A stretch of 64,000 nucleotides of DNA from NCBI RefSeq assembly GCF_014303395.1, contig NZ_CP060298.1, forward strand, positions 2,294,001 to 2,358,000, in the 5' to 3' direction. A program made the position numbers and the translations under genes. The notes below the pieces were generated by a model that made no database searches, was not told the DNA's origin, and worked only from the letters and a program-made list of their open reading frames with translations. The stretch comes from Nakamurella sp. PAMC28650 (GTDB taxonomy: Bacteria > Actinomycetota > Actinomycetes > Mycobacteriales > Nakamurellaceae). Shown piece after piece: positions 1-64,000 of this stretch. Each line of letters starts with the position of its first letter. Within the stretch, counting starts at the first letter, position 1.

Positions 1-1
1 G

Positions 2-1249
2 GCTGCCGGCCTGGCGGACCACCTGCGCGTCCCCGTGTTGGCCGTCCGGATCGCCTTCGCACTGATGGCGGTGTTCGCCGGGGCCGGCGTGCTGGCCTAC
101 GCGCTGCTGTGGATCTTCGTTCCGCCCCGACCGGAAACCGGGCAGGGGCAACTGTCCGGGCAGGGGACGGTGGAGCGCCGTCAGGCGGTCGGCGTTGCGG
201 CGCTGGGGGTCGCGCTGATGATCGTCGCCACCGCGCTCGGGCTGGGTCAGGTGCTGGGCTGGGTGCTCGGGCCGCTCGGCCTGGCGGCGCTGGGCGGTGC
301 GTTCATCTGGCGGGAGGCGGACGAGGCCCGTCGCGCCCGCTGGCGCAAGACGGCTGCCGGCATCGTCGGCCCCAGCCGGGGAACGGTCTGGCGGGTCGCC
401 GGCGGCGCAGCGCTGGTGATCGGCGGTCTCTCGGTCTTCGCACTGGGCCAGCTCGACTTCACCGCTGTCCGGTCCGCGTTGATCGCCGTGTTGCTGACCC
501 TCGTCGGGGTCGCTGTCATCACCGTGCCCTGGTGGGTGCGGCTGGTGCGCGATCTCGCCAACGAACGTCAGGGCCGCATGAGGGAGCGCGAGCGGGCCGA
601 GATCGCCGCGCACCTGCACGATTCAGTGCTGCAGACGCTGAACATGATCAAGAACAAGGCCGAGGATCCGCGCGAGGTGCTCCGGTTGGCCCGGCGTCAG
701 GAGCGGGAGCTGCGGACCTGGCTGTACGGCCCGGCCGGATATGCCTCTCCGCACGGCGAGAGTGCGCCCCCTGAAGGAACTTTCGCCGTGACCCTGGCCG
801 AGGCGGCCGGGGACGTCGAGGACACCTACGCGGTGGCCGTGGCGCCCGTCGTGGTCGGTGACACGGTGATGGACCAACACCTGGTTGCCCTGCTGGCCGC
901 TGCCCGGGAGGCAATGGTCAATGCGGCCAGCCACTCCGGGGCGCCGGAGGTCAGCGTCTACGCCGAGATCGAGAACGGAACGGCCTCCGTCTTCGTCCGG
1001 GATCGGGGCTGCGGGTTCGACGTGTCGGCGATCGGTCCCGACCGGAGGGGTCTGGCCGAGTCGATCCGGGGGAGGATGGAGCGGCACGGTGGCAGGGCCG
1101 TCGTGCGCTCGACACCAGGGGAGGGCACCGAAGTGGAGCTGCAGATGCCGATCGCAGTCAGGTCCGCGCCCGGGCCCGGGTCGGGTGTGTCCGGGTCGGG
1201 TGTGTCGGGGTCGGGCGTGTCCGTGTCGGCCGGGGAGGACTCGGTATGA
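2..1249 (+). CDS. PspC-domain sensor histidine kinase (5' truncated)
   Basis: Membrane histidine kinase that autophosphorylates in response to an envelope signal and should pass phosphate to the regulator encoded next. The gene enters from the left edge: codons from base 2 read AAGLADHLRVPVLAVR, the end of a PspC domain, so the GTG at 35 is internal and not the true start. Several hydrophobic segments follow up to about base 550. Then come the NarL-type phosphoacceptor block HLHDSVLQTL (likely His codon 617) and an ATPase domain with N-box REAMVNAASHSGA (near 907) and G-box DRGCGFD (near 1003). The tail is low-complexity Gly-Ser-Val repeats. The stop overlaps the next start as ATGA, so the pair is translationally coupled. 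The signal sensed is unknown. Confidence 0.9.
   Translation, partial: AAGLADHLRVPVLAVRIAFALMAVFAGAGVLAYALLWIFVPPRPETGQGQLSGQGTVERRQAVGVAALGVALMIVATALGLGQVLGWVLGPLGLAALGGAFIWREADEARRARWRKTAAGIVGPSRGTVWRVAGGAALVIGGLSVFALGQLDFTAVRSALIAVLLTLVGVAVITVPWWVRLVRDLANERQGRMRERERAEIAAHLHDSVLQTLNMIKNKAEDPREVLRLARRQERELRTWLYGPAGYASPHGESAPPEGTFAVTLAEAAGDVEDTYAVAVAPVVVGDTVMDQHLVALLAAAREAMVNAASHSGAPEVSVYAEIENGTASVFVRDRGCGFDVSAIGPDRRGLAESIRGRMERHGGRAVVRSTPGEGTEVELQMPIAVRSAPGPGSGVSGSGVSGSGVSVSAGEDSV
1178..1222 (+). repeat. 3 x 15-bp tandem repeat in kinase tail
   Basis: Three near-identical 15-base units (gggtcgggtgtgtcc and variants) encode a Gly-Ser-Gly-Val-Ser type tail after the ATPase domain. The length is a multiple of three, so copy number can change without breaking the frame or the coupling to the next gene. 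Confidence 0.8.
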
Positions 1250-1905
1250 CGGGCCCCGTCACGGTGTTCCTCGTCGATGACCACGAACTCTTCCGGACCG
1301 GGGTGAAGGCCGAACTCGGTGGTCTGGGCGACGACCGGATCCGGGTGGTGGGCGAGGCCGGGTCGGTGGGCGAGGCTGTCGTGCGGATCACCTCGGATCC
1401 GCCGGACGTGGTCCTGCTGGACGTGCACATGCCCGACGGCGGTGGGCGGGCCGTGCTCGAACAGGTCCATCGCAAGCTGCCGCAGGTCGTGTTCCTGGCG
1501 CTGTCCGTCTCCGATGCCGCCGAGGATGTGATCAACGTGATCAGGGCCGGCGCCCGCGGCTACGTCACCAAGACGATCTCCGGTCGGGACCTGGCCGACG
1601 CCGTGGTCCGGGTCGCGGGCGGGGATGCGGTCTTCTCGCCGCGACTGGCCGGGTTCGTGCTGGACGCGTTCTCCGACCGTCCGGGGGGGGCGCCGGTCTC
1701 CGATCCCGAACTGGACATGCTCTCGCCGCGCGAGCGGGAGGTGCTCAAGTTGTTGGCCCGTGGCTACGCCTACAAGGAGATCGCGTCGCAGTTGTTCATC
1801 TCGGTGAAGACCGTGGAGACCCACGTCTCGGCCGTCCTCCGCAAGACGCAGAAGTCCAACCGCTACGAACTGAGCCGCTGGGCCACCGACCGTCGTCTGG
1901 TCTGA
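1246..1905 (+). CDS. NarL/LuxR-family response regulator
   Basis: Cytoplasmic DNA-binding regulator, 219 aa, partner of the kinase it overlaps by four bases. The receiver domain (about residues 1-125) has the acidic pair in FLVDDHE, the likely phospho-acceptor Asp59 in VVLLDVHMPDG and the conserved Lys in YVTKTISG. The C-terminal GerE/LuxR helix-turn-helix (about 155-215) carries LSPREREVLKLLARGYAYKEI and SVKTVETHVS. Its targets cannot be read from the sequence; autoregulation or a PspA-like envelope response is a family-based guess. Confidence 0.93.
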   Translation: MTGPVTVFLVDDHELFRTGVKAELGGLGDDRIRVVGEAGSVGEAVVRITSDPPDVVLLDVHMPDGGGRAVLEQVHRKLPQVVFLALSVSDAAEDVINVIRAGARGYVTKTISGRDLADAVVRVAGGDAVFSPRLAGFVLDAFSDRPGGAPVSDPELDMLSPREREVLKLLARGYAYKEIASQLFISVKTVETHVSAVLRKTQKSNRYELSRWATDRRLV

Positions 1906-2001
1906 CGACCGCTGCGCGGATCGGCCGGCCCGGCGCGGATCAATGAGCCGGCGAGTGGGTCGGAAGTCCACGAGTTCGCCCACGCGGTCTGCCGGTGAGG
2001 A

Positions 2002-2319
2002 CTACCGGCGGCCCAGGCGGCCGCGGCCCATGGACAACAGCATCATGCCGAGGTCCGTCCCGGACGGGCCGAGTTCGCGGAAGCGCTCGAGAATGGCCAT
2101 CTCCCGGCTGTAGACGATCCGGGGACCGCCGAGCGATTTGCGCGCGGTGCCGATCGCACCCGAGATGGCGGTTCGCCGTTGGATCAGACGCACCAGTTCG
2201 GCGTCGATCGCGTCGATCTCCAGACGGAGCACGTCGATGCCCGCCTGATCCTGCGGAACAGGTATCTCGGCGGCGTCCGCCGGGGCGGCGTCAGCGGGGG
2301 TCTGGGGTGTGCTGGTCAT
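2002..2319 (-). CDS. aroQ: Chorismate mutase, AroQ type
   Basis: Rearranges chorismate to prephenate, the committed step to Phe and Tyr. 105 aa from the ATG at 2319, which has a GAGGA Shine-Dalgarno six bases upstream; an in-frame start at 2346 has no such site. It is all-helical AroQ: LRLEIDAIDAELVRLIQRR and IVYSREMAILERFRELG align with M. tuberculosis Rv0948c, including the catalytic Arg and Lys positions and the C-terminal GRGRLG motif that contacts DAHP synthase in that species. There is no signal peptide, so it is the cytosolic form. The gene sits 41 bases behind a U-tract terminator preceded by a Tyr/Phe-rich micro-ORF, which suggests attenuation. Confidence 0.95.
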   Translation of the reverse strand: MTSTPQTPADAAPADAAEIPVPQDQAGIDVLRLEIDAIDAELVRLIQRRTAISGAIGTARKSLGGPRIVYSREMAILERFRELGPSGTDLGMMLLSMGRGRLGRR

Positions 2320-2360
2320 GATGTCCTCATTCTGCCCCGCCCCCACGGTGTCCCGGCAAG

Positions 2361-2391
2361 AAAAAACCCCGGGTCCGGTGGGACCTCGGGG
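2361..2391 (-). terminator. Intrinsic terminator in the aroQ leader
   Basis: Read on the minus strand, CCCCGAGGTCC (2381-2391) pairs with GGACCCGGGG (2367-2376) with one bulged A, a CACC loop (2377-2380) and six U residues (2361-2366). It lies between the leader peptide stop (2411) and the aroQ start (2319). It therefore works as an attenuator for aroQ as well as ending any readthrough from the gene at 2608-3141. Confidence 0.85.
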
Positions 2392-2410
2392 CGTCGTCGT
2401 GGCGATTGGT

Positions 2411-2467
2411 TCAGCGGCTGACGGGCACCGGGATCCGGTACCCGAAATACAACTGGCGGTAGGTCAT
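2411..2467 (-). CDS. Candidate Tyr/Phe leader peptide (18 aa)
   Basis: Eighteen codons read MTYRQLYFGYRIPVPVSR: three Tyr and one Phe within eight residues. The micro-ORF ends 20 bases before the terminator stem. Its second half contains an arm pair, CGGGTACCGG (2435-2444) with CCGGTGCCCG (2422-2431). The Tyr10 codon lies in the first arm and the stop codon is just past the second. No strong Shine-Dalgarno precedes the ATG, so a leaderless start is possible. A non-functional chance ORF cannot be excluded from one genome. Confidence 0.6.
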   Translation of the reverse strand: MTYRQLYFGYRIPVPVSR

Positions 2468-2607
2468 GACAAGAAGTAGACCACATCGACCTCGACGTCG
2501 CCCAGTGTCCGGACGCGGATCGTTCCACGGAATGGGAGGACACCTTCGGCTGTTCACCGAGTTCCCGTCGGGGCGCGGCCTTGCACCGACCCGCTCCGAA
2601 CGCGACG

Positions 2608-3141
2608 TCAGGCGGCCAGAAGCATGGCCAGCACGGCGGTGTCGGCGTCATCCATCGGATCGATCCCGGCCCGGCCGCGCATGCTGGTGACCGCGCCGGT
2701 GTGGTCGGCCTCCGCCCAGCCGGCCCGGTGATCGAGACCGAGGTGCGGCAGCCCGGGTAGGTAGACGCAGCCGGAGGCCACCCCGTCGTACTCCGGTAGC
2801 GACGGCTTGGTCTCCGACGGCGGGTGCAGCACCAGCAGCCCGGACGGCTGGGGCTCGCCGAACTGGCCGGGAATCAGGGCATGCTCGCCGATCAGCGGCC
2901 CTTCGGCCAGGACGAGTCCGACGGTTCCGGGTTGTGGTTCGTCCGGCAGTTCCTCGCGGACCCGGAACACCGTGGTGACCGGTAGCAGCCCGGGCACGCT
3001 GGCCACCCGCACCGCGATCACCAGGAATTTGACCCACTCGAGGGTGTTCTCCGGCCACCGGCCGGACACCACGAATCCGCTGAGCGCACCGGCCGATTCG
3101 AAAGCGGAAATCTGCACCGAGCGTGACGATGAATCATTCAT
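2608..3141 (-). CDS. Hypothetical protein
   Basis: A 177-aa protein that I do not recognise. The ATG at 3141 is chosen because GGAGG lies six bases upstream; a TTG at 3147 is less likely. The sequence is acidic and soluble with a beta-rich look, no signal peptide and no membrane segment. It contains a repeated LPGLPHLGL-like stretch and a short C-terminal helix (DDADTAVLAMLLAA). It is divergent from pcrA and upstream of the aroQ leader on the same strand, so readthrough would meet the attenuator. No function is assigned. Confidence 0.65.
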   Translation of the reverse strand: MNDSSSRSVQISAFESAGALSGFVVSGRWPENTLEWVKFLVIAVRVASVPGLLPVTTVFRVREELPDEPQPGTVGLVLAEGPLIGEHALIPGQFGEPQPSGLLVLHPPSETKPSLPEYDGVASGCVYLPGLPHLGLDHRAGWAEADHTGAVTSMRGRAGIDPMDDADTAVLAMLLAA

Positions 3142-3341
3142 GGCCAACCTCCGAATCGCACTTCGAGGTAGTCGCGACGACTGACGTTCACACGTACGGC
3201 GTAGCGATGATGTTCATGGTGCGGCCAAAGTGGTCTGGCACACAAGGGGACACGAGTGCCAGATTCGTCGCGTTCCTCACGCTCGGTGATCCGGGACGAG
3301 CGCGCGACCCGGAGAGCGGTCCCGGTGTCGGTGGCAGCCGG

Positions 3342-3347
3342 TAGTTT
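3342..3347 (+). promoter_or_regulatory. Candidate -10 box for pcrA
   Basis: TAGTTT ends ten bases before the preferred pcrA ATG at 3358. No Shine-Dalgarno precedes that ATG, so a leaderless or nearly leaderless mRNA is plausible. No clear -35 hexamer is visible. Confidence 0.3.
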
Positions 3348-3357
3348 GAACACCGAC

Positions 3358-5934
3358 ATGGATAGCCTGTTCGACCTGCCCGCCGGGTCTGCCCAGCCCC
3401 CGACCGCTCCGACGGGTGGGAGTGCCGAGGGGTCGGCAACCGTCGGCCTGACGCCCCAGCAACGACTGGTGGCCCAGGCCCAGAAGCAGGCGGCGGAGTC
3501 GCGGCAGCGGGCGGAGAAGGCCAGACACCAGGCCACCGAGGAGTTGCTGGCCGGTCTGAACCCGCAGCAGCGGGCCGCCGTCGAACACCGTGGTGCTCCG
3601 TTGCTGGTCGTTGCCGGAGCAGGCTCGGGCAAGACCAGGGTGCTGACCAGGCGGATCGCCTACCTGCTGGCCGCCGGCGGCGCGCATCCGGGCGAGATCC
3701 TGGCCATCACCTTCACCAACAAGGCCGCCTCCGAGATGCGCGAGCGGGTCGCGGACATGATCGGTGCGCGGTCCAGGGCGATGTGGGTCTCGACCTTCCA
3801 CTCGATGTGCGTGCGCATCCTGCGCGCGGAGGCCACCCACATCGGCGTCCGCTCCAGCTTCACGATCTACGACTCGGCCGACTCCCAACGGCTGGTGCAG
3901 ATGGTCGCCTCCGACCTCAACATCGACACCAAGAAGGTGTCGGCACGGACGCTGGCCGGCGCGATCTCGAACCTGAAGAACGAGTTGATCGATCCGGTGG
4001 CGGCCACCGAGCGGGCCGACTCGGATCTCGCCAGGATGGTGGCCGAGCTCTACACCGGCTACCAGGCCCGCCTGCGTACGGCGTCGGCGTTCGACTTCGA
4101 CGACCTGATCATGGAGACCGTGTCGCTCCTGCAGCGACTGCCCGCGGTGGCCGAGCACTACCGTCGGCGCTTCCGTCATGTACTGGTCGACGAATACCAG
4201 GACACCAACCACGCGCAGTACATGCTGGTCCGTGAGTTGGTCGGGGGCGAGATCAAGGAGAAGTGGGACGCCGACGGGGTTCTCGTGCGGGAGCCGGTCT
4301 CGCCGATCCCGATGGCCGAGCTGGTCGTGGTCGGTGACGCCGATCAGTCCATCTACGCGTTCCGCGGTGCGTCCATCCGCAACATCACCGAATTCGAGCG
4401 GGACTACCCGGATGCCAGGACCATCCTGCTCGAGCAGAACTACCGGTCGACCCAGACGATCCTCTCGGCCGCGAACCAGGTCATCTCCCGCAACACCGAG
4501 CGCCGCGCGAAGAATCTGTGGACCGCGCAGGGCGCCGGGCAGCTCATCGTCGGGTACGTCGGCGACAACGAGTACGAGGAAGCCCAGTTCATCGGCAAGG
4601 AGATCGATGCGCTGGTCGACGAGTCGCAGGTGCGCTTCGGCGACGTGGCGATCTTCTACCGGACCAACTCGGCCTCCAGAGCGATCGAGGACGTCTTCGT
4701 CCGCACCGGGATGCCGTACCGGATCGTCGGCGGGGTCCGGTTCTACGAGCGCCGCGAGATCCGCGACGCACTGGCCTACCTGCGGGCGATCGCCAATCCG
4801 GACGACGAGGTCTCCCTCCGCCGGATCCTGAACACCCCCAAGCGTGGGATCGGCGACCGCGCCGAGGCGACCGTCGTGGTGTTCGCCGAGCAGGAACGCA
4901 TCGCCTTCGCGGACGCTTTGGTCCGCGTCGCCGAGATGCCAATGATGGCAACGCGTTCGGCCAAGTCGGTGATGGCGTTCAACGATCTCATGAGTGGGCT
5001 GCGGTCGCTGGTGGCCGGTGGCGCCGAGCCTGCCGAGGTGTTGACCGCGGTCTTGGACCAGACGGGTTATCGGGCCGAACTGGAAGGCTCCGACGATCCG
5101 CAGGACTTCTCCCGGGTGGAGAACCTCGACCAGCTGGTGACGGTGCTCCGGGAGAACGCAGAGCTGTTGCTGGGCGGCGGAGGCGCCGTGGTCGTCGGGG
5201 ATGCCGATGCCCCTGCAGTCGACCCGCCCGCCGCTGGAAACGAGCTGCTGGCCGCGGTTCTCGAGCAGATCTCGCTGGTCGCGGACGCCGACTCCATCCC
5301 CGATTCGGCCGACGGCGTCGTCACCCTGATGACACTGCACACCGCCAAGGGCCTGGAATTCCCGGTGGTCTTCATGACGGGACTCGAGGACGGCATCTTT
5401 CCGCACCAGCGGGCGTTCTCCGACGATCGCGAGCTGGCCGAGGAGCGGCGACTGGCCTACGTCGGCATCACCAGGGCGCGCGAGCGACTGTATCTGTCGC
5501 GCGCCGTCACGAGATCGGCCTGGGGACAGGCCAATTCGTATCCGGCGTCACGGTTCCTGGACGACATCCCCGAAGAGCTCATCGATTGGCGGCGGCTTGC
5601 ACCGGCGCGCGATCCATATGTGTCCGGCTCGGCCGACTATCGGTCCCCGAACTGGGGGTCGGGTGGATCGAGCAACTATTCCGGCTACGACTCCCGTTCG
5701 TCCCGGTCGGCGCCGGTCTCGGCGTCGCGGTTCGGTCAGATCGGCGGAGCCCGCGCGACCCGTCCACCGTTGCAACTCGCTGTGGGGGACAGGGTCAATC
5801 ACGACAAGTACGGGTTGGGCAAGGTGACGGTGGTGTCGGGCTCCGGTCCCACGGCCACGGCGACCATCGACTTCGGTACGGCCGGCACGATCCGGCTGAT
5901 GCTGATCGGCGGCGTGCCGATGAGCAAGCTCTGA
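3358..5934 (+). CDS. pcrA: ATP-dependent DNA helicase PcrA/UvrD
   Basis: SF1A 3'-5' DNA helicase for repair and replication restart, 858 aa. The start at MDSLFDLP is preferred over an upstream in-frame ATG at 3256 because homologues begin near here. It has Walker A VVAGAGSGKT (near residue 86), AITFTNKAASEM (motif Ia), Walker B VLVDEYQDTNHAQ (near 273), VVGDADQSIYAFRGA (motif III), LLEQNYRST, TLMTLHTAKGLEFP (motif V, near 656) and YVGITRARERL (motif VI). The last 55 residues (LAVGDRVNHDKYGLGKV onward) form the Tudor-like domain that contacts RNA polymerase in PcrA proteins. It sits next to chorismate mutase, as in M. tuberculosis Rv0948c/Rv0949. Confidence 0.97.
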   Translation: MDSLFDLPAGSAQPPTAPTGGSAEGSATVGLTPQQRLVAQAQKQAAESRQRAEKARHQATEELLAGLNPQQRAAVEHRGAPLLVVAGAGSGKTRVLTRRIAYLLAAGGAHPGEILAITFTNKAASEMRERVADMIGARSRAMWVSTFHSMCVRILRAEATHIGVRSSFTIYDSADSQRLVQMVASDLNIDTKKVSARTLAGAISNLKNELIDPVAATERADSDLARMVAELYTGYQARLRTASAFDFDDLIMETVSLLQRLPAVAEHYRRRFRHVLVDEYQDTNHAQYMLVRELVGGEIKEKWDADGVLVREPVSPIPMAELVVVGDADQSIYAFRGASIRNITEFERDYPDARTILLEQNYRSTQTILSAANQVISRNTERRAKNLWTAQGAGQLIVGYVGDNEYEEAQFIGKEIDALVDESQVRFGDVAIFYRTNSASRAIEDVFVRTGMPYRIVGGVRFYERREIRDALAYLRAIANPDDEVSLRRILNTPKRGIGDRAEATVVVFAEQERIAFADALVRVAEMPMMATRSAKSVMAFNDLMSGLRSLVAGGAEPAEVLTAVLDQTGYRAELEGSDDPQDFSRVENLDQLVTVLRENAELLLGGGGAVVVGDADAPAVDPPAAGNELLAAVLEQISLVADADSIPDSADGVVTLMTLHTAKGLEFPVVFMTGLEDGIFPHQRAFSDDRELAEERRLAYVGITRARERLYLSRAVTRSAWGQANSYPASRFLDDIPEELIDWRRLAPARDPYVSGSADYRSPNWGSGGSSNYSGYDSRSSRSAPVSASRFGQIGGARATRPPLQLAVGDRVNHDKYGLGKVTVVSGSGPTATATIDFGTAGTIRLMLIGGVPMSKL

Positions 5935-5938
5935 CCGA

Positions 5939-6568
5939 TCAGGAGACGCCGGCCGGTCGGAACTGGATGCTGACCCGCGGCCCGACCGGCCTGGCCGTCT
6001 TCGGGATCGCGTGCTCCCAGGTCCGCTGGCACGAACCACCCATCACCACGAGATCTCCGTGACCGATTGGAACCTTCAGTCCGCGGCCGCCCGACCTGGG
6101 TCGCAGGTGCAGGGGTCGCTCGGCGCCGACGGACAGGATGGCGACCACCGTGTCGGTGTGCGATCCCCGTCCGATGGTGTCGCCGTGCCAGGCCACGCTG
6201 TCCCGCCCGTCGCGGTAGAGGCACAACCCGGCCGTCCGGAACGGTTCGCGCAGTTCTGGTTCGTAGTAGCCGGTCAACGCGTCCCTGGCCATGGCCAGCA
6301 CGGGATGGGGGAGCGTCTCGTCGTCGGCGTACCAGCTGAGCAGGCGGGGGACGTCGACCTCCCGGTCGTACATCTGCCGTCGTTCGGCCCGCCAGGGCAC
6401 CGTGTCCAGCAGTGCGTCCAGTACCTCGTCGGAGCCCTGGAGCCAGGCCGGTAGGCGATCGACCCAGGCGCCGTCGGTGAGCTGGGTCCGTTCGACCCGA
6501 CCGGCCAGCACCGTCAGTTCCGGGTGCTGGCCGACATCGAACATCGACGGTTGGTAGCTGCGGATCAT
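5939..6568 (-). CDS. AlkB-like 2OG-Fe(II) oxygenase
   Basis: Predicted oxidative demethylase of alkylated bases, 209 aa. The Fe ligands appear as WHGDTIG (HxD, about residue 130) and the distal His in WEHAIP; the 2-oxoglutarate Arg lies in GPRVSIQFR. The segment RLLSWYADDETLPHPVL matches the nucleotide-recognition lid of actinobacterial AlkB-like proteins. The start at 6568 (MIRSYQPSMF) is favoured over a GTG nine bases upstream. It converges on pcrA with a four-base gap. An IS1595-family element begins only 33 bases upstream of the ATG, so its native promoter or its link to the upstream gene at 7666-8118 is probably broken. Confidence 0.88.
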   Translation of the reverse strand: MIRSYQPSMFDVGQHPELTVLAGRVERTQLTDGAWVDRLPAWLQGSDEVLDALLDTVPWRAERRQMYDREVDVPRLLSWYADDETLPHPVLAMARDALTGYYEPELREPFRTAGLCLYRDGRDSVAWHGDTIGRGSHTDTVVAILSVGAERPLHLRPRSGGRGLKVPIGHGDLVVMGGSCQRTWEHAIPKTARPVGPRVSIQFRPAGVS

Positions 6569-6593
6569 GGTGCACACCCTAGCCCGTCATCGA

Positions 6594-6601
6594 ACAGGTG
6601 T
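6594..6601. repeat. Left 8-bp target-site duplication (ACAGGTGT)
   Basis: ACAGGTGT directly precedes the left inverted repeat and is repeated exactly at 7633-7640 after the right one. Eight bases is the usual duplication length of the IS1595 family. Confidence 0.92.
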
Positions 6602-7632
6602 ACTGGGTAGCTGCTTGAGTCAAGTTGTATTTGGCCATGTCAGAGCCAGTGTGTGCCTACCCGGTCGGTGGTGTCGATTACCCCCGGACCTTTCAGGAGT
6701 TGCTGGAGTGGTTCCCGGATGACTCGTCGTGTCTGGCGTATCTGGAGCGTCTGCGGTGGCCCCAGGGGTTTGTGTGTCCGGTGTGCGGGGCGCCCGGCGG
6801 TTGGCGTACGGCGAAGGCGAAATGGATGTGCACCAGGTGTGGCCGGCAGACGTCGGTGACCGCCGGCACGATCTTCCACCGGCTCCGGACGCCGCTGTCG
6901 ACGTGGTTCGCGGCGATCTGGTTCATCACCTCGCAGAAGAACGGGATGTCCGCGCAAGGTCTGCAGCGGGTGCTGGGTTTCGGATCCTACGAAACAGCGT
7001 GGGCGTGGCTGCAGAAGCTACGCCGGGCGATGGTCCGCCCCGAGCGGGAGTTGCTCTCCGGTGTGGTGGAGTTAGATGAAGTGTTCATCGGCAACGAGTC
7101 TCGCGGCCGCGCAGGCGGCGTGAAGGACCACACCGCGGCGATGATCGCAGTGGAATCGATCCCCGGCCGCAAGCTGGGCAGGGTCCGCATCGAGCTGGCC
7201 GAGACAGCCCGATCGGTCAGCATGCTCGGCTTCGCCGACCGCGTCATCGCCAAAGGATCAACGGTCAGAACCGATGGCGCCAACTACCTGAAGAAGCTGA
7301 CCGCGGCCGGCTACGAGCACGTCGCGTTCGTCGGGACCGACAGCGCCGAGCCCGCCCACATCAACCTCCCCGGCGTCCACATGGTCGCCTCGCTGCTCAA
7401 ACGCTGGCTGACCGGCACCCTGCATTACGCGGTCTCCCAGGAGCACCTGGCCTACTACCTGGACGAATACACATTCCGGTTCAACCGACGCACCTCGAAG
7501 AGTCGCGGGCTTTTGTTCTACCGACTGTTGCAGCAGGCCGTGAACACAGACCCACACCCGCTCGCTGAACTGCGCAATCCTGTTGCAGCAGTGGACGTCC
7601 CGTTCTGAACTTTACTCAAGCAGCTACCCAGT
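6602..7632 (+). mobile_element. Complete IS1595-family insertion sequence, 1031 bp
   Basis: The ends are inverted repeats: the left 19 bases (6602-6620, ACTGGGTAGCTGCTTGAGT) are perfectly complementary to 7614-7632, extending to 24 of 25 matches. Perfect 8-bp duplications flank the element and one intact transposase fills it. Identical flanks, an intact reading frame and clean ends suggest a recent and possibly active insertion. It sits between two minus-strand genes that would otherwise be 58 bases apart. Confidence 0.95.
6637..7608 (+). CDS. IS1595-family (ISXO2-like) transposase
   Basis: Transposase of the element, 323 aa from the ATG at 6637; an in-frame TTG at 6625 is possible. The N-terminal domain has a zinc ribbon with CPVCG and CTRCG (about residues 45-75), typical of the family. 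The catalytic core shows acidic residues in VVELDEVFIG and VRTDGANY. A later block, LDEYTFRFNRR, is where the third catalytic residue is expected; I am not certain which residue serves. The stop codon lies inside the extended right inverted repeat. No frameshift or internal stop is seen. Confidence 0.94.
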   Translation: MSEPVCAYPVGGVDYPRTFQELLEWFPDDSSCLAYLERLRWPQGFVCPVCGAPGGWRTAKAKWMCTRCGRQTSVTAGTIFHRLRTPLSTWFAAIWFITSQKNGMSAQGLQRVLGFGSYETAWAWLQKLRRAMVRPERELLSGVVELDEVFIGNESRGRAGGVKDHTAAMIAVESIPGRKLGRVRIELAETARSVSMLGFADRVIAKGSTVRTDGANYLKKLTAAGYEHVAFVGTDSAEPAHINLPGVHMVASLLKRWLTGTLHYAVSQEHLAYYLDEYTFRFNRRTSKSRGLLFYRLLQQAVNTDPHPLAELRNPVAAVDVPF

Positions 7633-7640
7633 ACAGGTGT
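7633..7640. repeat. Right 8-bp target-site duplication (ACAGGTGT)
   Basis: Identical copy of the octamer at 6594-6601, immediately outside the right inverted repeat. Confidence 0.92.
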
Positions 7641-7665
7641 ACTGGTGATTCGACGGACCTGACGT

Positions 7666-8118
7666 TCAGGCGATGCAGAATTCGTGGCCGGCCGGGTCCT
7701 GCAGCACGACGCCGACGTGGTCGACACCACCGCCCTCGATCACCCGCAACCGCGTCGCGCCCAGGGCGATGAGTCGATCGGCCTCGCGGAAGACCCGTTC
7801 CCGACGTTCGGGCAACGGTACCGACCGTCCGCCGCCGACCTTGATGTCCAGGTGGAGCCGGTTTTTCACCGCCTTCGCCTCTGGGACCTGCTGGAACCAG
7901 ATGCGGGGTCCGCGGCCGGTCGGATCCACGATCGAGTCCGCGGCGTCCCGATCGGTGGGCAACTCGTGCTCGGGTACGCCGATGCTGCGCCAGTGCTCGT
8001 TCCACGTCGGCAGCCCGTTGGGGGTCGGCTCGACGACGTATTGCAGGGCCTCCACCCAGAACGGGACAAGAATGCCGGGCTCGAGGCAGTCGACGGTGAT
8101 CTGGAACTGTGCGGTCAT
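7666..8118 (-). CDS. VOC (glyoxalase-fold) protein
   Basis: A 150-aa member of the vicinal oxygen chelate superfamily, glyoxalase-like type common in actinobacteria. The N-terminal strand TAQFQITVDCLEPG, central RIWFQQVPEAKAVKNRLHLDI and C-terminal LQDPAGHEFCI match the paired beta-alpha-beta modules; His and Glu positions in RLHLD and HEFC are candidate metal ligands. The start at 8118 is preferred; ATG 8127 is also possible. The gene ends 26 bases before the IS target duplication. Without the IS it would lie 58 bases upstream of the AlkB-like gene, so the two probably formed an operon. The substrate is unknown. Confidence 0.85.
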   Translation of the reverse strand: MTAQFQITVDCLEPGILVPFWVEALQYVVEPTPNGLPTWNEHWRSIGVPEHELPTDRDAADSIVDPTGRGPRIWFQQVPEAKAVKNRLHLDIKVGGGRSVPLPERRERVFREADRLIALGATRLRVIEGGGVDHVGVVLQDPAGHEFCIA

Positions 8119-8360
8119 GCCCGCCATGCTGGCACCTGCCACCGAACGGGGCCACCGCACCGATACCGGAGCGGCCAGAGTTTCGGTGGCCCGGGTGGCT
8201 TGCGGCGCGCTCCCTGGCCGGTCATTTTCTGGATCGCTTCGCAGGTGGCGATTACGAAGGTCTCGCTCCCCGTAGTCGGGGGACCGAGACCTTCACTCTC
8301 AGCACTGGACGGCACCCGGGCGGGCAGCATGGCCCCATCGCCGGTGTCGGGGGCTGCCGC

Positions 8361-8366
8361 TACCGT
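8361..8366 (+). promoter_or_regulatory. Candidate -10 box (TACCGT) for leaderless methyltransferase mRNA
   Basis: TACCGT ends seven bases before the ATG at 8374, and no Shine-Dalgarno is present. The spacing fits transcription starting at the A of ATG, a common arrangement in actinobacteria. Confidence 0.4.
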
Positions 8367-8373
8367 GCGGCGC

Positions 8374-9033
8374 ATGTCCGAACCGTCGTTCATGAGCGCG
8401 ACCAGGGTCGCCTACGACCTCGTCGCAGCCGACTACGCAGAACTTTTGGACGGCGAGTTGGCGAAGAGCCCGTTCGATCGAGCCATGCTGGGCGCCTTTG
8501 CCGAGCTGGTCGAGCCGCACCTCGGTGTCGTCGCCGACATCGGTTGCGGTCCTGGTCGGGTGACGGATCATCTCGATTCGCTCGGGCTGGAGATCTTCGG
8601 GATCGACCTGTCGCCGGAGATGGTCGCGGTGGCGCGCCGGGCGTACCCGCGATTGCGGTTCGACGTGGGATCGATGACCGATCTCGCGCTCGCGGACGGC
8701 TCGCTCGGCGGGGTCGTCGCCTGGTACTCGATCATCCACACGCCGCCGCAGCTTCTGCCTTCGGTCTTTGCCGGGTTCCACCGGGTGCTGGCTCCCGGCG
8801 GCGTGCTGTTGCTGGCCTTCCAGGTCGGGGACGAACCTCGACACCTCTCGCACGCCTACGGCCACGACATCTCTCTGGAGGCCTATCGGCTGCCGCCCGA
8901 CGGGATCGTCCGGATGCTCACCGCCGCCGGGTTCACCCACGAGGCCCGATTGATCCGAGAACCGGGCGACCGAGAGAAGTCCCAGCAGGCGTTCCTACTG
9001 GCTCGCCGCCCGCATGGGGCGACACCGCAGTAG
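8374..9033 (+). CDS. Class I SAM-dependent methyltransferase
   Basis: Soluble Rossmann-fold methyltransferase, 219 aa. Motif I is VVADIGCGPGRVTDHL (about residue 52), followed by the acidic loop FGIDLSPEMVAVARR, then the catalytic-side strand VVAWYSIIHTPP and the post-motif ALAPGG-type VLAPGGVLLLAFQ. The N-terminal YDLVAADYAELL is the cap helix of the UbiE/methyltransferase-11 type. It stands alone, divergent from the VOC gene. The substrate cannot be predicted. Confidence 0.9.
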   Translation: MSEPSFMSATRVAYDLVAADYAELLDGELAKSPFDRAMLGAFAELVEPHLGVVADIGCGPGRVTDHLDSLGLEIFGIDLSPEMVAVARRAYPRLRFDVGSMTDLALADGSLGGVVAWYSIIHTPPQLLPSVFAGFHRVLAPGGVLLLAFQVGDEPRHLSHAYGHDISLEAYRLPPDGIVRMLTAAGFTHEARLIREPGDREKSQQAFLLARRPHGATPQ

Positions 9034-9362
9034 ATCTTCGAGCCGCCGTCAAGATCTCCTATGGAGTGCGTCCTACCTCGCGAATCCCCGCAGTCGACCG
9101 AGGAGGACTCGAGAGTGTCCACCTTGCAGCAGGAACGAATCGTCGACGACGAGCAACACAAGCTGACCTGGCCACGCTCCCGTTCCGGCTGTGAGACCGG
9201 GCCGGGTGCGCGCCGGCCGTCTGCAGCGGCTCTGCATGGACGAAGTGGTCGACTTCTGTCCCACCCGCCCCAAATTCGCAACCTTGAGCCATGCCTGCGA
9301 CTTTGATCCATGCCGCAGGGGGCCGATCCACGCGGGAGGGGACCCGGGCTGGGCCACCGGGG
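9034..9362. other. Intergenic region carrying one palindromic repeat
   Basis: No convincing gene between the methyltransferase and the SnoaL-like protein, whose stops face each other. The only structure I see is the repeat copy at 9234-9313. The reading frames here lack plausible starts and known motifs. Confidence 0.6.
9234..9313 (-). repeat. Palindromic repeat family, copy 1
   Basis: An 80-base copy of a dispersed element. Its core reads, on this strand, GCATGG..TTTGGGGCGGGTGGGACAG..GTCGAC then CGTCCATGC. The ends are imperfect complements (GCATGGA at 9234-9240 against TCCATGC at 9307-9313). It lies between convergent genes, a usual place for such elements. Confidence 0.75.
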
Positions 9363-9761
9363 TCAATCGGGGAGGTAGGAGTCGTAGTTGTGCTGTGCGC
9401 TGACCCGGCCGTCGCGGATCGTCAGGAAGATCGCCATCCTGGCCCGGATGCGGGTGCCGGCGGTCGCGCTGGGAAAGTCGACCAGCAACGTTGCGCTCCA
9501 GTTCACCTCCATGATGACCTGATCGCCGTCGACCGCCTCGGTGGCGATCTGGAACACCTGATCCCCGACCACTTCCCGGCCCTGCTCGGCGGCCTGGAGA
9601 ACTTCCGGGAGGTTGCGGCTCGCACCCTGCGGCGACATCGGGTTCGGCCATTCGCGCTGGACGAAGTCGGTCGTCAGGTGGGTCCGGAGGGCGTCGACGG
9701 ATCCGTTCTCGACCGCCTGCAGGTAGCGACGGGCGACGGCGAGGGTCTCGGCGCGGGTCAT
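9363..9761 (-). CDS. SnoaL/NTF2-like protein
   Basis: A 132-aa NTF2-like fold protein. The N-terminal helix TLAVARRYLQAVENGSVDAL is followed by FVQREWPNPMSP and then strands VIMEVNWSATLLV and IRARMAIFLTIRDGRVSAQHNYDSY, the pattern of SnoaL-like polyketide cyclase/steroid isomerase relatives. No genes of such a pathway are nearby, so the enzymatic role is open. It follows the flotillin gene on the same strand after 34 bases and may be co-transcribed. Confidence 0.85.
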   Translation of the reverse strand: MTRAETLAVARRYLQAVENGSVDALRTHLTTDFVQREWPNPMSPQGASRNLPEVLQAAEQGREVVGDQVFQIATEAVDGDQVIMEVNWSATLLVDFPSATAGTRIRARMAIFLTIRDGRVSAQHNYDSYLPD

Positions 9762-9795
9762 CTGCTCACCCTACAAAGACGTGCCGGACCGCTGA

Positions 9796-10971
9796 CTACC
9801 TGACCGCGACGGACGCCAGCGCCGGGTGCTCCTTCAACTTCGGCTTGAGCGCCTCCAGGATCGACAGGCCCTGGCCGACGATGCCCGTCACCATCTCCGA
9901 AACACCCTCGGCCCCGTTGACGATGGTCAGGTTCGACTGCGCAATGCCCCTGGCTGCCGCCTCCACCAGGGCGGGCAGCACCTCGACGAGGTGGTTCGCG
10001 GCGATCAGCTCCTGGTTGCCGCCCTCGAGGGAAGCCGCGCGGGCCGAGTTCGCCTCGGCCTGGGCCTGGGCCAGGACCCGTTCGGCGTAGGCGGCGCCAT
10101 CGGCCTGGGCGCGAACAGTCGTCGCATCCGCGGTTGCCAACGTGGTGCGGCGGTAGGCCTCCGCATCCGCCGGCCGACGTACTTCGGCCTCCAGCCGCTG
10201 GGCGGCCAACTCGGCCTGACGCTGCGCCAGCGCGGTCTGCTGCTCGATGACCTGCTGGGCCGCCTGGGCCTGGGCCAGAGGTCCCGCCTGGGCGGACTGC
10301 GCCCTGGCCCGGTCGGTTTCGGCGAGGAAACCGGCGCGCTTGATCTCGGTGTCGCGTTCATATTCGGCTTTCAATGCGGCCGCCTGCTGTTCCCGCTCGG
10401 CTGCCTCCTGATCGGCCCGCGCGGCAGCGATACGAGCCTGACTCGCAACGGCCGCCGCATGCGGTGCGGCGAGATTGCTGATGTATCCGGTGGCGTCGGC
10501 GATTTCCTGGATCTGCACGGCATCGACCACGATCCCGAGCTTTTCCATCTCGGCGTGGCTGCCGTCCTTCACCTCCTGGGCGACCCGGTCCCGTTCCCGG
10601 ATCAGCTCCTCCACCGTCAATGCGCCGACGATGGACCTGAGGTGGCCGGCGAAGATGCGGCCGATCAATTCTTCCATCCGACTCTGCTCCGAGAGGAAAC
10701 GACGGGCGGCATTGGCGATGGAGACGAAGTCGTCACCGACATTGAAAACCGCTACGGCCTGGATGTTGAGACGAATACCCTGATTCGTCACGCAGTCCTC
10801 TTTGATCTCGGCCTCCAGCAGAGCCAGCGACAGAATCCGGGCCTTCTGCTTGATCGGAACGACGAAACTTCCGTGACCGGTGACGATCCGGAATTGGGTG
10901 TCCTGCGTCTGACGCTTCGATCCGGAGATCAGCAATGCCTCGTTGGGGGCAGGAACATGCCAGAAGAACAT
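9796..10971 (-). CDS. Flotillin-like SPFH-domain protein
   Basis: A 391-aa SPFH/band-7 protein that should organise membrane microdomains. The SPFH domain covers about residues 5-180 (FRIVTGHGSFVVPIKQKA, LNIQAVAVFNVGDD, AGHLRSIVGALTVEEL). A long coiled-coil follows, rich in Ala, Glu and Gln (about 190-310, many EAE/AQA repeats), then the flotillin tail LPALVEAAARGIAQSNLTIVNG. There is no long N-terminal membrane helix, only MFFWHVPAPNEALLISG, so attachment may be by hairpin insertion or acylation. GGAAGGGA precedes the ATG. The NfeD-like gene lies 22 bases upstream, the usual flotillin-NfeD pairing. Confidence 0.9.
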   Translation of the reverse strand: MFFWHVPAPNEALLISGSKRQTQDTQFRIVTGHGSFVVPIKQKARILSLALLEAEIKEDCVTNQGIRLNIQAVAVFNVGDDFVSIANAARRFLSEQSRMEELIGRIFAGHLRSIVGALTVEELIRERDRVAQEVKDGSHAEMEKLGIVVDAVQIQEIADATGYISNLAAPHAAAVASQARIAAARADQEAAEREQQAAALKAEYERDTEIKRAGFLAETDRARAQSAQAGPLAQAQAAQQVIEQQTALAQRQAELAAQRLEAEVRRPADAEAYRRTTLATADATTVRAQADGAAYAERVLAQAQAEANSARAASLEGGNQELIAANHLVEVLPALVEAAARGIAQSNLTIVNGAEGVSEMVTGIVGQGLSILEALKPKLKEHPALASVAVR

Positions 10972-10993
10972 GGTGGGATCCCTTCCAGGACCG

Positions 10994-11248
10994 TCAAAGG
11001 TTTGCGGCGACGACTATCGCCGTCCGGGCCGAGGCCATATCGACGACGAGGACAGGTGTGTTCTTGCGGATCGGCCGATCAGAAAGGGCGGCGAAGGCTT
11101 CGGACCCTCCGCGCACCGACACAAGAATTTCGCCAAGGCCTCCGGTCGGAATCGGCACCGTCACTCTGCCGATCTTCCCGACGGGGCTCTGCGAGTCGTG
11201 TAATCGTGGACTTCCGGACGTGTGCCCCGGAAACGTGTCCCCACTCAC
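10994..11248 (-). CDS. Short NfeD-like OB-fold protein
   Basis: An 84-aa protein whose residues 23-84 match the C-terminal OB domain of NfeD proteins (VGKIGRVTVPIPTGGLGEI, RKNTPVLVVDMASARTAIVV). The protease and membrane domains of full NfeD are absent. Its GTG start is behind GGAG about twelve bases away. Directly upstream of the flotillin gene, it is probably the flotillin partner. No membrane anchor is visible, so it would be cytosolic, unlike B. subtilis YuaF. Confidence 0.75.
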   Translation of the reverse strand: MSGDTFPGHTSGSPRLHDSQSPVGKIGRVTVPIPTGGLGEILVSVRGGSEAFAALSDRPIRKNTPVLVVDMASARTAIVVAANL

Positions 11249-11466
11249 CTGCGGCGGTTCTCCTGTCGAAACAACTGTCGAACATCAGGCGCTCGGCCTG
11301 AAGTCGAAGTTACGCCGACGCCGTCGCTTGTAAATGGGGCCTCAGGGTAAATCGCTGTCTGCTGGGTCACAGACAGCCGGCGGATCCTCTCCCCTTCGAA
11401 AGGGGGCGACCGCCGCAGGCTTCGCCGAGACACCGACAGGCTGCTGCGCTCCTCGCGGGTCGGCTG

Positions 11467-11958
11467 TCAGTCGTCGGCGCCGGGGCGGCTGTACCAGAGC
11501 CACATCAGGCCCAGCAGCGGCAGCAGCACCGGGAAATAGCCGTACCCGCTACCGAATCGCGACCACACGGTGTCGTGGGGGAAGGCACCGCGGTCGATCA
11601 GCGAGGCGGTACCGATCACCAGCACGCCGACCAGTTCGGTGCCGCAGGCACCCCAGGCCACAAAACGCGACCAGGATCGGTCGGTGACCAGTCCGATGGC
11701 GGCAGCGATGTAGATGATCCCCGAGCACAACGACAGCACGTACGCCAGCGGCGCCGTGTGGAAGGTGGTGGACAACTGGACGATGCCACGGGCGGTCGCT
11801 GCCAGCGCGAAGATCGAGTAGAGGGCGATCAGGATGCGCCGTGGCCCGGTGGGCGGCGGTTCGGCCCCGCCCGGAACGGTCCCATTGGGAACGGGACCCT
11901 CGACAACGCCCCCGCCGGTCGGTCCGGCGTCGAAATCAGCGGCACTCGGCTCAGCCAA
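11467..11958 (-). CDS. Four-helix membrane protein, unknown
   Basis: A 163-aa integral membrane protein with a disordered Pro/Gly-rich N-terminus (about 40 residues) and four hydrophobic segments: ILIALYSIFALAATARGIV, YVLSLCSGIIYIAAAIGLV, WGACGTELVGVLVIGTASL and FPVLLPLLGLMWLWY. It starts at a TTG that overlaps the stop of the upstream membrane gene by eight bases, so translation is coupled. I know no function for it. Confidence 0.75.
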   Translation of the reverse strand: MAEPSAADFDAGPTGGGVVEGPVPNGTVPGGAEPPPTGPRRILIALYSIFALAATARGIVQLSTTFHTAPLAYVLSLCSGIIYIAAAIGLVTDRSWSRFVAWGACGTELVGVLVIGTASLIDRGAFPHDTVWSRFGSGYGYFPVLLPLLGLMWLWYSRPGADD

Positions 11959-12313
11959 GGTCGGACCGCCAGATCTGCAGGAGGCGCAGCGTCATCACCC
12001 CGGCGACGACCGCCGTGAAACCCAGGGTGATCGAGCCCCATCTCGTGCGCTCGATCCGGGCCAGGTAGAAGCCGAGCGGCAGCGGAAGCAGGATGCCGAC
12101 TGCATAGGCCAGGAAGGTGACCGGTTCGGTCAGGTGCGTCCCGCTCAACCGGACCACCGCCACCACCGTCTGGACCAGCAGGGCCAGCTCCACCACGATC
12201 GCGGCGATCATCAGCGCGGTGTCGGTCGCCCGGTCGCGAGCGGCCTGGATGCCGCACCACGCGCCGAGCAGCAGACCCACGCCCACCAGGCTGTACGCCA
12301 GGGCATCGATCAC
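11951..12313 (-). CDS. Four-helix membrane protein, unknown
   Basis: A 120-aa membrane protein from a GTG at 12313 with GAGGAG about ten bases upstream. Hydrophobic segments: IDALAYSLVGVGLLLGAWC, TALMIAAIVVELALLVQTVV, PVTFLAYAVGILLPLPLGFY and ITLGFTAVVAGVMTLRLL. A short basic loop RIERTRW precedes the last helix. It forms a two-gene unit with the following membrane gene (8-base overlap) and is divergent from the 664-aa membrane protein. No recognised family. Confidence 0.75.
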   Translation of the reverse strand: MIDALAYSLVGVGLLLGAWCGIQAARDRATDTALMIAAIVVELALLVQTVVAVVRLSGTHLTEPVTFLAYAVGILLPLPLGFYLARIERTRWGSITLGFTAVVAGVMTLRLLQIWRSDLG

Positions 12314-12455
12314 GGCGTCATCTCCTCGCGTCGGGACCTTCGGGACGGGCAGGCGGTGCCGGGCCCCGGTGGGTCGAGAACTGCTCGACACACTATGGAC
12401 CGCGACCAGCGACGGTAACCGATTCCGGCCGCTCCGCGTTGCTACGGTCATCACC

Positions 12456-12533
12456 GTGAATGGTGCCCAGCCCGAGAAGACAATCCCGCCTGCGATCAGG
12501 CCGGCCGGGTCCGACGGATCGAGTGCACCCTGA
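12456..12533 (+). CDS. Candidate leaderless micro-ORF coupled to the next gene
   Basis: A GTG at 12456 opens a 25-codon frame (begins MNGAQPEKTIPPAIRPAG) whose TGA overlaps the ATG of the 664-aa membrane protein as TGATG. TACGGT ends seven bases before the GTG, so the transcript may start at this GTG. The downstream ATG has no good Shine-Dalgarno, which fits delivery of ribosomes by the micro-ORF. Confidence 0.4.
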   Translation: MNGAQPEKTIPPAIRPAGSDGSSAP

Positions 12534-14527
12534 TGTCCCTCGCGCAGACCGCCCCCGCCGTCGCCCGTTCGCTGCGACGGGGCCCGGCGGTCGGACATGC
12601 CCTCGTGCTGATCGCCGGCGCCGCCCTGGTCGGGATCGGCGGCGTCCTCGGGGTGGCCCGTGCCTACGACCGGTCGGTGCTCGGGGTGGCCTCCGGTGCG
12701 GTCTGGACGGTGCTGCTGCCAGGGGTGCTCGCGCTGCTGCTCGCCGGGTGGAGACCGGCGCTGTCCCTGGCTGTATCGGCCGGAGCGGGAATGGTCGCGG
12801 TGGCCAGGATCCTGTCCGATCTCGACCTGCTGACCAGTGCGAACACCACGATCCGGCCGGAGTTGTTCTACGAGCTCACCGATCGGGCCCAACCCTTCAG
12901 CTCAGCACCCGGAGCGTCGGTGGTGGTGGTCGGCGACGTCGTCATGCTGGCGGCCGGGGTCCTGGCCGCCCGCCGGCTGGGCAACGGCCTGGCGTTCCGC
13001 TCCGCACCGATCTTCGATGCCGGACCGATCGAGCCGGAGGCCGACGGTTCGGGCGCAGAATTGCTCGCCGACGCGCTGGAGTCGGCAGATTCGGTCCGGG
13101 CCGCCGACTTCGACCAGTTCGACGGCACCGGGGGTGCCCCGCAGCGCAACAAATGGCTGATCTTCGCCGGTTTCGTCGGCGTGCTCGGCATCCTGATCGC
13201 CTCGCTCGGGTTGCCCTACGAGGGCGGCTACCTGGCGAATCGCTACCTTCCCCCCGAGATCGGCCTGCTGGGCATCGCGGCCGCCCTCGCGGCGGCGCTG
13301 GTCGGCACGGTGGCGGTGTTGGCCGGTGCTGTGCTCCCGCGTCAGGTCGCGTTCGCCTTGCTCGGTGGGGTCGCCATCGGGGCGGCCGTCCCGTTCCTGA
13401 CGGCGGTGGCCGTGCGCGCCACGAGCGCTCCCGTCCGGCTCAACCCCACCGTCGGTCTCGGACTGCTGAGTGCAGTGGTGCTCGCCGCCGCAGGCCTGCT
13501 GGCCAGGCCACGGCCGGTGCAGGATGACGACGACGAGCCATCTCCCCGGTCCCTGCGGACACTCGACATCGTCGGAGCGCTGCTGACGCTCCTGGTCGCC
13601 GCCGCCGGTTTCGCGGCCTGGCGCTCGCCCCAGCTGAGCTTCAACGGTGGCGTCGTCCCGACACCGGTGTCCAGGGGCGACCTCTCCGCACCGCAGGCCG
13701 CACCGTTCCTGGTGGCCGCGGTCATCCCCTTGATCGGCGGACTTCTGTGGCTGGTACCCGTCCTGCGCCGGTCCGGGCGCGCGATCGCCTCGGTCGGCTG
13801 GGTGGGGATGATCTTCGCGGTGACCCAGTCGCTCTACATCCTCGGGCAGTTGGTGAACAGTGCCTCCGTTCCCAACGCGGGGTTCGCGGCACCGAGATGG
13901 ACTGCTGGGCCAGGCCTCTGGCTCGGAGTGGTCGGTATCGCCCTGGGTGTTGCAGTACTCGCGGTGTCCTCCGCAGCCAGTCGACAGGCAGTGGATTCCT
14001 CGGCTGTCGTGGTCGACGACGACACCCTGGCCACGGCCCGTGCCAGGGGCGCTTGGGTGGCCAGCGCGATGACGGTGGTGACCGTTCTCGCGTTGGTGCT
14101 GCCGGTCTACCGGAGCATCCAGTCGACGTCCGCCACCGCGCTGGTCGGGTACCAGGTCAACTCCTGGGGAGTGCTCGCGCTCGCAGCGGGGGTCATCGCC
14201 GCAGGCTGGATGGCCGCCCGCGCGACGTCGGTGTCCGGGGCGATCGCGTTCGCCCTGGCGGGCGCTGCGCTGATGGCCGTCCGACTGGTCATCCCTGCGT
14301 CCGTCCGGGCCCAGGACGGTTTCGGCGTGCAGGCAGGTCTGGTCGCCGGCTATGTCGCGGTCGCCGTCTTCGTCCTCGGCGCCGCTGCTCTGGCCCTGCT
14401 GACCCTGAGGATCAGGATGATCGATCCGGCCGCCGTCGCCCGGCGCGGCCGCATCCAACCGTCCGGCAAGAAATCCGCGCCGCCGAAGCCAGGTGGCCGG
14501 CCGGCCGCCGGTCGACAACGCCGGTAG
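12533..14527 (+). CDS. Large polytopic membrane protein, unknown
   Basis: A 664-aa integral membrane protein with about 14 hydrophobic segments, arranged in a first block (residues 20-160), an acidic soluble insert (about 165-205, EADGSGAELLADALESADSV) and a second block to about residue 630. It ends in a basic, Pro-rich tail (SGKKSAPPKPGGRPAAGRQRR). No transporter signature or catalytic motif is recognised. Its position upstream of sucCD is not informative. Ala, Val and Leu dominate the composition, as in many actinobacterial conserved membrane proteins. Confidence 0.8.
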   Translation: MSLAQTAPAVARSLRRGPAVGHALVLIAGAALVGIGGVLGVARAYDRSVLGVASGAVWTVLLPGVLALLLAGWRPALSLAVSAGAGMVAVARILSDLDLLTSANTTIRPELFYELTDRAQPFSSAPGASVVVVGDVVMLAAGVLAARRLGNGLAFRSAPIFDAGPIEPEADGSGAELLADALESADSVRAADFDQFDGTGGAPQRNKWLIFAGFVGVLGILIASLGLPYEGGYLANRYLPPEIGLLGIAAALAAALVGTVAVLAGAVLPRQVAFALLGGVAIGAAVPFLTAVAVRATSAPVRLNPTVGLGLLSAVVLAAAGLLARPRPVQDDDDEPSPRSLRTLDIVGALLTLLVAAAGFAAWRSPQLSFNGGVVPTPVSRGDLSAPQAAPFLVAAVIPLIGGLLWLVPVLRRSGRAIASVGWVGMIFAVTQSLYILGQLVNSASVPNAGFAAPRWTAGPGLWLGVVGIALGVAVLAVSSAASRQAVDSSAVVVDDDTLATARARGAWVASAMTVVTVLALVLPVYRSIQSTSATALVGYQVNSWGVLALAAGVIAAGWMAARATSVSGAIAFALAGAALMAVRLVIPASVRAQDGFGVQAGLVAGYVAVAVFVLGAAALALLTLRIRMIDPAAVARRGRIQPSGKKSAPPKPGGRPAAGRQRR

Positions 14528-14761
14528 TCCGCCCCGGCCGAGCGGCGGTGGCCGAGAACATGCGGCTCAGATCACTCGTGGGATAGCTCACCAGGGTTGA
14601 TGTGCTTCCACAAAGTCCCGGCCAGTAGGGTCACGTGGCAGTCCACGACGCGCCCGGGTTGATACCGGTCCACGCGCCGGACCCCAGCGCCCCGCTGCAC
14701 AACAGCAATCACCCACGACTTCAAGATGTGGGATTCCAGGTCGAGGATTTCGGGAGCACAC

Positions 14762-15934
14762 GTGGATCTGTACGAGTACCAGGCGAAGGAACTCTTCGCG
14801 AAGCACGGCGTCCCCGGCACGCTGGGGGAGACGGCCACCACCGTCGAAGAAGCGGTGGCGATCGCCGAGAAGTACGGGAAGGCCGTCATGGTCAAGTCCC
14901 AGGTCAAGGTCGGCGGCCGCGGCAAGGCCGGTGGCGTGAAGTTCTCGCCCGACGCGGCCGCCGCGCGCAAGAACGCCGAGGCGATCCTGGGTCTGGACAT
15001 CAAGGGCCACATCACCCGGACGGTGCTGGTCACCGAGGCCGCCGACATCGCCGAGGAGTATTACGTCTCCTTCCTGCTCGACCGGTCCAACCGCACCTAC
15101 CTGGCGATGGCCAGCAAGGACGGCGGCATGGAGATCGAGGAACTCGCGGTGGAGCGGCCGGAAGCCCTCGCACGGATCGCCGTCGATGCGTTGGTCGGTG
15201 TCGACGCAGCGAAGGCGCACGAGATCGCAGTGGCCGGAAGGTTCCCGGCCGAGGTGGTCGACCAGGTCGAGAGCGTGCTGATCAAGCTGTGGGACGTCTT
15301 CGTGAAGGAAGACGCCACGCTGGTCGAGGTCAACCCGTTGGTGAAGACCCCGGAGGGCGTCGTGCTGGCGCTCGACGGCAAGGTGTCACTGGACGACAAC
15401 GCATCGTTCCGTCACCCCGAACACGAGGCCTTCGTCGACAACGCAGCGGAGAACCCGCTCGAGGTCGCGGCCAAGGAGAAGAACCTCAACTACGTCAAGC
15501 TCGACGGCGAGGTCGGCATCATCGGCAACGGCGCCGGACTGGTCATGTCCACGCTCGACGTCGTGGCCTACGCGGGGGAGAAGCACGGCGGTGTCAAGCC
15601 GGCCAACTTCCTGGACATCGGAGGCGGGGCAAGTGCCGCCGTGATGGCCAACGGACTCGAGATCATCCTGGGTGACCCGGATGTGCGCGCCGTGTTCGTC
15701 AACGTCTTCGGTGGCATCACCGCCTGCGACGCGGTCGCGAACGGCATCGTGCAGGCGCTGGAGATCCTCGGTGACGAAGCCAACAAGCCGCTCGTCGTGC
15801 GTCTGGACGGCAACAACGTCGAGGAGGGCCGCCGCATCCTGGCCGCCGCCGCCCACCCGCTCGTCACGCTGGCCGACACCATGGACGAAGGAGCCGACAA
15901 AGCAGCAGAACTCGCTTACGCGGCTTCGAAATAA
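14762..15934 (+). CDS. sucC: Succinyl-CoA synthetase beta subunit
   Basis: Beta subunit (390 aa) of the ADP/GDP-forming succinyl-CoA ligase of the TCA cycle. The GTG start at 14762 ([18 protein letters not shown]) has GGGAG upstream and matches the family N-terminus; an ATG at 14726 is too early. The ATP-grasp domain covers about residues 1-235 ([17 protein letters not shown] and LVEVNPLV). The CoA-ligase domain follows with [12 protein letters not shown] and NFLDIGGGA near 280-300 and VNVFGGIT. sucD follows after 15 bases. Confidence 0.97.
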
Positions 15935-15949
15935 GGGACTGGACAACTC

Positions 15950-16834
15950 ATGTCGATTTATCTGAACGCCGATTCCAAGGTCATCGTCCAGGGCATCACC
16001 GGCGGTGAGGGCACCAAGCACACTGCACTGATGCTGAAGGCCGGCACCAAGGTCGTCGGTGGCGTGAACGCTCGCAAGGCTGGAACCACCGTCAGCCACG
16101 GCGATGTCACGCTGCCCGTCTTCGGGACCGTCGTCGAGGCCGTCGAGAAGACCGGCGCGACAGTGTCGATCATCTTCGTGCCGCCGCCGCACGCCAAGGC
16201 CGCCGTCATCGAGGCCATCGACGCCGGTATCGCACTCCTCGTCGTGATCACAGAGGGCATCCCGGTGCAGGACTCGGCCGAGTTCTGGGCCTACGCGATC
16301 AGCAAAGGCAGCAAGACCCGGATCATCGGCCCGAACTGCCCGGGAATCATCACCCCGGGTGAGTCGCTGGTCGGTATCACGCCGGCCAACATCACCAAGA
16401 AGGGCCCGGTCGGCCTGGTGTCGAAGTCGGGCACCCTGACGTACCAGATGATGTACGAGCTCCGGGATCTCGGGTTCTCCACCGCGATCGGCATCGGCGG
16501 CGACCCGGTCATCGGGACCACCCACATCGACGCCCTCGCGGCGTTCGAGGCGGACCCCGAGACCAAGGCCATCGTGATGATCGGCGAGATCGGCGGTGAC
16601 GCCGAAGAGCGCGCCGCGGCCTTCATCAAGGACAACGTGACCAAGCCGGTGATCGGCTACGTGGCCGGTTTCACCGCACCCGAGGGCAAGACCATGGGTC
16701 ACGCGGGCGCCATCGTGTCCGGCTCGGCGGGGACTGCGCAAGCCAAGAAGGAGGCCCTGGAGGCCGTCGGCGTCAAGGTCGGCAAGACGCCGTCCGAGGC
16801 CGCCCGCCTGTTGCGCGAGGCACTGGCCGGATAG
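15950..16834 (+). CDS. sucD: Succinyl-CoA synthetase alpha subunit
   Basis: Alpha subunit, 294 aa, carrying the CoA-binding Rossmann domain ([15 protein letters not shown], residues 11-25) and the phosphohistidine loop with the active-site His in [16 protein letters not shown] (near 245). [10 protein letters not shown] is the conserved CoA-site loop. It forms the heterodimer or tetramer with SucC and converts succinyl-CoA to succinate with nucleotide synthesis. A strong terminator follows 35 bases after the stop, ending the sucCD operon. Confidence 0.97.
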
Positions 16835-16869
16835 CTCGACCGGGGTGGGCGGGACCGAATGATTCGAAT

Positions 16870-16906
16870 GGAAGCCGGGAACTCCCCAGGGAGATTCCCG
16901 GCTTCC
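16870..16906 (+). terminator. Intrinsic-type terminator after sucD
   Basis: Perfect 12-bp stem GGAAGCCGGGAA (16870-16881) with TTCCCGGCTTCC (16895-16906) and a 13-base loop. Only a short T-rich stretch (CGTCGTTTCG) follows, normal for high-GC actinobacteria. Confidence 0.85.
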
Positions 16907-17147
16907 GTCGTTTCGGCGGGTCGCGAGACAGAAATCCGGCGAAAAGCGTGAATACGGACAATTCATTCATCGTTCGCAGATCTGCCGGGAGTGGAATGCA
17001 GGTCGGAGACCTGGGATAGGTTCGAGCAGCGTCCGCGGACATTCGCCGTCCGGACGACGCGGGTGTCGCAGTGCGGGCGGAATCGGACGGAAATCGGGAT
17101 CGACGGGCGATCCCGGGGTGATAACCGGAACGAAGAGGTGGAGCGAG
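16907..17147. other. Intergenic region, sucD to DUF5336 gene
   Basis: Together with the terminator this is just over 300 bases without a gene. Short AT-richer islands (GCGTGAATACGGACAATTC, near 16945) could hold the promoter of the next gene, but I see no convincing -35/-10 pair and no riboswitch. Confidence 0.4.
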
Positions 17148-18257
17148 ATGAGCAATCCATATGGACCGCCGGGCAGCGGCCAGCAGGGACCGGGCCAGCC
17201 GGCACCGGGTCAGCAGGGACCGGGTCAGTACGGCCCGTCGGGCGGGCCCTCGTGGGGTGCGCCCCAGAGCGGATCCCCCTACGGCGCACCCGCGCCGTCC
17301 CCCTACGGCCAGCCTCCGGCGCAGTCCGCGCAGGGTGGGCCGGGGCAGGGTGGGCTCGCGCAGAGTGGGCCCGGTCCGAGTGGGCCGGCGCAGGGCGGGC
17401 TCGCGCAGGGTGGGCCCGGGCAGTGGGGTGGCCCGCCGCCCCAGGCGAAGACCCCGCCTGATGTGGGCAGAATTCTTCCCCTGGTGGTGCTCGGCCTAGG
17501 GGTCCTCGCCTTCATCTGTGGCTTCCTGCAATTCTCCGGCTACAGCAGTCCCGGTAGCCCGTCGATCAGCATCACGGTGTTCGGAGGCGGGCCGGCCTAC
17601 CTGCCGATCCTGATGCTGCTGGCCGGGTTCCTGGCCTACGCGCCCTCGCTCCCCGGTGGACGCGAATACCTCCTCCCGACCGCCCTGCTGTCGCTGGCCG
17701 GGCTGCTCGGTGCCATCGGTGCGATCTCGACCAGCGGCGTGTTGAACAAGTTCGCATCGGCCGGCGGTGTCTCGGACAGCACATCCACCGGGATCGGCAT
17801 GATCCTTCTGCTCGTCGTCGCCGTCCTCCAGGCTGCGGCGGCCGGTTACGCCTGGTTCCTGAGCACCGGAGCATCCCGATCCGTCAGGACACCGTCTGCG
17901 GGGTCGTTCGGTCCCGCCGATCCCGGCTCGCCCAGCGCCCCGGCGCGTCCGGCCGCACCGCCGGCCCCGGCCGGGTTCGGTGGATACGGGACCGGCGGAT
18001 ACGGACCCTCCTCGGGCGGTGGCCCCGGCCAGACCCCGGACGCCCCGGCCTACAGCGGTTACGGCAGCGGTGCCTACCCACCTCCGGCCGGTCAGGGCTC
18101 TACCGGATACAGCCCGAATCCGTACCCGCCCTCCTCCCCGGATCCCCAGGTCCCCGGCGCGGCCGGACCGACCCCGGGGCAGACCGGTCCCGGCACGGGC
18201 CAGCACGGACGTGATGACGGTCCGCCACCGGACGTCACCCAGCAGGTGCGCTTCTGA
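17148..18257 (+). CDS. DUF5336-type membrane protein (Rv0954-like)
   Basis: A 369-aa protein with a long Gly/Pro/Gln-rich N-terminus (residues 1-105; imperfect AQGG/PGQ repeats), four membrane helices (about 108-245: ILPLVVLGLGVLAFICGF, YLPILMLLAGFLAYAPSL, LLPTALLSLAGLLGAIG, IGMILLLVVAVLQAAAAGY) and a Pro/Tyr/Gly-rich cytoplasmic tail. This is the layout of the mycobacterial 34-kDa antigen family (DUF5336), and Rv0954 holds the same place between sucCD and perM. The ATG at 17148 has GAGGTGGAG upstream. The role is unknown; the disordered tails suggest a divisome or cell-pole partner, which is inference. Confidence 0.85.
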   Translation: MSNPYGPPGSGQQGPGQPAPGQQGPGQYGPSGGPSWGAPQSGSPYGAPAPSPYGQPPAQSAQGGPGQGGLAQSGPGPSGPAQGGLAQGGPGQWGGPPPQAKTPPDVGRILPLVVLGLGVLAFICGFLQFSGYSSPGSPSISITVFGGGPAYLPILMLLAGFLAYAPSLPGGREYLLPTALLSLAGLLGAIGAISTSGVLNKFASAGGVSDSTSTGIGMILLLVVAVLQAAAAGYAWFLSTGASRSVRTPSAGSFGPADPGSPSAPARPAAPPAPAGFGGYGTGGYGPSSGGGPGQTPDAPAYSGYGSGAYPPPAGQGSTGYSPNPYPPSSPDPQVPGAAGPTPGQTGPGTGQHGRDDGPPPDVTQQVRF

Positions 18258-18485
18258 TCGCGGGGCGCCACGGACAGGTGGACCGGTAGCGGGGCGGGTG
18301 CGGTTTCGGGCGATCATTCGCGCGAACCTCACCCGCCCTTGGTCGTCCTCGCTCCGCAGGGTGACCACGGCGCCACCCGGATGCCGAACGGTGGAGACGG
18401 CGACCGTACGCAGAGTTGGACTATCCGTAGCCGAAACGGCGTGGCAGACCTGAAATGACGTCTCGAACGTGTGAGGGTTGGCGGC

Positions 18486-20174
18486 ATGTTCCTCACCGAC
18501 GTCGACGCGGATGAGGCCGGGAGCAGCCTGGACGAGGATCCCCGGTCTTCGACGGTGGCCGTGGTGGTTGCCACCGCGCTGAAGACAACACTGGCTGCGA
18601 TGGCCGGATTCGTCCTGACCAGCGGGCTCGGCCTGCTGATCTGGGCGGTGACGCCGAGTTCCGGAAGTGGCCCTCTGCCCCTGCTGCGCGCCGGGATCTC
18701 CGCGTTCGCGGCCGCCAACGGCATGACCCTGAAAATCGGACGTTCCGGGCTCACCCTGCCACCGCTCATGCTGACGCTGGTGGTCGTCGCTCTCCTGACG
18801 ACGGTGGTCGGACGAGGCCGGCTCGTCGCCCGTGGACGCGATCAGGAAGGTGCAGCTGTTGCGACGTCGGCCCTGTCGTGGGCGGTCGTGGTGACCGGAA
18901 TCGGCGCGGAATTCGGTGGCGGGACCGTCTCGGCGGCCCAGTGGTGGCGGCCGGCGATGATGGCTCTGATCGTGGTGGGGGTCGCAACCCTGATCCGCAG
19001 CGACGGTTGGCGGTCGTTCCTGCTGGACCGCGTGCCGATGTGGGTTCCGGTCGCGGTCAGATGCGGCGCGGCGGCGGTGGTCGCCCTGCTCGGTGGGGGA
19101 GCGGTCACCCTCGTCATCGGGCTGATCCGGACCTTCGGCCATTCCGTCACCGTCCAGACCCTGGCCGCGCCCGGTGCGGCCGGTGGCCTCGGCATGGCAC
19201 TGCTGGGCATCGCCTACCTGCCGAACGCCGTCGTCGCGGCGACCGGCTACTCCACCGGCGTCGGGTTCACCATCGGCAGCGGTACCTACACGCCGTTCGG
19301 GTCCTCGCCGGTCGAGTTGCCGGCCGTCTCCCTGCTGACCGCGGCCCCGGACGGGCATGCCTTCGCCAGGCCCACGCTGCTGCTCCTGGTCTTCCCGGTG
19401 CTGGCTGCGGCATTGATCGGACGGGGGGTGGTACGCCGACTGGACACCCGCCGGGACCGGCTGTTCGCGGCCGGCGGAGCGGCCCTGTTCGCTGCCGTTC
19501 TGTCAGCCGTCGTCGCCGAGGTCGCCGCCGGCGGCGTGACCGGCGGTGAGTGGTCGAACACCGGGGTGCCGCCGGTGCTGTTCGGATTGGTGGTCCTCGC
19601 GGGGTTCGGCGTCATCAGCGCGGCAGTGGTCGTGCTGGCCAAGGTGCCGGCGCGAGAGGTCGTCACCCTCGTCGACGCCGACATGGATGCAGCCGACGGG
19701 GCCGACGCATCGACCGATGTCGCCGTCGACGACGAGGCCGTCGATGACACTGCAGTGGACGAGGTCACAGTGGACGAGGTCACAGTGGACGAGGTCACAG
19801 TCAACGATGTCGCAGTGGATGACGCCGTAGACGAGGAGGCCGTCGTCCAGGCCGATACGGATGATGTTGTCGTGGACGAGACGGTCGACGAGGAGGATGT
19901 CGCCGGGGACAATGCCGACGACGAGGTCGATCCGACCCCGCCGGTTCAAGGGCCGTTGGAAGATCCTGGATCACTCGAGACCGAGGTTTTGTCCGACGAA
20001 GCGGTCGACGAGCGGGTGCCGACTGCAGTGGAGGCCGATCCGTTCGTGCCCTCGGGCATCCCGACGCCTCGGGAGGAAGACGTAGTGGCCGGCGAATTGG
20101 TCGATGCGGAAGATCCTGACGCCACACTGGCGGCGGGCCTGTCCCGTCGAGCCGCCCCCCGCCGCACCGGCTGA
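18486..20174 (+). CDS. PerM-like cell division membrane protein (DUF6350)
   Basis: A 562-aa polytopic protein resembling M. tuberculosis PerM (Rv0955), which supports division under stress through FtsB. About nine to ten hydrophobic segments lie between residues 20 and 395 (first LKTTLAAMAGFVLTSGLGLL, last FGLVVLAGFGVISAAVVVL). A long, strongly acidic C-terminal tail of about 160 residues is rich in Val-Asp-Glu repeats. The ATG at 18486 is chosen because GAGGG lies upstream; a GTG at 18471 is possible. The place between the DUF5336 gene and purN is the same as in mycobacteria. The tail is less conserved than the membrane part. Confidence 0.85.
   Translation: MFLTDVDADEAGSSLDEDPRSSTVAVVVATALKTTLAAMAGFVLTSGLGLLIWAVTPSSGSGPLPLLRAGISAFAAANGMTLKIGRSGLTLPPLMLTLVVVALLTTVVGRGRLVARGRDQEGAAVATSALSWAVVVTGIGAEFGGGTVSAAQWWRPAMMALIVVGVATLIRSDGWRSFLLDRVPMWVPVAVRCGAAAVVALLGGGAVTLVIGLIRTFGHSVTVQTLAAPGAAGGLGMALLGIAYLPNAVVAATGYSTGVGFTIGSGTYTPFGSSPVELPAVSLLTAAPDGHAFARPTLLLLVFPVLAAALIGRGVVRRLDTRRDRLFAAGGAALFAAVLSAVVAEVAAGGVTGGEWSNTGVPPVLFGLVVLAGFGVISAAVVVLAKVPAREVVTLVDADMDAADGADASTDVAVDDEAVDDTAVDEVTVDEVTVDEVTVNDVAVDDAVDEEAVVQADTDDVVVDETVDEEDVAGDNADDEVDPTPPVQGPLEDPGSLETEVLSDEAVDERVPTAVEADPFVPSGIPTPREEDVVAGELVDAEDPDATLAAGLSRRAAPRRTG
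19755..19799 (+). repeat. 3 x 15-bp perfect tandem repeat in PerM tail
   Basis: Three exact copies of GTGGACGAGGTCACA encode (Val-Asp-Glu-Val-Thr)x3. Similar but diverged VDD/VDE units surround it, so the whole acidic tail appears to have grown by in-frame duplication. Confidence 0.9.
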
Positions 20175-20243
20175 GCGGCCCGGAGCGCAAGGACCTGCCT
20201 GTCGATCCGTCCGCTGACAGTGCGTGCATGTTCCACTTGCACC

Positions 20244-20525
20244 ATGACACAACCTCCACCGGCGGCGCCTGGATTCCAACCCCCGACCCGCGCCGAGTGG
20301 CTCAGCCGCACCGGGATCGCCTTGATCATCATCGGTTTCCTCGGGCCCGTCATCGCGGCCTCGGTTGCCGCCAACTCCTCCAATACCGGTCCCGCGATCT
20401 TCGTGAGCATCGCGGGCATCATTGCCGGGCCCATCCTGCTGGGCGGCATCGTACTGTGCGGGATGGCCACCATGATGAGGCCGGAGCCGAGGAATCCCAC
20501 AGATCAGCGAGCGTCCCGGGCCTAG
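20244..20525 (+). CDS. Small two-helix membrane protein
   Basis: A 93-aa protein with a Pro-rich N-terminus (MTQPPPAAPGFQPPTRAEW) and two hydrophobic helices (GIALIIIGFLGPVIAASVAA and IFVSIAGIIAGPILLGGIVL), ending in a short polar tail. The start at 20244 follows the natural N-terminus; no strong Shine-Dalgarno is visible. It lies between perM and purN in the same direction. Eight bases after its stop begins a long palindrome. Function unknown. Confidence 0.65.
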   Translation: MTQPPPAAPGFQPPTRAEWLSRTGIALIIIGFLGPVIAASVAANSSNTGPAIFVSIAGIIAGPILLGGIVLCGMATMMRPEPRNPTDQRASRA

Positions 20526-20532
20526 CAAGGTC

Positions 20533-20592
20533 GAGCCGCAGCGTCCTGCGAAGTGAGCGCGATAGCGCTCACTTCGCAGGACGCTACGGCTC
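20533..20592. repeat. Near-perfect 60-bp palindrome in the purN leader
   Basis: Arms of 28 bases (20533-20560 and 20565-20592) match at 27 positions around a GATA loop; the inner 21 base pairs are perfect. It has no U-tract, so it is not a typical intrinsic terminator, although in RNA it would form a very stable hairpin 58 bases before the purN start. It may be a dispersed element or a processing/attenuation structure. Confidence 0.9.
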
Positions 20593-20650
20593 CGGCGGGC
20601 GTGCTCTACCCTTGGCGTGGCCGACCCGCCGACGACGTGAAAGATTTCAG

Positions 20651-21306
20651 GTGCAATCCGAGACCGCCCCAGTGCCACAGCCTCAACGATTCGAGCCGAA
20701 TCCGGACGGGCTCCGGGTGGTGGTACTCATCTCGGGCGGCGGCTCCAACCTGGCCGCCCTGTTGGCCAAGGAGCAACCCGAGCAGTTCGGCGTGCAGATC
20801 GTCGCGGTCGGTGCCGATCGGCACAGCGCCGGCGGGCTGCAACATGCGCGTGACGCCGGTGTGCCGGTGTTCGTCGAACGCATCAGCGATCATCCGGACC
20901 GCGCGGCCTGGGATCGCGCGCTGACCGAGACCACGGCCGCATTCCGACCCGATCTCGTGGTCTCGGCCGGATTCCTCAAACTCGTGGGCCCGCTTTTCCT
21001 GGCGCGTTTCCCCGGTCGCTACATCAATACCCACAACGCGCTGCTCCCTGCCTTCCCGGGGATGCACGGGCCCGCCGACGCACTTGCCTACGGCGTCAAG
21101 ATCGCCGGTGCCACGCTGTTCGTCGTCGACGCCGGTGTCGATACCGGGCCGATCCTTGCGCAGACGTCGGTCCCGGTGCTGGACGAGGACACCGAGGAAA
21201 CGCTCACCGAACGCATCAAGGTGGCGGAGCGGACACAGCTCGTCGAACAGGTATCTCTGATGGCCCGACACGGCTGGACCATCAACGGCAGAAGGGTCGT
21301 CACCAA

Positions 21307-21310
<4 letters not shown>
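20651..21310 (+). CDS. purN: Phosphoribosylglycinamide formyltransferase
   Basis: Transfers a formyl group from 10-formyl-THF to GAR in purine synthesis. 219 aa from GTG 20651 (GTG 20672 is an alternative; neither has a strong Shine-Dalgarno). It has the phosphate loop [15 protein letters not shown] (near residue 22), the catalytic Asn-x-His in [17 protein letters not shown] and the catalytic Asp in [11 protein letters not shown]. The usual GxTVH motif reads GATLF here, so a His that is common but not strictly catalytic is replaced. It overlaps purH by four bases (GTGA) and shares its operon. Confidence 0.95.
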
Positions 21311-22904
<1,594 letters not shown>

Positions 22905-22905
<1 letters not shown>

Positions 22906-23525
22906 TGACTTTCATGCTGGACGAGAACAACTACGTCGGTGAGGATTTCGTCGAGGTCGACCTGTCGGACCAGGAAATCACCGGAGTGGATTTCACGGAG
23001 TGCGATTTCTCCGGCGCAGTGCTGGCCGGCTGCCTGACGTCCAGGACGACGTTCACCCGCTGCACATTCGTCGGGGCCGAGTTGTACTCGACGAAGCACT
23101 CGGCCAGTTCTTTCGTGGGATGCGAGTTCGAGCGCACCTCGTGGGCCGATGCGGTGCTGACCGGGTGCCGTCTGCTGGGCAGCACCTTCACCTCGTGCCG
23201 CCTGACCGGTATCCGTTTCACCGAATGCGACCTGACTCTCGCGTCCTTCGCCGGCGAGAAACTCGCTGGAGCCGACCTTTCGGGTCTACGGATGCGCGAG
23301 ATCAACTTGACCGGCAGTGATCTGCACGGTTGCGATCTACGCGGGGCAGATCTGGCCGGCGCACGGACGACCAGGGCGAACCTGAGCGGCGCCGATCTGC
23401 GCGGGGCCGTGATCGACGCGGCGACCTGGGTCGGGGCGACGCTGACCGGGGCCACCATCGATGTCGATCAGGCTGTTCTGTACGCCGCGTCGCACGGCCT
23501 GACTCTGGCCGGCGCGGACCGCTAG
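22905..23525 (+). CDS. Pentapeptide repeat protein
   Basis: A 206-aa right-handed beta-helix protein with A(D/N)LxG-type pentapeptides throughout: [21 protein letters not shown], then [22 protein letters not shown] and [12 protein letters not shown]. Length and continuous repeats with a few irregular turns resemble the Qnr/MfpA group, which mimics DNA and protects gyrase. That function is an inference; many pentapeptide proteins do something else. It is translationally coupled to purH (1-base overlap), an unusual partner. Confidence 0.88.
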
Positions 23526-23578
23526 CCGGTCACCCGAGGGGTGCCGGGTGCCGCCCGGGCCGTGGCAGGATGAGGTAC

Positions 23579-24430
23579 GTGACTGCGACGATCCTGGACG
23601 GTAGAGCCACCCTGACCGCGGTGAAGACCGAGCTCCGGGCCCGGGTGGCCGCATTGGCCGCCCGCGGTGTCGTCCCCGGGCTCGGCACCGTGCTGGTCGG
23701 CGACGACCCGGCGAGCCACTGGTACGTGGGCGCCAAGCACAAGGACTGCGCCGAGATCGGCATCAACAGCATCGCCAGGGAGTTGCCCTCCGGCAGTTCG
23801 CTGACCGACGTGCTGGCCGTCGTCGACGAGCTCAACGCCGATCCGACCTGCACCGCCTTCCTGGTGCAGCAGCCGACCGGTCTCGACGAGTTCGCCATCC
23901 TCTCGCGGGTGGATCCCACCAAGGACGTCGATGGGCTGCACCCCTACAACCTCGGTTCCCTGGTGCTGGGGCAACCCGGCCCGTTGCCCTGCACGCCGAT
24001 GGGCGTCATCGAGTTGCTCCGCCGGTATGACGTTCCGATCGCCGGCGCCCACGCGGTGATCGTCGGCCGCGGTCTCACGGTCGGCCGGCCCCTGGGGCTG
24101 CTGCTGACCAGGCGCAGCGAGAACGCCACCGTCACCCTGTGCCACACCGGCACCCGTGATCTGGCCGGCCTCGTCCGTCAGGCGGACATCGTCATCGCCG
24201 CGGCCGGCGTGCCCGGTCTGATCACCGCCGACATGGTCAAGCCCGGCGCCGCCGTGCTCGATGTCGGCGTCAGCCGCGTCGACGGCAGGATCGCCGGGGA
24301 CGTCGCCGCCGAGGTGGCGTCGGTCGCCGGTTTCATCGCCCCCAATCCGGGCGGGGTCGGCCCCATGACGCGGGCCATGCTGTTGGTCAACGTGGTCACG
24401 GCGGCCGAGCGTCTGGCCGGCGACGAGTGA
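23579..24430 (+). CDS. folD: Methylene-THF dehydrogenase/cyclohydrolase
   Basis: Interconverts 5,10-methylene-THF and 10-formyl-THF, supplying the formyl donor that PurN and PurH use. 283 aa from GTG 23579, with AGGATGAGG just upstream; ATG 23570 would overlap that site. It has [15 protein letters not shown] (the conserved YVxxKxK catalytic Lys region), [37 protein letters not shown], the NADP motif [17 protein letters not shown] and the closing [15 protein letters not shown]. It lies in the purine gene group and is followed by DUF3017, as is typical in actinobacteria. Confidence 0.97.
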
Positions 24431-24457
24431 AGAGCCGGGCCACTGCGGGGCGCGGGA

Positions 24458-24721
24458 GTGGTTGATATCCGGCTGATCAGAGCCGCACCGGTGGTGGTCG
24501 TCGTCCTGATCGGCGCCATCGGTCTGCTGTACATCGCCTCCGGCCATTGGCGCAGGGGCGCGGCCATCCTCGCGGCCGCGGCCGGAGTGGGCGCCCTCTC
24601 GCGACTACTGCTGCCGGAGCGGTGGATCGGGCCGTTGGCGGTGCGCGGCCGGACCTTCGACGTCGTCTTCCTGGGTGCGCTCGCGCTGCTCCTCACGCTC
24701 GCCACGACCGTCGGCTACTGA
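24458..24721 (+). CDS. DUF3017 membrane protein
   Basis: An 87-aa membrane protein with three hydrophobic segments (APVVVVVLIGAIGLLYIASG, GAAILAAAAGVGALSRLLL, TFDVVFLGALALLLTLATTV) and the LPERWIGPLAVRGRTFD loop typical of DUF3017. These genes commonly follow folD in actinobacteria. GTG start at 24458. Function unknown. Confidence 0.82.
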   Translation: MVDIRLIRAAPVVVVVLIGAIGLLYIASGHWRRGAAILAAAAGVGALSRLLLPERWIGPLAVRGRTFDVVFLGALALLLTLATTVGY

Positions 24722-24748
24722 GGCGGATCCGCGCACAGCGAAACAGGT

Positions 24749-25352
24749 TCAGAACAACGGGAGCGCCGACGTCAGCGCGGCCGGAAGATCGGCGGGCGGG
24801 AGATCGCCGGCGGGTAGATCGCGTCCGGCGGCCAGGGCGATGAAGCGGGCCACCGCCATGGTGGAGGCGGCCGCGAGGGCCTCGACCGGCTGAGCAGCTT
24901 TCTCCGTCAGTAGCTCGCGCATCACCAGTGCGACGCGGCGAGAGGCGGTGGGCAGCACGGTCGGCGGATGGTGCGCGGGAAGGGAAGCGGCAAGGTCGCC
25001 GGCGTGGACCACGAGTTCGATCAATCGCGTGTCCAGGAAATCCGACAACAGCATCGGTCCCCGCTGGGTACTCACCACCCGGTCGAAAGCCCCCAGCCGG
25101 CCCAGGTGCTCCTGGGCCTCGGCGTTGGCCTCGTCGAGTCGTGCCAACAGCTCCGGCCCGGCGGAAGCACTGATCTGTCTGGCGATCTCGGAGATCTGGC
25201 CGGCCGTAGCGGCATATCCCGACAGGTAGGCCGAGATGGTCGACGGTCCAGCCCGGAAGCACGCTGTCGACCGACAGGTCCTCCGGGGTGAGGCCGTCGA
25301 GCCAGACGCGCAACGCCTGGAACTGGGTCGCGTAGACCATGTCCGACAACAT
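24749..25352 (-). pseudogene. DinB/MDMPI-fold protein with a frameshift
   Basis: Two reading frames together make one maleylpyruvate-isomerase-N-terminal (mycothiol-dependent, DinB-like) protein. The first 35-40 residues (LSDMVYATQFQALRVWLDG, VLPGWTVDHL) are in one frame. The rest (AYLSGYAATAGQISEIARQI to PAALTSALPLF, with FLDTRLIELVVHAGDLA) is in the next. Deleting one base near 25229-25232 (GGCC on the plus strand) restores HLAYLSGYAA. ATG 25352 follows AGGTGG. It is either a true pseudogene or a sequencing error. The downstream part has normal codon use, so the event would be recent. Confidence 0.8.
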
Positions 25353-25489
25353 CGCAGCCACCTGCCCTCTCGCTCGTCGGCCCGCGGCGTCGCCCTGCCG
25401 CAGGCGAACGGGACCGACGTCCTCATCATGGTCGAGAACCTTCGGCCGTTGTGGGAGGACCTACCGGACGGCGTGCGACGCGCCGTTGC

Positions 25490-26464
25490 CTAGCGACCGT
25501 GCGGGAGCCGGCCGGTGGGAATGACGCCGAGTCGGCCGGACTGGTAGTCCTCGAACGCTTGGATCAGCTCGTCGCGGGTGTTCATCACGAACGGCCCGTA
25601 CATGGCCACCGGTTCCCTGATCGGGCGTCCGCCGAGGATCAGCAGTTCGACGCCCCCGCTGTGCCGGACGTCCTGGCGGTCGTACGCGGTCACCGTCAGG
25701 CTGTCGCCGTGTCCGAGTACGGCCAGTTGGCCGTCCCGAAGTGGCCTGCGATCCGGCCCGACTCCGGCCCGCCCGCCGAGGTTGTAGACCAGGGCGTTGT
25801 AGTCGGGCCGCCAGGGCAGGGTGATGCGGGCACCGGGCTGCACAGTGGCATGGATCAGCGTGATCGGCGTGTGGGTCGATCCCGGTCCGGTATGCCCGTC
25901 CATCTCGCCCGCGATCAGCCGTAGCAGGGCGCTGCCGTCCGCGGTGGTCAGCAGGGCGACCCTGGACGACGAGATGTCCTGGTAGGAGGGCGCAGCGAAT
26001 TTCGAATCGGCGGGCAGGTTCACCCACAGCTGGAATCCGTGGAAGAGACCTCCGGAGGCCACCAACGCCTCCGGAGGGGTCTCGATGTGCAGGATGCCGG
26101 CACCGGCCGTCATCCACTGGGTGTCGCCTCCCCCGATCAAGCCGCCTCCGCCGTTCGAGTCAGAATGCTCCATCTGGCCGTCGATCATGTAGGTGACGGT
26201 CTCGAAGCCGCGATGCGGGTGCCAGGGCGTTCCCTTGGGCTCGCCGGGGGCGTATTCCACTTCGCCCATCTGGTCCATGTGCAGGAAGGGGTCGAGCTGG
26301 GCGATATCAACGCCCGCAAAAGCGCGTCGCACCGGGAAGCCCTCTCCCTCATAGCCTTTCGGCGCGGTGGTCACCGAGAGGACGGGCCTCGGGGTGGTCG
26401 TGGACGGGTCCGGCTGCGATACCCGGGGCAGGGTCAGCAGATCGGTGACGGTGCTCGCGGGCAT
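25490..26464 (-). CDS. Pirin-family protein
   Basis: A 324-aa bicupin of the pirin family. The ATG at 26464 has GGAGG at the right distance; an upstream frame to 26521 is discarded. The metal site of the N-terminal cupin is in TPWHPHRGFETVTYMIDGQMEH (HxH...H...E-like ligands), followed by DTQWMTAGAGILHIE. The C-terminal cupin is from about residue 190 (GARITLPWRPDYNALVYNLGG). Roles range from quercetinase-like activity to redox sensing, so none is assigned. The MarR gene 66 bases upstream is probably its regulator. Confidence 0.93.
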   Translation of the reverse strand: MPASTVTDLLTLPRVSQPDPSTTTPRPVLSVTTAPKGYEGEGFPVRRAFAGVDIAQLDPFLHMDQMGEVEYAPGEPKGTPWHPHRGFETVTYMIDGQMEHSDSNGGGGLIGGGDTQWMTAGAGILHIETPPEALVASGGLFHGFQLWVNLPADSKFAAPSYQDISSSRVALLTTADGSALLRLIAGEMDGHTGPGSTHTPITLIHATVQPGARITLPWRPDYNALVYNLGGRAGVGPDRRPLRDGQLAVLGHGDSLTVTAYDRQDVRHSGGVELLILGGRPIREPVAMYGPFVMNTRDELIQAFEDYQSGRLGVIPTGRLPHGR

Positions 26465-26530
26465 CAGATCCTCCAGTGGTCGGCTCGACCAATGGTAGAC
26501 CGATTTTCCATGCGCGTGCATGGGCTTGGT

Positions 26531-26986
26531 TCAAAGAGGCTGGTCGGGATCGCGCAGCCTGCGAAAGACTGCGGCCAGGACGCTGGCTTCCTGGTCGGTG
26601 AGCCGCTGCGCGAACTCCCGGTCGACGCCGGCCATGTGCACCTTGGCAGCGGACCGGAGAGCGGCGCGCCCGGCCCGGGAGAGCTTGACGATGACGCCGC
26701 GTCCGTCCTGGGGGTCGGGTCTGCGTTCGACCAGACCGGCCACCTCCAGGCGCTCGACCTTGCGGGACAGGCCGGGCTGGGAGATCAGCAGGCGATCCAA
26801 CAGGTCTCGGTGCCGCAGGGCCCCGCCGGCCTCGGACAGCTGGACCAGCACGTCGTAGGTGCCCAGCGGAATCTGGCCCGCCGCGTCGAGGTCGTCCGCG
26901 AGCTTCTTGAGGATCTGTGCGTGCGCGTGCAGGAAACCCACCCAGGCGTCCATCCGATCCGCCTCGATCCTCAACGGACCGCTCAT
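26531..26986 (-). CDS. MarR-family transcriptional regulator
   Basis: A 151-aa winged-helix repressor. ATG 26986 has AGGAGG upstream; GTG 26992 is the alternative. Helix-turn-helix and wing lie in about residues 50-105: LRHRDLLDRLLISQPGLSRKV, then VERRPDPQDGRGVIVKLSRAG with the DxR wing motif. Terminal helices (WVGFLHAHAQILKKL, LAAVFRRLRD) form the dimer interface. It probably controls itself and the pirin gene downstream. No cysteine is placed for redox sensing, so a small ligand is more likely. Confidence 0.92.
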   Translation of the reverse strand: MSGPLRIEADRMDAWVGFLHAHAQILKKLADDLDAAGQIPLGTYDVLVQLSEAGGALRHRDLLDRLLISQPGLSRKVERLEVAGLVERRPDPQDGRGVIVKLSRAGRAALRSAAKVHMAGVDREFAQRLTDQEASVLAAVFRRLRDPDQPL

Positions 26987-27093
26987 CAGCACCTCCTCAC
27001 CCTGACCACCCGTGCACCCTTGGAGACCATTCCTACCACCGGGGACGGGCAGATGGGTGGTGGGCGCTCGTGGTCGGCGAGCCGGGATCCGCC

Positions 27094-27140
27094 GTCCAGC
27101 GGATCAGGGGTGTGCGCCGCGATCGCCTGATCCGCTGGAC
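27094..27140. repeat. 15-bp perfect inverted repeat upstream of icd and marR
   Basis: GTCCAGCGGATCAGG (27094-27108) and CCTGATCCGCTGGAC (27126-27140) are exact complements 17 bases apart. The spacing is wide for a dimer operator but fits a hairpin or a looped site. There is no T-run. Confidence 0.85.
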
Positions 27141-27230
27141 CTGCCTGCAGGCCGGCCCACCGGTCGGCGGTACCGTCTTGCGGCAGGTGCGAACCGGCGT
27201 GACGGGTTCTAGCAGTACGCTCATACTGGA

Positions 27231-27236
27231 TAGAAT
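27231..27236 (+). promoter_or_regulatory. Candidate -10 box of icd
   Basis: TAGAAT (five of six to consensus) in an AT-richer patch 109 bases before the icd ATG. The -35 side (around 27206-27214, TCTAGCAG) is weak. Confidence 0.35.
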
Positions 27237-27344
27237 CGACGCGCGACGCGAACAGTCGGCGTCGGGGTGCGAACAGGGCACCCGACGAGCACGACGGGCC
27301 GGCGGCGAACGTCCGGTGGTCCTATCAGGAGAGGCGTTTATTCA

Positions 27345-28562
27345 ATGGCGAAGATCAAGGTGACCGGCAAGGTCGTCGAGCTGGACGGCGACGAGATGAC
27401 GCGGATCATCTGGCAGTTCATCAAGGACAAGCTGATCCTGCCGTACCTCGATGTCGATCTCGAGTACTACGACCTGTCGATCGAGAACCGCGATGCGACG
27501 GACGACCAGGTGACGATCGATGCTGCCAACGCGATCAAGCAGTACGGCGTCGGGGTGAAATGCGCGACGATCACGCCGGACGAGGCGCGGGTCGAGGAGT
27601 TCGGGCTGAAGCAGATGTGGCGTTCGCCCAACGGCACCATCCGCAACATCCTCGGCGGCGTGATCTTCCGCGAGCCGATCATCATCTCCAACATCCCGCG
27701 GCTCGTCCCGGGCTGGACCAAGCCGATCATCGTCGGCCGTCATGCGTACGGAGATCAGTACCGCGCCACCGACTTCCGCTTCCCCGGCCCGGGCACCCTG
27801 AAGGTCGTGTTCACCCCGAACGACGGCTCCGACGTGATCGAGCGCGAGGTCTTCCAGGCGCCCAGTGCCGGTATCTCGCTGTCGATGTACAACCTCGACG
27901 ACTCGATCCGTGACTTCGCCCGGGCCTCGCTGAACTACGGGCTGGCCCGCAACTATCCGGTGTACCTGTCCACGAAGAACACCATCCTGAAGGTCTACGA
28001 CGGCCGTTTCAAGGACATCTTCCAGGAGATCTTCGATGCCGAGTTCGCCGAGAAGTTCGCCGCTGCGGGGATCACCTACGAACACCGCCTGATCGATGAC
28101 ATGGTCGCGGCATCGCTCAAGTGGGAGGGCGGCTACGTCTGGGCCTGCAAGAACTACGACGGTGACGTGCAGTCCGACACGGTGGCCCAGGGTTTCGGCT
28201 CGCTGGGCCTGATGACCTCGGTGCTGTTCACCCCGGACGGCGACGTCGTCGAGGCGGAGGCCGCTCACGGCACGGTGACCAGGCACTACCGGCAGCACCA
28301 GGCCGGCAAGCCCACGTCGACGAACCCGATCGCCTCGATCTACGCCTGGACCGGTGGGCTCAAGCACCGCGGCAAGCTCGATGGCACCCCCGAGGTCACC
28401 GCGTTCGCCGAGACCCTCGAGGACGTGATCATCAAGACCGTCGAGAGCGGCAAGATGACCAAGGATCTCGCCGGGCTGATCAGCCGTGACCAGGCCTGGC
28501 TGACCACCGAGGACTTCCTCGCCGCGCTGGACGAGAACCTCGCGGCCCGCCTCGCCTCCTGA
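27345..28562 (+). CDS. icd: NADP-dependent isocitrate dehydrogenase
   Basis: Oxidatively decarboxylates isocitrate to 2-oxoglutarate. 405 aa, the dimeric eukaryote-like type also found as M. tuberculosis Icd1. [20 protein letters not shown] gives a natural start; the longer frame to 27267 is discarded. Substrate-loop residues are in [15 protein letters not shown] (Ser and Asn of the SPNGTIRN motif), [15 protein letters not shown], the Lys-Asp set in YKxx/LIDDMVA and the NADP site in [12 protein letters not shown]. It stands alone with its own terminator. It supplies the 2-oxoglutarate that AlkB-type enzymes and GABA transaminase use. Confidence 0.97.
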
Positions 28563-28577
28563 CGGGCAGCACCTGAT

Positions 28578-28607
28578 GGGGGCCGGGCTCGACTGAACCC
28601 GGCCCCC
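28578..28607 (+). terminator. Terminator after icd
   Basis: GGGGGCCGGG (28578-28587) pairs with CCCGGCCCCC (28598-28607), a perfect 10-bp stem with a 10-base loop, 16 bases after the icd stop. No U-tract, as is common in high-GC genomes. Confidence 0.8.
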
Positions 28608-28609
28608 CC

Positions 28610-28708
28610 GCGCTTATCAACTTCGCCCGCGCTCATGAAGTGGTCGACTTTTGTCCCACCAGCCCCAAAGCCGCGACGTTGATGAGCGCCGGCGAAGTTG
28701 ATAAGCGC
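28610..28708. repeat. Palindromic repeat family, copy 2
   Basis: A 99-base element with 18-bp perfect outer arms (28610-28627 and 28691-28708, GCGCTTATCAACTTCGCC) and nested arms GCGCTCAT (28630-28637) / ATGAGCGC (28682-28689). The centre GAAGTGGTCGACTTTTGTCCC is nearly identical to copy 1. The ends read TTATCAACTTC instead of TGGATCAACTTC, so this is a sub-type. It lies between convergent icd and the acyl-CoA ligase gene and is followed by a G-run (28710-28742). Confidence 0.88.
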
Positions 28709-28765
28709 GTGGGGGGGCGGGGGGGGGCGTCGGGGGGGCGGCGGGCTTCGGTTGCGGAGGCTGGG

Positions 28766-30364
28766 TCAGGCGGAGGCAGGGGAGGTGCGGAGTTCCCGCC
28801 GGAGGATCTTGCCAGCCGAGGATTTCGGGATGACGGGGATGAACTCCACCCGGCGCACCTTCTTGTGCGGGGCGACGCGCTCGGCGACGTAGGCCATCAC
28901 CTCGTCGGCGGTCAACTCCACACCCGCCTGGAGCACGACGAACGCCTTCGGGATCTCCTCGTGGTCGTCGTCCAGCACGCCGATGACCGCGGCGTCGGCG
29001 ATCTTCGGATGGGTCAGCAGCACCGCCTCCAGTTCGGCCGGCGGCACCTGGTAGCCCTTGTACTTGATGAGCTCCTTGACCCGGTCGACGATGCTGACGT
29101 AACCCTCGGACGTCACCGTCGCGACGTCGCCGGTGTGCAGGAAGCCGTCGGCATCCAGGGTCTCGGCGGTCGCCTCCGGGTTGGCCAGGTACCCGACCAT
29201 CACGTTCGGCCCCTTGCACCACAGCTCCCCGGGCGCGCTGACGCCGGAGGCCGGGAGGTCGATCTCCTCGCCGGTGGCCGGGTCCATGATCTTGCACTCC
29301 ATGTTCGGCAGCGTGATACCGACGGTGCCCAGCGGGATGTCGTCGCGATTCTCCGGGATGGTGTGGCTGACCGGGGACATCTCGCTCATCCCGTAGCCCT
29401 GGCGGACGATGCATCCCAGGCGTGCGGCGACTGCGCTGCCCAGTGCCTGGTCCAACGGCGCCGCACCGGAGAAGATGATCCGGATCGAGGACGTGTCGTA
29501 CTGGTCGACCATCGGGTACTTGGCCAGCGCCACCGCGATCGGCGGGGCGATGTAGAGGTACGTGGCCTTCAGTTCGGCGATGATCCGGAGGAACTCCGCG
29601 AGATCGAACCTCGGCATGGTGATGATCGGCGCCTTGTGGTGCAGCGCGCCGTTCATCAGCACGTTCATCCCGTAGATGTGGAAGAAGGGCAGGACGGCCA
29701 GGACGCGATCGTCGTGGCTCACGCCGATGATCGGGCCGCCCTGGGCGATGTTCGCCACCAGGTTCCGGTGCGTCAGCATGACGCCCTTGGCGCGACCACT
29801 CGTCCCCGACGAGTACGGCAGCACGGCCAGATGGGTGGCCGGGTCGAGGTCGAGTTCCGGCGGCGAGGCCCCGGTGATCAGCAACGAACGCAGGCTGGTC
29901 CGCCCGGGCAGCACGTCGGCGGACCCGTCGATCAGGATCACGTTCTCGGCGGGCATCCCCACGGCTGCGGCGGCCGCGTCGGCCTGCGGCAGGAACATGG
30001 ACAGGGTGAACAGGTGCGTGGCCTTCGAGTCGGACAGCTGGCTCTCGATCTCGTGCGCCGTGTAGAGCGTATTGATCGTGGTAGCCGTTCCCCCGGACCT
30101 CATGATGCCGTGGAACACGGTGACGAAGGCCGGGATGTTCGGGCACAGGATCCCTGAAACCTCTCCGATGCCAGGGCCTCTCGCCGTCAGGCCACCGGCC
30201 AGGGCCAGGATCTGACCGGTCAGCTGACGGTAGGTGGTGATCGCTCCCGTCGCGCCGTCGATCAATGCCGGCTCGTCCTCGACGCCGGCGATGTCGCCGA
30301 ACAGGTAGTCGAACAGCAGGGTGCGGGGGATTTCGACGTCAGGAAAGGGACTGCCGAAACTCAT
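28766..30364 (-). CDS. Acyl-CoA synthetase, 4-coumarate-CoA ligase-like
   Basis: Adenylate-forming ligase, 532 aa, start ATG 30364 with GGAGGT upstream. ANL motifs: A3 phosphate loop LPYSSGTSGRAKGVMLTHRN (near residue 180), A4 LPFFHIYGMNV, A5 VRQGYGMSEMSPVSH, A7 GFLHTGDVATV, A8 DRVKELIKYKGYQVPPAELE and the catalytic Lys in PKSSAGKILRREL near the C-terminus. The overall pattern is 4CL-like, so aromatic or medium-chain acids are likely substrates. No pathway neighbours identify one. It is transcribed away from the SAM-riboswitch region. Confidence 0.93.
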   Translation of the reverse strand: MSFGSPFPDVEIPRTLLFDYLFGDIAGVEDEPALIDGATGAITTYRQLTGQILALAGGLTARGPGIGEVSGILCPNIPAFVTVFHGIMRSGGTATTINTLYTAHEIESQLSDSKATHLFTLSMFLPQADAAAAAVGMPAENVILIDGSADVLPGRTSLRSLLITGASPPELDLDPATHLAVLPYSSGTSGRAKGVMLTHRNLVANIAQGGPIIGVSHDDRVLAVLPFFHIYGMNVLMNGALHHKAPIITMPRFDLAEFLRIIAELKATYLYIAPPIAVALAKYPMVDQYDTSSIRIIFSGAAPLDQALGSAVAARLGCIVRQGYGMSEMSPVSHTIPENRDDIPLGTVGITLPNMECKIMDPATGEEIDLPASGVSAPGELWCKGPNVMVGYLANPEATAETLDADGFLHTGDVATVTSEGYVSIVDRVKELIKYKGYQVPPAELEAVLLTHPKIADAAVIGVLDDDHEEIPKAFVVLQAGVELTADEVMAYVAERVAPHKKVRRVEFIPVIPKSSAGKILRRELRTSPASA

Positions 30365-30667
30365 GGGTGACCTCCGAAGGGCTTCATCGACCTGACGGTC
30401 CTGCGTGCGGCAGGGCTCACGACGTACACACCCCGTACTGCGGTGCACCGCCGAGAATACTTGAACCGGTCTCGTCCGCATCCGACGTCGGTCCCGTCGT
30501 CAGTGGGATCGGCACGGGCGGGCCGGTTGCGACCGGCGCGAGGACGGAACTTTCGGCCTGCATGCGTGCCAGGGCCCGAGCGGCGACTCGGCGGGAATCC
30601 ATGCGCAGCAGAGGAAATGGATCCGGACGTTGACACCGGTCGGTAGCTGCCTCTACGTTCGACGACA

Positions 30668-30778
30668 GGTCACGAGTTCCGACGCAATGCCCTGGCACAG
30701 TCGGACGGCAACCCTCCAGTCGCGGCGGGGTGCTCCAGGTGAGGACCGGGCGATGCCGAGCAGGCATCGCAAGCGCGG
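30668..30778 (+). ncRNA. SAM-IV type riboswitch
   Basis: The core 30668-30747 matches the actinobacterial SAM-I/SAM-IV aptamer superfamily. P1 ends are GGTC...GACC. P2 is TCCGAC with GTCGGA around a GCAATGCCC-TGGC internal part. It is followed by the invariant CGGCAACCCTCC, then P3 (ACCCTCC with GGCGGGGT) and GCTCCAGGTGAGGACC. Downstream GATGCC-GAGCA-GGCATC and GCAAGCGC look like the extra SAM-IV stem and pseudoknot segment. It should bind S-adenosylmethionine and lower expression of the downstream cysteine dioxygenase transcription unit. Confidence 0.87.
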
Positions 30779-30797
30779 CCCTCGAACCCGAGGGCCG
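30778..30797 (+). promoter_or_regulatory. Hairpin after the SAM aptamer
   Basis: GGCCCTCG and CGAGGGCC form an 8-bp perfect stem with an AACC loop immediately after the aptamer. It could be the expression platform (terminator without a U-tract) or part of the aptamer periphery. Confidence 0.5.
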
Positions 30798-30825
30798 GTG
30801 GTCGGTCCGATCGGTGAGGTGTCTC

Positions 30826-30855
30826 GTGGGAACTCGGATCGTGGGCACTCGGATC
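30826..30855 (+). repeat. 15-bp tandem duplication in the leader
   Basis: GTGGGAACTCGGATC is followed directly by GTGGGCACTCGGATC (one mismatch), and then by GCCGGAACTGG. It lies between the aptamer and the micro-ORF. Confidence 0.85.
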
Positions 30856-30918
30856 GCCGGAACTGGTGCGGCGGTGACGTGTAGTCGTTGGCAGCGTCGT
30901 CATGTCGATCTCTCGAGG

Positions 30919-30945
30919 GTGTCGAGCTCGCTCTGTTGTTGCTGA
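30919..30945 (+). CDS. Candidate poly-cysteine leader peptide
   Basis: GTG at 30919 opens an eight-codon frame reading MSSSLCCC then TGA: three consecutive Cys codons directly before the stop, 48 bases ahead of cysteine dioxygenase. Cys-run micro-ORFs control sulfur genes by attenuation in other actinobacteria. No good Shine-Dalgarno precedes the GTG; longer in-frame starts exist upstream. GTTGC within the Cys codons can pair with GCAAC at 30955-30959. The match between coded residue and downstream enzyme substrate is the main support. Confidence 0.45.
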   Translation: MSSSLCCC

Positions 30946-30993
30946 ACCATCCGGCAACCAGACCTGAACCACCCTCCCGCAAGGACAGCGTCC

Positions 30994-31584
30994 ATGACCC
31001 TCACCGCAGAACCCGCCACGTCCGAAACCGTCACCACACGCGGCGTTCCGGCCGAAATGGCCCGCCCCGTCTCCGACGTCGGGGGTGAACTCACCCTGGA
31101 GAATCTCCCCGGCCGCGACCTCGACGAGGCCGAGCTGCTGCAGCTGGCCGGCTCCATCGCCGCCGATCCCGGCCGATGGCGCAGACACGTCGCCTTCTCC
31201 GACGACAAGCGCCACTACGTCAGTCTCCACCGCGACATGCACGTCGACGTCTGGGTGCTGTGCTGGACCCCGCAGAACGACACGGGCTGGCACGATCACG
31301 ATGTGTCCTCCGGCGCGGTGGCCGTCACGCAGGGCCGTCTGACCGAGCACAACCTGGCCATCGACACCCCGTCGCTGCAGACCGACATCGGCGCCGGCAC
31401 GGTCTTCAGCTTCGGGCCCGACCACATCCACCGGTTGACCGGATCGGATGCCGGCACCGTATCGATCCACACGTACTCACCGCCGCTGTGGCGGATGGGC
31501 CAGTACGCGGTGGTGGACGGGATGTTGCGGCGACGGTCCATGTCCTACGCGGACGAACTGCGCCCGCTGGACGACATGGCCTGA
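30994..31584 (+). CDS. Cysteine dioxygenase-family cupin enzyme
   Basis: Type I cysteine dioxygenase family, 196 aa; expected to oxidise L-cysteine (or a related thiol) to the sulfinic acid with Fe(II). Iron ligands are the two His in TGWHDHDVSSGAVAV (near residue 95) and the His in FGPDHIHRL (near 145). HYVSLHRDMHVDVWVLCW and SIHTYSPPLWRMGQY are family blocks. AAGGAC precedes the ATG. The upstream leader with a SAM riboswitch and a Cys-codon micro-ORF supports a role in sulfur amino acid balance. 3-Mercaptopropionate or another thiol cannot be excluded as substrate. Confidence 0.92.
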   Translation: MTLTAEPATSETVTTRGVPAEMARPVSDVGGELTLENLPGRDLDEAELLQLAGSIAADPGRWRRHVAFSDDKRHYVSLHRDMHVDVWVLCWTPQNDTGWHDHDVSSGAVAVTQGRLTEHNLAIDTPSLQTDIGAGTVFSFGPDHIHRLTGSDAGTVSIHTYSPPLWRMGQYAVVDGMLRRRSMSYADELRPLDDMA

Positions 31585-31650
31585 GGAGCGTCGGTGGAAC
31601 GCGTCCGAGGGGCACCCGTCTCGGGCGCACCGGCCGCGCCGGGACCAACG

Positions 31651-31656
31651 TAGGAT
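31651..31656 (+). promoter_or_regulatory. Candidate -10 box (TAGGAT)
   Basis: TAGGAT ends eight bases before a GTG at 31665 and would start a transcript at or next to that codon. No -35 is evident. Confidence 0.35.
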
Positions 31657-31664
31657 CGGGACCC

Positions 31665-31717
31665 GTGGGATCGCCGTTACCCGGGACCGGGCCGCTCGTT
31701 CGTCCCTGCGCGCTCTG

Positions 31718-31718
<1 letters not shown>
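31665..31718 (+). CDS. Candidate leaderless micro-ORF coupled to the CBS-domain gene
   Basis: GTG at 31665 starts a 17-codon frame (MGSPLPGTGPLVRPCAL) whose TGA overlaps the ATG of the following gene as TGATG. The downstream ATG lacks a Shine-Dalgarno, so ribosomes may arrive through this frame. The arrangement copies the one at 12456-12533. Confidence 0.4.
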
Positions 31719-34110
<2,392 letters not shown>

Positions 34111-34260
34111 GGGTCGTTGATCATCGGGGTGACGGTTGAAGGCAGGTCCGGACGGGCACAGGCTCTTCGAATCCGCGGTTCGCCAGACGGGCCGGCAGGC
34201 TGGTGTGGAGAACCGTTCCCGGAACTCACCTCGGTACGCCCGCCGACCTGGGAGGCAGTC

Positions 34261-35388
34261 TTGGCCACCGCAGTTGATCTTCGCAAGCAGGAAACGGGCA
34301 CCGGAAAACAGGCGTCCCGGCCCGGGAAGCAGCAGCGCAGCGGCAGTCTGTCTCCGATCCAGCGACTCGTGCTGCTGGTCAAGGTGCTCCTGCGCCGACC
34401 TGGCGTGAAGCACCTGACCAGGGCGGCCGGCCGGTTCCTCGAGCGGCTCGGTCCGCAGTTCGCGGGCGCGATCACGTACTTCTCCTTCCTGGCACTCGTC
34501 CCGATCCTGATGGTGTCGTTCTCGATCGCCGGATTCGTCCTCGACTCCCGTCCTGACCTGCTGCAGCAACTCCAGGCCAAGGTGGCCGCCCAGGTACCGG
34601 GGGGTCTGTCCGCGACGATCTCCCAGGCGATCGACCATGCCGTGCAGTCCAGATACTCGGTGTTGAGCATCGGCCTGGTCATCGCGCTGTACTCCGGGAT
34701 CGGCTGGATCGGCAATGTCCGCGCGGCCGTGCAGGCGCAGTGGCGCCGGGACTTCGACGACGACCAGGAGATCGCCGGCGAGAGCCTGGGCAAGAACCTG
34801 CTGCGGAACCTGGGGATGCTCGTCGGCCTCGGCCTCGCGCTGGTGCTCTCGATCGCGCTGTCCTCGGTCGGCAACTCGCTGGCGGGCGTGATCCTGGGTG
34901 CTCTGGGACTGAGCAACATCGGGTGGCTCCACCCGCTGGTCGTCGTGGTGTCCCTGGTACTGGCGATCGTCGCCGACGTGCTGATCTTCCTCTGGGTCTA
35001 CTCGGTGCTCCCGCCCAAGGACATGAAAGCCCCCAGGCCCGCGCTGCTCAAGGGTGCGATCGCGGCCGCGGTCATCTTCGAGGTGCTGAAATTTCTGCTG
35101 ACCAACGTGCTGGCCGGTCTGGTGGCCGGTGGGGCGTCGGCCGCCGTCTTCGGCCCGATCATCGGCCTGCTCGCCTTCTTCAACCTGGCCGCGACCCTGG
35201 TGCTGTTCGTCGCCGCCTGGATCGCCACCAGCGACGGCATGGCGGCGGTCACCGAACCGGAGCCTGAACCGGTGCCGGAGCCCGCGGTGGTCGTGCACGA
35301 GGTCGTCTCCACCCCGAAGGTGGCAGGTCTGCTCGGCGTCGGGGCGATCCTCGGCTTCGGATGGTCGCTCAGCCGCCGGCGCCGTTGA
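34261..35388 (+). CDS. YhjD/YihY-family inner membrane protein
   Basis: A 375-aa BrkB/YihY-type membrane protein. The TTG at 34261 (LATAVDLRKQETG) is chosen because GGGAGG stands five bases upstream; the frame is open to 34117, but the intervening 48 residues look untranslated. Six helices: AGAITYFSFLALVPILMVSF, YSVLSIGLVIALYSGIGWIG, LGMLVGLGLALVLSIALSSV, LHPLVVVVSLVLAIVADVLI, ALLKGAIAAAVIFEVLKFLL and VFGPIIGLLAFFNLAATLVL. The tail has a Glu-Pro stretch and a short final hydrophobic segment. YhjD is implicated in lipid export in E. coli; the role here is unknown. Confidence 0.88.
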   Translation: MATAVDLRKQETGTGKQASRPGKQQRSGSLSPIQRLVLLVKVLLRRPGVKHLTRAAGRFLERLGPQFAGAITYFSFLALVPILMVSFSIAGFVLDSRPDLLQQLQAKVAAQVPGGLSATISQAIDHAVQSRYSVLSIGLVIALYSGIGWIGNVRAAVQAQWRRDFDDDQEIAGESLGKNLLRNLGMLVGLGLALVLSIALSSVGNSLAGVILGALGLSNIGWLHPLVVVVSLVLAIVADVLIFLWVYSVLPPKDMKAPRPALLKGAIAAAVIFEVLKFLLTNVLAGLVAGGASAAVFGPIIGLLAFFNLAATLVLFVAAWIATSDGMAAVTEPEPEPVPEPAVVVHEVVSTPKVAGLLGVGAILGFGWSLSRRRR

Positions 35389-35426
35389 CCATCCAACTGC
35401 TGCCCGCGGCGTCGTCGTTCGCCGGG

Positions 35427-36176
35427 GTGGCCATCGCATCTGATCAGGATCATCTGGTCTACGCCGCCGCCGATCTCCAGGCGGCGGTGGTGCAGTTCGA
35501 GGCCGTCACCGGGATCCGGCCGGCCGAGGGAGGGCGTCATCCCGGCCGAGGTACCCGCAACTATCTGGTGGGTCTAGGGCCGAGCAGCTATCTCGAGATC
35601 ATCGGACCGGACCTGGAACATCCGATTCCGGACGGGGCCGGAATGCCGTTCGGAATCGACCGGCTCGACGGTGCGCTCTTGCTGACCTGGGCCGTGCATC
35701 CGCCCGACATCATCGTTGCGGCAAGGTCTTCAGCAGAACACGGCGCCGCTCTCGGGGACCCGTTGTGGATGAATCGGCAGACACCGACCGGCCGGCAACT
35801 GACGTGGCGGATCGCGTCCGCGATACCCCTGCCGTTCTCCGGCGTCACGCCGTTCCTGATCGATTGGGCCTACTCCGTGCATCCGGCGGCGGACCCGGAT
35901 CTACCCGCGGCCCGACTCGTGAGCCTGACCGCCACGCATCCTGATCCGGCCGGGGCACTCGAGGTGCTGGAGGCCCTTGGCCTCGCGCTGCCGGTGACCG
36001 CCGGCCCGGTGGGGCTGACGGCCATCCTGGAAACCCCTCGCGGCTTCGTCGCCCTCCATCGAGCGGATACTCGAGTCGGGCAAACGGGACGAAAATCGCC
36101 CATAGGTATCCGCTCGACGCGGCGCGCGATGCAGGGAAGAGCGCTCAGATCCGGCGGAACATCAGGGCGCGCTTGA
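35427..36176 (+). CDS. VOC/glyoxalase-like protein
   Basis: A 249-aa glyoxalase-like domain protein (PF13468-like). SDQDHLVYAAADLQAAVVQFEAVTGIRPAEGG is the typical N-terminal module, followed by NYLVGLGPSSYLEIIGPDL with candidate ligands His and Glu. A second module from about residue 130 has RIASAIPLPFSG and PFLIDW. The start is uncertain: GTG 35427 gives a natural N-terminus, and an upstream frame exists. The C-terminal 35 residues are encoded by a palindromic element (36060-36116) and overlap the sdhB 3' end by 32 bases, so the native C-terminus may have been replaced. Substrate unknown. Confidence 0.8.
   Translation: MAIASDQDHLVYAAADLQAAVVQFEAVTGIRPAEGGRHPGRGTRNYLVGLGPSSYLEIIGPDLEHPIPDGAGMPFGIDRLDGALLLTWAVHPPDIIVAARSSAEHGAALGDPLWMNRQTPTGRQLTWRIASAIPLPFSGVTPFLIDWAYSVHPAADPDLPAARLVSLTATHPDPAGALEVLEALGLALPVTAGPVGLTAILETPRGFVALHRADTRVGQTGRKSPIGIRSTRRAMQGRALRSGGTSGRA
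36060..36116. repeat. 57-bp palindromic element inside the VOC gene end
   Basis: CGAGCGGATAC (36060-36070) and GTATCCGCTCG (36106-36116) are exact complements around a 35-base centre containing GGGCAAACGGGACGAAAATC. The size and design resemble the dispersed palindromes at 9.2, 28.6 and 55-58 kb, but the arm sequence differs. It is translated as the tail of the VOC protein. Confidence 0.7.
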
Positions 36177-36936
36177 CCTCCTGGATCGCCTTCGTCACCT
36201 GGATGCCACGGGGGCAGGCGTCGGTGCAGTTGAAGGTGGTCCGGCAGCGCCAGACGCCCTCGGCGTCGGACAGGATCTCCAGACGCTCCTGCGAGGCCTG
36301 GTCGCGGGAGTCGAAGATGAACCGGTGCGCCGCCACGATCGCGGCCGGGCCCACGTAGGCGTCCTCTGACCAGTACACCGGGCACGAGGTGGTGCAGCAC
36401 GCGCACAGGATGCACTTGGTGGTGTCGTCGAACCGGTCCCGATCGGACTGGGACTGGATCCACTCCCGGCTCGGCTCGTTCCCGTGCGTGATCATGAACG
36501 GCTTGACCGCACGGAACGCCTCGAAGAACGGCTCCATGTCGACGATCAGGTCCTTCTCCAGCGGGAGGCCCTTGATCGGCTCGATGGTCACCTCGGCGTT
36601 CTTCGCGGTGACGATGTCCTTGACCAACACCTTGCACCCCAGCCGGTTTCGGCCGTTGATGCGCATGGCGTCCGAACCGCAGATGCCGTGCGCACACGAC
36701 CGGCGGAAGGTCAGTGATCCGTCGATGTACCACTTGATGTAGTGCAGCAGGTTGAGGATCCGGTCGGTCGGCAGCGCCGGAACCCGGTACGACTCCTTGT
36801 GCGGGGCGTCGTCCAGTTCCGGGTTGTACCGCTGGATGTGCACCGTGACCATGATCGCGCCCTCGGGCACGGGTGGCAACGGTCCGGGATGGCCGGCCTC
36901 GGGGGCGAGGCCGACATCTCCGACGGTGACAGTCAT
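36145..36936 (-). CDS. sdhB: Succinate dehydrogenase iron-sulfur subunit
   Basis: Electron-transfer subunit of complex II, 263 aa. The [2Fe-2S] site is SCAHGICGSDAMRINGRNRLGC, with an Asp in place of one Cys as in mycobacterial Sdh2 proteins. [4Fe-4S] and [3Fe-4S] ligands are in CILCACCTTSCP and CTDACPRGI (about residues 170-235). The start codon shares its A with the sdhA stop, so the subunits are coupled. It has a 30-residue N-terminal extension before HIQRYNPELDD. Last gene of sdhCDAB. Confidence 0.96.
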   Translation of the reverse strand: MTVTVGDVGLAPEAGHPGPLPPVPEGAIMVTVHIQRYNPELDDAPHKESYRVPALPTDRILNLLHYIKWYIDGSLTFRRSCAHGICGSDAMRINGRNRLGCKVLVKDIVTAKNAEVTIEPIKGLPLEKDLIVDMEPFFEAFRAVKPFMITHGNEPSREWIQSQSDRDRFDDTTKCILCACCTTSCPVYWSEDAYVGPAAIVAAHRFIFDSRDQASQERLEILSDAEGVWRCRTTFNCTDACPRGIQVTKAIQEVKRALMFRRI

Positions 36937-38711
36937 CAGTACTTACGCTCCATGGGCTGGTAACGGGTCATCACGACGGGCTTGTAGTCGAGACGGATGT
37001 CGGTCCCTTCGAGGCCCTCGTCCGGCGAGGGCATCTTGTACGCCATCGTGTGCCGCATCCAGTTGGTGTCGTCGCGGGTGGGGTAGTCCTCGCGCGCGTG
37101 GCCGCCACGGGACTCCTTGCGGTTCAGCGCACCGACCACCATCACCTCGGCCAGATCCAGCAGGAAGCCCAGCTCGACGGCCTCGAGGAGGTCGGTGTTG
37201 TAGCGCTTGCCCTTGTCGTGCACCGAGACCTGCTTGAAGCGCTCCTTGAGTCCCATCACGTCGGTCAGCGCCGTCTTGAGGGTCTGCTCGGTGCGGTACA
37301 CGGCGGCATTGGCGTCCATGGTGGCCTGCAGGGCGATCCGGAGGTCGGCGACCCGCTCGAAACCGGCGGAGGCCAGCAGGTTGCCGACCATCCCCTCGAC
37401 GTAGGCCGCCGGGGAAGCGTGCTCCTCGGTCGCGTCGTGCACGAATTCGGTCGAGTTCGCGTACGCCGCGGCGGCAATGCCGGCCCGCTTGCCGAAGACG
37501 TTGATGTCCAGCAGCGAGTTGGTGCCCAGCCGGTTCGAGCCGTGCACCGAGACGCAGGCGCACTCACCGGCCGCGTACATACCCGGGACGACGTGGGTGT
37601 TGTCGCGCAACACTTCTCCGTGCACGTTGGTCGGAATCCCGCCCATCGCGTAGTGCGCGGTGGGGAACACCGGTACCGGTTCGGTGACCGGGTCGACGCC
37701 CAGGTAGGTGCGGGCGAACTCGGTGATGTCCGGGAGCTTGGTCTCGAGCACCTCGGCGCCCAGGTGGGTGCAGTCCAGGAGCACGTAGTCCTTGGCCGGA
37801 CCGGCGCCCCGCCCTTCCAGCACCTCCATCACCATCGAGCGCGCGACGATGTCCCGGGGCGCGAGATCCTTGATGGTGGGCGCATAACGCTCCATGAATC
37901 GCTCGCCGGAGGCGTTCCGCAGGATGGCTCCCTCACCGCGTGCACCCTCGGTCAGCAGGATGCCCAGCCCCGCCAGCCCGGTCGGGTGGAACTGGTAGAA
38001 CTCCATGTCCTCGAGCGGAAGTCCCTTGCGCAGCACGACTCCCATGCCGTCACCGGTGAGGGTGTGCGCGTTCGACGTGGTCTTGAAGACCTTGCCGGCG
38101 CCGCCGGTGGCGAACACCACGGCCTTGGCGTGGAAGACGTGGATCTCGCCGGTGGCCAGTTCGTAGGCGACGGCACCGGTACACACCTGCCCGTCCGGGG
38201 TGTCGGTCAGCATGACGTCCAGGACGTAGAACTCGTTGAAGAACTCCACACCCTGCTTGACGCAGTTCTGGTAGAGCGTCTGCAGGATCATGTGGCCGGT
38301 GCGGTCAGCGGCGTAGCAGGCCCGACGGACGGCGGCCTCGCCGTGGTTGCGGGTGTGCCCGCCGAAGCGCCGCTGGTCGATCCGGCCTTCCGGGGTCCGG
38401 TTGAACGGCAGCCCCATCTTCTCCAGGTCCAGCACCGCGTCGATGGCTTCCTTGCACATGATCTCGGCGGCATCCTGGTCGACCAGGTAGTCGCCGCCCT
38501 TGACCGTGTCGAAGGTGTGCCACTCCCAGTTGTCGTCCTCGACGTTGGCGAGCGCGGCACACATGCCGCCCTGCGCCGCACCGGTGTGCGAACGGGTGGG
38601 GTAGAGCTTGGTCAGGACCGCGGTCCTGGCCTTCTGGGTCGATTCGATGGCGGCGCGCATGCCGGCGCCGCCGGCACCGACGATGACCACGTCATAGCGA
38701 TGGAATTGCAT
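36936..38711 (-). CDS. sdhA: Succinate dehydrogenase flavoprotein subunit
   Basis: Catalytic subunit of complex II, 591 aa, oxidising succinate to fumarate. FAD-binding DVVIVGAGGAGMRAAIES lies at the N-terminus; the covalent FAD His is in TRSHTGAAQGGMCAAL. Substrate residues are in FHPTGLAGLGILLTEGARGEG and HYAMGGIPTNVHGEVL, and the C-terminal SRGGHAREDYPTRDD block is complete. The gene follows sdhD by 14 bases. Confidence 0.97.
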   Translation of the reverse strand: MQFHRYDVVIVGAGGAGMRAAIESTQKARTAVLTKLYPTRSHTGAAQGGMCAALANVEDDNWEWHTFDTVKGGDYLVDQDAAEIMCKEAIDAVLDLEKMGLPFNRTPEGRIDQRRFGGHTRNHGEAAVRRACYAADRTGHMILQTLYQNCVKQGVEFFNEFYVLDVMLTDTPDGQVCTGAVAYELATGEIHVFHAKAVVFATGGAGKVFKTTSNAHTLTGDGMGVVLRKGLPLEDMEFYQFHPTGLAGLGILLTEGARGEGAILRNASGERFMERYAPTIKDLAPRDIVARSMVMEVLEGRGAGPAKDYVLLDCTHLGAEVLETKLPDITEFARTYLGVDPVTEPVPVFPTAHYAMGGIPTNVHGEVLRDNTHVVPGMYAAGECACVSVHGSNRLGTNSLLDINVFGKRAGIAAAAYANSTEFVHDATEEHASPAAYVEGMVGNLLASAGFERVADLRIALQATMDANAAVYRTEQTLKTALTDVMGLKERFKQVSVHDKGKRYNTDLLEAVELGFLLDLAEVMVVGALNRKESRGGHAREDYPTRDDTNWMRHTMAYKMPSPDEGLEGTDIRLDYKPVVMTRYQPMERKY

Positions 38712-38725
38712 GGCAATGCTCCCTG

Positions 38726-39160
38726 TCAGCCGGTCATGGTCGGGTCGAAGGTGAAGATCACGAAGGTGCCGACCCCGAGCGTCAGGATGACGGACGCGGT
38801 CAGCAGGATCGTCAGGACGAAGCGGGTGCCGTCCTTGCGCGAGTAGTCGTTGATGATGGTGCGGAGCCCGTTGGCCCCGTGCAGTTCGGCGAGCCAGAGC
38901 ATGGTGAGGTCCCAGAGCTGCCAGAACGGTGACGCCCAGCGGCCGGCGACGAAGCCCCAGTTGATCCGGTGCACTCCGCCGTCCAGCACGTTCATGATCA
39001 TCAGGTGCCCGAGGACGAGCACCACCAGCACGATGCCGGAGAGCCGCATGAACATCCAGGAGTACATCTCGAAATTGGAGCGGCGGCCGGCGACGCGCTT
39101 CTTCGGAGCACGCGGCGCCTCGATGCCACGGGTGGCGGGCGGATCGTAGGCGGCGGTCAT
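38726..39160 (-). CDS. sdhD: Succinate dehydrogenase membrane anchor SdhD
   Basis: A 144-aa anchor subunit with three helices (MRLSGIVLVVLVLGHLMIM, FWQLWDLTMLWLAELHGANG, FVLTILLTASVILTLGVGTF) that, with SdhC, holds the quinone site and heme. His in LVLGHLM and HGANGLR are candidate heme or quinone residues. The start overlaps the sdhC stop by four bases (ATGA). The N-terminus is polar and Arg/Pro-rich. Confidence 0.93.
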   Translation of the reverse strand: MTAAYDPPATRGIEAPRAPKKRVAGRRSNFEMYSWMFMRLSGIVLVVLVLGHLMIMNVLDGGVHRINWGFVAGRWASPFWQLWDLTMLWLAELHGANGLRTIINDYSRKDGTRFVLTILLTASVILTLGVGTFVIFTFDPTMTG

Positions 39161-39591
39161 GAGGCGTGTCCGAACGTCTTCTCCACGGTGTACTGCAGCA
39201 TGAAGTAGACGGTCGGGATCATCACGACGATCCAGGTCCCGACGACGATCCACAGCATCTTGCGCTGGTACCGGGGTCCGCGGGCCCAGAAGTCCACCAG
39301 CATGATCCGGATGCCGTTGAGCGAGTGGTAGAGCACCGCACCGACCAGGCCCGCCTCGAGCAGGTTGACGAACGGGTTCTTGTAGGTCTCGATCACCTTG
39401 TCGTAGGACTCGGGGGAGACCCGTACGAGCGCGGTATCCAGCACGTGCGCGAACAGGAAGAAGAAGGTCAGGACGCCGGTGATGCGGTGGGCGACCCAGG
39501 ACCACATCCCCTCGGCTCCCCGGTAGAAGGAGCCGCGGCGGGGCTTGGGGATACTGCTGCCTCCAGGCCGGAGGGCGGTGGATGAGGACAT
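39157..39591 (-). CDS. sdhC: Succinate dehydrogenase cytochrome b556 subunit
   Basis: First gene of sdhCDAB, 144 aa from ATG 39591 (GGAGGT about twelve bases upstream). The signature EGMWSWVAHRITGVLTFFFLFAHV has the Ser/Arg and His typical of the quinone/heme site. Two more helices follow (LVGAVLYHSLNGIRIMLVDF and IVVGTWIVVMIPTVYFMLQY). A longer frame upstream to 39906 has no support. Order and subunit type match mycobacterial Sdh2. Confidence 0.93.
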   Translation of the reverse strand: MSSSTALRPGGSSIPKPRRGSFYRGAEGMWSWVAHRITGVLTFFFLFAHVLDTALVRVSPESYDKVIETYKNPFVNLLEAGLVGAVLYHSLNGIRIMLVDFWARGPRYQRKMLWIVVGTWIVVMIPTVYFMLQYTVEKTFGHAS

Positions 39592-39691
39592 GTGGTTGTT
39601 GTGACCTCCGGGTAGGCCCGCCGTCGACGGCAGTGTCGGATGGGAGATGAACGTGCGAAGGCCAGGAGCGCAAGCACTGACCGCCTGACCG

Positions 39692-39697
39692 ATGCTA
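39692..39697 (-). promoter_or_regulatory. Candidate -10 box of sdhCDAB
   Basis: On the minus strand TAGCAT, about 100 bases upstream of the sdhC ATG. The -35 side is not convincing. Confidence 0.3.
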
Positions 39698-39786
39698 ACC
39701 CCGGCTTCACGGCACCAGCCACCGGGCGCGATGTGACCCTCTTGACACACCGCGTTCATCCGCGGACAACCCGGCACCGTTTCACT

Positions 39787-39801
39787 CGTGTCCAGGACAC
39801 G
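39787..39801. promoter_or_regulatory. 15-bp palindromic operator candidate
   Basis: CGTGTCCAGGACACG is a perfect 7-1-7 palindrome midway between the divergent sdhC and lipoprotein genes, a good size for a dimeric regulator. Which gene it serves is unknown. Confidence 0.4.
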
Positions 39802-40048
39802 TTCGGACAGCCCGGAAAGGGGCCGTCCGGATGATCTTGCTGCAGGGCCACGTCGTGTGATGCCGGTGGGACGCAGTATTTCCGGCCGTGAACCCTTTTG
39901 GAGCACGATTCGGTCACGGACGTGCTCGCGGGGTCGCGGCTGCGCACGGTCACCGGTAGCGTCCCTCGCTTGGGCCCGTCGGCGTTGACGCCTTATTGCA
40001 TAGCCTGTCCCCGCCCGGGGACGGGCAGGACACCAAAAGGGAGAACAC

Positions 40049-41185
40049 GTGCTTCGCGCTCGTCACCTCACACTGATCGCCGGGGTCGCTGCGGCCGCCC
40101 TCGTGCTGAGTGCCTGTAGTTCCACCAGCTCGACCACCGCCGCGCCGTCCTCCAGCGCCGCGCCGTCCTCCAGCGCCGCGACCTCCGGGCCGGCCACCTC
40201 GGCCGCGGCCCCCGCTGCCGACCTGTTCCCGGCGATGACCGGTGATCCCACCACCGTCAAGCTGGGCATGGCCTACGACGGGCCGAAGGGTGACCGGTCC
40301 TTCACCGACTCCGCCGCCCGCGGTGTCACCGCCGCCACCGGCAAGGGCGTCAAGCTCGTCGCCGAACTCGCCGCGACGGTGGGCGAGGCGGACCAGAAGA
40401 AGGTCGACCGCCTGAGCCAGCTGGTGGATCAGGGTGCCAACACCATCATCGCCGTCGGCTTCGACTACGCGACCGCGATGGGCACGGTGGCCAAGGCCAA
40501 TCCGAAGGTCCACTTCGCCATCGTCGACGACAACTCCCTGGCCAAGGTGGCGAACGTCGCCTCGCTGACCTTCGCCGCAGAGCAGAGCTCGTTCCTGGTC
40601 GGTGTCGCCGCCGCCCTGAAGTCCAAGAGCGCCCACGTCGGCTTCATCGGGGGCGTCAACACCCCGCTCATCCAGACCTTCCAGGCCGGGTTCGACGCCG
40701 GTGCGAAGGCGGGCAAGGCCAGCATCAAGATCGACGACAAGTACATCACCGAGCCGCCGGACTTCAGCGGCTTCAACGCTCCCGACAAGGGCGAGACCAT
40801 CGCCAAGGGCATGTACGGCGGCGGCGCCGACGTCGTCTACTCGGCCGCGGGCGGTAGCGGCAACGGCGTGTTCAAGGCGGCCCTGGCCGGCGGAAAGCTC
40901 GCCATCGGGGTCGACTCGGACCAGTACCTGCTGACGACGGCCAGTGCCGGGCAGGCCACCATCATGACCTCGGCGGTCAAGAACGTCGACGTCGCGGTCT
41001 ACAACATGATCGCCTCGGTCGCCGCAGGCAAGCCGCTGGCCGGCGTGCAGGTCTACGACCTGAAGAACGGTGGCGTCGGGTACTCCACCTCCGGTGGTGC
41101 GATCGACGACATCAAGGCTCAGCTCGAGGACTACAAGGCCAAGATCATCGCCGGCACCATCACCGTTCCGACGACGCTCAAGTAG
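40049..41185 (+). CDS. BMP/PnrA-family nucleoside-binding lipoprotein
   Basis: Surface substrate-binding lipoprotein of the nucleoside importer encoded next, 378 aa. The GTG start is behind AAAGGGAG. Signal peptide with lipobox LVLSACSS (Cys about residue 23), a Ser/Ala/Thr-rich linker to about 65, then the BMP domain: VKLGMAYDGPKGDRSFTDSA, TIIAVGFDYATAMGTVAK, VGFIGGVNTPLIQTFQAGF and DVVYSAAGGSGNGVFKAA. Phe, Asp and Gly residues in these blocks form the purine nucleoside pocket in PnrA. Neighbours (ABC ATPase, two permeases, cytidine deaminase) support nucleoside uptake. Confidence 0.93.
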   Translation: MLRARHLTLIAGVAAAALVLSACSSTSSTTAAPSSSAAPSSSAATSGPATSAAAPAADLFPAMTGDPTTVKLGMAYDGPKGDRSFTDSAARGVTAATGKGVKLVAELAATVGEADQKKVDRLSQLVDQGANTIIAVGFDYATAMGTVAKANPKVHFAIVDDNSLAKVANVASLTFAAEQSSFLVGVAAALKSKSAHVGFIGGVNTPLIQTFQAGFDAGAKAGKASIKIDDKYITEPPDFSGFNAPDKGETIAKGMYGGGADVVYSAAGGSGNGVFKAALAGGKLAIGVDSDQYLLTTASAGQATIMTSAVKNVDVAVYNMIASVAAGKPLAGVQVYDLKNGGVGYSTSGGAIDDIKAQLEDYKAKIIAGTITVPTTLK

Positions 41186-41231
41186 GTCTCGCCGCACGAA
41201 GTTCCACTTCGGTGCACCAGTCCCACAGGGT

Positions 41232-41264
41232 CCGGTGACGTCGCTGTCACAGCGGCGTCACCGG
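41232..41264 (+). terminator. Strong hairpin after the lipoprotein gene
   Basis: A 15-bp stem (41232-41246 with 41250-41264, one G-U) closed by a TCA loop, 46 bases after the stop. There is no U-tract. It probably lowers readthrough or protects the lipoprotein mRNA 3' end, giving more binding protein than transporter. Confidence 0.6.
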
Positions 41265-41383
41265 GCCCTGATCCGTTCGGCGATCATGTTCTATTCTCGG
41301 GCCACCCTCGCGCCCGGGCGAGCGGGTCCTGGCCGGTCCGGCGGAGCACACCGCGGCAACGCACAACGCAGGCAGGAGCACGA

Positions 41384-42952
41384 GTGAGCACAGCGACCGA
41401 CCTGGTGGAGACGGTGCGGACACCGGCTGTCCGGCTGACCGGGATCACCAAGCGGTACCCGGGTGTCGTCGCCAACTCCGATATCAATCTGAGCGTCCGC
41501 CGGGCGAGCGTGCACGCGCTGGTCGGGGAGAACGGTGCGGGCAAGTCGACCCTGATGAAGACGCTCTTCGGGTTGCACCAGCCGGACGAGGGCACCATCG
41601 AGGTCGACGGCCGGGTCTGCTCGTTCCACTCACCGGCCGACGCCATCTCGGCCGGGATCGGCATGGTCCACCAGCACTTCATGCTGGCCGACAACCTGAC
41701 CGTGTGGGAGAACGTCGTGCTCGGCTCCGAGCCGGTCTCCGGTGGCCGCCTGGACGGGGCCAGGGCGCGCGCCGACATCAGCGAGATCGGGCGCCGGTAC
41801 GGGCTCTACGTCGACCCGAAGGCCCTCGTCGAGGAACTCGGGGTCGGCGCGCGGCAACGGGTGGAGATCATCAAGGTGCTCTACCGCGGCGCGAAGATCC
41901 TGATCCTGGACGAGCCGACCGCCGTGCTCGTACCGCAGGAGGTCGACGAGCTGTTCGGCAACCTGGCCGGGCTCAAGGCCGAGGGCCTCACCATCATCTT
42001 CATCTCCCACAAGCTCGACGAGGTGCGCGCCATCGCCGACGAGATCACCGTGATCCGCCGTGGTACCACCGTCGGAACCGCCGATCCCCGGTCGGTCACC
42101 AACCGCCAGCTGGCCGAGATGATGGTCGGGTCGGCGCTGCCGGTGCCAGAGCTCCGCGAGTCGACCGTCACCGATCAGGTGATGCTCCGGCTGGCCGGCG
42201 TCCGGGTGACCAGCGCCGAGGGTCGCGACGTGCTGACCGACATCGACCTGACGATCCACGCCGGGGAGGTGCTCGGTATCGCCGGCGTCGAGGGCAACGG
42301 CCAGGCCGAGCTGGTGGACGCGATCATGGGGATCACGCCCATCGCGGAGGGCACGGTCTCGCTGGACAGCATCGACATCACCGCCCTGTCCACCCTCAAA
42401 CGGCGCGAGGCGGGGATCGGTTTCATCTCCGAGGACCGGCACCGACAGGGCCTGACCCTGCTCGCCTCCCTGTGGGAGAACCGGGCGCTCGGTTTCCAGA
42501 CCAGACGGCCGGTGGCCAAGGGGATCTTCCTGGACCGCGCCGCCACCAAGGCCGACACCCGTCGCATCGTGCAGGAGTTCGACGTCCGGACGCCGGGCAT
42601 CGACGTGCTGGCGGCCGCGCTCTCGGGCGGTAACCAGCAGAAGCTCATCGTCGGCCGCGAGATGAGCGGGAATCCGGTGCTGCTGATCGCCTCCCACCCC
42701 ACCCGCGGCGTCGACGTCGGGGCCCAGGCCGCCATCTGGGAGCAGCTCCGCAAGGCCAGGGCCGCCGGCCTCGCCGTCCTTCTCATCTCCGCCGATCTGG
42801 AGGAACTCATCGGTATGTCGGACACCCTCACCGTCATCCTGCGCGGCCGGCTCGTCGGCAGGTTCGAGCCGAGAGACGTGACACCGGAGATCCTCGGGAT
42901 CGCCATGACCGGCGGCCACGAGGCCGACCCGACCGAAACCCCGGAGGCCTGA
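41384..42952 (+). CDS. Nucleoside ABC importer, duplicated ATPase
   Basis: A 522-aa protein with two ABC domains, the sugar/nucleoside (RbsA/NupO-like) type. Domain 1 has Walker A GENGAGKSTLMKTLFG (near residue 47), signature LGVGARQRVEIIKVL and Walker B ILILDEPTAVL. Domain 2 (from about 260) has a degenerate Walker A GVEGNGQAELVDAIMG and signature LSGGNQQKLIVGREM with Walker B-like PVLLIASHPTRGVDVG. One active and one structural site is normal for this family. GTG start. The next permease starts two bases after the stop. Confidence 0.94.
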   Translation: MSTATDLVETVRTPAVRLTGITKRYPGVVANSDINLSVRRASVHALVGENGAGKSTLMKTLFGLHQPDEGTIEVDGRVCSFHSPADAISAGIGMVHQHFMLADNLTVWENVVLGSEPVSGGRLDGARARADISEIGRRYGLYVDPKALVEELGVGARQRVEIIKVLYRGAKILILDEPTAVLVPQEVDELFGNLAGLKAEGLTIIFISHKLDEVRAIADEITVIRRGTTVGTADPRSVTNRQLAEMMVGSALPVPELRESTVTDQVMLRLAGVRVTSAEGRDVLTDIDLTIHAGEVLGIAGVEGNGQAELVDAIMGITPIAEGTVSLDSIDITALSTLKRREAGIGFISEDRHRQGLTLLASLWENRALGFQTRRPVAKGIFLDRAATKADTRRIVQEFDVRTPGIDVLAAALSGGNQQKLIVGREMSGNPVLLIASHPTRGVDVGAQAAIWEQLRKARAAGLAVLLISADLEELIGMSDTLTVILRGRLVGRFEPRDVTPEILGIAMTGGHEADPTETPEA

Positions 42953-42953
42953 G

Positions 42954-44063
42954 GTGGCCATCTCCGGGAGGAAGATCGCGCTCGGGGCTGCCGGTCCGCT
43001 CGGAGCGTTGGTCGTCGCGGTGATCATCTCGGCGGTCATCCTGTTGCTCACCGGGCACCACCCGCTGGACGCCTTCAGTGCCATGGGTGACGCCTTCGGG
43101 AAGTCCCGGGTGCTGATCGGCACCGTCAACCTGGCGGCGTCGTACTACCTGGCGGCGGTCGCGGTCGCGATCGGCTTCAAGATGAATCTGCTGAACATCG
43201 GCGTCGACGGTCAGTACCGGCTCGCGGCGATGATGGCGGCGTCGCTGGCCGGGGCCAGTTTCATGAACTCGCTCCCCTCGGTCGTGCGCATCGTCCTGAC
43301 GATCGCCGCCGCCATGGTCGTCGGTGCGTTCTGGGCCGGGATCGCGGTGTGGCTCAGGGTGAGTCGCGGGGTCAGCGAGGTGATCAGCACCATCATGCTG
43401 AACGCCATCGCGACGGCGGTGGTGGCCTACCTGCTGAGCCCGGGCCGGCTCGCGGTACAGGCGGGCAACAACATCGGCACGGCGGTCATCCCGCCCGCCG
43501 GTCTGGTCCCGACCATCGCGGTCTCCGGCTCGATCACTCCGATCTACACCCTGACGCTGCTGGCCGTGGTGGTCGGCATCCTGTACGCATTCCTGTTGAA
43601 CCGCACCATCTTCGGCTTCTCGATCAAGGCCACGGGGATGAACCCGGCGGCCGCGATCGCGAGCGGGATCAGCGCCAAGAAGATGGCCGTCTCGGCGATG
43701 CTGATCTCCGGCGCCGTCGCCGGGCTGGTCGGGATCCCCGAGTTGCTCAACGGCCCGGCGGCCCAGTACTCGATCAACTTCCCGGCCGGGCTGGGATTCA
43801 CCGGCATCGCGATCGCGCTGCTGGGTCGCAACCACCCGGTCGGCATCGTCTTCGCCGCGCTGCTCTGGTCCGCACTGGACAGCTCGGCCAACGCCCTGCA
43901 GGGCGTCGGCGTCCCGAACCAACTGGTCACCATCATGCAGGGCACCATCCTGCTGTCCGTCGTGATCGCGTACGAGATCGTCCGGCGGTACGGGGTGGTG
44001 CTGGAGCAACGAGAGGTCGCCCGGGCCCTGGCCACGGCGCAGAAGCAGGCGGTGGCAGCATGA
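42954..44063 (+). CDS. Nucleoside ABC importer permease 1
   Basis: A 369-aa BPD_transp_2 permease, NupP/YufP-like. About eight to nine helices; the conserved core includes FKMNLLNIGVDGQYRLAAMMA, VSEVISTIMLNAIA and IKATGMNPAAAIASGISAKKMAVSAML (ATPase-contacting loop) and the final GLGFTGIAIALLGRNHPVGIV. GTG start directly after the ATPase stop; the end overlaps the second permease by four bases. Confidence 0.93.
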   Translation: MAISGRKIALGAAGPLGALVVAVIISAVILLLTGHHPLDAFSAMGDAFGKSRVLIGTVNLAASYYLAAVAVAIGFKMNLLNIGVDGQYRLAAMMAASLAGASFMNSLPSVVRIVLTIAAAMVVGAFWAGIAVWLRVSRGVSEVISTIMLNAIATAVVAYLLSPGRLAVQAGNNIGTAVIPPAGLVPTIAVSGSITPIYTLTLLAVVVGILYAFLLNRTIFGFSIKATGMNPAAAIASGISAKKMAVSAMLISGAVAGLVGIPELLNGPAAQYSINFPAGLGFTGIAIALLGRNHPVGIVFAALLWSALDSSANALQGVGVPNQLVTIMQGTILLSVVIAYEIVRRYGVVLEQREVARALATAQKQAVAA

Positions 44064-45313
44064 CGGTGGAGGACGCTCCCATCACGCGCCCGGTGGTCGG
44101 GGCCAGGAGCCGAACCATCACCCCGGCGATCCGGCTCGGTCTGGTCTTCGCCGGTCTGCTGGTGATCTCGCTGGTGCGCACCGTCACCGGCGCGACGAAC
44201 CTCGACTCGGTCGGCGCCATCCAGTCGGCCATCATCGCAGCCGTACCCATTGCGATGGCCGGTCTTTCGGGTCTGTGGTCCGAACGCGCCGGGGTGGTCA
44301 ACATCGGCCTCGAGGGCATGATGATCCTCGGCACCTTCGGAGCCGGCTGGGCCGGATATCAGTGGGGGCCGTGGGCCGGTGTCGGGTTCGGCGTCATCTG
44401 CGGAGTGTTGGGCGGCCTGCTGCTCGGGTTGGCCGCGATCACCTTCGGGGTGGACCACATCATCGCCGGTGTCGCCATCTCCATCGTCGCGCCGGGCCTG
44501 ACGTTGTTCCTCTCGCAGCTGCTGTTCGCCAACGCACCGGGTGGCGGTGATCAGCAGTCCCCGCCGGTCGGCGACGTCTTCAAGATCACCGTTCCCGGCC
44601 TGTCCGACTGGCTGAACACGTTGCAGGGCAAGGGCTGGTTCCTGGTCTCCGATCTGGCCGGCCTGCTCGGGGGGTCGTTGACGCAACTCTCGATCCTGAC
44701 CGTACTGGCCGCTCTGCTGATCGCCGGATCGGGATTCATCCTGTGGCGCACCAGGTTCGGGCTGCGCCTCCGGTCCGTGGGCGAGGCCCCGTACGCAGCG
44801 GAGTCGCTGGGCGTCAACGTGGTGCGCTACAAGTACTACGGCGTCATGATCTCCGGCGCGATGTCCGGCTTCGCCGGTGCGTTCCTGGTGATCGGGCAGA
44901 ACTACATCAACGGTCAGACCGCCGGCCGCGGCTTCATCGGTCTCGCATCGCTGATCTTCGGCAACTGGCGTCCGGGTGGGATGGCCGCCGGCGCCCTGCT
45001 CTTCGGCTACACCGACGGGGTCCGGCTGTTCGACACCGACGGCACCGCCATGCGCGCGTTCCTGCTGCTGGTGACGGTGGCGCTGGTGCTGGTCGCCGTC
45101 CTGCAGTTCCGGCGGGGTCAGCGCGCGGTCAGCGCGGTCGCGCTGCTCATCGCGGCGCTGTCGCTGCTGTGGTTCCTGACCACCACCTCGCTCCCCGGCC
45201 AACTGGTCACGGCCGCGCCCTACGCGATCACCCTGCTGGTGATGGGGCTTGCCTCCCAACGGCTCCGGCCACCGAAAGCAGACGGCCTCACCTACCGGAA
45301 AGGCGGCGCGTGA
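44060..45313 (+). CDS. Nucleoside ABC importer permease 2
   Basis: A 417-aa BPD_transp_2 permease, NupQ/YufQ-like. Family blocks: GLSGLWSERAGVVNIGLEGMMI, FGVDHIIAGVAISIVAPG, RFGLRLRSVGEAPYAAESLGV (coupling loop) and GRGFIGLASLIFGNWRPGGMAAGALLFG. Two or three extra C-terminal helices are usual for this subunit. The ATG at 44060 overlaps the upstream stop (ATGA); the stop shares its last A with the cdd start (TGATG). Confidence 0.94.
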   Translation: MTVEDAPITRPVVGARSRTITPAIRLGLVFAGLLVISLVRTVTGATNLDSVGAIQSAIIAAVPIAMAGLSGLWSERAGVVNIGLEGMMILGTFGAGWAGYQWGPWAGVGFGVICGVLGGLLLGLAAITFGVDHIIAGVAISIVAPGLTLFLSQLLFANAPGGGDQQSPPVGDVFKITVPGLSDWLNTLQGKGWFLVSDLAGLLGGSLTQLSILTVLAALLIAGSGFILWRTRFGLRLRSVGEAPYAAESLGVNVVRYKYYGVMISGAMSGFAGAFLVIGQNYINGQTAGRGFIGLASLIFGNWRPGGMAAGALLFGYTDGVRLFDTDGTAMRAFLLLVTVALVLVAVLQFRRGQRAVSAVALLIAALSLLWFLTTTSLPGQLVTAAPYAITLLVMGLASQRLRPPKADGLTYRKGGA

Positions 45314-45708
45314 TGTCCGCCGATTTCGACTGGGAGGCGTTGCGCGCGTTGGCCGTCGAGGCGGCCCACCTGGCCTACTGCCCGTACTCGGGGTTGCAGG
45401 TCGGGGTGGCGGCCGTGGTCGACGACGGACGGATCATCACCGGGTGCAACGTCGAGAACGCCTCCTACGGGCTCGGTCTGTGCGCGGAGTGCTCGTTGGT
45501 CGGCCAACTACGGCTGACCGGCGGTGGCCGTCTGGTCGCGCTGGCCTGCCGGTCCGGCGCGGGTGACCTGCTGATGCCCTGCGGCCGTTGCCGTCAGGTG
45601 ATCTACGAGTTCGGCGGCCCGGAGTTGTTGGTGGACACGCCCTCCGGCATCCAGCCGATGTCCTGGGTGCTCCCGGATGCGTTCGGACCGGAGCACCTAC
45701 CGGCGTGA
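45313..45708 (+). CDS. cdd: Cytidine deaminase
   Basis: Converts cytidine and deoxycytidine to uridine and deoxyuridine. 131 aa, the small tetrameric type. Zn ligands and catalytic Glu are in NVENASYGLGLCAECS (CAE) and PCGRCRQ. YCPYSGLQVGVAAV is the substrate-binding N-terminal block. Coupling to the permease gene suggests that imported pyrimidine nucleosides are deaminated at once. Confidence 0.97.
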   Translation: MSADFDWEALRALAVEAAHLAYCPYSGLQVGVAAVVDDGRIITGCNVENASYGLGLCAECSLVGQLRLTGGGRLVALACRSGAGDLLMPCGRCRQVIYEFGGPELLVDTPSGIQPMSWVLPDAFGPEHLPA

Positions 45709-46904
45709 CGTCTCTGGGTGCGGTTGCTCTTTTCGACGGCGTCTCCGACGTCGGCGTCCGGTCCCTGTCCTGGTCCGGCGACAGGATCGTCGGGGTCGGT
45801 GAACCTTCCGGCCGGGCCGAGTTCTCCGTCATTCCCGGCCTGGTCGACACGCACGTCCACCTCCTGGGTTACGCCGGCGGCCGCGCCAACGCGAAGGGCT
45901 TCGACACCTTCACCTGGCCACTGGTGACGATTCGCGAGGAACAAACCCTGCACGCCACGGCCAATGCGCAGCGCGCGATGCGGATGGGCGTCACGACGCT
46001 GCGCGATCTCGGGGCAGATGAGTCCCAGGCGGCCATGTCCCGCGTCTTCGACGCCGGGATCCTGCCCGGACCCAGGCTTCTGGCCTCCGGACCGGTCGGG
46101 ATGAGCGCCGGGCACCTGGATCTGTTCACGCCGCGCGCGGTCGCCGACCGCCCGCCGGTCGCCGACTCGCCCGATGCCTGCCGGGCGCTGGTGAGACGGT
46201 GGGCTCGTGCCGGCCTGACCGGGATCAAGACCTACACCAGCGGCGGCGTGCTCTCGATGGGCGACAAGGTGTCCTGGCGCAACCACACCCGCGCCGAGAT
46301 CGCCGCGACGGTCGACGAGGCCCACGCCCTTGGCATGCTGGTCGCTTGTCACACCCACTCGGAGGAAGGCATCCAGATCGCCCTCGACGAGGGCATGGAC
46401 TCGATCGAGCACGGCACCGGCATGACGTCCGCGCAGGCTCTGGTGCTGGCCGAGCGGGGTATCCCGGTGGCGCCCACCCTGCTGATCAACGACATGATCG
46501 CCCGGGCCGAGGTCCCGGTTTCCGCGGAGGCGCAATCCATTGCCGCGGCGCTGGTCTCGGCGCGCGACGAGTTGCTCCGCGCGGCCGCGGACGCCGGCGT
46601 CCGGTTCGTCCTCGGCACGGATGCCAACGGCTACTTCCTGGAGTTCGGCGATCAGTGGCGCGAGTTGGTCCGGATGGTCGAGGTGCTCGGCTACTCGCCG
46701 GCCCGGGCTCTGCAGGCGGCCACCTCGGACGCCGCCGCCGCCGTGGGGTTGGGTGGTTCGGTCGGGCGGATCGCGGACGGCTTCGGCGCGGACTTTCTCG
46801 TCATGCGGGGACGTCCGTGGGAGGACGTGTCACTCCTGTCGGCCGACAACATCGTCGCGGTCGTCTGCCGTGGGCAGGTCGTGGCCGGGGTCCTGCCGGG
46901 CTGA
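45705..46904 (+). CDS. Amidohydrolase-family enzyme
   Basis: A 399-aa metal-dependent hydrolase of the imidazolonepropionase/prolidase-like branch. The beta-barrel metal motif is PGLVDTHVHLLGYAG (HxH, near residue 47), followed by GVTTLRDLG, GIKTYTSGG (a Lys that may be carboxylated), VACHTHSEEGIQIALDEG, SIEHGTGM and LGTDANGYF (last Asp). GTG start overlapping cdd by four bases, so it belongs to the nucleoside operon. It may hydrolyse a cyclic amide or a dipeptide; the exact substrate is unknown. Confidence 0.9.
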   Translation: MTSLGAVALFDGVSDVGVRSLSWSGDRIVGVGEPSGRAEFSVIPGLVDTHVHLLGYAGGRANAKGFDTFTWPLVTIREEQTLHATANAQRAMRMGVTTLRDLGADESQAAMSRVFDAGILPGPRLLASGPVGMSAGHLDLFTPRAVADRPPVADSPDACRALVRRWARAGLTGIKTYTSGGVLSMGDKVSWRNHTRAEIAATVDEAHALGMLVACHTHSEEGIQIALDEGMDSIEHGTGMTSAQALVLAERGIPVAPTLLINDMIARAEVPVSAEAQSIAAALVSARDELLRAAADAGVRFVLGTDANGYFLEFGDQWRELVRMVEVLGYSPARALQAATSDAAAAVGLGGSVGRIADGFGADFLVMRGRPWEDVSLLSADNIVAVVCRGQVVAGVLPG

Positions 46905-47043
46905 TCGCCGGGCCATCAGCGACGACTTCGACCTGGAGTTGGGGTGAGACAAGACCCCGACACGCTGGGCCGGTGGGTCTCCGATCGCCGTCATTTGTCG
47001 TCGACGGCGGTGAGATCCGCCTGTCTGATCCAGTGGCCGGGCG

Positions 47044-47958
47044 TCATCCGGTCATCGTGGCGCCGGTGGCGGTCAGCGCGAAGGCCGGGGCCGACCAGTA
47101 GTCGGCGAGTGGCCGGACCTCGACGTCCTGAAATCCGGCGGCCTGGAATTCTTCCCGCCATTTCTCCGCGGGCTGCTCCCAGTTGGTCCTGGCCTCGTCG
47201 GCCGAGAGTTGACCGAGCAGCACCGGCATCAGGAACCCCTGCGCCACCAGGTCTGTGGTGTCGTCGTACTCGCTCAGACCGCGTTCGTACCGGGTGGCCA
47301 GGTCGCGGAGGTGCTTCTTGCTCCCGGGCCTCTCGTCGGCCACGTCGAAATCGACGACGAGCAACCGATCCACGCGCGGGGCCAACGCCCGCAACGCCAC
47401 CAGCCGTTCCGTCGGCTCGATCGATTGGAGCGCGAAGGTCGACTGGGCCAGGTGCCAGCGCTGCGCGGGCGGGGCGGTCTTGAGGAAGTCCGTCAGGCCC
47501 ATCTGCCAACCGGTGATCTTCAGCGGCAGCCCGGCCGCCTGGACGGCGCCGACGCAGTGCTCGAGCAGATCCGCACCGGGCTCGACGAGTTCGACGGCTG
47601 ATGGTGCCGCATCCCCGGCCATCTGCAGCGCCGGGACGAGCGCGTGGCCGTTGCCGCAGCCGACGTCCAGCAGCGCGGCCGCGCCGGGGTAGGCCGAGGC
47701 CAGGACCGCGCTGGTCCGGCGGTAGAGGTCCACGTTGCCGCCGCCGGCGATGAACGCCTCGAACGCGGCCGGTCGGTCGTAGACGTCGTGGCGGTGGGAG
47801 GTCCGGAGGTAGGTCGACAGGGCGATTCCCAGTAGCGACCCGGAGTCGGCCGCCTTGTCGGCGTACTCCTGCGCCTCCTCGAGGTCGCCGGCGGCCGCAG
47901 CGGTCAGGCTCCTGACGTCCAGGTCGATGACCCTGTCGTCAACGGGTTGCTCGGTCAC
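47044..47958 (-). CDS. SAM-dependent methyltransferase-like protein
   Basis: A 304-aa protein with motif I ALLDVGCGNGHALVPALQ (near residue 95) and the acidic strand SAVELVEPGADLLEHC. LAQSTFALQSIEPTERLVAL and DRLLVVDFDVADERPG fill the later Rossmann strands. An N-terminal 75-residue alpha-helical region (AGDLEEAQEYADKAAD) and a C-terminal extension are unusual. It points away from the next amidohydrolase gene with which it shares a 112-base divergent promoter region. GTG start behind GAAGGAC. Substrate unknown. Confidence 0.82.
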   Translation of the reverse strand: MTEQPVDDRVIDLDVRSLTAAAAGDLEEAQEYADKAADSGSLLGIALSTYLRTSHRHDVYDRPAAFEAFIAGGGNVDLYRRTSAVLASAYPGAAALLDVGCGNGHALVPALQMAGDAAPSAVELVEPGADLLEHCVGAVQAAGLPLKITGWQMGLTDFLKTAPPAQRWHLAQSTFALQSIEPTERLVALRALAPRVDRLLVVDFDVADERPGSKKHLRDLATRYERGLSEYDDTTDLVAQGFLMPVLLGQLSADEARTNWEQPAEKWREEFQAAGFQDVEVRPLADYWSAPAFALTATGATMTG

Positions 47959-48070
47959 GTCTGTCCTTCGCCGTCGGTGTGCGTGGGGTGATGCTGGGTA
48001 CGCGCTGGTGGTGCTGGGAAACTGGGCCGGTTGCTGTCGTCCGCACTGATCACACGCGAGGATATTTCAG

Positions 48071-49438
48071 ATGACCCGGAACGAGTCGGCATCACCCCCC
48101 GACATTGCCGTCGACCTGGCGATCACCAACGTCACCGCTCTCCTGCACGACGAAGCGGGCGCGGTCCGGTTCCTACCCGGTGCAACGATTCTCGTCCGCG
48201 ACGGGTTGATCGTCTCGGCTTCGGCGGACCGATTCACCGGGTCCTCGACGCAGCAGATCGACGGCCGGGGCCAGGTCGCGATGCCGGGTCTGATCAACTG
48301 CCACTCGCACTCGCCGATGGTGATGTTCCGCGGGGCTGCGGAGGACGTCAGCTCCTCGGACTGGTTCAACAAGAAGATCTGGCCGATGGAGGTCAACCTC
48401 ACCGAATCCGATGTCACGCTGGGCACCCGGCTGGCCTGTGCGGAGATGATCGCCAGTGGCACGACCACCTTCGCCGACCACTACTTCATGATGGACGCGA
48501 TCGCCGATGTGGTCGCCGAGACCGGCCTGCGGGCGAACCTCGGCTGGACCTTCTTCTCGTCGGAGGGTGCGGCGGGCTTCGATCGTGGTCTGGCGTTCGC
48601 GTTGGAGCGCAACGGGTCTGCCGCGGGCCGGATCACCACCTCGCTGGCCCCGCACGCCGACTACACGGTGAACGACGACGACCTCCGACGGACTGCCGCC
48701 GCCGGTCTCGAGCACGACCTGCTGGTCCACATCCACGCCGCCGAGAGTCGCATCCAGACCAGACAGACCCGCGCGCTCCGGGGCATCAGCCCGATCCAGG
48801 TGCTCGAGGAGACCGGCATCCTCGCCGGCCGGACGTTGATCGCCCACGGGAAGGGCATCGTTCCGGAGGATCTGCCGCTGCTGGCCGCGGCACGGGGTCG
48901 GGTCGGGGTGGGCAGCGCGCCCAAGGGCTATCTGAAGGTGGGGGAGGAGACCACGCCCATCCGCGGTCTGGTGTCGGCCGGAGTGGCGGTGGGGCTGGCG
49001 ACCGACGGGGCCGCGTCGAACAACACCCTGGACGTCTGGGAGTCGATGATGATGACGTCGCTCGTGCAGAAGTACGTGGAGCAGGACGAACTGTGGATGA
49101 CGGCGCGTCAGGTGCTCGGCATCGCCACGCTCGGCAGTGCAGCGGCGATCGGACTGGCCGGGGTGGTCGGCTCGCTGGCTCCCGGGCACCAGGCCGACAT
49201 CATCCTGATCGACCTCTCCGGCCCGCACACCCGGCCCGTCCACGACCTCGCGGCCACCCTGGTCTACAGCGCGAGGTCCGCCGACATCTCCACCTCGATC
49301 GTCGCGGGCACGGTGTTGATGGCCGACCGCTCGCTGCTGACGGTGGACGTGCCCGCGGTGATGCGGGAACTCGACCCGAGGCTGGCCGAACTGACCGACA
49401 TCAGCCACGGCAAGTCAATCCAGGGCTATGGATTCTGA
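48071..49438 (+). CDS. Amidohydrolase, ATZ/TRZ (MtaD-like) deaminase
   Basis: A 455-aa cytosine-deaminase-like amidohydrolase; the closest family sense is 5-methylthioadenosine/S-adenosylhomocysteine deaminase or another purine deaminase. Metal ligands: GLINCHSHSPMVMFRG (HxH, near 78), LVHIHAAES (His, Glu near 225), LIAHGKGI (His) and LATDGAASNNTLDVWE (Asp near 315). The Cys of the usual AHC motif is Gly here. It stands in the nucleoside-salvage region, which supports a nucleoside or base as substrate. The stop lies in a 9-bp tandem repeat. Confidence 0.88.
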   Translation: MTRNESASPPDIAVDLAITNVTALLHDEAGAVRFLPGATILVRDGLIVSASADRFTGSSTQQIDGRGQVAMPGLINCHSHSPMVMFRGAAEDVSSSDWFNKKIWPMEVNLTESDVTLGTRLACAEMIASGTTTFADHYFMMDAIADVVAETGLRANLGWTFFSSEGAAGFDRGLAFALERNGSAAGRITTSLAPHADYTVNDDDLRRTAAAGLEHDLLVHIHAAESRIQTRQTRALRGISPIQVLEETGILAGRTLIAHGKGIVPEDLPLLAAARGRVGVGSAPKGYLKVGEETTPIRGLVSAGVAVGLATDGAASNNTLDVWESMMMTSLVQKYVEQDELWMTARQVLGIATLGSAAAIGLAGVVGSLAPGHQADIILIDLSGPHTRPVHDLAATLVYSARSADISTSIVAGTVLMADRSLLTVDVPAVMRELDPRLAELTDISHGKSIQGYGF

Positions 49439-49467
49439 ACGTTCTGAACGTTCTGAACGTTCTGACC
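49432..49467 (+). repeat. 4 x 9-bp tandem repeat at the deaminase stop codon
   Basis: Units ATTCTGAAC, GTTCTGAAC, GTTCTGAAC, GTTCTGACC; the first TGA is the stop of the deaminase gene, and the repeats place further stops in the same frame. Each junction forms the palindrome GAACGTTC. Confidence 0.85.
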
Positions 49468-49470
49468 GGA

Positions 49471-50220
49471 TTACGGATCCTGGACCGGGAGGGTCAGTAG
49501 AAAGGCATTGACCAGTTCGATCGCCTCGTCGGCCAGTCGGTCCATCAGGGTGGCACCCAGTGCGGCGGTGGCCGGTCTCGGGTCACCGAAAACCCCTGAG
49601 CGGGAGAGCTTGTCGAGTCCGGTGAGGACGGCGGGAAAGGTGGGCGGATACACCGGGTACTCGGCCACCGCCAACTCCATCCGCACGTCCTCCGGTCGCA
49701 GATGCAGCACGAGAGAGGTCTCGAATTCCTCCGCATGGTAGAGGCCGAGCCCGGCGGGCGCGGTGGTGCACAGTTCGGCGGCGATCTCGGCCATGCCCGG
49801 GTAGTTCACCACGAGCACGCCTATTCCGAGCTGCTCGCTGATCTCGCGGGCGGCCTGGCGCAGCGGTGCCTGGTTGCCGAAATCGCCGTTGACGACGACG
49901 AATCCGCGGGCACCCTGCGCGGCCAGGGCTGCGGCGATGTCCTTCGCGATGGCGCGCACCGTGTCGAAGGAGAGCGTGATGGTCCCGGGAAAGGCTGCGT
50001 TGTCGGAGGTCTGGCCGTAGTTGATCGGCGGCAGCAGGATCCCGCCGACCTCGTCCGCGATGCGGCGGGCCAGCCCGTCGGCCATGATCGTGTCGGTCGC
50101 CAGTGGGAGGTGCGGTCCGTGTTGCTCCAGCGCACCGAACGGCAGGATGGGGATCGCACCCGCCGCGAGTTGCGCGCCGAAGTCGGGGGAGCTGGATCTG
50201 GCCGCTTCGTGAGATGTCAT
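49471..50220 (-). CDS. Creatininase-family amidohydrolase
   Basis: A 249-aa creatininase/MftE-like Zn hydrolase. Metal ligands: LPFGALEQHGPHLPLATDTIMAD (Glu, His, Asp, near residue 28), the GNGGN-like VVNGDFGNQAPL and the Glu/His in GLYHAEEFETSLVLHL. ATG 50220 overlaps the stop of the phosphorylase gene by four bases, so the two enzymes are made together. Family members hydrolyse cyclic amides (creatinine, formamidopyrimidines) or mature small peptides. With a nucleoside phosphorylase as partner, a purine- or pyrimidine-derived amide is the best guess. Confidence 0.9.
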   Translation of the reverse strand: MTSHEAARSSSPDFGAQLAAGAIPILPFGALEQHGPHLPLATDTIMADGLARRIADEVGGILLPPINYGQTSDNAAFPGTITLSFDTVRAIAKDIAAALAAQGARGFVVVNGDFGNQAPLRQAAREISEQLGIGVLVVNYPGMAEIAAELCTTAPAGLGLYHAEEFETSLVLHLRPEDVRMELAVAEYPVYPPTFPAVLTGLDKLSRSGVFGDPRPATAALGATLMDRLADEAIELVNAFLLTLPVQDP

Positions 50221-50936
50221 CCGGTGCCCGCGCTCAAGGCGGCAGCGATGGCGACCCGGGACATGGCTGCGAAGCACTCCTCGCGCTCCTTCGCCGTCAT
50301 CGACTCCTGACGGCCCAGATGGTCGGTGACGGTCAGGAGCGTCAGTGCCTCGGCTCCTTCGGCGGCGGCGACCGCGTAGAGGGCGGCCGCCTCCATCTCG
50401 ATCGCCAGGGTCCCGTGCGCCACCAGTGCCTCGGTGGTCTCGGTGCGGCTGAAATAGAAGTGATCGGCCGAGAAGACCGGCCCCACCCGCATCTGCAGGT
50501 CGGCGTTCTTCGCGGCGGCGACTGCGGCGACCAGCAGCTCGAAGGACGGCGCGTGGCTCATCGTCACGCCGGGGATGCGGGCCGAGGCCATCGCCGAATC
50601 GGTGTGGGCCGCAGAGGCGGCGATCACGTCACCGAGCCGGATGTTCTCCTGCATTCCTCCGGCGGTACCGACCCGGATGATCCGCCGGACCCCGAAGAAC
50701 CGGTACAGCTCGGTTGCGTAGATGGTGATCGACGGGCTGCCCATCCCGGAGGCCATCACCGAGACCGGCTGCCCGTCAACGGTTCCCGTGAAGCCGAGGA
50801 TCCCGCGCACGTCGTTGACCAGTCGTGGTGCGTCGAAGAGCGTCTCGGCGATCAGCCTCGCGCGCCTCGGGTCGCCCGGCATCAGCACCGCCGTCGCGAA
50901 ATCGCCCGGAGCTGCGTCGATGTGCGGGGTGGCCAT
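50217..50936 (-). CDS. deoD: Purine nucleoside phosphorylase, DeoD type
   Basis: Phosphorolysis of purine (deoxy)nucleosides to base and (deoxy)ribose-1-phosphate. 239 aa, hexameric NP-I type. MATPHIDAAPGDFATAVLMPGDPRRA gives the phosphate loop (MPGDP) and the inter-subunit His; MASGMGSPSITIYATELYRFFG, IRVGTAGGMQENIRLGDV, LAIEMEAAALYAVAA and VTDHL (general-acid Asp) follow. Uridine phosphorylase is a near relative, but the N-terminus is DeoD-like. First gene of a two-gene unit with the creatininase gene, divergent from deoA. Confidence 0.93.
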   Translation of the reverse strand: MATPHIDAAPGDFATAVLMPGDPRRARLIAETLFDAPRLVNDVRGILGFTGTVDGQPVSVMASGMGSPSITIYATELYRFFGVRRIIRVGTAGGMQENIRLGDVIAASAAHTDSAMASARIPGVTMSHAPSFELLVAAVAAAKNADLQMRVGPVFSADHFYFSRTETTEALVAHGTLAIEMEAAALYAVAAAEGAEALTLLTVTDHLGRQESMTAKEREECFAAMSRVAIAAALSAGTG

Positions 50937-51227
50937 GGGTTGTCCTCCGGTGTGCGTGGGTCCGGTACGGGTGACCGGCTCGCCGGCGGTCCACCGATCG
51001 AGCTGCGGTCTGACGGCCCTTGGTGTCCGGCCCTGTGGTGGTGGTGGGTCCAGGCTATCGACCCGGGCCCGGCGGTCAGCTCGCGCACCGGGGAATCGCC
51101 GGCCGACGCTCCGAGGTCAGGCTGCACGAACCTGGAAGTGGCGCGTCCGGGCGGCCCCGACCGCCTTCGCCGATACTGGACCTTCCGCGCGGGGCGCACC
51201 CGTCGTCGATGATCTACGAGGAGTTGC
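50937..51227. other. Divergent promoter region, deoD and deoA
   Basis: 291 bases between two nucleoside phosphorylase genes transcribed in opposite directions. No clear operator palindrome or promoter pair stands out. A region this size can hold both promoters and a shared nucleoside-responsive site. Confidence 0.4.
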
Positions 51228-52511
51228 ATGCCTGTGTTCGCCGCCGTCGATGTGATCGCCGCCAAGCGTGATCGCCACGTCCTGACCGATGAGCAGATCG
51301 ACTGGACCATCGCCGGCTACACGGCGGGCGACATCGCCGAGGAGCAGATGTCCGCGTTGCTGATGGCGATCCTGTTGAACGGGATGACGGCCAGCGAGAT
51401 CGCCCGCTGGACGGCGGCGATGATCGGATCCGGGATTCGGCTGGATCTATCCGGCGTCGGCCGGCCCACCGTCGACAAGCACTCGACCGGCGGTGTGGGG
51501 GACAAGATCTCGCTACCGCTGGCGCCCCTGGTTGCCGCGTGCGGCGCGGCCGTTCCCCAGCTGTCCGGCCGCGGGTTGGGTCACACCGGAGGCACGCTGG
51601 ACAAGATGGAGTCCATCAGCGGCTGGAATGCGTTGCTCTCGCCCGAGCAGATGATCCGGCAGCTCACCCAGGTCGGAGCGGTGATCTGCGCAGCCTCGGC
51701 CGACCTCGCCCCGGCCGACCGCAAGCTCTACGCCCTGCGTGACGTCACCGCGACGGTCGAGTCGATTCCGATGATCGCCGCGTCCATCATGAGCAAGAAG
51801 ATCGCCGAGGGCACAGACGCGTTGGTGCTCGACGTCAAGGTCGGGTCCGGTGCGTTCATGAAGTCACCGGTGCAGGCCGCGGAGTTGGCCCGGACGATGG
51901 TGGAACTCGGTGCAGCGCATGGTGTCCGGGCCTCTGCCCTGCTGACCGATATGTCCACGCCGCTGGGGGTGGCGGTCGGCAACGCCATGGAGGTGGCCGA
52001 GTCGCTGCAGGTGCTGGCCGGTGGAGGCCCTCCCGATGTCGTCGAGCTGACTCTCGCGCTGGCCCGCGAGATGGTGTCGCTGGCCGGGATGGACGTGGAC
52101 CCCGCAGCGGTGTTGGCCTCGGGCGCCGCGATGGACTCCTGGCGGGCCATGGTCGCGGCGCAGGGCGGCGACCCGGATTCCCCGCTGCCGGTGCCACGCG
52201 AGCGACACGTCGTGACGGCATCCACGTCGGGAGTGGTGTCCTCGTTGGATGCCTTCGCCGTCGGCACCGCGTCGTGGCGGCTCGGAGCCGGTCGGGCTCG
52301 CAAGGAGGATCCGGTGCAGGCCGCGGCCGGTATCCTGTGCCTGGTCAAGCCGGGTGACGAGGTGATCCTGGGTCAACCGTTGTTCGAACTGCACACCGAT
52401 ACCCCGGAGCGGTTCGAGCCTGCCCTCGCCGATCTGGCCGGGGCCCTGGAGATCGCGCCCGCCGACACCCGGGTCGAACGACGTCCCCTGATCATCGATG
52501 TGGTGCGCTGA
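51228..52511 (+). CDS. deoA: Thymidine phosphorylase
   Basis: Splits thymidine and deoxyuridine to base and deoxyribose-1-phosphate. 427 aa. The glycosyltransferase family 3 helical part has MSALLMAILLNGMTASEIARW. The phosphate site is in VDKHSTGGVGDKISLPLAP (Lys-His-Ser/Thr, near residue 83), followed by GRGLGHTGGTLDKMESI, RDVTATVESIPMIAASIMSKK and LDVKVGSGAFMKS. The C-terminal domain runs from 340. In this region it takes products of cytidine deaminase further down. Confidence 0.96.
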   Translation: MPVFAAVDVIAAKRDRHVLTDEQIDWTIAGYTAGDIAEEQMSALLMAILLNGMTASEIARWTAAMIGSGIRLDLSGVGRPTVDKHSTGGVGDKISLPLAPLVAACGAAVPQLSGRGLGHTGGTLDKMESISGWNALLSPEQMIRQLTQVGAVICAASADLAPADRKLYALRDVTATVESIPMIAASIMSKKIAEGTDALVLDVKVGSGAFMKSPVQAAELARTMVELGAAHGVRASALLTDMSTPLGVAVGNAMEVAESLQVLAGGGPPDVVELTLALAREMVSLAGMDVDPAAVLASGAAMDSWRAMVAAQGGDPDSPLPVPRERHVVTASTSGVVSSLDAFAVGTASWRLGAGRARKEDPVQAAAGILCLVKPGDEVILGQPLFELHTDTPERFEPALADLAGALEIAPADTRVERRPLIIDVVR

Positions 52512-52608
52512 CGGGTTGATCTGGATCTGCCGCCCGGTCGATCTCCGTCGCCGCGGCGCGGCGCGGCGCCGTCATTCCATCCGGCCACCAGTCCAGGCTC
52601 CGCAGGAA

Positions 52609-52643
52609 GGTGGTCGGTGGTCGGTGGTCGGTGGTCGGTGGTC
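52609..52643 (+). repeat. 5 x 7-bp perfect tandem repeat
   Basis: Five exact copies of GGTGGTC between deoA and the ABC-2 permease gene, followed by a partial copy and, after 40 bases, a TGTGTCTG-rich stretch. Intergenic between convergent genes; probably a slippage product. Confidence 0.9.
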
Positions 52644-52763
52644 GGTCGGAGGCGCCGACCCGGGCTCCGGCGTCACGTGCCCGTACCTGTGTCTGTGTTG
52701 GTGTCTGTGTCTGGGACCGACCCGTCGAGCGGGTGCCGGTCCGGCCTCCCGGACGACGTCGCC

Positions 52764-53567
52764 CTACCTGGTCGCGCTTCGCAGATAGGTGCGGACCGAC
52801 AACGGGACGAAGACCGCCAGCAGGATGACGATCCAGACGAGCGTGTAGGTGATCGGGTGCTGGATGGCCCAGGCGTCGGAGATCTTCAGGCTCGGCGACG
52901 TGTTGCCGAACAGGTTGCGGATGGCTTGCGTGATGGTGGAGACCGGGTTCCAGTCGGCGAAGACCCGGAGCACCGTGGGGAAACCGTTGGTCGGCACGAA
53001 CGTATTGGCGATGAACGTCAACGGGAAGATCACGATGAAGCTGGCGTTGTTGAACACCTCCGGCGTGCGGACGAGCAGGCCGAGGGTCGCCATCACCCAG
53101 GAGATCGAGAATGCGAAGAGCAGCAGCAGCAGAAACGCACCGAGCGCCTCGAAGAACGAGGTGTGGATCCGCCAGCCGACGATGAATCCGGTGACGGCCA
53201 TGACGAAGACCGACACCATGTTGAGTCCGATGTCGGCGACCGTCCGGCCGACGAGCACTGCCGAGCGGGCCATCGGAAGCGATCGGAATCGATCGATCAG
53301 GCCTTTCTGCAGATCCTGGGCAAGTGAGGATCCTGTCGTCGTGCTACCGAAGAAGACGGTCTGGGCGAAGATGCCGGGCAGCAGGAATTCGGGATAGCTG
53401 ATCCCGCCGGTGGAAATCGCGCTACCGAATACGTAGCGGAAGAGCAGCACGAACATGATCGGCGACAGGGTGGCGAACACGATCAGATCGGGTACCCGTT
53501 TGAGCTTGATCAGATTTCTCTTGGTGATGGTCACGGCGTCGGAAACCCCGTGCGCGAGTGTGGTCAC
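52764..53567 (-). CDS. ABC-2 type exporter permease (DrrB-like)
   Basis: A 267-aa permease with six helices: LIVFATLSPIMFVLLFRYVF, the FLLPGIFAQTVFFGSTTTG amphipathic/TM region, VADIGLNMVSVFVMAVTGFI, ALGAFLLLLLFAFSISWVMA, FIVIFPLTFIANTFVPTNGF (ABC-2 signature) and TLVWIVILLAVFVPLSV. LQKGLIDRFRSLPMARSAVL is the conserved cytoplasmic loop. GTG start overlapping the ATPase stop by four bases. Daunorubicin/DrrB-type exporters for lipids or drugs are the nearest sense. Confidence 0.93.
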   Translation of the reverse strand: MTTLAHGVSDAVTITKRNLIKLKRVPDLIVFATLSPIMFVLLFRYVFGSAISTGGISYPEFLLPGIFAQTVFFGSTTTGSSLAQDLQKGLIDRFRSLPMARSAVLVGRTVADIGLNMVSVFVMAVTGFIVGWRIHTSFFEALGAFLLLLLFAFSISWVMATLGLLVRTPEVFNNASFIVIFPLTFIANTFVPTNGFPTVLRVFADWNPVSTITQAIRNLFGNTSPSLKISDAWAIQHPITYTLVWIVILLAVFVPLSVRTYLRSATR

Positions 53568-54550
53568 TTGGCCTGCTGCCTCTCGTTGTCGACGGAAGAT
53601 TCCACGGCCGGTCCGGATCCGTGCCCGGTCAGCGTCAGGAAGACGTCGTCCAGGTCCGGCCGCCGCAGGCCGACATCGGTCAGTTCGATGCCACTGCCCC
53701 GCCACAGGTCCAAGGCCGCAGCGAGATCGTCAGCTCCCCTGCCGACCGGCACGCTGACGGTGCGGGCCTGCTCGTCGACACTGGCCGGTTCGACGGCCAG
53801 CGGGACGAGCAGCTCGGCCAGTGCGGCAAGATCACGGCTTCGCATGGCGACGAATTCCAGGCGCTGCCCGCCCACCTGTGCCTCCAACTCGTCGCCGGTG
53901 CCGCGCGCGATCACCCTGCCGTGGTCGATGACCACCATCTGATCGGCCAGCCGGTCGGCCTCCTCCAGGTACTGGGTGGTCAGCAGGATCGTCGTCCCGT
54001 CGCTGACCAGGTCGGCGATGAAATCCCACATGCCCTGTCGACTGCGGGGGTCCAGGCCCGTGGTCGGCTCGTCGAGGAACAGGACGCGCGGACGCGCGAT
54101 CAGCGAGGCGGCGACGTCCAAGCGGCGTCGCATGCCACCCGAGTACGTCTTCGCCGGACGCTTCGCGGCATCGCTCAGACCGAACCGCTCCAGCAGGTCG
54201 ACGGCCCGGACCCGTGACTCCCTCTTGCCGAGATGGTAGAGCCGGCCGACCATCTCGAGGTTCTCGAAGCCGGTGAGGTACTCGTCGACGGCCGCGTACT
54301 GTCCCGTCAGCCCGATGATGGCACGGACCGCGTCGGCCTGCTCCGCGACGTCGAGACCGGCCACGACGGCTCGGCCGGCGTCGGATTTGATCAGGGTCGA
54401 CAGAATCCGCACGACCGTGGTCTTGCCGGCACCGTTGGGGCCCAGCAGGCCCAGAACGGTACCTTCGGCGACGTCGAGGTCCACGCCGGCCAGGGCCGTG
54501 GTCTCGCCGAATCGTTTGGTGAGTCCTTCGATGGTGATGAGGTCGGCCAT
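53564..54550 (-). CDS. ABC exporter ATPase (DrrA-like)
   Basis: A 328-aa ATPase partner of the permease. Walker A LLGPNGAGKTTVVRIL (near residue 35), Q-loop GLTGQYAAVDEYLTG, signature YSGGMRRRLDVAASL, Walker B RVLFLDEPTTGLDPRSR and switch TTQYLEEADRLADQ. The C-terminal DrrA-type domain (about 230-315) contains RRPDLDDVFLTLTGHG. ATG 54550 is chosen over a frame to 54616. It sits between nucleoside genes, but nothing links it to them functionally. Confidence 0.94.
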   Translation of the reverse strand: MADLITIEGLTKRFGETTALAGVDLDVAEGTVLGLLGPNGAGKTTVVRILSTLIKSDAGRAVVAGLDVAEQADAVRAIIGLTGQYAAVDEYLTGFENLEMVGRLYHLGKRESRVRAVDLLERFGLSDAAKRPAKTYSGGMRRRLDVAASLIARPRVLFLDEPTTGLDPRSRQGMWDFIADLVSDGTTILLTTQYLEEADRLADQMVVIDHGRVIARGTGDELEAQVGGQRLEFVAMRSRDLAALAELLVPLAVEPASVDEQARTVSVPVGRGADDLAAALDLWRGSGIELTDVGLRRPDLDDVFLTLTGHGSGPAVESSVDNERQQAK

Positions 54551-54673
54551 ACCAAGAGACTGTAAAGGAGAGGTCCGACAGTCCCTCCGATTTCTGGCCC
54601 GCACCCGGTGGACCACGCCGTCTTGTCATGCGGGGTTGGTCTGCCCGTTCCCCGGGCGATCCGCGGCACCGGG

Positions 54674-54679
54674 TAACGT
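54674..54679 (+). promoter_or_regulatory. Candidate -10 box (TAACGT) for leaderless add mRNA
   Basis: TAACGT ends six bases before the add ATG; no Shine-Dalgarno is present. Spacing fits a transcript starting at the ATG. Confidence 0.4.
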
Positions 54680-54685
54680 CTGTGG

Positions 54686-55786
54686 ATGCTCAACGAGAAC
54701 ACCGCAGGTCCCATCACCGAGACGATCAGAATCGCGCCTAAAGTGCTGCTGCACGACCATCTGGACGGTGGCCTACGACCCGTCACGCTGATCGAGTTGG
54801 CCGAGCAGACCGGGTACGGCGAACTCCCCACCACCGACCCGGCCGACCTGGCCCGCTGGTTCTCCGAATCCGCCTACTCCGGCTCGCTCGAGCGCTACCT
54901 GGAGACGTTCTCGCACACGGTCGGCGTCATGCAGACGCGGGAGGCGCTGATCCGGGTGGCCTCGGAATGCGTCCAGGACCTGGCGGCCGATGGCGTCGTC
55001 TACGCGGAAGTCCGCTTCGCTCCGGAGTTGCACACCGAGAAGGGGCTGGATCTCGACGAGGTGGTCCAGGCCGTGCTCGACGGTTTCTCGGCCGGCATGC
55101 TGGCCGCCGTCGGGTCCGGACATCGAATTCGGGTACGCGCGCTGCTGACCGCCATGCGGCATGCGGCGCGGTCCCGGGAGATCGCCGATCTCGCGGTGAA
55201 GTACCGCGACCAGGAGGTGGCCGGGTTCGACATCGCCGGCGCCGAGGCCGGGTTCCCGCCCACCCGTCATCTCGATGCGTTCGAATATCTCCAGCGGGAG
55301 AATGCCCACTTCACCATTCATGCGGGAGAGGCCTTCGGGTTGCCGTCGATCTGGGAGGCGTTGCAGTGGTGCGGGGCCGACAGATTGGGACACGGCGTTC
55401 GTATCATCGACGACATCTCCCTGGCCTTCGACGGCACGGCACAACTCGGCCGTCTTGCGGCCTACGTGCGCGACAAGAGAATTCCGCTGGAAATGGCCCC
55501 GACGTCCAATGTCCAGACCGGTGCGGCCGAATCGATCGCCAGGCACCCGATCGGATTGCTGAAGGATCTGGGTTTCCGGGTCACCGTCAACACCGACAAC
55601 CGGCTGATGAGCGGCTGCACCATGACCAGCGAGATGGCTGGTCTCGTCGAGGCTTTCGACTACACGTGGGCCGATCTGCGCTGGTTCACCGTCAACGCCA
55701 TGAAATCCGCGTTCCTGCCCTTCGACGAGCGGCTGGCGATCATCGAGAACGTCATCAAACCCGGCTATGCCGCACTGACCGACTGA
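54686..55786 (+). CDS. add: Adenosine deaminase
   Basis: Adenosine and deoxyadenosine to inosine and deoxyinosine. 366 aa, Zn-dependent. [14 protein letters not shown] carries the first two His ligands (near residue 24), [13 protein letters not shown] the third His with the catalytic Glu, DRLGHGVRI the catalytic His, and [13 protein letters not shown] the final Asp pair. [11 protein letters not shown] is a family block. It complements deoD: inosine produced here is a substrate for the phosphorylase at 50217. Confidence 0.96.
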
Positions 55787-55831
55787 CGCCCGCCCGCCTG
55801 GCCTCCCCTCTCCCGCCTGGCCCCCCTTTTG

Positions 55832-55911
55832 GCGTGGATCAACTTCCCGGGCATGGATGAAAGTGAGGACTTCTGTCACTCTGGTCCCAAATCCGCGAAG
55901 TTGATCCATGC
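55832..55911. repeat. Palindromic repeat family, copy 3
   Basis: 80 bases with 15-bp ends GCGTGGATCAACTTC (55832-55846) and GAAGTTGATCCATGC (55897-55911), complementary except one base. The centre GCATGGATGAAAGTGAGGACTTCTGTC reads opposite to copies 4 and 5. It lies between add and the AbiEi/DUF559 gene. Confidence 0.92.
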
Positions 55912-56028
55912 AGCGGCCGGCGGCGCAGAAGGGGGCGTCCGGGGACAAGTTGTGCACATACCCCCCAATCCATCCACATTCGGAGCCGAGGCGGCGACAA
56001 CGGGGTTTGCGGCACCGACGATCAGGTC

Positions 56029-57117
56029 ATGACCCGCCTCCGAGATGCGCAGATCCTCGCCGAACTGTTCGACCGATTCGGCGAAGTGGTCGACCAGCGC
56101 GATGCCGATGCGCTCGGCGTGCCCCGGGCACTTCTGCGGCGCGGCACCGACCAGGGTCTCCTGATCCGGGTGGCCAAGTCAGCCTTCGTCCTCCGGAGCC
56201 GAGCTGCGGGCCTGACGGAATGGGACGCCTTTCGCCTGCGGGCCATCGGATTCGGGATGTGCAGCGGTTCGAACGTGCACCTCACCGGGTGGGCTGCCGC
56301 TGCCGTCCTCGGGGTCCCGGTGGTGCACTCCCCACCGCGGCTGCCGACGGCGCTACGACCGGGTGACGCCCACCGGGCGCCCGATCGGACGCCCTACGGC
56401 CGCACTCGCTGGGGCCATCTGCCACCTCGTCATCGGACCACGCGGTTCCGCGTCCCGACGGCGGATGCTGCTTACGCGGCCATCGACATCGCTCGACACA
56501 ACGGCGCAATCGCCGGCCTGGTTGCCGCAGACTTCGTGCTGCACAGTGGAACTCACCGTGAAGTGCTGGCCCAACTGACCAAGGACATGATCAACTATCC
56601 GGGTATCGAGACGGCCAGGTGGGTGGTGGAGTTCGCGGACCCGCGGGTGGAGAGTCCCTTGGAGACGTTGGGCCGGTTGGTGTTTCTGACCAATCGCCGG
56701 GAGGTCCCGTTGTCCAACGTCTGGATCCGCGTGGGTGCGCGCCGCTACCGCGTCGACCATCTGCTGCCGGAGACCGGCGTGATCGTCGAAGCCGACGGTG
56801 CGGTCAAGTACAACAATCGTCCGGATGCCGACCAGATCGTGACGGACGAGAAGAACCGAGAGCGGGACCTTCGCTCCGCTGGGTTCGAGATAGTCCGCTA
56901 CAACTGGGATCTGGCCGTGCGGCGTCCCAGGGAGCTACTCCGGAGGGTGGACATGGCGGAGCGTCTGCGGCGAGGTGGACCGGTGCCCGACTGCTGGTCG
57001 TTGACCACGCCGGCGGAATCCGCGGATCAGCGCACCGGCTTCCGGATCCGGTCCGACTCCTCGGTGCGGCCAGGACCGCCTGCATGGATCAACATGGACG
57101 ATTTGGGACGGGTGTGA
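56029..57117 (+). CDS. AbiEi-like wHTH / DUF559 endonuclease-fold protein
   Basis: A 362-aa two-domain protein of a type common in actinobacteria. The N-terminal winged-helix part (about 1-60, GVPRALLRRGTDQGLLIRVAKSAFV) resembles the AbiEi antitoxin DNA-binding domain. The C-terminal part (about 235-325, YRVDHLLPETGVIVEADGAVKY ... RSAGFEIVRYNWDLA) is a DUF559/Vsr-like restriction-endonuclease fold with Asp, Glu and Lys in active-site order. No AbiEii toxin gene is adjacent. The last ten codons (PAWINMDDLGRV) lie inside repeat copy 4, which supplies the stop. Copies 3 and 4 bracket the gene. Role unknown; a DNA-processing or defence function is inferred. Confidence 0.82.
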   Translation: MTRLRDAQILAELFDRFGEVVDQRDADALGVPRALLRRGTDQGLLIRVAKSAFVLRSRAAGLTEWDAFRLRAIGFGMCSGSNVHLTGWAAAAVLGVPVVHSPPRLPTALRPGDAHRAPDRTPYGRTRWGHLPPRHRTTRFRVPTADAAYAAIDIARHNGAIAGLVAADFVLHSGTHREVLAQLTKDMINYPGIETARWVVEFADPRVESPLETLGRLVFLTNRREVPLSNVWIRVGARRYRVDHLLPETGVIVEADGAVKYNNRPDADQIVTDEKNRERDLRSAGFEIVRYNWDLAVRRPRELLRRVDMAERLRRGGPVPDCWSLTTPAESADQRTGFRIRSDSSVRPGPPAWINMDDLGRV

Positions 57118-57161
57118 CAGGAGTCGTCACTTTCGTCCATGCCTTCGAAGTTGATCCACGC
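57082..57161. repeat. Palindromic repeat family, copy 4
   Basis: 80 bases with complementary ends GCATGGATCAAC (57082-57093) and GTTGATCCACGC (57150-57161), one mismatch. The centre GATTTGGGACGGGTGTGACAG is the family core. It contains the last codons and stop of the AbiEi/DUF559 gene. Confidence 0.92.
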
Positions 57162-57201
57162 AGGACAGGGGGCCGCGCAGGATCGTGAGAGCCCCGTGAG
57201 G

Positions 57202-58437
57202 TCAGACCTCGGACTCGCCGTCCCATTCGAGAGTCGAAGCGAAGCGGTCGACCAGGATGTTCCACGCCGCTACCTCGTCGTCGAACGGTGGAGCCGGCGG
57301 CATCCGGTCGGCGTCGGGCTTGACGATCGCGCTGATCAGGCTTGACAGCGGGGTGGCCGAGGACAGTGCGTCGGAGGTCTCCTCGTCCTTGCGAGCCACT
57401 GCCGCGTCGGTCAGCAACTCGACCGCGAGTTCCAACTGCCTGCGGTCCACCGACCCAGGTCCGGTCATCAGATTGTCGCCGAGACCATCCAGCTCGTAGG
57501 TGTTCTCGGGTCCGGCCACCACGACGGCGTCGCCACCGTCGATCGCCTCCCGGATCTCCGGCCACACAGCCAATGACGCGAGTTTGTGGTCTGCACCGGC
57601 ATCGGTCAGATAGTTCTCCAGTTTCTCGTCGGAGGAGAAGATCTGGATCCTGTTCGCCTTCGACAGGAAGACGGGCTGGTCCTCGAGGTAGCAGCGCATC
57701 GTCCAGCCGCTGCGTCCAGCGACGGTGATCTCGACGCAGTCGATACCGATCTCGTCCCAGAACTCCAGCTCGGGGTCGCGCTCGCCCTCTTCGAGTTCGG
57801 CGACCTCGTCCTCGTCCGGGTCCTGCACCACGACCGCATTGACGGCGACGGCCTCGGCCTCTGCGGCTTCGAGGGTGGACGCGTCGACCTCGGGAGTCTT
57901 GACCAGGCCGTCGAGGGCCTCGATCACCTCGTCCCAGCGCTTGGAGACGACGGCTCCAATTCCGTCCCAGAGCTTCTCGCCGCGGCGGCCGGCGAAGGCC
58001 GTCTCGCCCATGGACAGGACGGCGAAACCGTCGGCGTCGGCCAGCACGTCGTCGATCACCGGCAGATCGCAGACATCGGCCAGCGAGTGCAGGATCGCCA
58101 CGGTGTCGGCCAGCTCGGCGAGCGTCCAGATGTCCGGCGTCTCGGCGACGAGCTCCGGCACCCCGACGATGTCGAAGCGGTGGTCGTCGTCCGGCATGAG
58201 CTCGTCGGTCATCGCCTCGGAGACGGCCTCCCACTCCGGGTGATCGGTGAGGTCGTGCTCGTCGGTGCCGCGGATGAAGGCGGCCAGGTGCGCCGGGGTC
58301 GGGAACACGTACAGATCGTCTCCGTGGCCGAGGAAGGCCTCCCACTCCTCGCCGTCCTCGCGCCAGCGGGGCGCCCACAGCGTCAGGCCGTTGCCGGCCG
58401 TCAGACCGAGCTGGATGGGGATGATTTCCGCGGCCAC
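57202..58437 (-). CDS. Conserved actinobacterial protein, unknown
   Basis: A 411-aa acidic, soluble protein. N-terminal GLTLWAPRWREDGEEWEAFLGHGDDLYVFPTPAHLAAFIRG and the second-half FLSKANRIQIFSSDEKLENYLTDAG look like two copies of one small alpha/beta module (about residues 1-110 and 240-340), joined by an acidic linker (VVVQDPDEDEVAELEEGERD). I recall similar mycobacterial proteins carrying a primosomal-protein label, without evidence I can state. It is flanked by repeat copies 4 and 5. No catalytic motif is seen. Confidence 0.78.
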   Translation of the reverse strand: MAAEIIPIQLGLTAGNGLTLWAPRWREDGEEWEAFLGHGDDLYVFPTPAHLAAFIRGTDEHDLTDHPEWEAVSEAMTDELMPDDDHRFDIVGVPELVAETPDIWTLAELADTVAILHSLADVCDLPVIDDVLADADGFAVLSMGETAFAGRRGEKLWDGIGAVVSKRWDEVIEALDGLVKTPEVDASTLEAAEAEAVAVNAVVVQDPDEDEVAELEEGERDPELEFWDEIGIDCVEITVAGRSGWTMRCYLEDQPVFLSKANRIQIFSSDEKLENYLTDAGADHKLASLAVWPEIREAIDGGDAVVVAGPENTYELDGLGDNLMTGPGSVDRRQLELAVELLTDAAVARKDEETSDALSSATPLSSLISAIVKPDADRMPPAPPFDDEVAAWNILVDRFASTLEWDGESEV

Positions 58438-58568
58438 TTCTTTGGTCCTTTCAAGAACTGAGGTCGAACGGCGGCACCGGGGGCTGACCGCCGCGCCAGC
58501 CTATCGGTCCTCCTGTAAAACCCTGCACGGATCAGATCGGCAGGCTGCGGTCGCTCGTGACCCGTGCT

Positions 58569-58648
58569 GCATGGATCAACTTCGCCGATTTGGGACGGGA
58601 GGGACAGGAGTCGTCACTTTCATCCATGCCTGGGAAGTTGATCCATGC
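58569..58648. repeat. Palindromic repeat family, copy 5
   Basis: 80 bases with perfect 15-bp ends GCATGGATCAACTTC (58569-58583) and GAAGTTGATCCATGC (58634-58648). Its core GATTTGGGACGGGAGGGACAG has the same orientation as copy 4. It is the cleanest copy and can serve as the family type. Confidence 0.94.
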
Positions 58649-58689
58649 CAACCCCGGCCGAGCCCAGCCGCAACCAGGCCCGGGGCGGG

Positions 58690-60045
58690 CTACAGGGCGC
58701 GGACAGCGGCTTCCAGGACGTCGAGGCCCTCGGAGAGGAGGTCCTCGCCGATCACCAGCGGGGGGAGCAGACGGATGACGTTGCCGTAGGTGCCGCAGGT
58801 CAGGATGATGACGCCCTGCGCGTGGCACGCCTTGGCCACCTTCGCGGCGGCCGCCGGGTCGGGTTCCAGCGATCCGGCCACGGTGAACTCCAGCGCGATC
58901 ATGCCGCCGCGTCCCCGCACCTCGCCGATCCGTCCGGTGGAAGCGGCCAGCGCCTTCATCCGCGGCATCACCAGGGCCTCGATCCGCCGGGCCGCGCCGT
59001 TCAGGTCCAGCTCCTCCATCGTCCGGATCGCGGCCAGTGCGGCTGCGCAGGCGATCGGATTGCCGCCGTAGGTGCCGCCGAGGCCACCCGGGTGCACCGC
59101 GTCCATGATCTCGGCGCGACCGGTGACGGCGGCCAGCGGCAGGCCACCGGCGATGCCCTTGGCCGTGGTGATCAGGTCGGGGACGACCCCCTCGTGATCG
59201 CAGGCGAACCAGGTCCCGGTCCGGCAGAAGCCCGACTGGATCTCGTCGGCGATGAACACCACTCCGTTGGCGGTGCACCACTCCGACAGCGCCGGCAGGA
59301 AACCGTCGGCCGGCACGATGAAGCCGCCTTCGCCCTGGACCGGCTCGATCAGCACGGCGGCGACGTCGTCGGCACCGATCTGCTTCTCGATCATCGAGAT
59401 CGCACGCGCGGCAGCATCTTTGCCCGTCATGCCCTCGACATCCCGGAACGGGTAGGACATCGGCATCCGGTAGACCTCACCCGCGAAGGGCCCGAACCCT
59501 TTCTTGTAGGGCATGGCCTTGGCGGTCAGCGCCATCGTCAGGTTGGTCCGGCCGTGGTAGGCGTGGTCGAAGGCCACCACGGCGGTCCGGCCGGTGGCCA
59601 CCCGTGCGATCTTGACGGCGTTCTCCACCGCTTCGGAGCCGGAGTTGAACAGTGCCGAACGCTTGGCGTGACGGCCCGGGGTCAGTGCGTTCAATTTCTC
59701 GGCGACCGCGACGTAGCCCTCGTAGGGCGTCACCATGAAGCAGGTGTGGGTGAAGTGCTCGACCGCGTTGCGGACCGCTTCCACCACCAGCGGGGCAGCA
59801 TTGCCGACGGAGGTCACCGCGATGCCGGAGCCGAGGTCGATCAGCGAGTTGCCGTCGATGTCGACGATGACGCCGCCGCCGGCCTCTGCGGTGTAGACCG
59901 GTACCGTCGAGGCGATGCCGGCGGCTACCGCAGCCTGCCGGCGGGCATGCAGCGCAAGGGATTTCGGGCCCGGGATGGCCGTCAGGAGCCGTCGTTCCTG
60001 GGCGATGTCGGTACGGAACGCCGCTTCGATGCTTGCTGTGCTCAT
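58690..60045 (-). CDS. gabT: 4-aminobutyrate aminotransferase
   Basis: PLP class III transaminase, GABA + 2-oxoglutarate to succinate semialdehyde + glutamate; 451 aa, ATG 60045 (MSTASIEAAF). PLP-binding blocks: FNSGSEAVENAVKIAR, VVAFDHAYHGRTNLTMALT, AAVLIEPVQGEGGF, VVFIADEIQSGFCRTG and the Schiff-base Lys in LITTAKGIAGGLPLAAV (near residue 290). GGTYGGNPIACAAALA closes the active site. It lies 14 bases after the aldehyde dehydrogenase gene and shares its operon. Confidence 0.95.
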   Translation of the reverse strand: MSTASIEAAFRTDIAQERRLLTAIPGPKSLALHARRQAAVAAGIASTVPVYTAEAGGGVIVDIDGNSLIDLGSGIAVTSVGNAAPLVVEAVRNAVEHFTHTCFMVTPYEGYVAVAEKLNALTPGRHAKRSALFNSGSEAVENAVKIARVATGRTAVVAFDHAYHGRTNLTMALTAKAMPYKKGFGPFAGEVYRMPMSYPFRDVEGMTGKDAAARAISMIEKQIGADDVAAVLIEPVQGEGGFIVPADGFLPALSEWCTANGVVFIADEIQSGFCRTGTWFACDHEGVVPDLITTAKGIAGGLPLAAVTGRAEIMDAVHPGGLGGTYGGNPIACAAALAAIRTMEELDLNGAARRIEALVMPRMKALAASTGRIGEVRGRGGMIALEFTVAGSLEPDPAAAAKVAKACHAQGVIILTCGTYGNVIRLLPPLVIGEDLLSEGLDVLEAAVRAL

Positions 60046-60059
60046 TTTCTGCTGACCTC

Positions 60060-61517
60060 TTACTCTGCCGAGCCGATGGCGGACATGACGTGCTTGATGC
60101 GGGTGTAGTCCTCGAGTCCGTACATCGAGAGATCCTTGCCGTACCCGGAGTGCCCGAAGCCGCCGTGCGGCATCTCGGCGACCAGCGGGATGTGGGTGTT
60201 GATCCAGACGCACCCGAAGTTCAGGGCGGCCGACATCCGCATGGCCCGGCCGTGGTCGGCGGTCCAGACCGATGACGCCAGGCCGTATTTCGTGCCGTTG
60301 GCGTACCGAAGAGCTTCTCGCTCGTCGGAGAATTTCTGCACCGTGATGACGGGCCCGAAGATCTCGTTCTGCACGGCCTCGTCCTGCTGGCGCAGTCCCG
60401 AGACCACGGTCGGTGAGTAGAAGTAGCCGTTCCCGTATCCGGCACCGACCGGCTTCGACCCGCCGGCCTGCACCGAGGCGTGATCCGGCAGGCGGTCGAT
60501 GAAGCCGCCGACGTGGGCCAGCTGGCCTGCGTTGTTGATGGGTCCGTAGAGGGCATCGACGTTCGAGGGTGGTCCGGTGACGGTCCCGCGCGCCTGCTCG
60601 GCCAGCGCCGCGACGAAGTCGTCGTGCACGCCGGGGGCCACCATCACCCTGGTGGCGGCGGTGCAGTCCTGGCCGCCGTTGAAGTAGCCGGCGATGGCGA
60701 TCGCCTCGGCCGCGGCTGCGACATCCGCGTCGTCGAAAACGATGACGGGGGCCTTGCCGCCCAGTTCCAGGTGGACCCGCTTGACGTCGGAGGCGGCGGC
60801 TTGCGCGACCTGGATCCCCGCCCGGATGCTGCCCGTGATGGCGACCATCGCCGGGGTCGGGTGCGAGACGAGGGCCGAGCCGGTCGTGCGGTCGCCCGTC
60901 ACCACGTTCAGCACGCCGGCCGGCAGGAACTCCGCCGCCAACTCCGCGAGCAGCAGGGTGGACGCCGGCGTCGTGTCGGAGGGTTTGAGCACGATCGTGT
61001 TGCCGGCGGCCAGTGCGGGGCCGATCTTCCAGATGGCCATCATCAGCGGATAGTTCCAGGGAGTGACCTGACCGACGACGCCGATCGGCTCCCGCCGGAT
61101 GAACGAGGTGTGCCCGGCCATGTACTCGCCGGCCGAACGGCCCTCCAGGATCCGGGCGGCGCCGGCGAAGAAACGCAGCTGGTCGACGGCAGGCGGCAGT
61201 TCCTCGGACGCGGTCAGCCCCAACGGCTTCCCGGTGTTCTCGCTCTCCACGCCCACGAACTCCTCGGCGCGGGCCTCGAGCGCGTCGGCGATCCTGAGCA
61301 GGGCTCGCTGACGGTCCGACGGGGTGCTGCGGCCCCAGCCCTCGAACGCGGTGGAGGCTGCCGCGTAGGCCGCATCCAGATCTGCCGCGCCCGAGAGCGG
61401 GGCGGTGGCGTAGGCCTGACCGGTCGAGGGATTGATCACCTCGCTCGTTGCACCGGTTGCCGCATCGGTGAACTCGCCATTGATGAAGTTGCGCAGCACG
61501 CGCAGTTCAGAGCTCAT
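60060..61517 (-). CDS. Gamma-aminobutyraldehyde dehydrogenase
   Basis: NAD(P)-dependent aldehyde dehydrogenase, 485 aa, most like PatD/YdcW enzymes that oxidise 4-aminobutyraldehyde from putrescine to GABA. QVTPWNYPLMMAIWKIGPAL is the cofactor-binding Asn block, HLELGGKAPVIVFDDAD the catalytic Glu block and YFNGGQDCTAATRVMV the catalytic Cys (near residue 285). The C-terminal EMPHGGFGHSGYGKDLSMYG is characteristic of aminobutyraldehyde enzymes. First gene of the unit with gabT: GABA is made here and consumed next. Confidence 0.93.
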   Translation of the reverse strand: MSSELRVLRNFINGEFTDAATGATSEVINPSTGQAYATAPLSGAADLDAAYAAASTAFEGWGRSTPSDRQRALLRIADALEARAEEFVGVESENTGKPLGLTASEELPPAVDQLRFFAGAARILEGRSAGEYMAGHTSFIRREPIGVVGQVTPWNYPLMMAIWKIGPALAAGNTIVLKPSDTTPASTLLLAELAAEFLPAGVLNVVTGDRTTGSALVSHPTPAMVAITGSIRAGIQVAQAAASDVKRVHLELGGKAPVIVFDDADVAAAAEAIAIAGYFNGGQDCTAATRVMVAPGVHDDFVAALAEQARGTVTGPPSNVDALYGPINNAGQLAHVGGFIDRLPDHASVQAGGSKPVGAGYGNGYFYSPTVVSGLRQQDEAVQNEIFGPVITVQKFSDEREALRYANGTKYGLASSVWTADHGRAMRMSAALNFGCVWINTHIPLVAEMPHGGFGHSGYGKDLSMYGLEDYTRIKHVMSAIGSAE

Positions 61518-61533
61518 GTTCTCCCTCTCTAGT

Positions 61534-61568
61534 GCCGCGTGAGGCAGGTTCGTTCACGGTCACGCGGC
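61534..61568. promoter_or_regulatory. Inverted repeat upstream of the putrescine/GABA genes
   Basis: GCCGCGTGA (61534-61542) and TCACGCGGC (61560-61568) are exact complements 17 bases apart, beginning 16 bases before the dehydrogenase ATG. A repressor site for putrescine or GABA catabolism is a reasonable guess. A leader hairpin is the alternative. Confidence 0.45.
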
Positions 61569-61738
61569 GATGACCACTCCAGCATTCCCTGTCCGCCGGG
61601 CTGCGTGCCAGTGGGGTCGGGACAAGCCGGGGAAGAAAGGGATTTCCGCCCGCTGCCGATTGCCGTCATGATGGGGTCAGGACGAGAGCGAACGACCTGC
61701 GCGATCGGCGCCCGGGCATGACCAGCAAGGAGGCAGCC

Positions 61739-61996
61739 ATGGCAGAGGCAGCGAAGAACAAGAAGGCGCCGGTGACGCCGGCGGTCACCGAGGAGGCGGC
61801 GGAAGCGGTGCCGCCCGTCGAGGAACAAGCGCCCGTCACCGTCAGCGTGAAGTCGGCGTTCGCCGCCGCGCTCGAGCGCAAGAAGCAGGCCGGCCAGGCC
61901 CGCAGCGCGCACCTGGACGGACACGGTGGGGTCGGCGGGGCGACATCCAGCCACAAGGCGACCCGGACGTTCCGTCGGAAGTCCGGTAGCGCATGA
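61739..61996 (+). CDS. Small basic protein, DUF5302-like
   Basis: An 85-aa charged protein. ATG 61739 has a perfect AAGGAGG five bases upstream; an ATG at 61718 is less likely. Ala/Glu/Pro-rich N-terminus, then VKSAFAAALERKKQAG, a Gly/His stretch and the basic end RTFRRKSGSA. The helix plus Gly/His plus RRKSG layout is that of actinobacterial DUF5302 proteins. Function unknown. Confidence 0.7.
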   Translation: MAEAAKNKKAPVTPAVTEEAAEAVPPVEEQAPVTVSVKSAFAAALERKKQAGQARSAHLDGHGGVGGATSSHKATRTFRRKSGSA

Positions 61997-62259
61997 CGCA
62001 CCCGTGGTCGGCCTCTCCCGGGTGAACGCAGGGTCGATCGGGTCCGGACATCCGGTGGTGAACCGCTCATCGCCTACCGAAGGTGACAATGCGCCGGAAC
62101 CCTCGCGAGCAGGAATGCACTCCCAGGAACCGCCGCGGCCGGTAGTTCGGTATGCGAAACTGGTAGCCGTTCGGCAGAGTTCTTCGACCATTACCCGGGG
62201 GTATGTGTGGCGCTGTTCTGTGCGCCGACCAAGCGCCGTCGTCTCGGAATGTCAGCGAG
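61997..62259. other. Intergenic region before the PP2C gene
   Basis: 263 bases without a convincing gene. A patch ACCATTACCCGGGGGTATGTG (62189-62209) is the only AT-richer stretch and may hold the promoter; no clear boxes. Confidence 0.35.
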
Positions 62260-63081
62260 ATGAGGCAGGTCGATTGGGGTTCGGCCACCGACCGCGGCCA
62301 CGTTCGTGCGGTCAACGAAGACGCGTTGTTGACCGCGCCGCCGGTGTTCCTGGTGGCCGACGGGATGGGCGGCTACGCGGCCGGGGCCACGGCCAGCGCG
62401 ATCGTCGTCCAGGAGTTCGCGGCACCTGCTGACACGTCGTCGGTGACGGCCGAATGGGTGATGGATTCCTTCCGTCGGTCACAGGACCGGATCAGAGGTG
62501 CCGCCGCGGGCGGCACGACCGTCGCCGGATTCGCCGCGGTCGAGCAGAACGGCCTGCCCTACTGGTTGATCTTCAACATCGGCGACTCCCGGGTCTACCG
62601 CTGTTCGGCCGGGACCGTCTCGCAGATCAGCGTCGACCACTCGGTGGTGCAGGAATTGATCGAGCTCGGTGACGTCTCGCCGGAGAAGGCCAGATTCCAC
62701 CCGCAGCGTCACATCATCACCAGGGCGGTCGGATCGCCGGACGGGCCGCGGCCCGACTTCTGGTTGCTCCCCGCCACCGGGGGGGACCGCCTGATGATCT
62801 GCTCGGACGGGGTCACCAGCGAGTTGGACGCCGACCAGATCGCCGAGCTGACCTCGGCAGTGGACACCTGCCCGCAGCAGGTGGCCCAGTCGCTGGTCGC
62901 GTCGGCCCTGAGCGCCGGCGGGAGGGACAACGTGACCGTGGTCGTGGTGGATGTGGTGGCCGTGGATCCCGACGTGAGTGCGGGCGAATCACCGGTCGTC
63001 CGCAGGCCGGCGACACCAGACGACCGCACGTTGCCGCGCCTGCCGGAAATCGCCCTGGTCGGCGGCGGTGACGCCTCATGA
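62260..63081 (+). CDS. PP2C-family Ser/Thr protein phosphatase
   Basis: A 273-aa PPM-type, metal-dependent phosphatase. Metal-binding and catalytic motifs: VDWGSATDRGHVRAVNEDALL (Arg and Asn/Glu), VFLVADGMGGYAAG (the DGMGG Asp/Gly), FNIGDSRVYRC, VDHSVVQELIELG, LMICSDGVTSELD (DG) and GGRDNVTVVVV (GxxDN). No membrane helix: cytosolic, with a short disordered tail. ATG 62260 gives the natural N-terminus. The four-base overlap with the next gene suggests one complex or pathway. Confidence 0.94.
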   Translation: MRQVDWGSATDRGHVRAVNEDALLTAPPVFLVADGMGGYAAGATASAIVVQEFAAPADTSSVTAEWVMDSFRRSQDRIRGAAAGGTTVAGFAAVEQNGLPYWLIFNIGDSRVYRCSAGTVSQISVDHSVVQELIELGDVSPEKARFHPQRHIITRAVGSPDGPRPDFWLLPATGGDRLMICSDGVTSELDADQIAELTSAVDTCPQQVAQSLVASALSAGGRDNVTVVVVDVVAVDPDVSAGESPVVRRPATPDDRTLPRLPEIALVGGGDAS

Positions 63082-64000
63082 CCGGGCTCGTGACCGGCTC
63101 GTACGAATACCAGCCGGGCTCGGCTCACCTGGCCGTCTCCTCCAGATGTGGCGTGCTCACCTCCGACGGCGTACTCGCGGCGCGGCTCTGGCCGTTGGTC
63201 GTCAGGGGGACCGCACTGTCGGGTCTGCTGGAGGAAGCCCTGCGGGACGGCTTGGCGCAGCTGCCGGATCTGGTCATGTTCGAACTCGACGCCGGGGCGC
63301 TGCGCGTGATCGTCCGGGGCAAGATCACCGTGCGGGTGCGATCGGTCGCCGGCGACGGGGCAGAGTTCGACGGTCAGTCCGTCCGGACGTGGAACGAGCA
63401 GGTCTTCGAGCATCCGTTGTCCCTCGGCGCGGGGGAGGAGGTCGGTTCCGCTCTGCCGCTGCATTCCGGTGCCGTCCTCGCGGCGGGTTTCCGGTGGACG
63501 GCTGATGGAACGACTGCGGACGCCACCCCGTCGGAGCACGGTGGGGACAAGAGGACGAACGCCTTGTCGGTCGGTGGCGTGAGCAAGCACGCCACTGCAG
63601 TGCCGGGCCCGACGTCGGTCAACGATCCCAGCCCGGCCGATCCCAGCCCGGCCGATCCCAGCCCCGCTCATCCCAGCCCGGTTGCCTCCGCGCAGACCCC
63701 GGTGCCGGAGTCGCCGTCGACGCGGTCGGGGCTTCCGGACACCAGGATGGAGCCGATCGACGACTCGTTCGAGCACCTCTTCGAGTCGACGGTGATGCGG
63801 AGCGTGGAGGACGCCGCGGTCCGCACGCCGCCGGAGGAACTGCTGATGCTCCCGGCGGCTCCGGCGACGACGTCCGGGACGCCCGCGGGCGCGGTCGAGA
63901 AGGCCGCCGCCGCGTTCGACCCGGCCTCCGCCGGTTCCGATCCGGTCTCCGCCGTGCCGGATCTGCAGAACCGGCCGGGCGACCACGACGGATCCACCAT
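63078..64000 (+). CDS. Unknown protein coupled to PP2C (3' truncated)
   Basis: Frame open from the ATG at 63078 (ATGA overlap with the phosphatase stop) to the window edge, at least 307 aa. Residues 1-140 form a compact beta-rich domain (YEYQPGSAHLAVSSRCGVLT, DLVMFELDAGALRVIVRG, FEHPLSLGAGEEVGSALPL). Then come a disordered linker with 15-bp-repeat-coded (Asp-Pro-Ser-Pro-Ala)n, an acidic block EPIDDSFEHLFESTVMRSVED and more Ala/Pro. Linkers like this often precede an FHA domain beside PP2C genes, but that part is outside the window, so no domain is claimed. Confidence 0.8.
   Translation, partial: MTGLVTGSYEYQPGSAHLAVSSRCGVLTSDGVLAARLWPLVVRGTALSGLLEEALRDGLAQLPDLVMFELDAGALRVIVRGKITVRVRSVAGDGAEFDGQSVRTWNEQVFEHPLSLGAGEEVGSALPLHSGAVLAAGFRWTADGTTADATPSEHGGDKRTNALSVGGVSKHATAVPGPTSVNDPSPADPSPADPSPAHPSPVASAQTPVPESPSTRSGLPDTRMEPIDDSFEHLFESTVMRSVEDAAVRTPPEELLMLPAAPATTSGTPAGAVEKAAAAFDPASAGSDPVSAVPDLQNRPGDHDGST
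63624..63683 (+). repeat. 4 x 15-bp tandem repeat in the linker
   Basis: Four units of GATCCCAGCCCGGCC (the last two with changes) code (Asp/His-Pro-Ser-Pro-Ala/Val)x4. In-frame and likely to vary in copy number. Confidence 0.88.

Follow-up and report, generated by a model that had tools for sequence, protein, structure and literature searches.

A putative Phe/Tyr-responsive transcription attenuator ahead of the chorismate mutase gene aroQ in Nakamurella and related actinobacteria

The aroQ gene and its leader

The stretch of DNA analyzed here, referred to below as the window, is 64,000 nt long and belongs to a genome that groups with Nakamurella. Close to one end of the window, the minus strand carries the gene aroQ, which is preceded by a compact leader containing a promoter-like element, a short upstream ORF (uORF), two hairpins and a U tract. 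Specifically, the following features were assigned, with the basis of each assignment given at the end of its line:

2475..2485 (-): extended -10-like element, TGTGG-TCTACT, with 7 nt from its last base to the uORF start; sequence
2411..2467 (-): leader ORF (uORF) of 18 codons, MTYRQLYFGYRIPVPVSR followed by a stop codon; sequence, kept in 17 Nakamurella genomes and in relatives
2444..2449 (-): putative control codons Tyr7-Phe8, with Leu6 before them; FFY or FYY in most relatives
2435..2443 (-): P1 arm 1 (element 1), GGGTACCGG, predicted to pair with 2431-2423; fold and swap test
2423..2431 (-): P1 arm 2 (element 2), CCGGTGCCC; fold and swap test
2428..2436 (-): putative antiterminator strand a, GGATCCCGG = GGAUCCCGG (end of arm 1, loop and start of arm 2); co-evolution and modelled fold
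2381..2389 (-): putative antiterminator strand b, CCGAGGTCC = CCGAGGUCC (inner 5' arm of the terminator, element 3); co-evolution
2366..2392 (-): predicted intrinsic terminator hairpin (elements 3 and 4), -20.5 kcal/mol; co-evolving arms
2361..2366 (-): U tract of six U; sequence, with a T-rich tail kept in most relatives
2002..2319 (-): aroQ, monofunctional AroQ-delta chorismate mutase of 105 aa, ATG at 2319; NCBIfam matches

The aroQ product, a relative of Rv0948c, belongs to AroQ-delta, the high-GC type of monofunctional chorismate mutase, the enzyme that commits the cell to Phe and Tyr synthesis. Its scores lie above the curated cut-offs of both TIGR01808 (84.9 bits vs 52.15) and NF005894 (106.3 bits vs 73), and its nearest solved structures are the intracellular chorismate mutases 6ygt and 2qbv, the latter being M. 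tuberculosis Rv0948c itself. The M. tuberculosis enzyme is activated, and made sensitive to Phe and Tyr, through a complex with DAHP synthase (PMC4281200). One Nakamurella genome (locus L018, genome G004) has a further AroQ-like gene with 58% identity, and no matching leader was seen upstream of it.

A sequence-only reading of this region had described an 18-codon uORF with three Tyr codons and one Phe codon, a 10-bp hairpin with its first arm over the Tyr10 codon, and a U6 terminator 41 bases before aroQ, each of which is present in the sequence. The aromatic codons of the uORF are Tyr3, Tyr7, Phe8 and Tyr10. The hairpin, P1, joins C2444 and GGGTACCGG (2443-2435) to CCGGTGCCC (2431-2423) and G2422, with the Tyr10 codon inside arm 1, and the U tract ends 41 nt before the aroQ ATG. 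The leader is also more stable than its dinucleotide shuffles (z of -2.6, with 1 of 200 shuffles equally stable). Only two U-tract terminators were found on either strand of the 64-kb window, and the one in the aroQ leader is the only one with a Tyr/Phe-rich uORF ahead of it; the other terminator-like hairpin (40038, minus strand, -13.6 kcal/mol) has no uORF ahead. A search of positions 2300-2560 against Rfam gave no match to a riboswitch, T-box or other described RNA family even at E<=1.

Elsewhere in the window, a SAM-IV riboswitch (30668-30781, plus strand, 94.4 bits) lies ahead of an ORF at 30994-31584 whose product, judged by eye, has the look of a cysteine dioxygenase-type cupin. The ORF at 6625-7608 (plus strand) resembles, again by eye, an IS1595-type transposase with a zinc-ribbon N-terminus.

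With respect to the start of transcription, a -10 element was found 6-7 nt ahead of the uORF start in 119 of 122 aligned leaders, with the consensus TGTGG-CANACT. This count is somewhat favorable in that the start codon was chosen by the best promoter match, the flanking TGTGG being outside the score. Given this spacing, transcription is predicted to start at the start codon or directly beside it, such that the uORF would be leaderless. Leaderless leader peptides have been described for several actinobacterial cases, for example in S. lividans (PMC8079986).

Conservation, control codons and co-evolving helices

The leader is found before aroQ in all 17 Nakamurella genomes and in Actinomycetospora. 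A covariance model built from 25 sequences (R1) matches 325 of the 399 sampled genomes of the same order at E<=0.01 and, among the matches listed, about 306 of 399 at E<=1e-5, and aroQ was downstream of the leader in every same-order locus examined. In the mycobacterial family, 72 of 301 genomes are matched at E<=1e-4, with VLNMQRRFFYGYRPAVPVV (followed by a stop codon) as one example of a mycobacterial uORF. M. tuberculosis itself was not seen among the sampled genomes; leader-bearing mycobacteria include species whose enzyme is 82-87% identical to an M. tuberculosis query. The chorismate mutases of one genus of this family (g7), which from these matches is taken to be Mycobacterium, are at best about 87-92% identical to the M. 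tuberculosis query. The possibility that relatives would lack the micro-ORF or its Tyr/Phe codons had been put forward as grounds for rejecting an attenuator, and the reverse was found, the uORF, codons, hairpin and terminator all being kept before aroQ.

As judged from the aligned leaders, attenuator control is nonetheless not universal, with weakened codons in some lineages and a lost or eroded terminator in others. In one Mycobacterium group (L132, L133, L228 and L235), the uORF is kept or decaying and the terminator or U tract is deleted or eroded, a pattern that suggests recent loss of the attenuator. In a Gordonia-like genus (g218; L153, L222 and L223), a single Phe control codon remains (RFPSGYR or RFLSGYR, the weakened RFPSG being that of L153 and L223) and both hairpins are retained. 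Weak matches outside the order (L213-L215, L218, L220 and L221) have the appearance of plain terminators, with no AroQ gene, and were set aside.

Directly ahead of P1 arm 1, the uORF carries a recurrent motif, Phe-Phe/Tyr-Tyr-Gly. Among 85 distinct cores, an aromatic residue is encoded in 96, 72 and 89%, respectively, at the three positions that precede the conserved Gly, with Phe-Phe-Tyr as the consensus. Synonymous codons are interchanged at these control positions (TTT with TTC, TAC with TAT), which suggests that selection acts on the identity of the tRNA and not on the RNA letters. The window has Leu at the first of these positions, and thus two aromatic control codons instead of three, and the alignment points to Tyr7-Phe8 there, and to FFY in relatives, as the sensor codons. 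This departs from the earlier proposal that the hairpin is sensed through Tyr10. That position is aromatic in only 56% of cores, with His, Thr, Ser or Asn in the remainder, and a stall at Tyr10 would place the ribosome over the antiterminator strand GGAUCCCGG; Tyr10 was therefore rejected as the sensor codon, and it is the FFY motif that is conserved instead.

The placement of the uORF relative to the hairpin is similarly constrained. The control codons abut P1 arm 1. In the window the uORF stop codon follows the first base of arm 1 by 30 nt, and in 108 of 122 leaders this distance is 27-33 nt. Taking the ribosome footprint at its generally known size for the coverage of arm 1 and element 2, a ribosome terminating at this distance is predicted to cover element 2.

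Three helices were assessed by a swap test, in which the duplex energy of true partners was compared with that of partners exchanged between sequences, using one representative per distinct arm. Such tests correct only partly for common descent, and with that qualification none of 5000 swaps was as good as the true pairing for any of the three: P1 arms (own -16.0 vs swapped -12.6 +/- 0.4 kcal/mol), terminator arms (-21.3 vs -18.5 +/- 0.3 kcal/mol) and the putative antiterminator, GGAUCCCGG (2436-2428) with CCGAGGUCC (2389-2381) (-11.5 vs -9.7 +/- 0.4). By this measure P1, the terminator and the antiterminator co-evolve, and the co-varying stems that the sequence-only reading had looked to in relatives are borne out for both P1 and the terminator. 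Matched changes in the antiterminator were seen in different families (GGACUCCGG/CCGGAGUCC, GGUCCGCGG/CCGCGGUCC and GAGUCCGG/CCGGGCUC). In the window itself 8 of its 9 positions are paired, with one C-A mismatch. Formation of the antiterminator excludes both P1, which it overlaps through strand a, and the terminator, whose 5' arm is strand b.

A model of attenuation and its alternatives

Taken together, we consider the aroQ leader to be a classical ribosome-mediated transcription attenuator governed by how much charged tRNA-Phe and tRNA-Tyr is available, with a probability of about 0.88. This retains the main point of the sequence-only reading, a Tyr/Phe-codon attenuator ahead of chorismate mutase, which is supported by conservation and co-evolution and from which we infer the regulation itself. 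In this model, RNA polymerase would start at or beside the uORF start codon, and a ribosome would engage the emerging leaderless uORF. When Phe and Tyr are ample, the ribosome would clear the Tyr-Phe codons, reach the stop codon and mask element 2, which would allow the terminator (2392-2366 and the U6 tract) to form and transcription to stop near 2361. When either Phe or Tyr is scarce, the ribosome would stall at Tyr7/Phe8 and cover P1 arm 1, upon which GGAUCCCGG (2436-2428) would pair with the 5' arm of the terminator, CCGAGGUCC (2389-2381); the resulting antiterminator would preclude the terminator, and polymerase would continue into aroQ. If the uORF were left untranslated, P1 would form and the terminator would act as the default.

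Constrained folds are consistent with this scheme. The antiterminator is predicted for a stall at Tyr7 with the terminator 3' arm absent, and the terminator is predicted for the full-length, no-ribosome and stop-codon states. In the full-length RNA the terminator is favored over the antiterminator at equilibrium, so that antitermination, and with it read-through, would have to be decided kinetically. A kinetic decision of this type is what operates in the textbook trp case.

Several alternative accounts of the leader were weighed. The pairing originally suggested for the antiterminator joins CCGGTG of arm 2 to CACCGG in the loop and 3' arm of the terminator, with arm 1 sensed via Tyr10. This 6-bp helix does exist in the window (-10.7 kcal/mol), but CACCGG occurs in only 2 of the 17 Nakamurella leaders, and the swap test gives no sign of co-evolution (own -5.43 vs swapped -5.55 kcal/mol, with 3905 of 5000 swaps as good). 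Combined with the poor conservation of Tyr10 and the position of a ribosome stalled there, these observations refute the pairing as a general mechanism, and we regard this version as having almost no chance of being correct. Another account would make the uORF product an arrest peptide, in which a nascent RFFYGYR-PVPV stalls the ribosome in the presence of some ligand or drug, and in which that stall, and not tRNA charging, sets the terminator. The core is indeed conserved as amino acids, including the PVPV that follows the control codons. The sequence GYRxPVPV, however, is for the most part fixed by the nucleotides that make up P1 and the antiterminator, and its residues shift where the pairing shifts (Y to H, N, T or S; PV to PA or SV). 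The residues before FFY are moreover few and variable, unlike those of known arrest peptides, and the downstream gene within the order is always a Phe/Tyr branch enzyme, all of which makes an arrest peptide very improbable.

An equally slim chance is assigned to a default terminator for which translation of the uORF sets only a basal level, through polarity or ribosome loading, with no sensing of amino acids. The leaders at L152, L153, L222 and L223, which have lost aromatic control codons yet retain the hairpins, are what such a device might look like. Against it stand the Phe/Tyr codons before arm 1, which almost every lineage conserves strongly, with exchanges among synonymous codons, and the co-evolving antiterminator, which would be useful only if the position of the ribosome matters. 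Attenuation governed by the charging of tRNA-Phe and tRNA-Tyr thus remains the preferred explanation.

Relation to known systems

A 2005 survey of actinobacteria including mycobacteria (Seliverstov et al.) reported no conserved RNA structures upstream of Phe/Tyr operons (PMC1262725). For chorismate mutase this conclusion is contradicted, since some three quarters or more of the genomes sampled from the order carry the leader. In the searchable literature, supplementary ORF lists and some subscription papers aside, we found no report of a leader attenuator of a monofunctional actinobacterial chorismate mutase, and an earlier unremarked listing of the aroQ uORF in M. tuberculosis is possible. 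Attenuation by an aromatic leader peptide was already known in one actinomycete, for aroF of C. glutamicum (PMC11802643), though not, in the papers searched, for chorismate mutase. As a regulatory device, the leader would add a transcriptional layer at a step where Phe and Tyr already act through the DAHP synthase complex (PMC4281200). For high-GC bacteria, it also offers a short and clean model of how leaderless translation may be coupled to intrinsic termination.

Similar arrangements were observed elsewhere in the class, outside the order. Aromatic leaders that share this layout and have a terminator occur at L210, L212 and L219 (TYFFGY, NFWRFYGY and AWSFWYG), and the leader at L217 is near-identical to that at L212; the uORFs of this set begin VQTVTYFFGY, MQRNFWRFYGYRPDTPVA and MRTAWSFWYG. 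The gene that follows at L210, L212 and L219, read from its translation, encodes a type I DAHP synthase, which parallels the aroR-aroF arrangement of C. glutamicum. Type II DAHP synthase genes in three genomes were also inspected, and upstream of them no U-tract terminator with an aromatic uORF ahead of it was seen. A leaderless-uORF attenuator responding to Phe/Tyr starvation may be ancestral at the Phe/Tyr branch across the order (Nakamurella, Actinomycetospora and mycobacteria), with related leaders before type I DAHP synthase elsewhere in the class, such that the same device would serve at either the pathway entry or the branch. We hold this broader view tentatively, at a little under even odds.

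The nearest precedent for the aroQ leader is aroR-aroF of C. glutamicum, in which a Phe-Tyr-Phe leader attenuates DAHP synthase (Neshat et al. 2014, as described in PMC11802643). Both place an actinobacterial aromatic leader peptide before a gene of the aromatic pathway, and in that description read-through of aroR-aroF rises upon ribosome stalling under Phe limitation, as we propose for aroQ. Unlike the aroQ leader, aroR-aroF controls the DAHP synthase gene aroF, concerns one genus, and is reported in the same account to be unresponsive to Tyr.

The leader ORF of E. coli pheL is led by a Shine-Dalgarno sequence and carries Phe codons. The pheL-pheA system (PMC11802643) shares with aroQ a Phe-codon leader peptide and transcription attenuation of an enzyme with chorismate mutase activity. 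However, pheA of this proteobacterium encodes a bifunctional chorismate mutase-prephenate dehydratase, whereas aroQ encodes a monofunctional AroQ-delta enzyme behind a predicted leaderless uORF with mixed Phe/Tyr codons. The actinobacterial ilvB and trp attenuators (PMC1262725, PMC13236596, PMC10272879) display the same combination of a short and often leaderless uORF, control codons, antiterminator and intrinsic terminator, but sense branched-chain amino acids or Trp. Mycobacterial Cys-rich uORFs (Canestrari et al. 2020, as described in PMC13236596 and PMC9094748) are likewise short leaderless ORFs whose codons sense an amino acid used downstream. In those accounts they act by translation attenuation without conserved terminators (PMC13236596, PMC1262725), whereas the aroQ leader has a strong predicted intrinsic terminator. 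The kind of mechanism proposed here is thus a known one, and its aroQ member, its breadth and its antiterminator are, as far as could be tested, new.

Follow-up and report, generated by a model that had tools for sequence, protein, structure and literature searches.

The chromosome of Nakamurella sp. PAMC28650 (5.63 Mb) carries a gene for a predicted nuclease between two oppositely oriented copies of an 80-bp repeat, which raises the question of whether the unit is a cargo module with inverted ends and a passenger gene, or whether the gene product takes part in moving or maintaining the repeats. We examined a window of 64 kb around this locus (chromosome bases 2,294,001–2,358,000; positions below are those of the window) together with related genomes. 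Both the coordinates and a search for inverted pairs bore out the arrangement given in the preliminary description, with two 80-bp copies facing inward around one gene (Table 1). The arms of this pair extend to 103 nt, are 80% complementary, and are spaced 1166 nt apart. No inverted pair in the window is longer than those formed by copies of this repeat, which is also dispersed genome-wide, so a chance origin of the pair is excluded. Individually, too, the copies are imperfect palindromes (z-scores of -3.5 to -6.1 for RNA folding), and the third full copy lies 1.4 kb beyond the inward-facing pair; an Rfam search returned no match. The downstream copy (copy 4) was also said to supply the end of the gene, which holds in the window genome, where it encodes the last 11 codons and the stop, but not in a closely related second Nakamurella species (G001), where the gene ends just before the downstream palindrome. 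Elsewhere in the window, an IS1595/ISXO2-like transposase gene at 6636–7608 has inverted repeats on both sides.

Table 1. Features of the repeat and nuclease locus, in window coordinates
Feature	Position	Strand	Basis or detail
Upstream palindromic repeat, 80-bp imperfect palindrome, in opposite orientation to copy 4	55832–55911	-	nhmmer 90 bits; 42 aligned own-genome copies; orthologous copy in G001
Tandem DnaA-box-like sites, 20 bp apart	55950–55978	+	TTGTGCACA at 55950–55958; CCATCCACA at 55970–55978
Nuclease gene, 362 aa	56029–57117	+	ATG at 56029, stop at 57117
Downstream palindromic repeat (copy 4), overlapping the 3' end of the nuclease gene	57082–57161	+	nhmmer 90 bits; orthologous copy in G001
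Third full copy, between the 57202–58437 gene and an aminotransferase-like gene	58569–58648	+	orthologous copy in G001
Degenerate copy of the 80-bp repeat family	9224–9294	-	nhmmer 35.5 bits
Degenerate copy of the 80-bp repeat family	28610–28685	-	nhmmer 29 bits

The encoded protein matches Pfam AbiEi_4 above the cut-off at its N terminus (E = 8e-6) and DUF559 weakly at its C terminus (E = 0.002), with no match in NCBIfam. Its layout comprises an AbiEi-like winged helix (residues 8–54), an AbiEi-like middle domain, and a DUF559/Vsr-like nuclease domain (residues ~208–316). In a confident AlphaFold2 model (pLDDT 84.6, 58-row alignment), residues 5–204 match the AbiEi structure (Z 9.2), and residues ~206–316 match the I-Bth0305I homing endonuclease domain (Z 11.0), NGO0050 (10.8), and Vsr (9.3). 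Residues E208, S209, E212, D243, E254, D256, and K260 do not vary in the genus alignment and vary little or not at all across the family, so that a Vsr-like fold with conserved acidic catalytic residues is found in the predicted model and the alignments. As modeled, the protein is an AbiEi-like winged helix fused to a Vsr/EDxHD-type nuclease domain, and, since the acidic-site residues are conserved in both genus and family, we expect an active nuclease.

Palindrome copies and nuclease genes across Nakamurella

A covariance model of the repeat gave 130 matches at E≤0.001 in the window genome (G000; both strands counted), falling at 77 distinct places among the matches listed, and 92 matches in G001 at the same threshold. 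We analyzed copies from the sequence stretches around these matches, finding that 42 aligned copies in G000 share a common 80-bp core with abrupt ends into unrelated flanks. Most are intergenic (38 of 42, compared with 22% of random positions), and they favor gaps at gene ends, with 14 in convergent and 3 in divergent gaps (n = 42). The other genes that lie between two close copies of this repeat are amylase-like, AMP-ligase or similar, with no transposases among them. Several copies (L014, L016, L039, L042, and L036) have an extra tandem half-arm (GCATGGATCAACTTCGCC...) beside the core, which suggests partial duplications of the palindrome; at L041:4021–4304, weak partial matches to the repeat model recur at a regular spacing of ~112 bp.

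The presence or absence of the palindrome is clear between species, whereas evidence for mobility at the level of single sites is thin. The sole clear pair of filled and empty sites found between G000 and G001 is the gap between dnaN and recF, which holds a palindrome in G000 (L015:3021–3100) and none in G001; the gap is a few bp long in G001 and has ~205 extra bases, palindrome included, in G000. No target duplication is visible there, and the length difference exceeds the palindrome. Most other orthologous sites are filled in both species, in a comparison biased by taking only filled G001 sites.

At the window's locus, G001 has the identical order of repeat, nuclease, repeat, next gene, and repeat, and in G013 the nuclease occupies this site too, the repeat on its upstream side being diverged. 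The next gene (57202–58437) encodes a conserved 411-aa protein with no Pfam match; each of the 17 Nakamurella species has it beside add or close by. In the proposed check for an empty site between add and this gene, G001 is filled; in G007, which is closest to G013 in the tree, the neighbor genes are 79 bp apart with neither nuclease nor repeats between them, a state that either an empty site or a deletion could explain. Nucleases of the subfamily occur at other loci in G002, G008, and G016, adjoined by repeat-like sequence whose individual matches are weak, and the G016 locus has a clear 47-nt inverted pair; no decayed nuclease was found in the gaps of 1 kb that adjoin add in G008 and G016. 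We found no second identical cassette of nuclease and repeats in the window genome. With the site occupied in G001 as well and the short gap in G007 ambiguous, movement of the 1.33-kb module as a whole is only hypothetical, and the locus is not a one-off cargo module.

Among the 17 species, the window's repeat occurs only in G000, G001, G002, G008, G013, and G016, apart from one marginal match in G010, and these six genomes are exactly those with nucleases at least 46% identical. They are interleaved with species lacking both in a tree built from add and its neighbor gene, so the match is more than the shared trait of one clade; a perfect 6-of-17 match would have a probability of ~1 in 12,000 if species were independent. 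The preliminary description had named two patterns that would count against a link, the gene at this site in all relatives without repeats, or repeats with no association to such genes. Neither was seen.

Bracketing and co-divergence in Actinobacteria

Bracketing by inverted repeats extends across the gene family. After re-locating genes by HMM and applying a score cut-off of at least 18 in a lenient local alignment, we found bracketing for 97 of 174 family genes and 6 of 358 controls (Fisher, 9e-50), the latter made up of 1 of 128 neighboring genes plus 5 of 230 others, many of which lie in repeat-rich stretches. The 174 genes include a few duplicates, two of which were dropped at 97% identity for the comparison of arms with protein identity. 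The top-scoring control in the window is the IS1595 transposase gene with its inverted ends (6636–7608), indicating that the method picks up real elements. In a set of 66 named loci (from Blastococcus, Geodermatophilus, Modestobacter, Pseudonocardia, Nocardia, Jiangella, and others), bracketing reached 59%, compared with 0% in windows further out. Bracketing with different palindromes was found among paralogs in the genus, in other families of the order (a set in which L129 and L137, cut by contig ends, gave false self-matches), and in a sample from the phylum; relatives in contigs were matched by a profile from an alignment of closer relatives, the window protein alone giving none. About 44% of family genes have no detectable bracketing, and sampled members of families f4, f7, and f15 often lack it. 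At L098, L095, and L076, tandem arrays of short repeat units (e.g., CGTAGCGGGGTTGTCCCGC) flank the nuclease genes in place of single palindromes.

The flanking arms are self-complementary in 84% of cases, compared with 9% of shuffles, and the 88 loci with arms group into ~59–69 unrelated palindrome families, depending on threshold. In a joint query built from 22 flank palindromes of 18 genomes, each matched its own genome among the matches listed, often many times (for example, the L081 family in G015, L147 in G086, L136 in G053, and L095 in G016). The only cross-genome case among those matches was the G086 palindrome family in G031; of the G031 nucleases, the one most similar to that of G086 (56% identity) has that palindrome on both sides. 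Within the single chromosome of G081, nuclease paralogs have mutually unrelated palindromes that differ in dispersal, with the L265 family at more than 20 places, L262 and L263 at several, and L261 and L264 mainly as the two gene-flanking copies. A palindrome is shared by 68% of nuclease pairs above 70% identity, by 8% of those at 55%–70%, and by 0 of 2787 pairs below 45%. From these sequence comparisons, we conclude that nuclease and palindrome are cognate partners. A part for the gene in moving or maintaining the repeats, one of the two readings first suggested, is strongly favored over a passenger role, as the arrangement recurs in ~60 palindrome families and the repeats co-vary with the nuclease subfamily.

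A further shared feature lies upstream of the genes. In the 300 bp upstream of 112 family genes, TGTCCACA occurs 48 times in forward and 2 times in reversed orientation, and it is absent from equal stretches downstream, inside the gene, and further upstream of the same genes. Near-copies of the motif are spaced 18–20 bp apart at many family genes; those of the window gene lie past the upstream palindrome and ahead of the start codon, and the 9-mer TTGTGCACA recurs in the dnaA–dnaN intergenic region of the window genome (L015). The DnaA box of Mycobacterium and Streptomyces is TTGTCCACA (PMC4285127). We infer from sequence likeness that the motif is a DnaA box; another regulator may possibly lie behind it.

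A two-part repeat model, its alternatives, and known systems

We consider it fairly probable that the locus represents the master copy of a repeat system with two parts, in which dispersed palindromes are propagated or maintained in trans by a cognate nuclease. One part would be the set of imperfect palindromes, each of roughly 80 bp, that are spread over the gaps between genes, and the other the single cognate nuclease gene held between two inward-facing palindromes. The winged helix probably recognizes the palindrome arm, and the Vsr/EDxHD-type domain probably cuts the palindrome, perhaps as a hairpin extruded when the DNA is single-stranded at replication; cutting would then lead to copying or maintenance of palindromes in trans, as in RAYT/REP systems, with an unrelated enzyme. 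Binding, cutting, copying or transposition, and a link to replication timing via the DnaA boxes are all putative steps. What the sequences show is that the genes are bracketed, that the palindromes are dispersed and specific to their genome, that the two partners occur and diverge together, that residues which look catalytic are conserved, and that a RAYT is absent from the window genome. A trans-acting nuclease is favored by the parallels to REP/RAYT and by the inverted-repeat binding of AbiEi as a ready recognition module. More tentatively, a phylum-wide set of independently evolved REP-like populations may exist, in which an AbiEi/Vsr-type nuclease particular to each population copies it in trans, with expression of the nuclease tied to replication through the promoter DnaA boxes.

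The main rival is autoregulation via the palindrome without cutting, with the flanking palindromes serving as operators or terminators bound by the AbiEi-like winged helix and the dispersed copies representing a regulon or accidental relatives that do not move. The antitoxins AbiEi and Rv2827c bind inverted repeats of 23 bp within the promoters of their own genes (PMC7319586), and upstream palindromes mostly lie within ~250 bp of the gene start. AbiEi-type proteins bind inverted repeats to repress transcription, so that binding by itself would not imply cutting. We nevertheless hold this account unlikely, as a matching inverted copy is also present downstream, the palindromes are 60–100 bp long and multicopy between unrelated genes with a preference for gene ends, and the palindrome families change more quickly than the proteins do, more like mobile DNA than operators. 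A homing or drive element, whose nuclease breaks DNA at related palindromes and thereby has the entire cassette copied there, would suit the resemblance of the nuclease domain to I-Bth0305I and the different loci of subfamily members in G002, G008, and G016, but cassettes are essentially single-copy, their site is vertically shared in G000, G001, and G013, and solo palindromes are many, which makes homing improbable.

The palindromes could also be MITE-like elements moved by an ordinary transposase, with the nuclease genes as merely tolerated neighbors; an IS1595 element does lie in the window, and small non-autonomous elements are widespread. Bracketing is, however, specific to these genes across ~60 palindrome families, and the genes found between close copies of the window's family are not transposases, leaving this explanation very improbable. 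A chance or sampling artifact of GC-rich, repeat-rich genomes, for which the lenient alignment of arms might allow, is refuted by the controls, since the same scoring brackets 1.7% of the 358 control genes, and we give it almost no weight. If the two-part model is true, it represents a second, non-homologous solution in another phylum, implying that such a lifestyle evolves repeatedly; it would provide a function for the very common DUF559/AbiEi gene family, currently annotated as antitoxin or unknown, and could account for many of the repeats that are peculiar to single species of Actinobacteria. Each pairing of a nuclease with its palindrome would be a ready test of recognition specificity.

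To our knowledge, REP repeats with RAYT enzymes are the known case of a bacterial nuclease with its own dispersed palindrome population. In REP/REPIN systems with RAYT (TnpA-REP), a single nuclease gene lies between two inverted palindromes with many intergenic solo copies, the palindromes are enzyme-specific, and the repeats track the presence of the gene (PMC2817692, PMC8049555). The window's nuclease gene is likewise flanked by two inverted palindromes, with repeats that are multicopy and extragenic in their own genome. Its enzyme differs, being of PD-(D/E)XK/EDxHD type with an AbiEi-like domain rather than an HUH Y1 transposase (PF01797), as do the repeats, since the nuclease-linked palindromes span 60–100 bp with no GTAG-type head noticed, and DnaA-box-like sites lie upstream of the gene. 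Membership among RAYTs was rejected, the protein being AbiEi plus Vsr-like and a search of G000 for a Y1/RAYT transposase (PF01797) having found none. AbiEi antitoxins of type IV toxin-antitoxin systems, including Rv2827c, share the N-terminal winged helix and following domain; the window protein has in addition a C-terminal nuclease domain, and its gene is bracketed by dispersed palindromes. An AbiE toxin-antitoxin pair was also rejected, as there is no co-directional AbiEii (DUF1814) partner, the downstream gene being convergent with no Pfam match. The C-terminal fold and acidic active-site residues resemble those of Vsr, I-Bth0305I, and DUF559 nucleases; unlike in those enzymes, the domain is fused to an AbiEi-like one, with no sign of mismatch repair or intron homing. 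A search of open-license papers found no report joining DUF559, AbiEi, or Vsr with REP-type repeats, and within that literature the pairing of an AbiEi/Vsr nuclease class with such repeats is new. If any pair of repeat and nuclease is counted as one kind, the system falls with REP/RAYT; judged by its enzyme and its palindromes, it looks like an independent counterpart of those systems.
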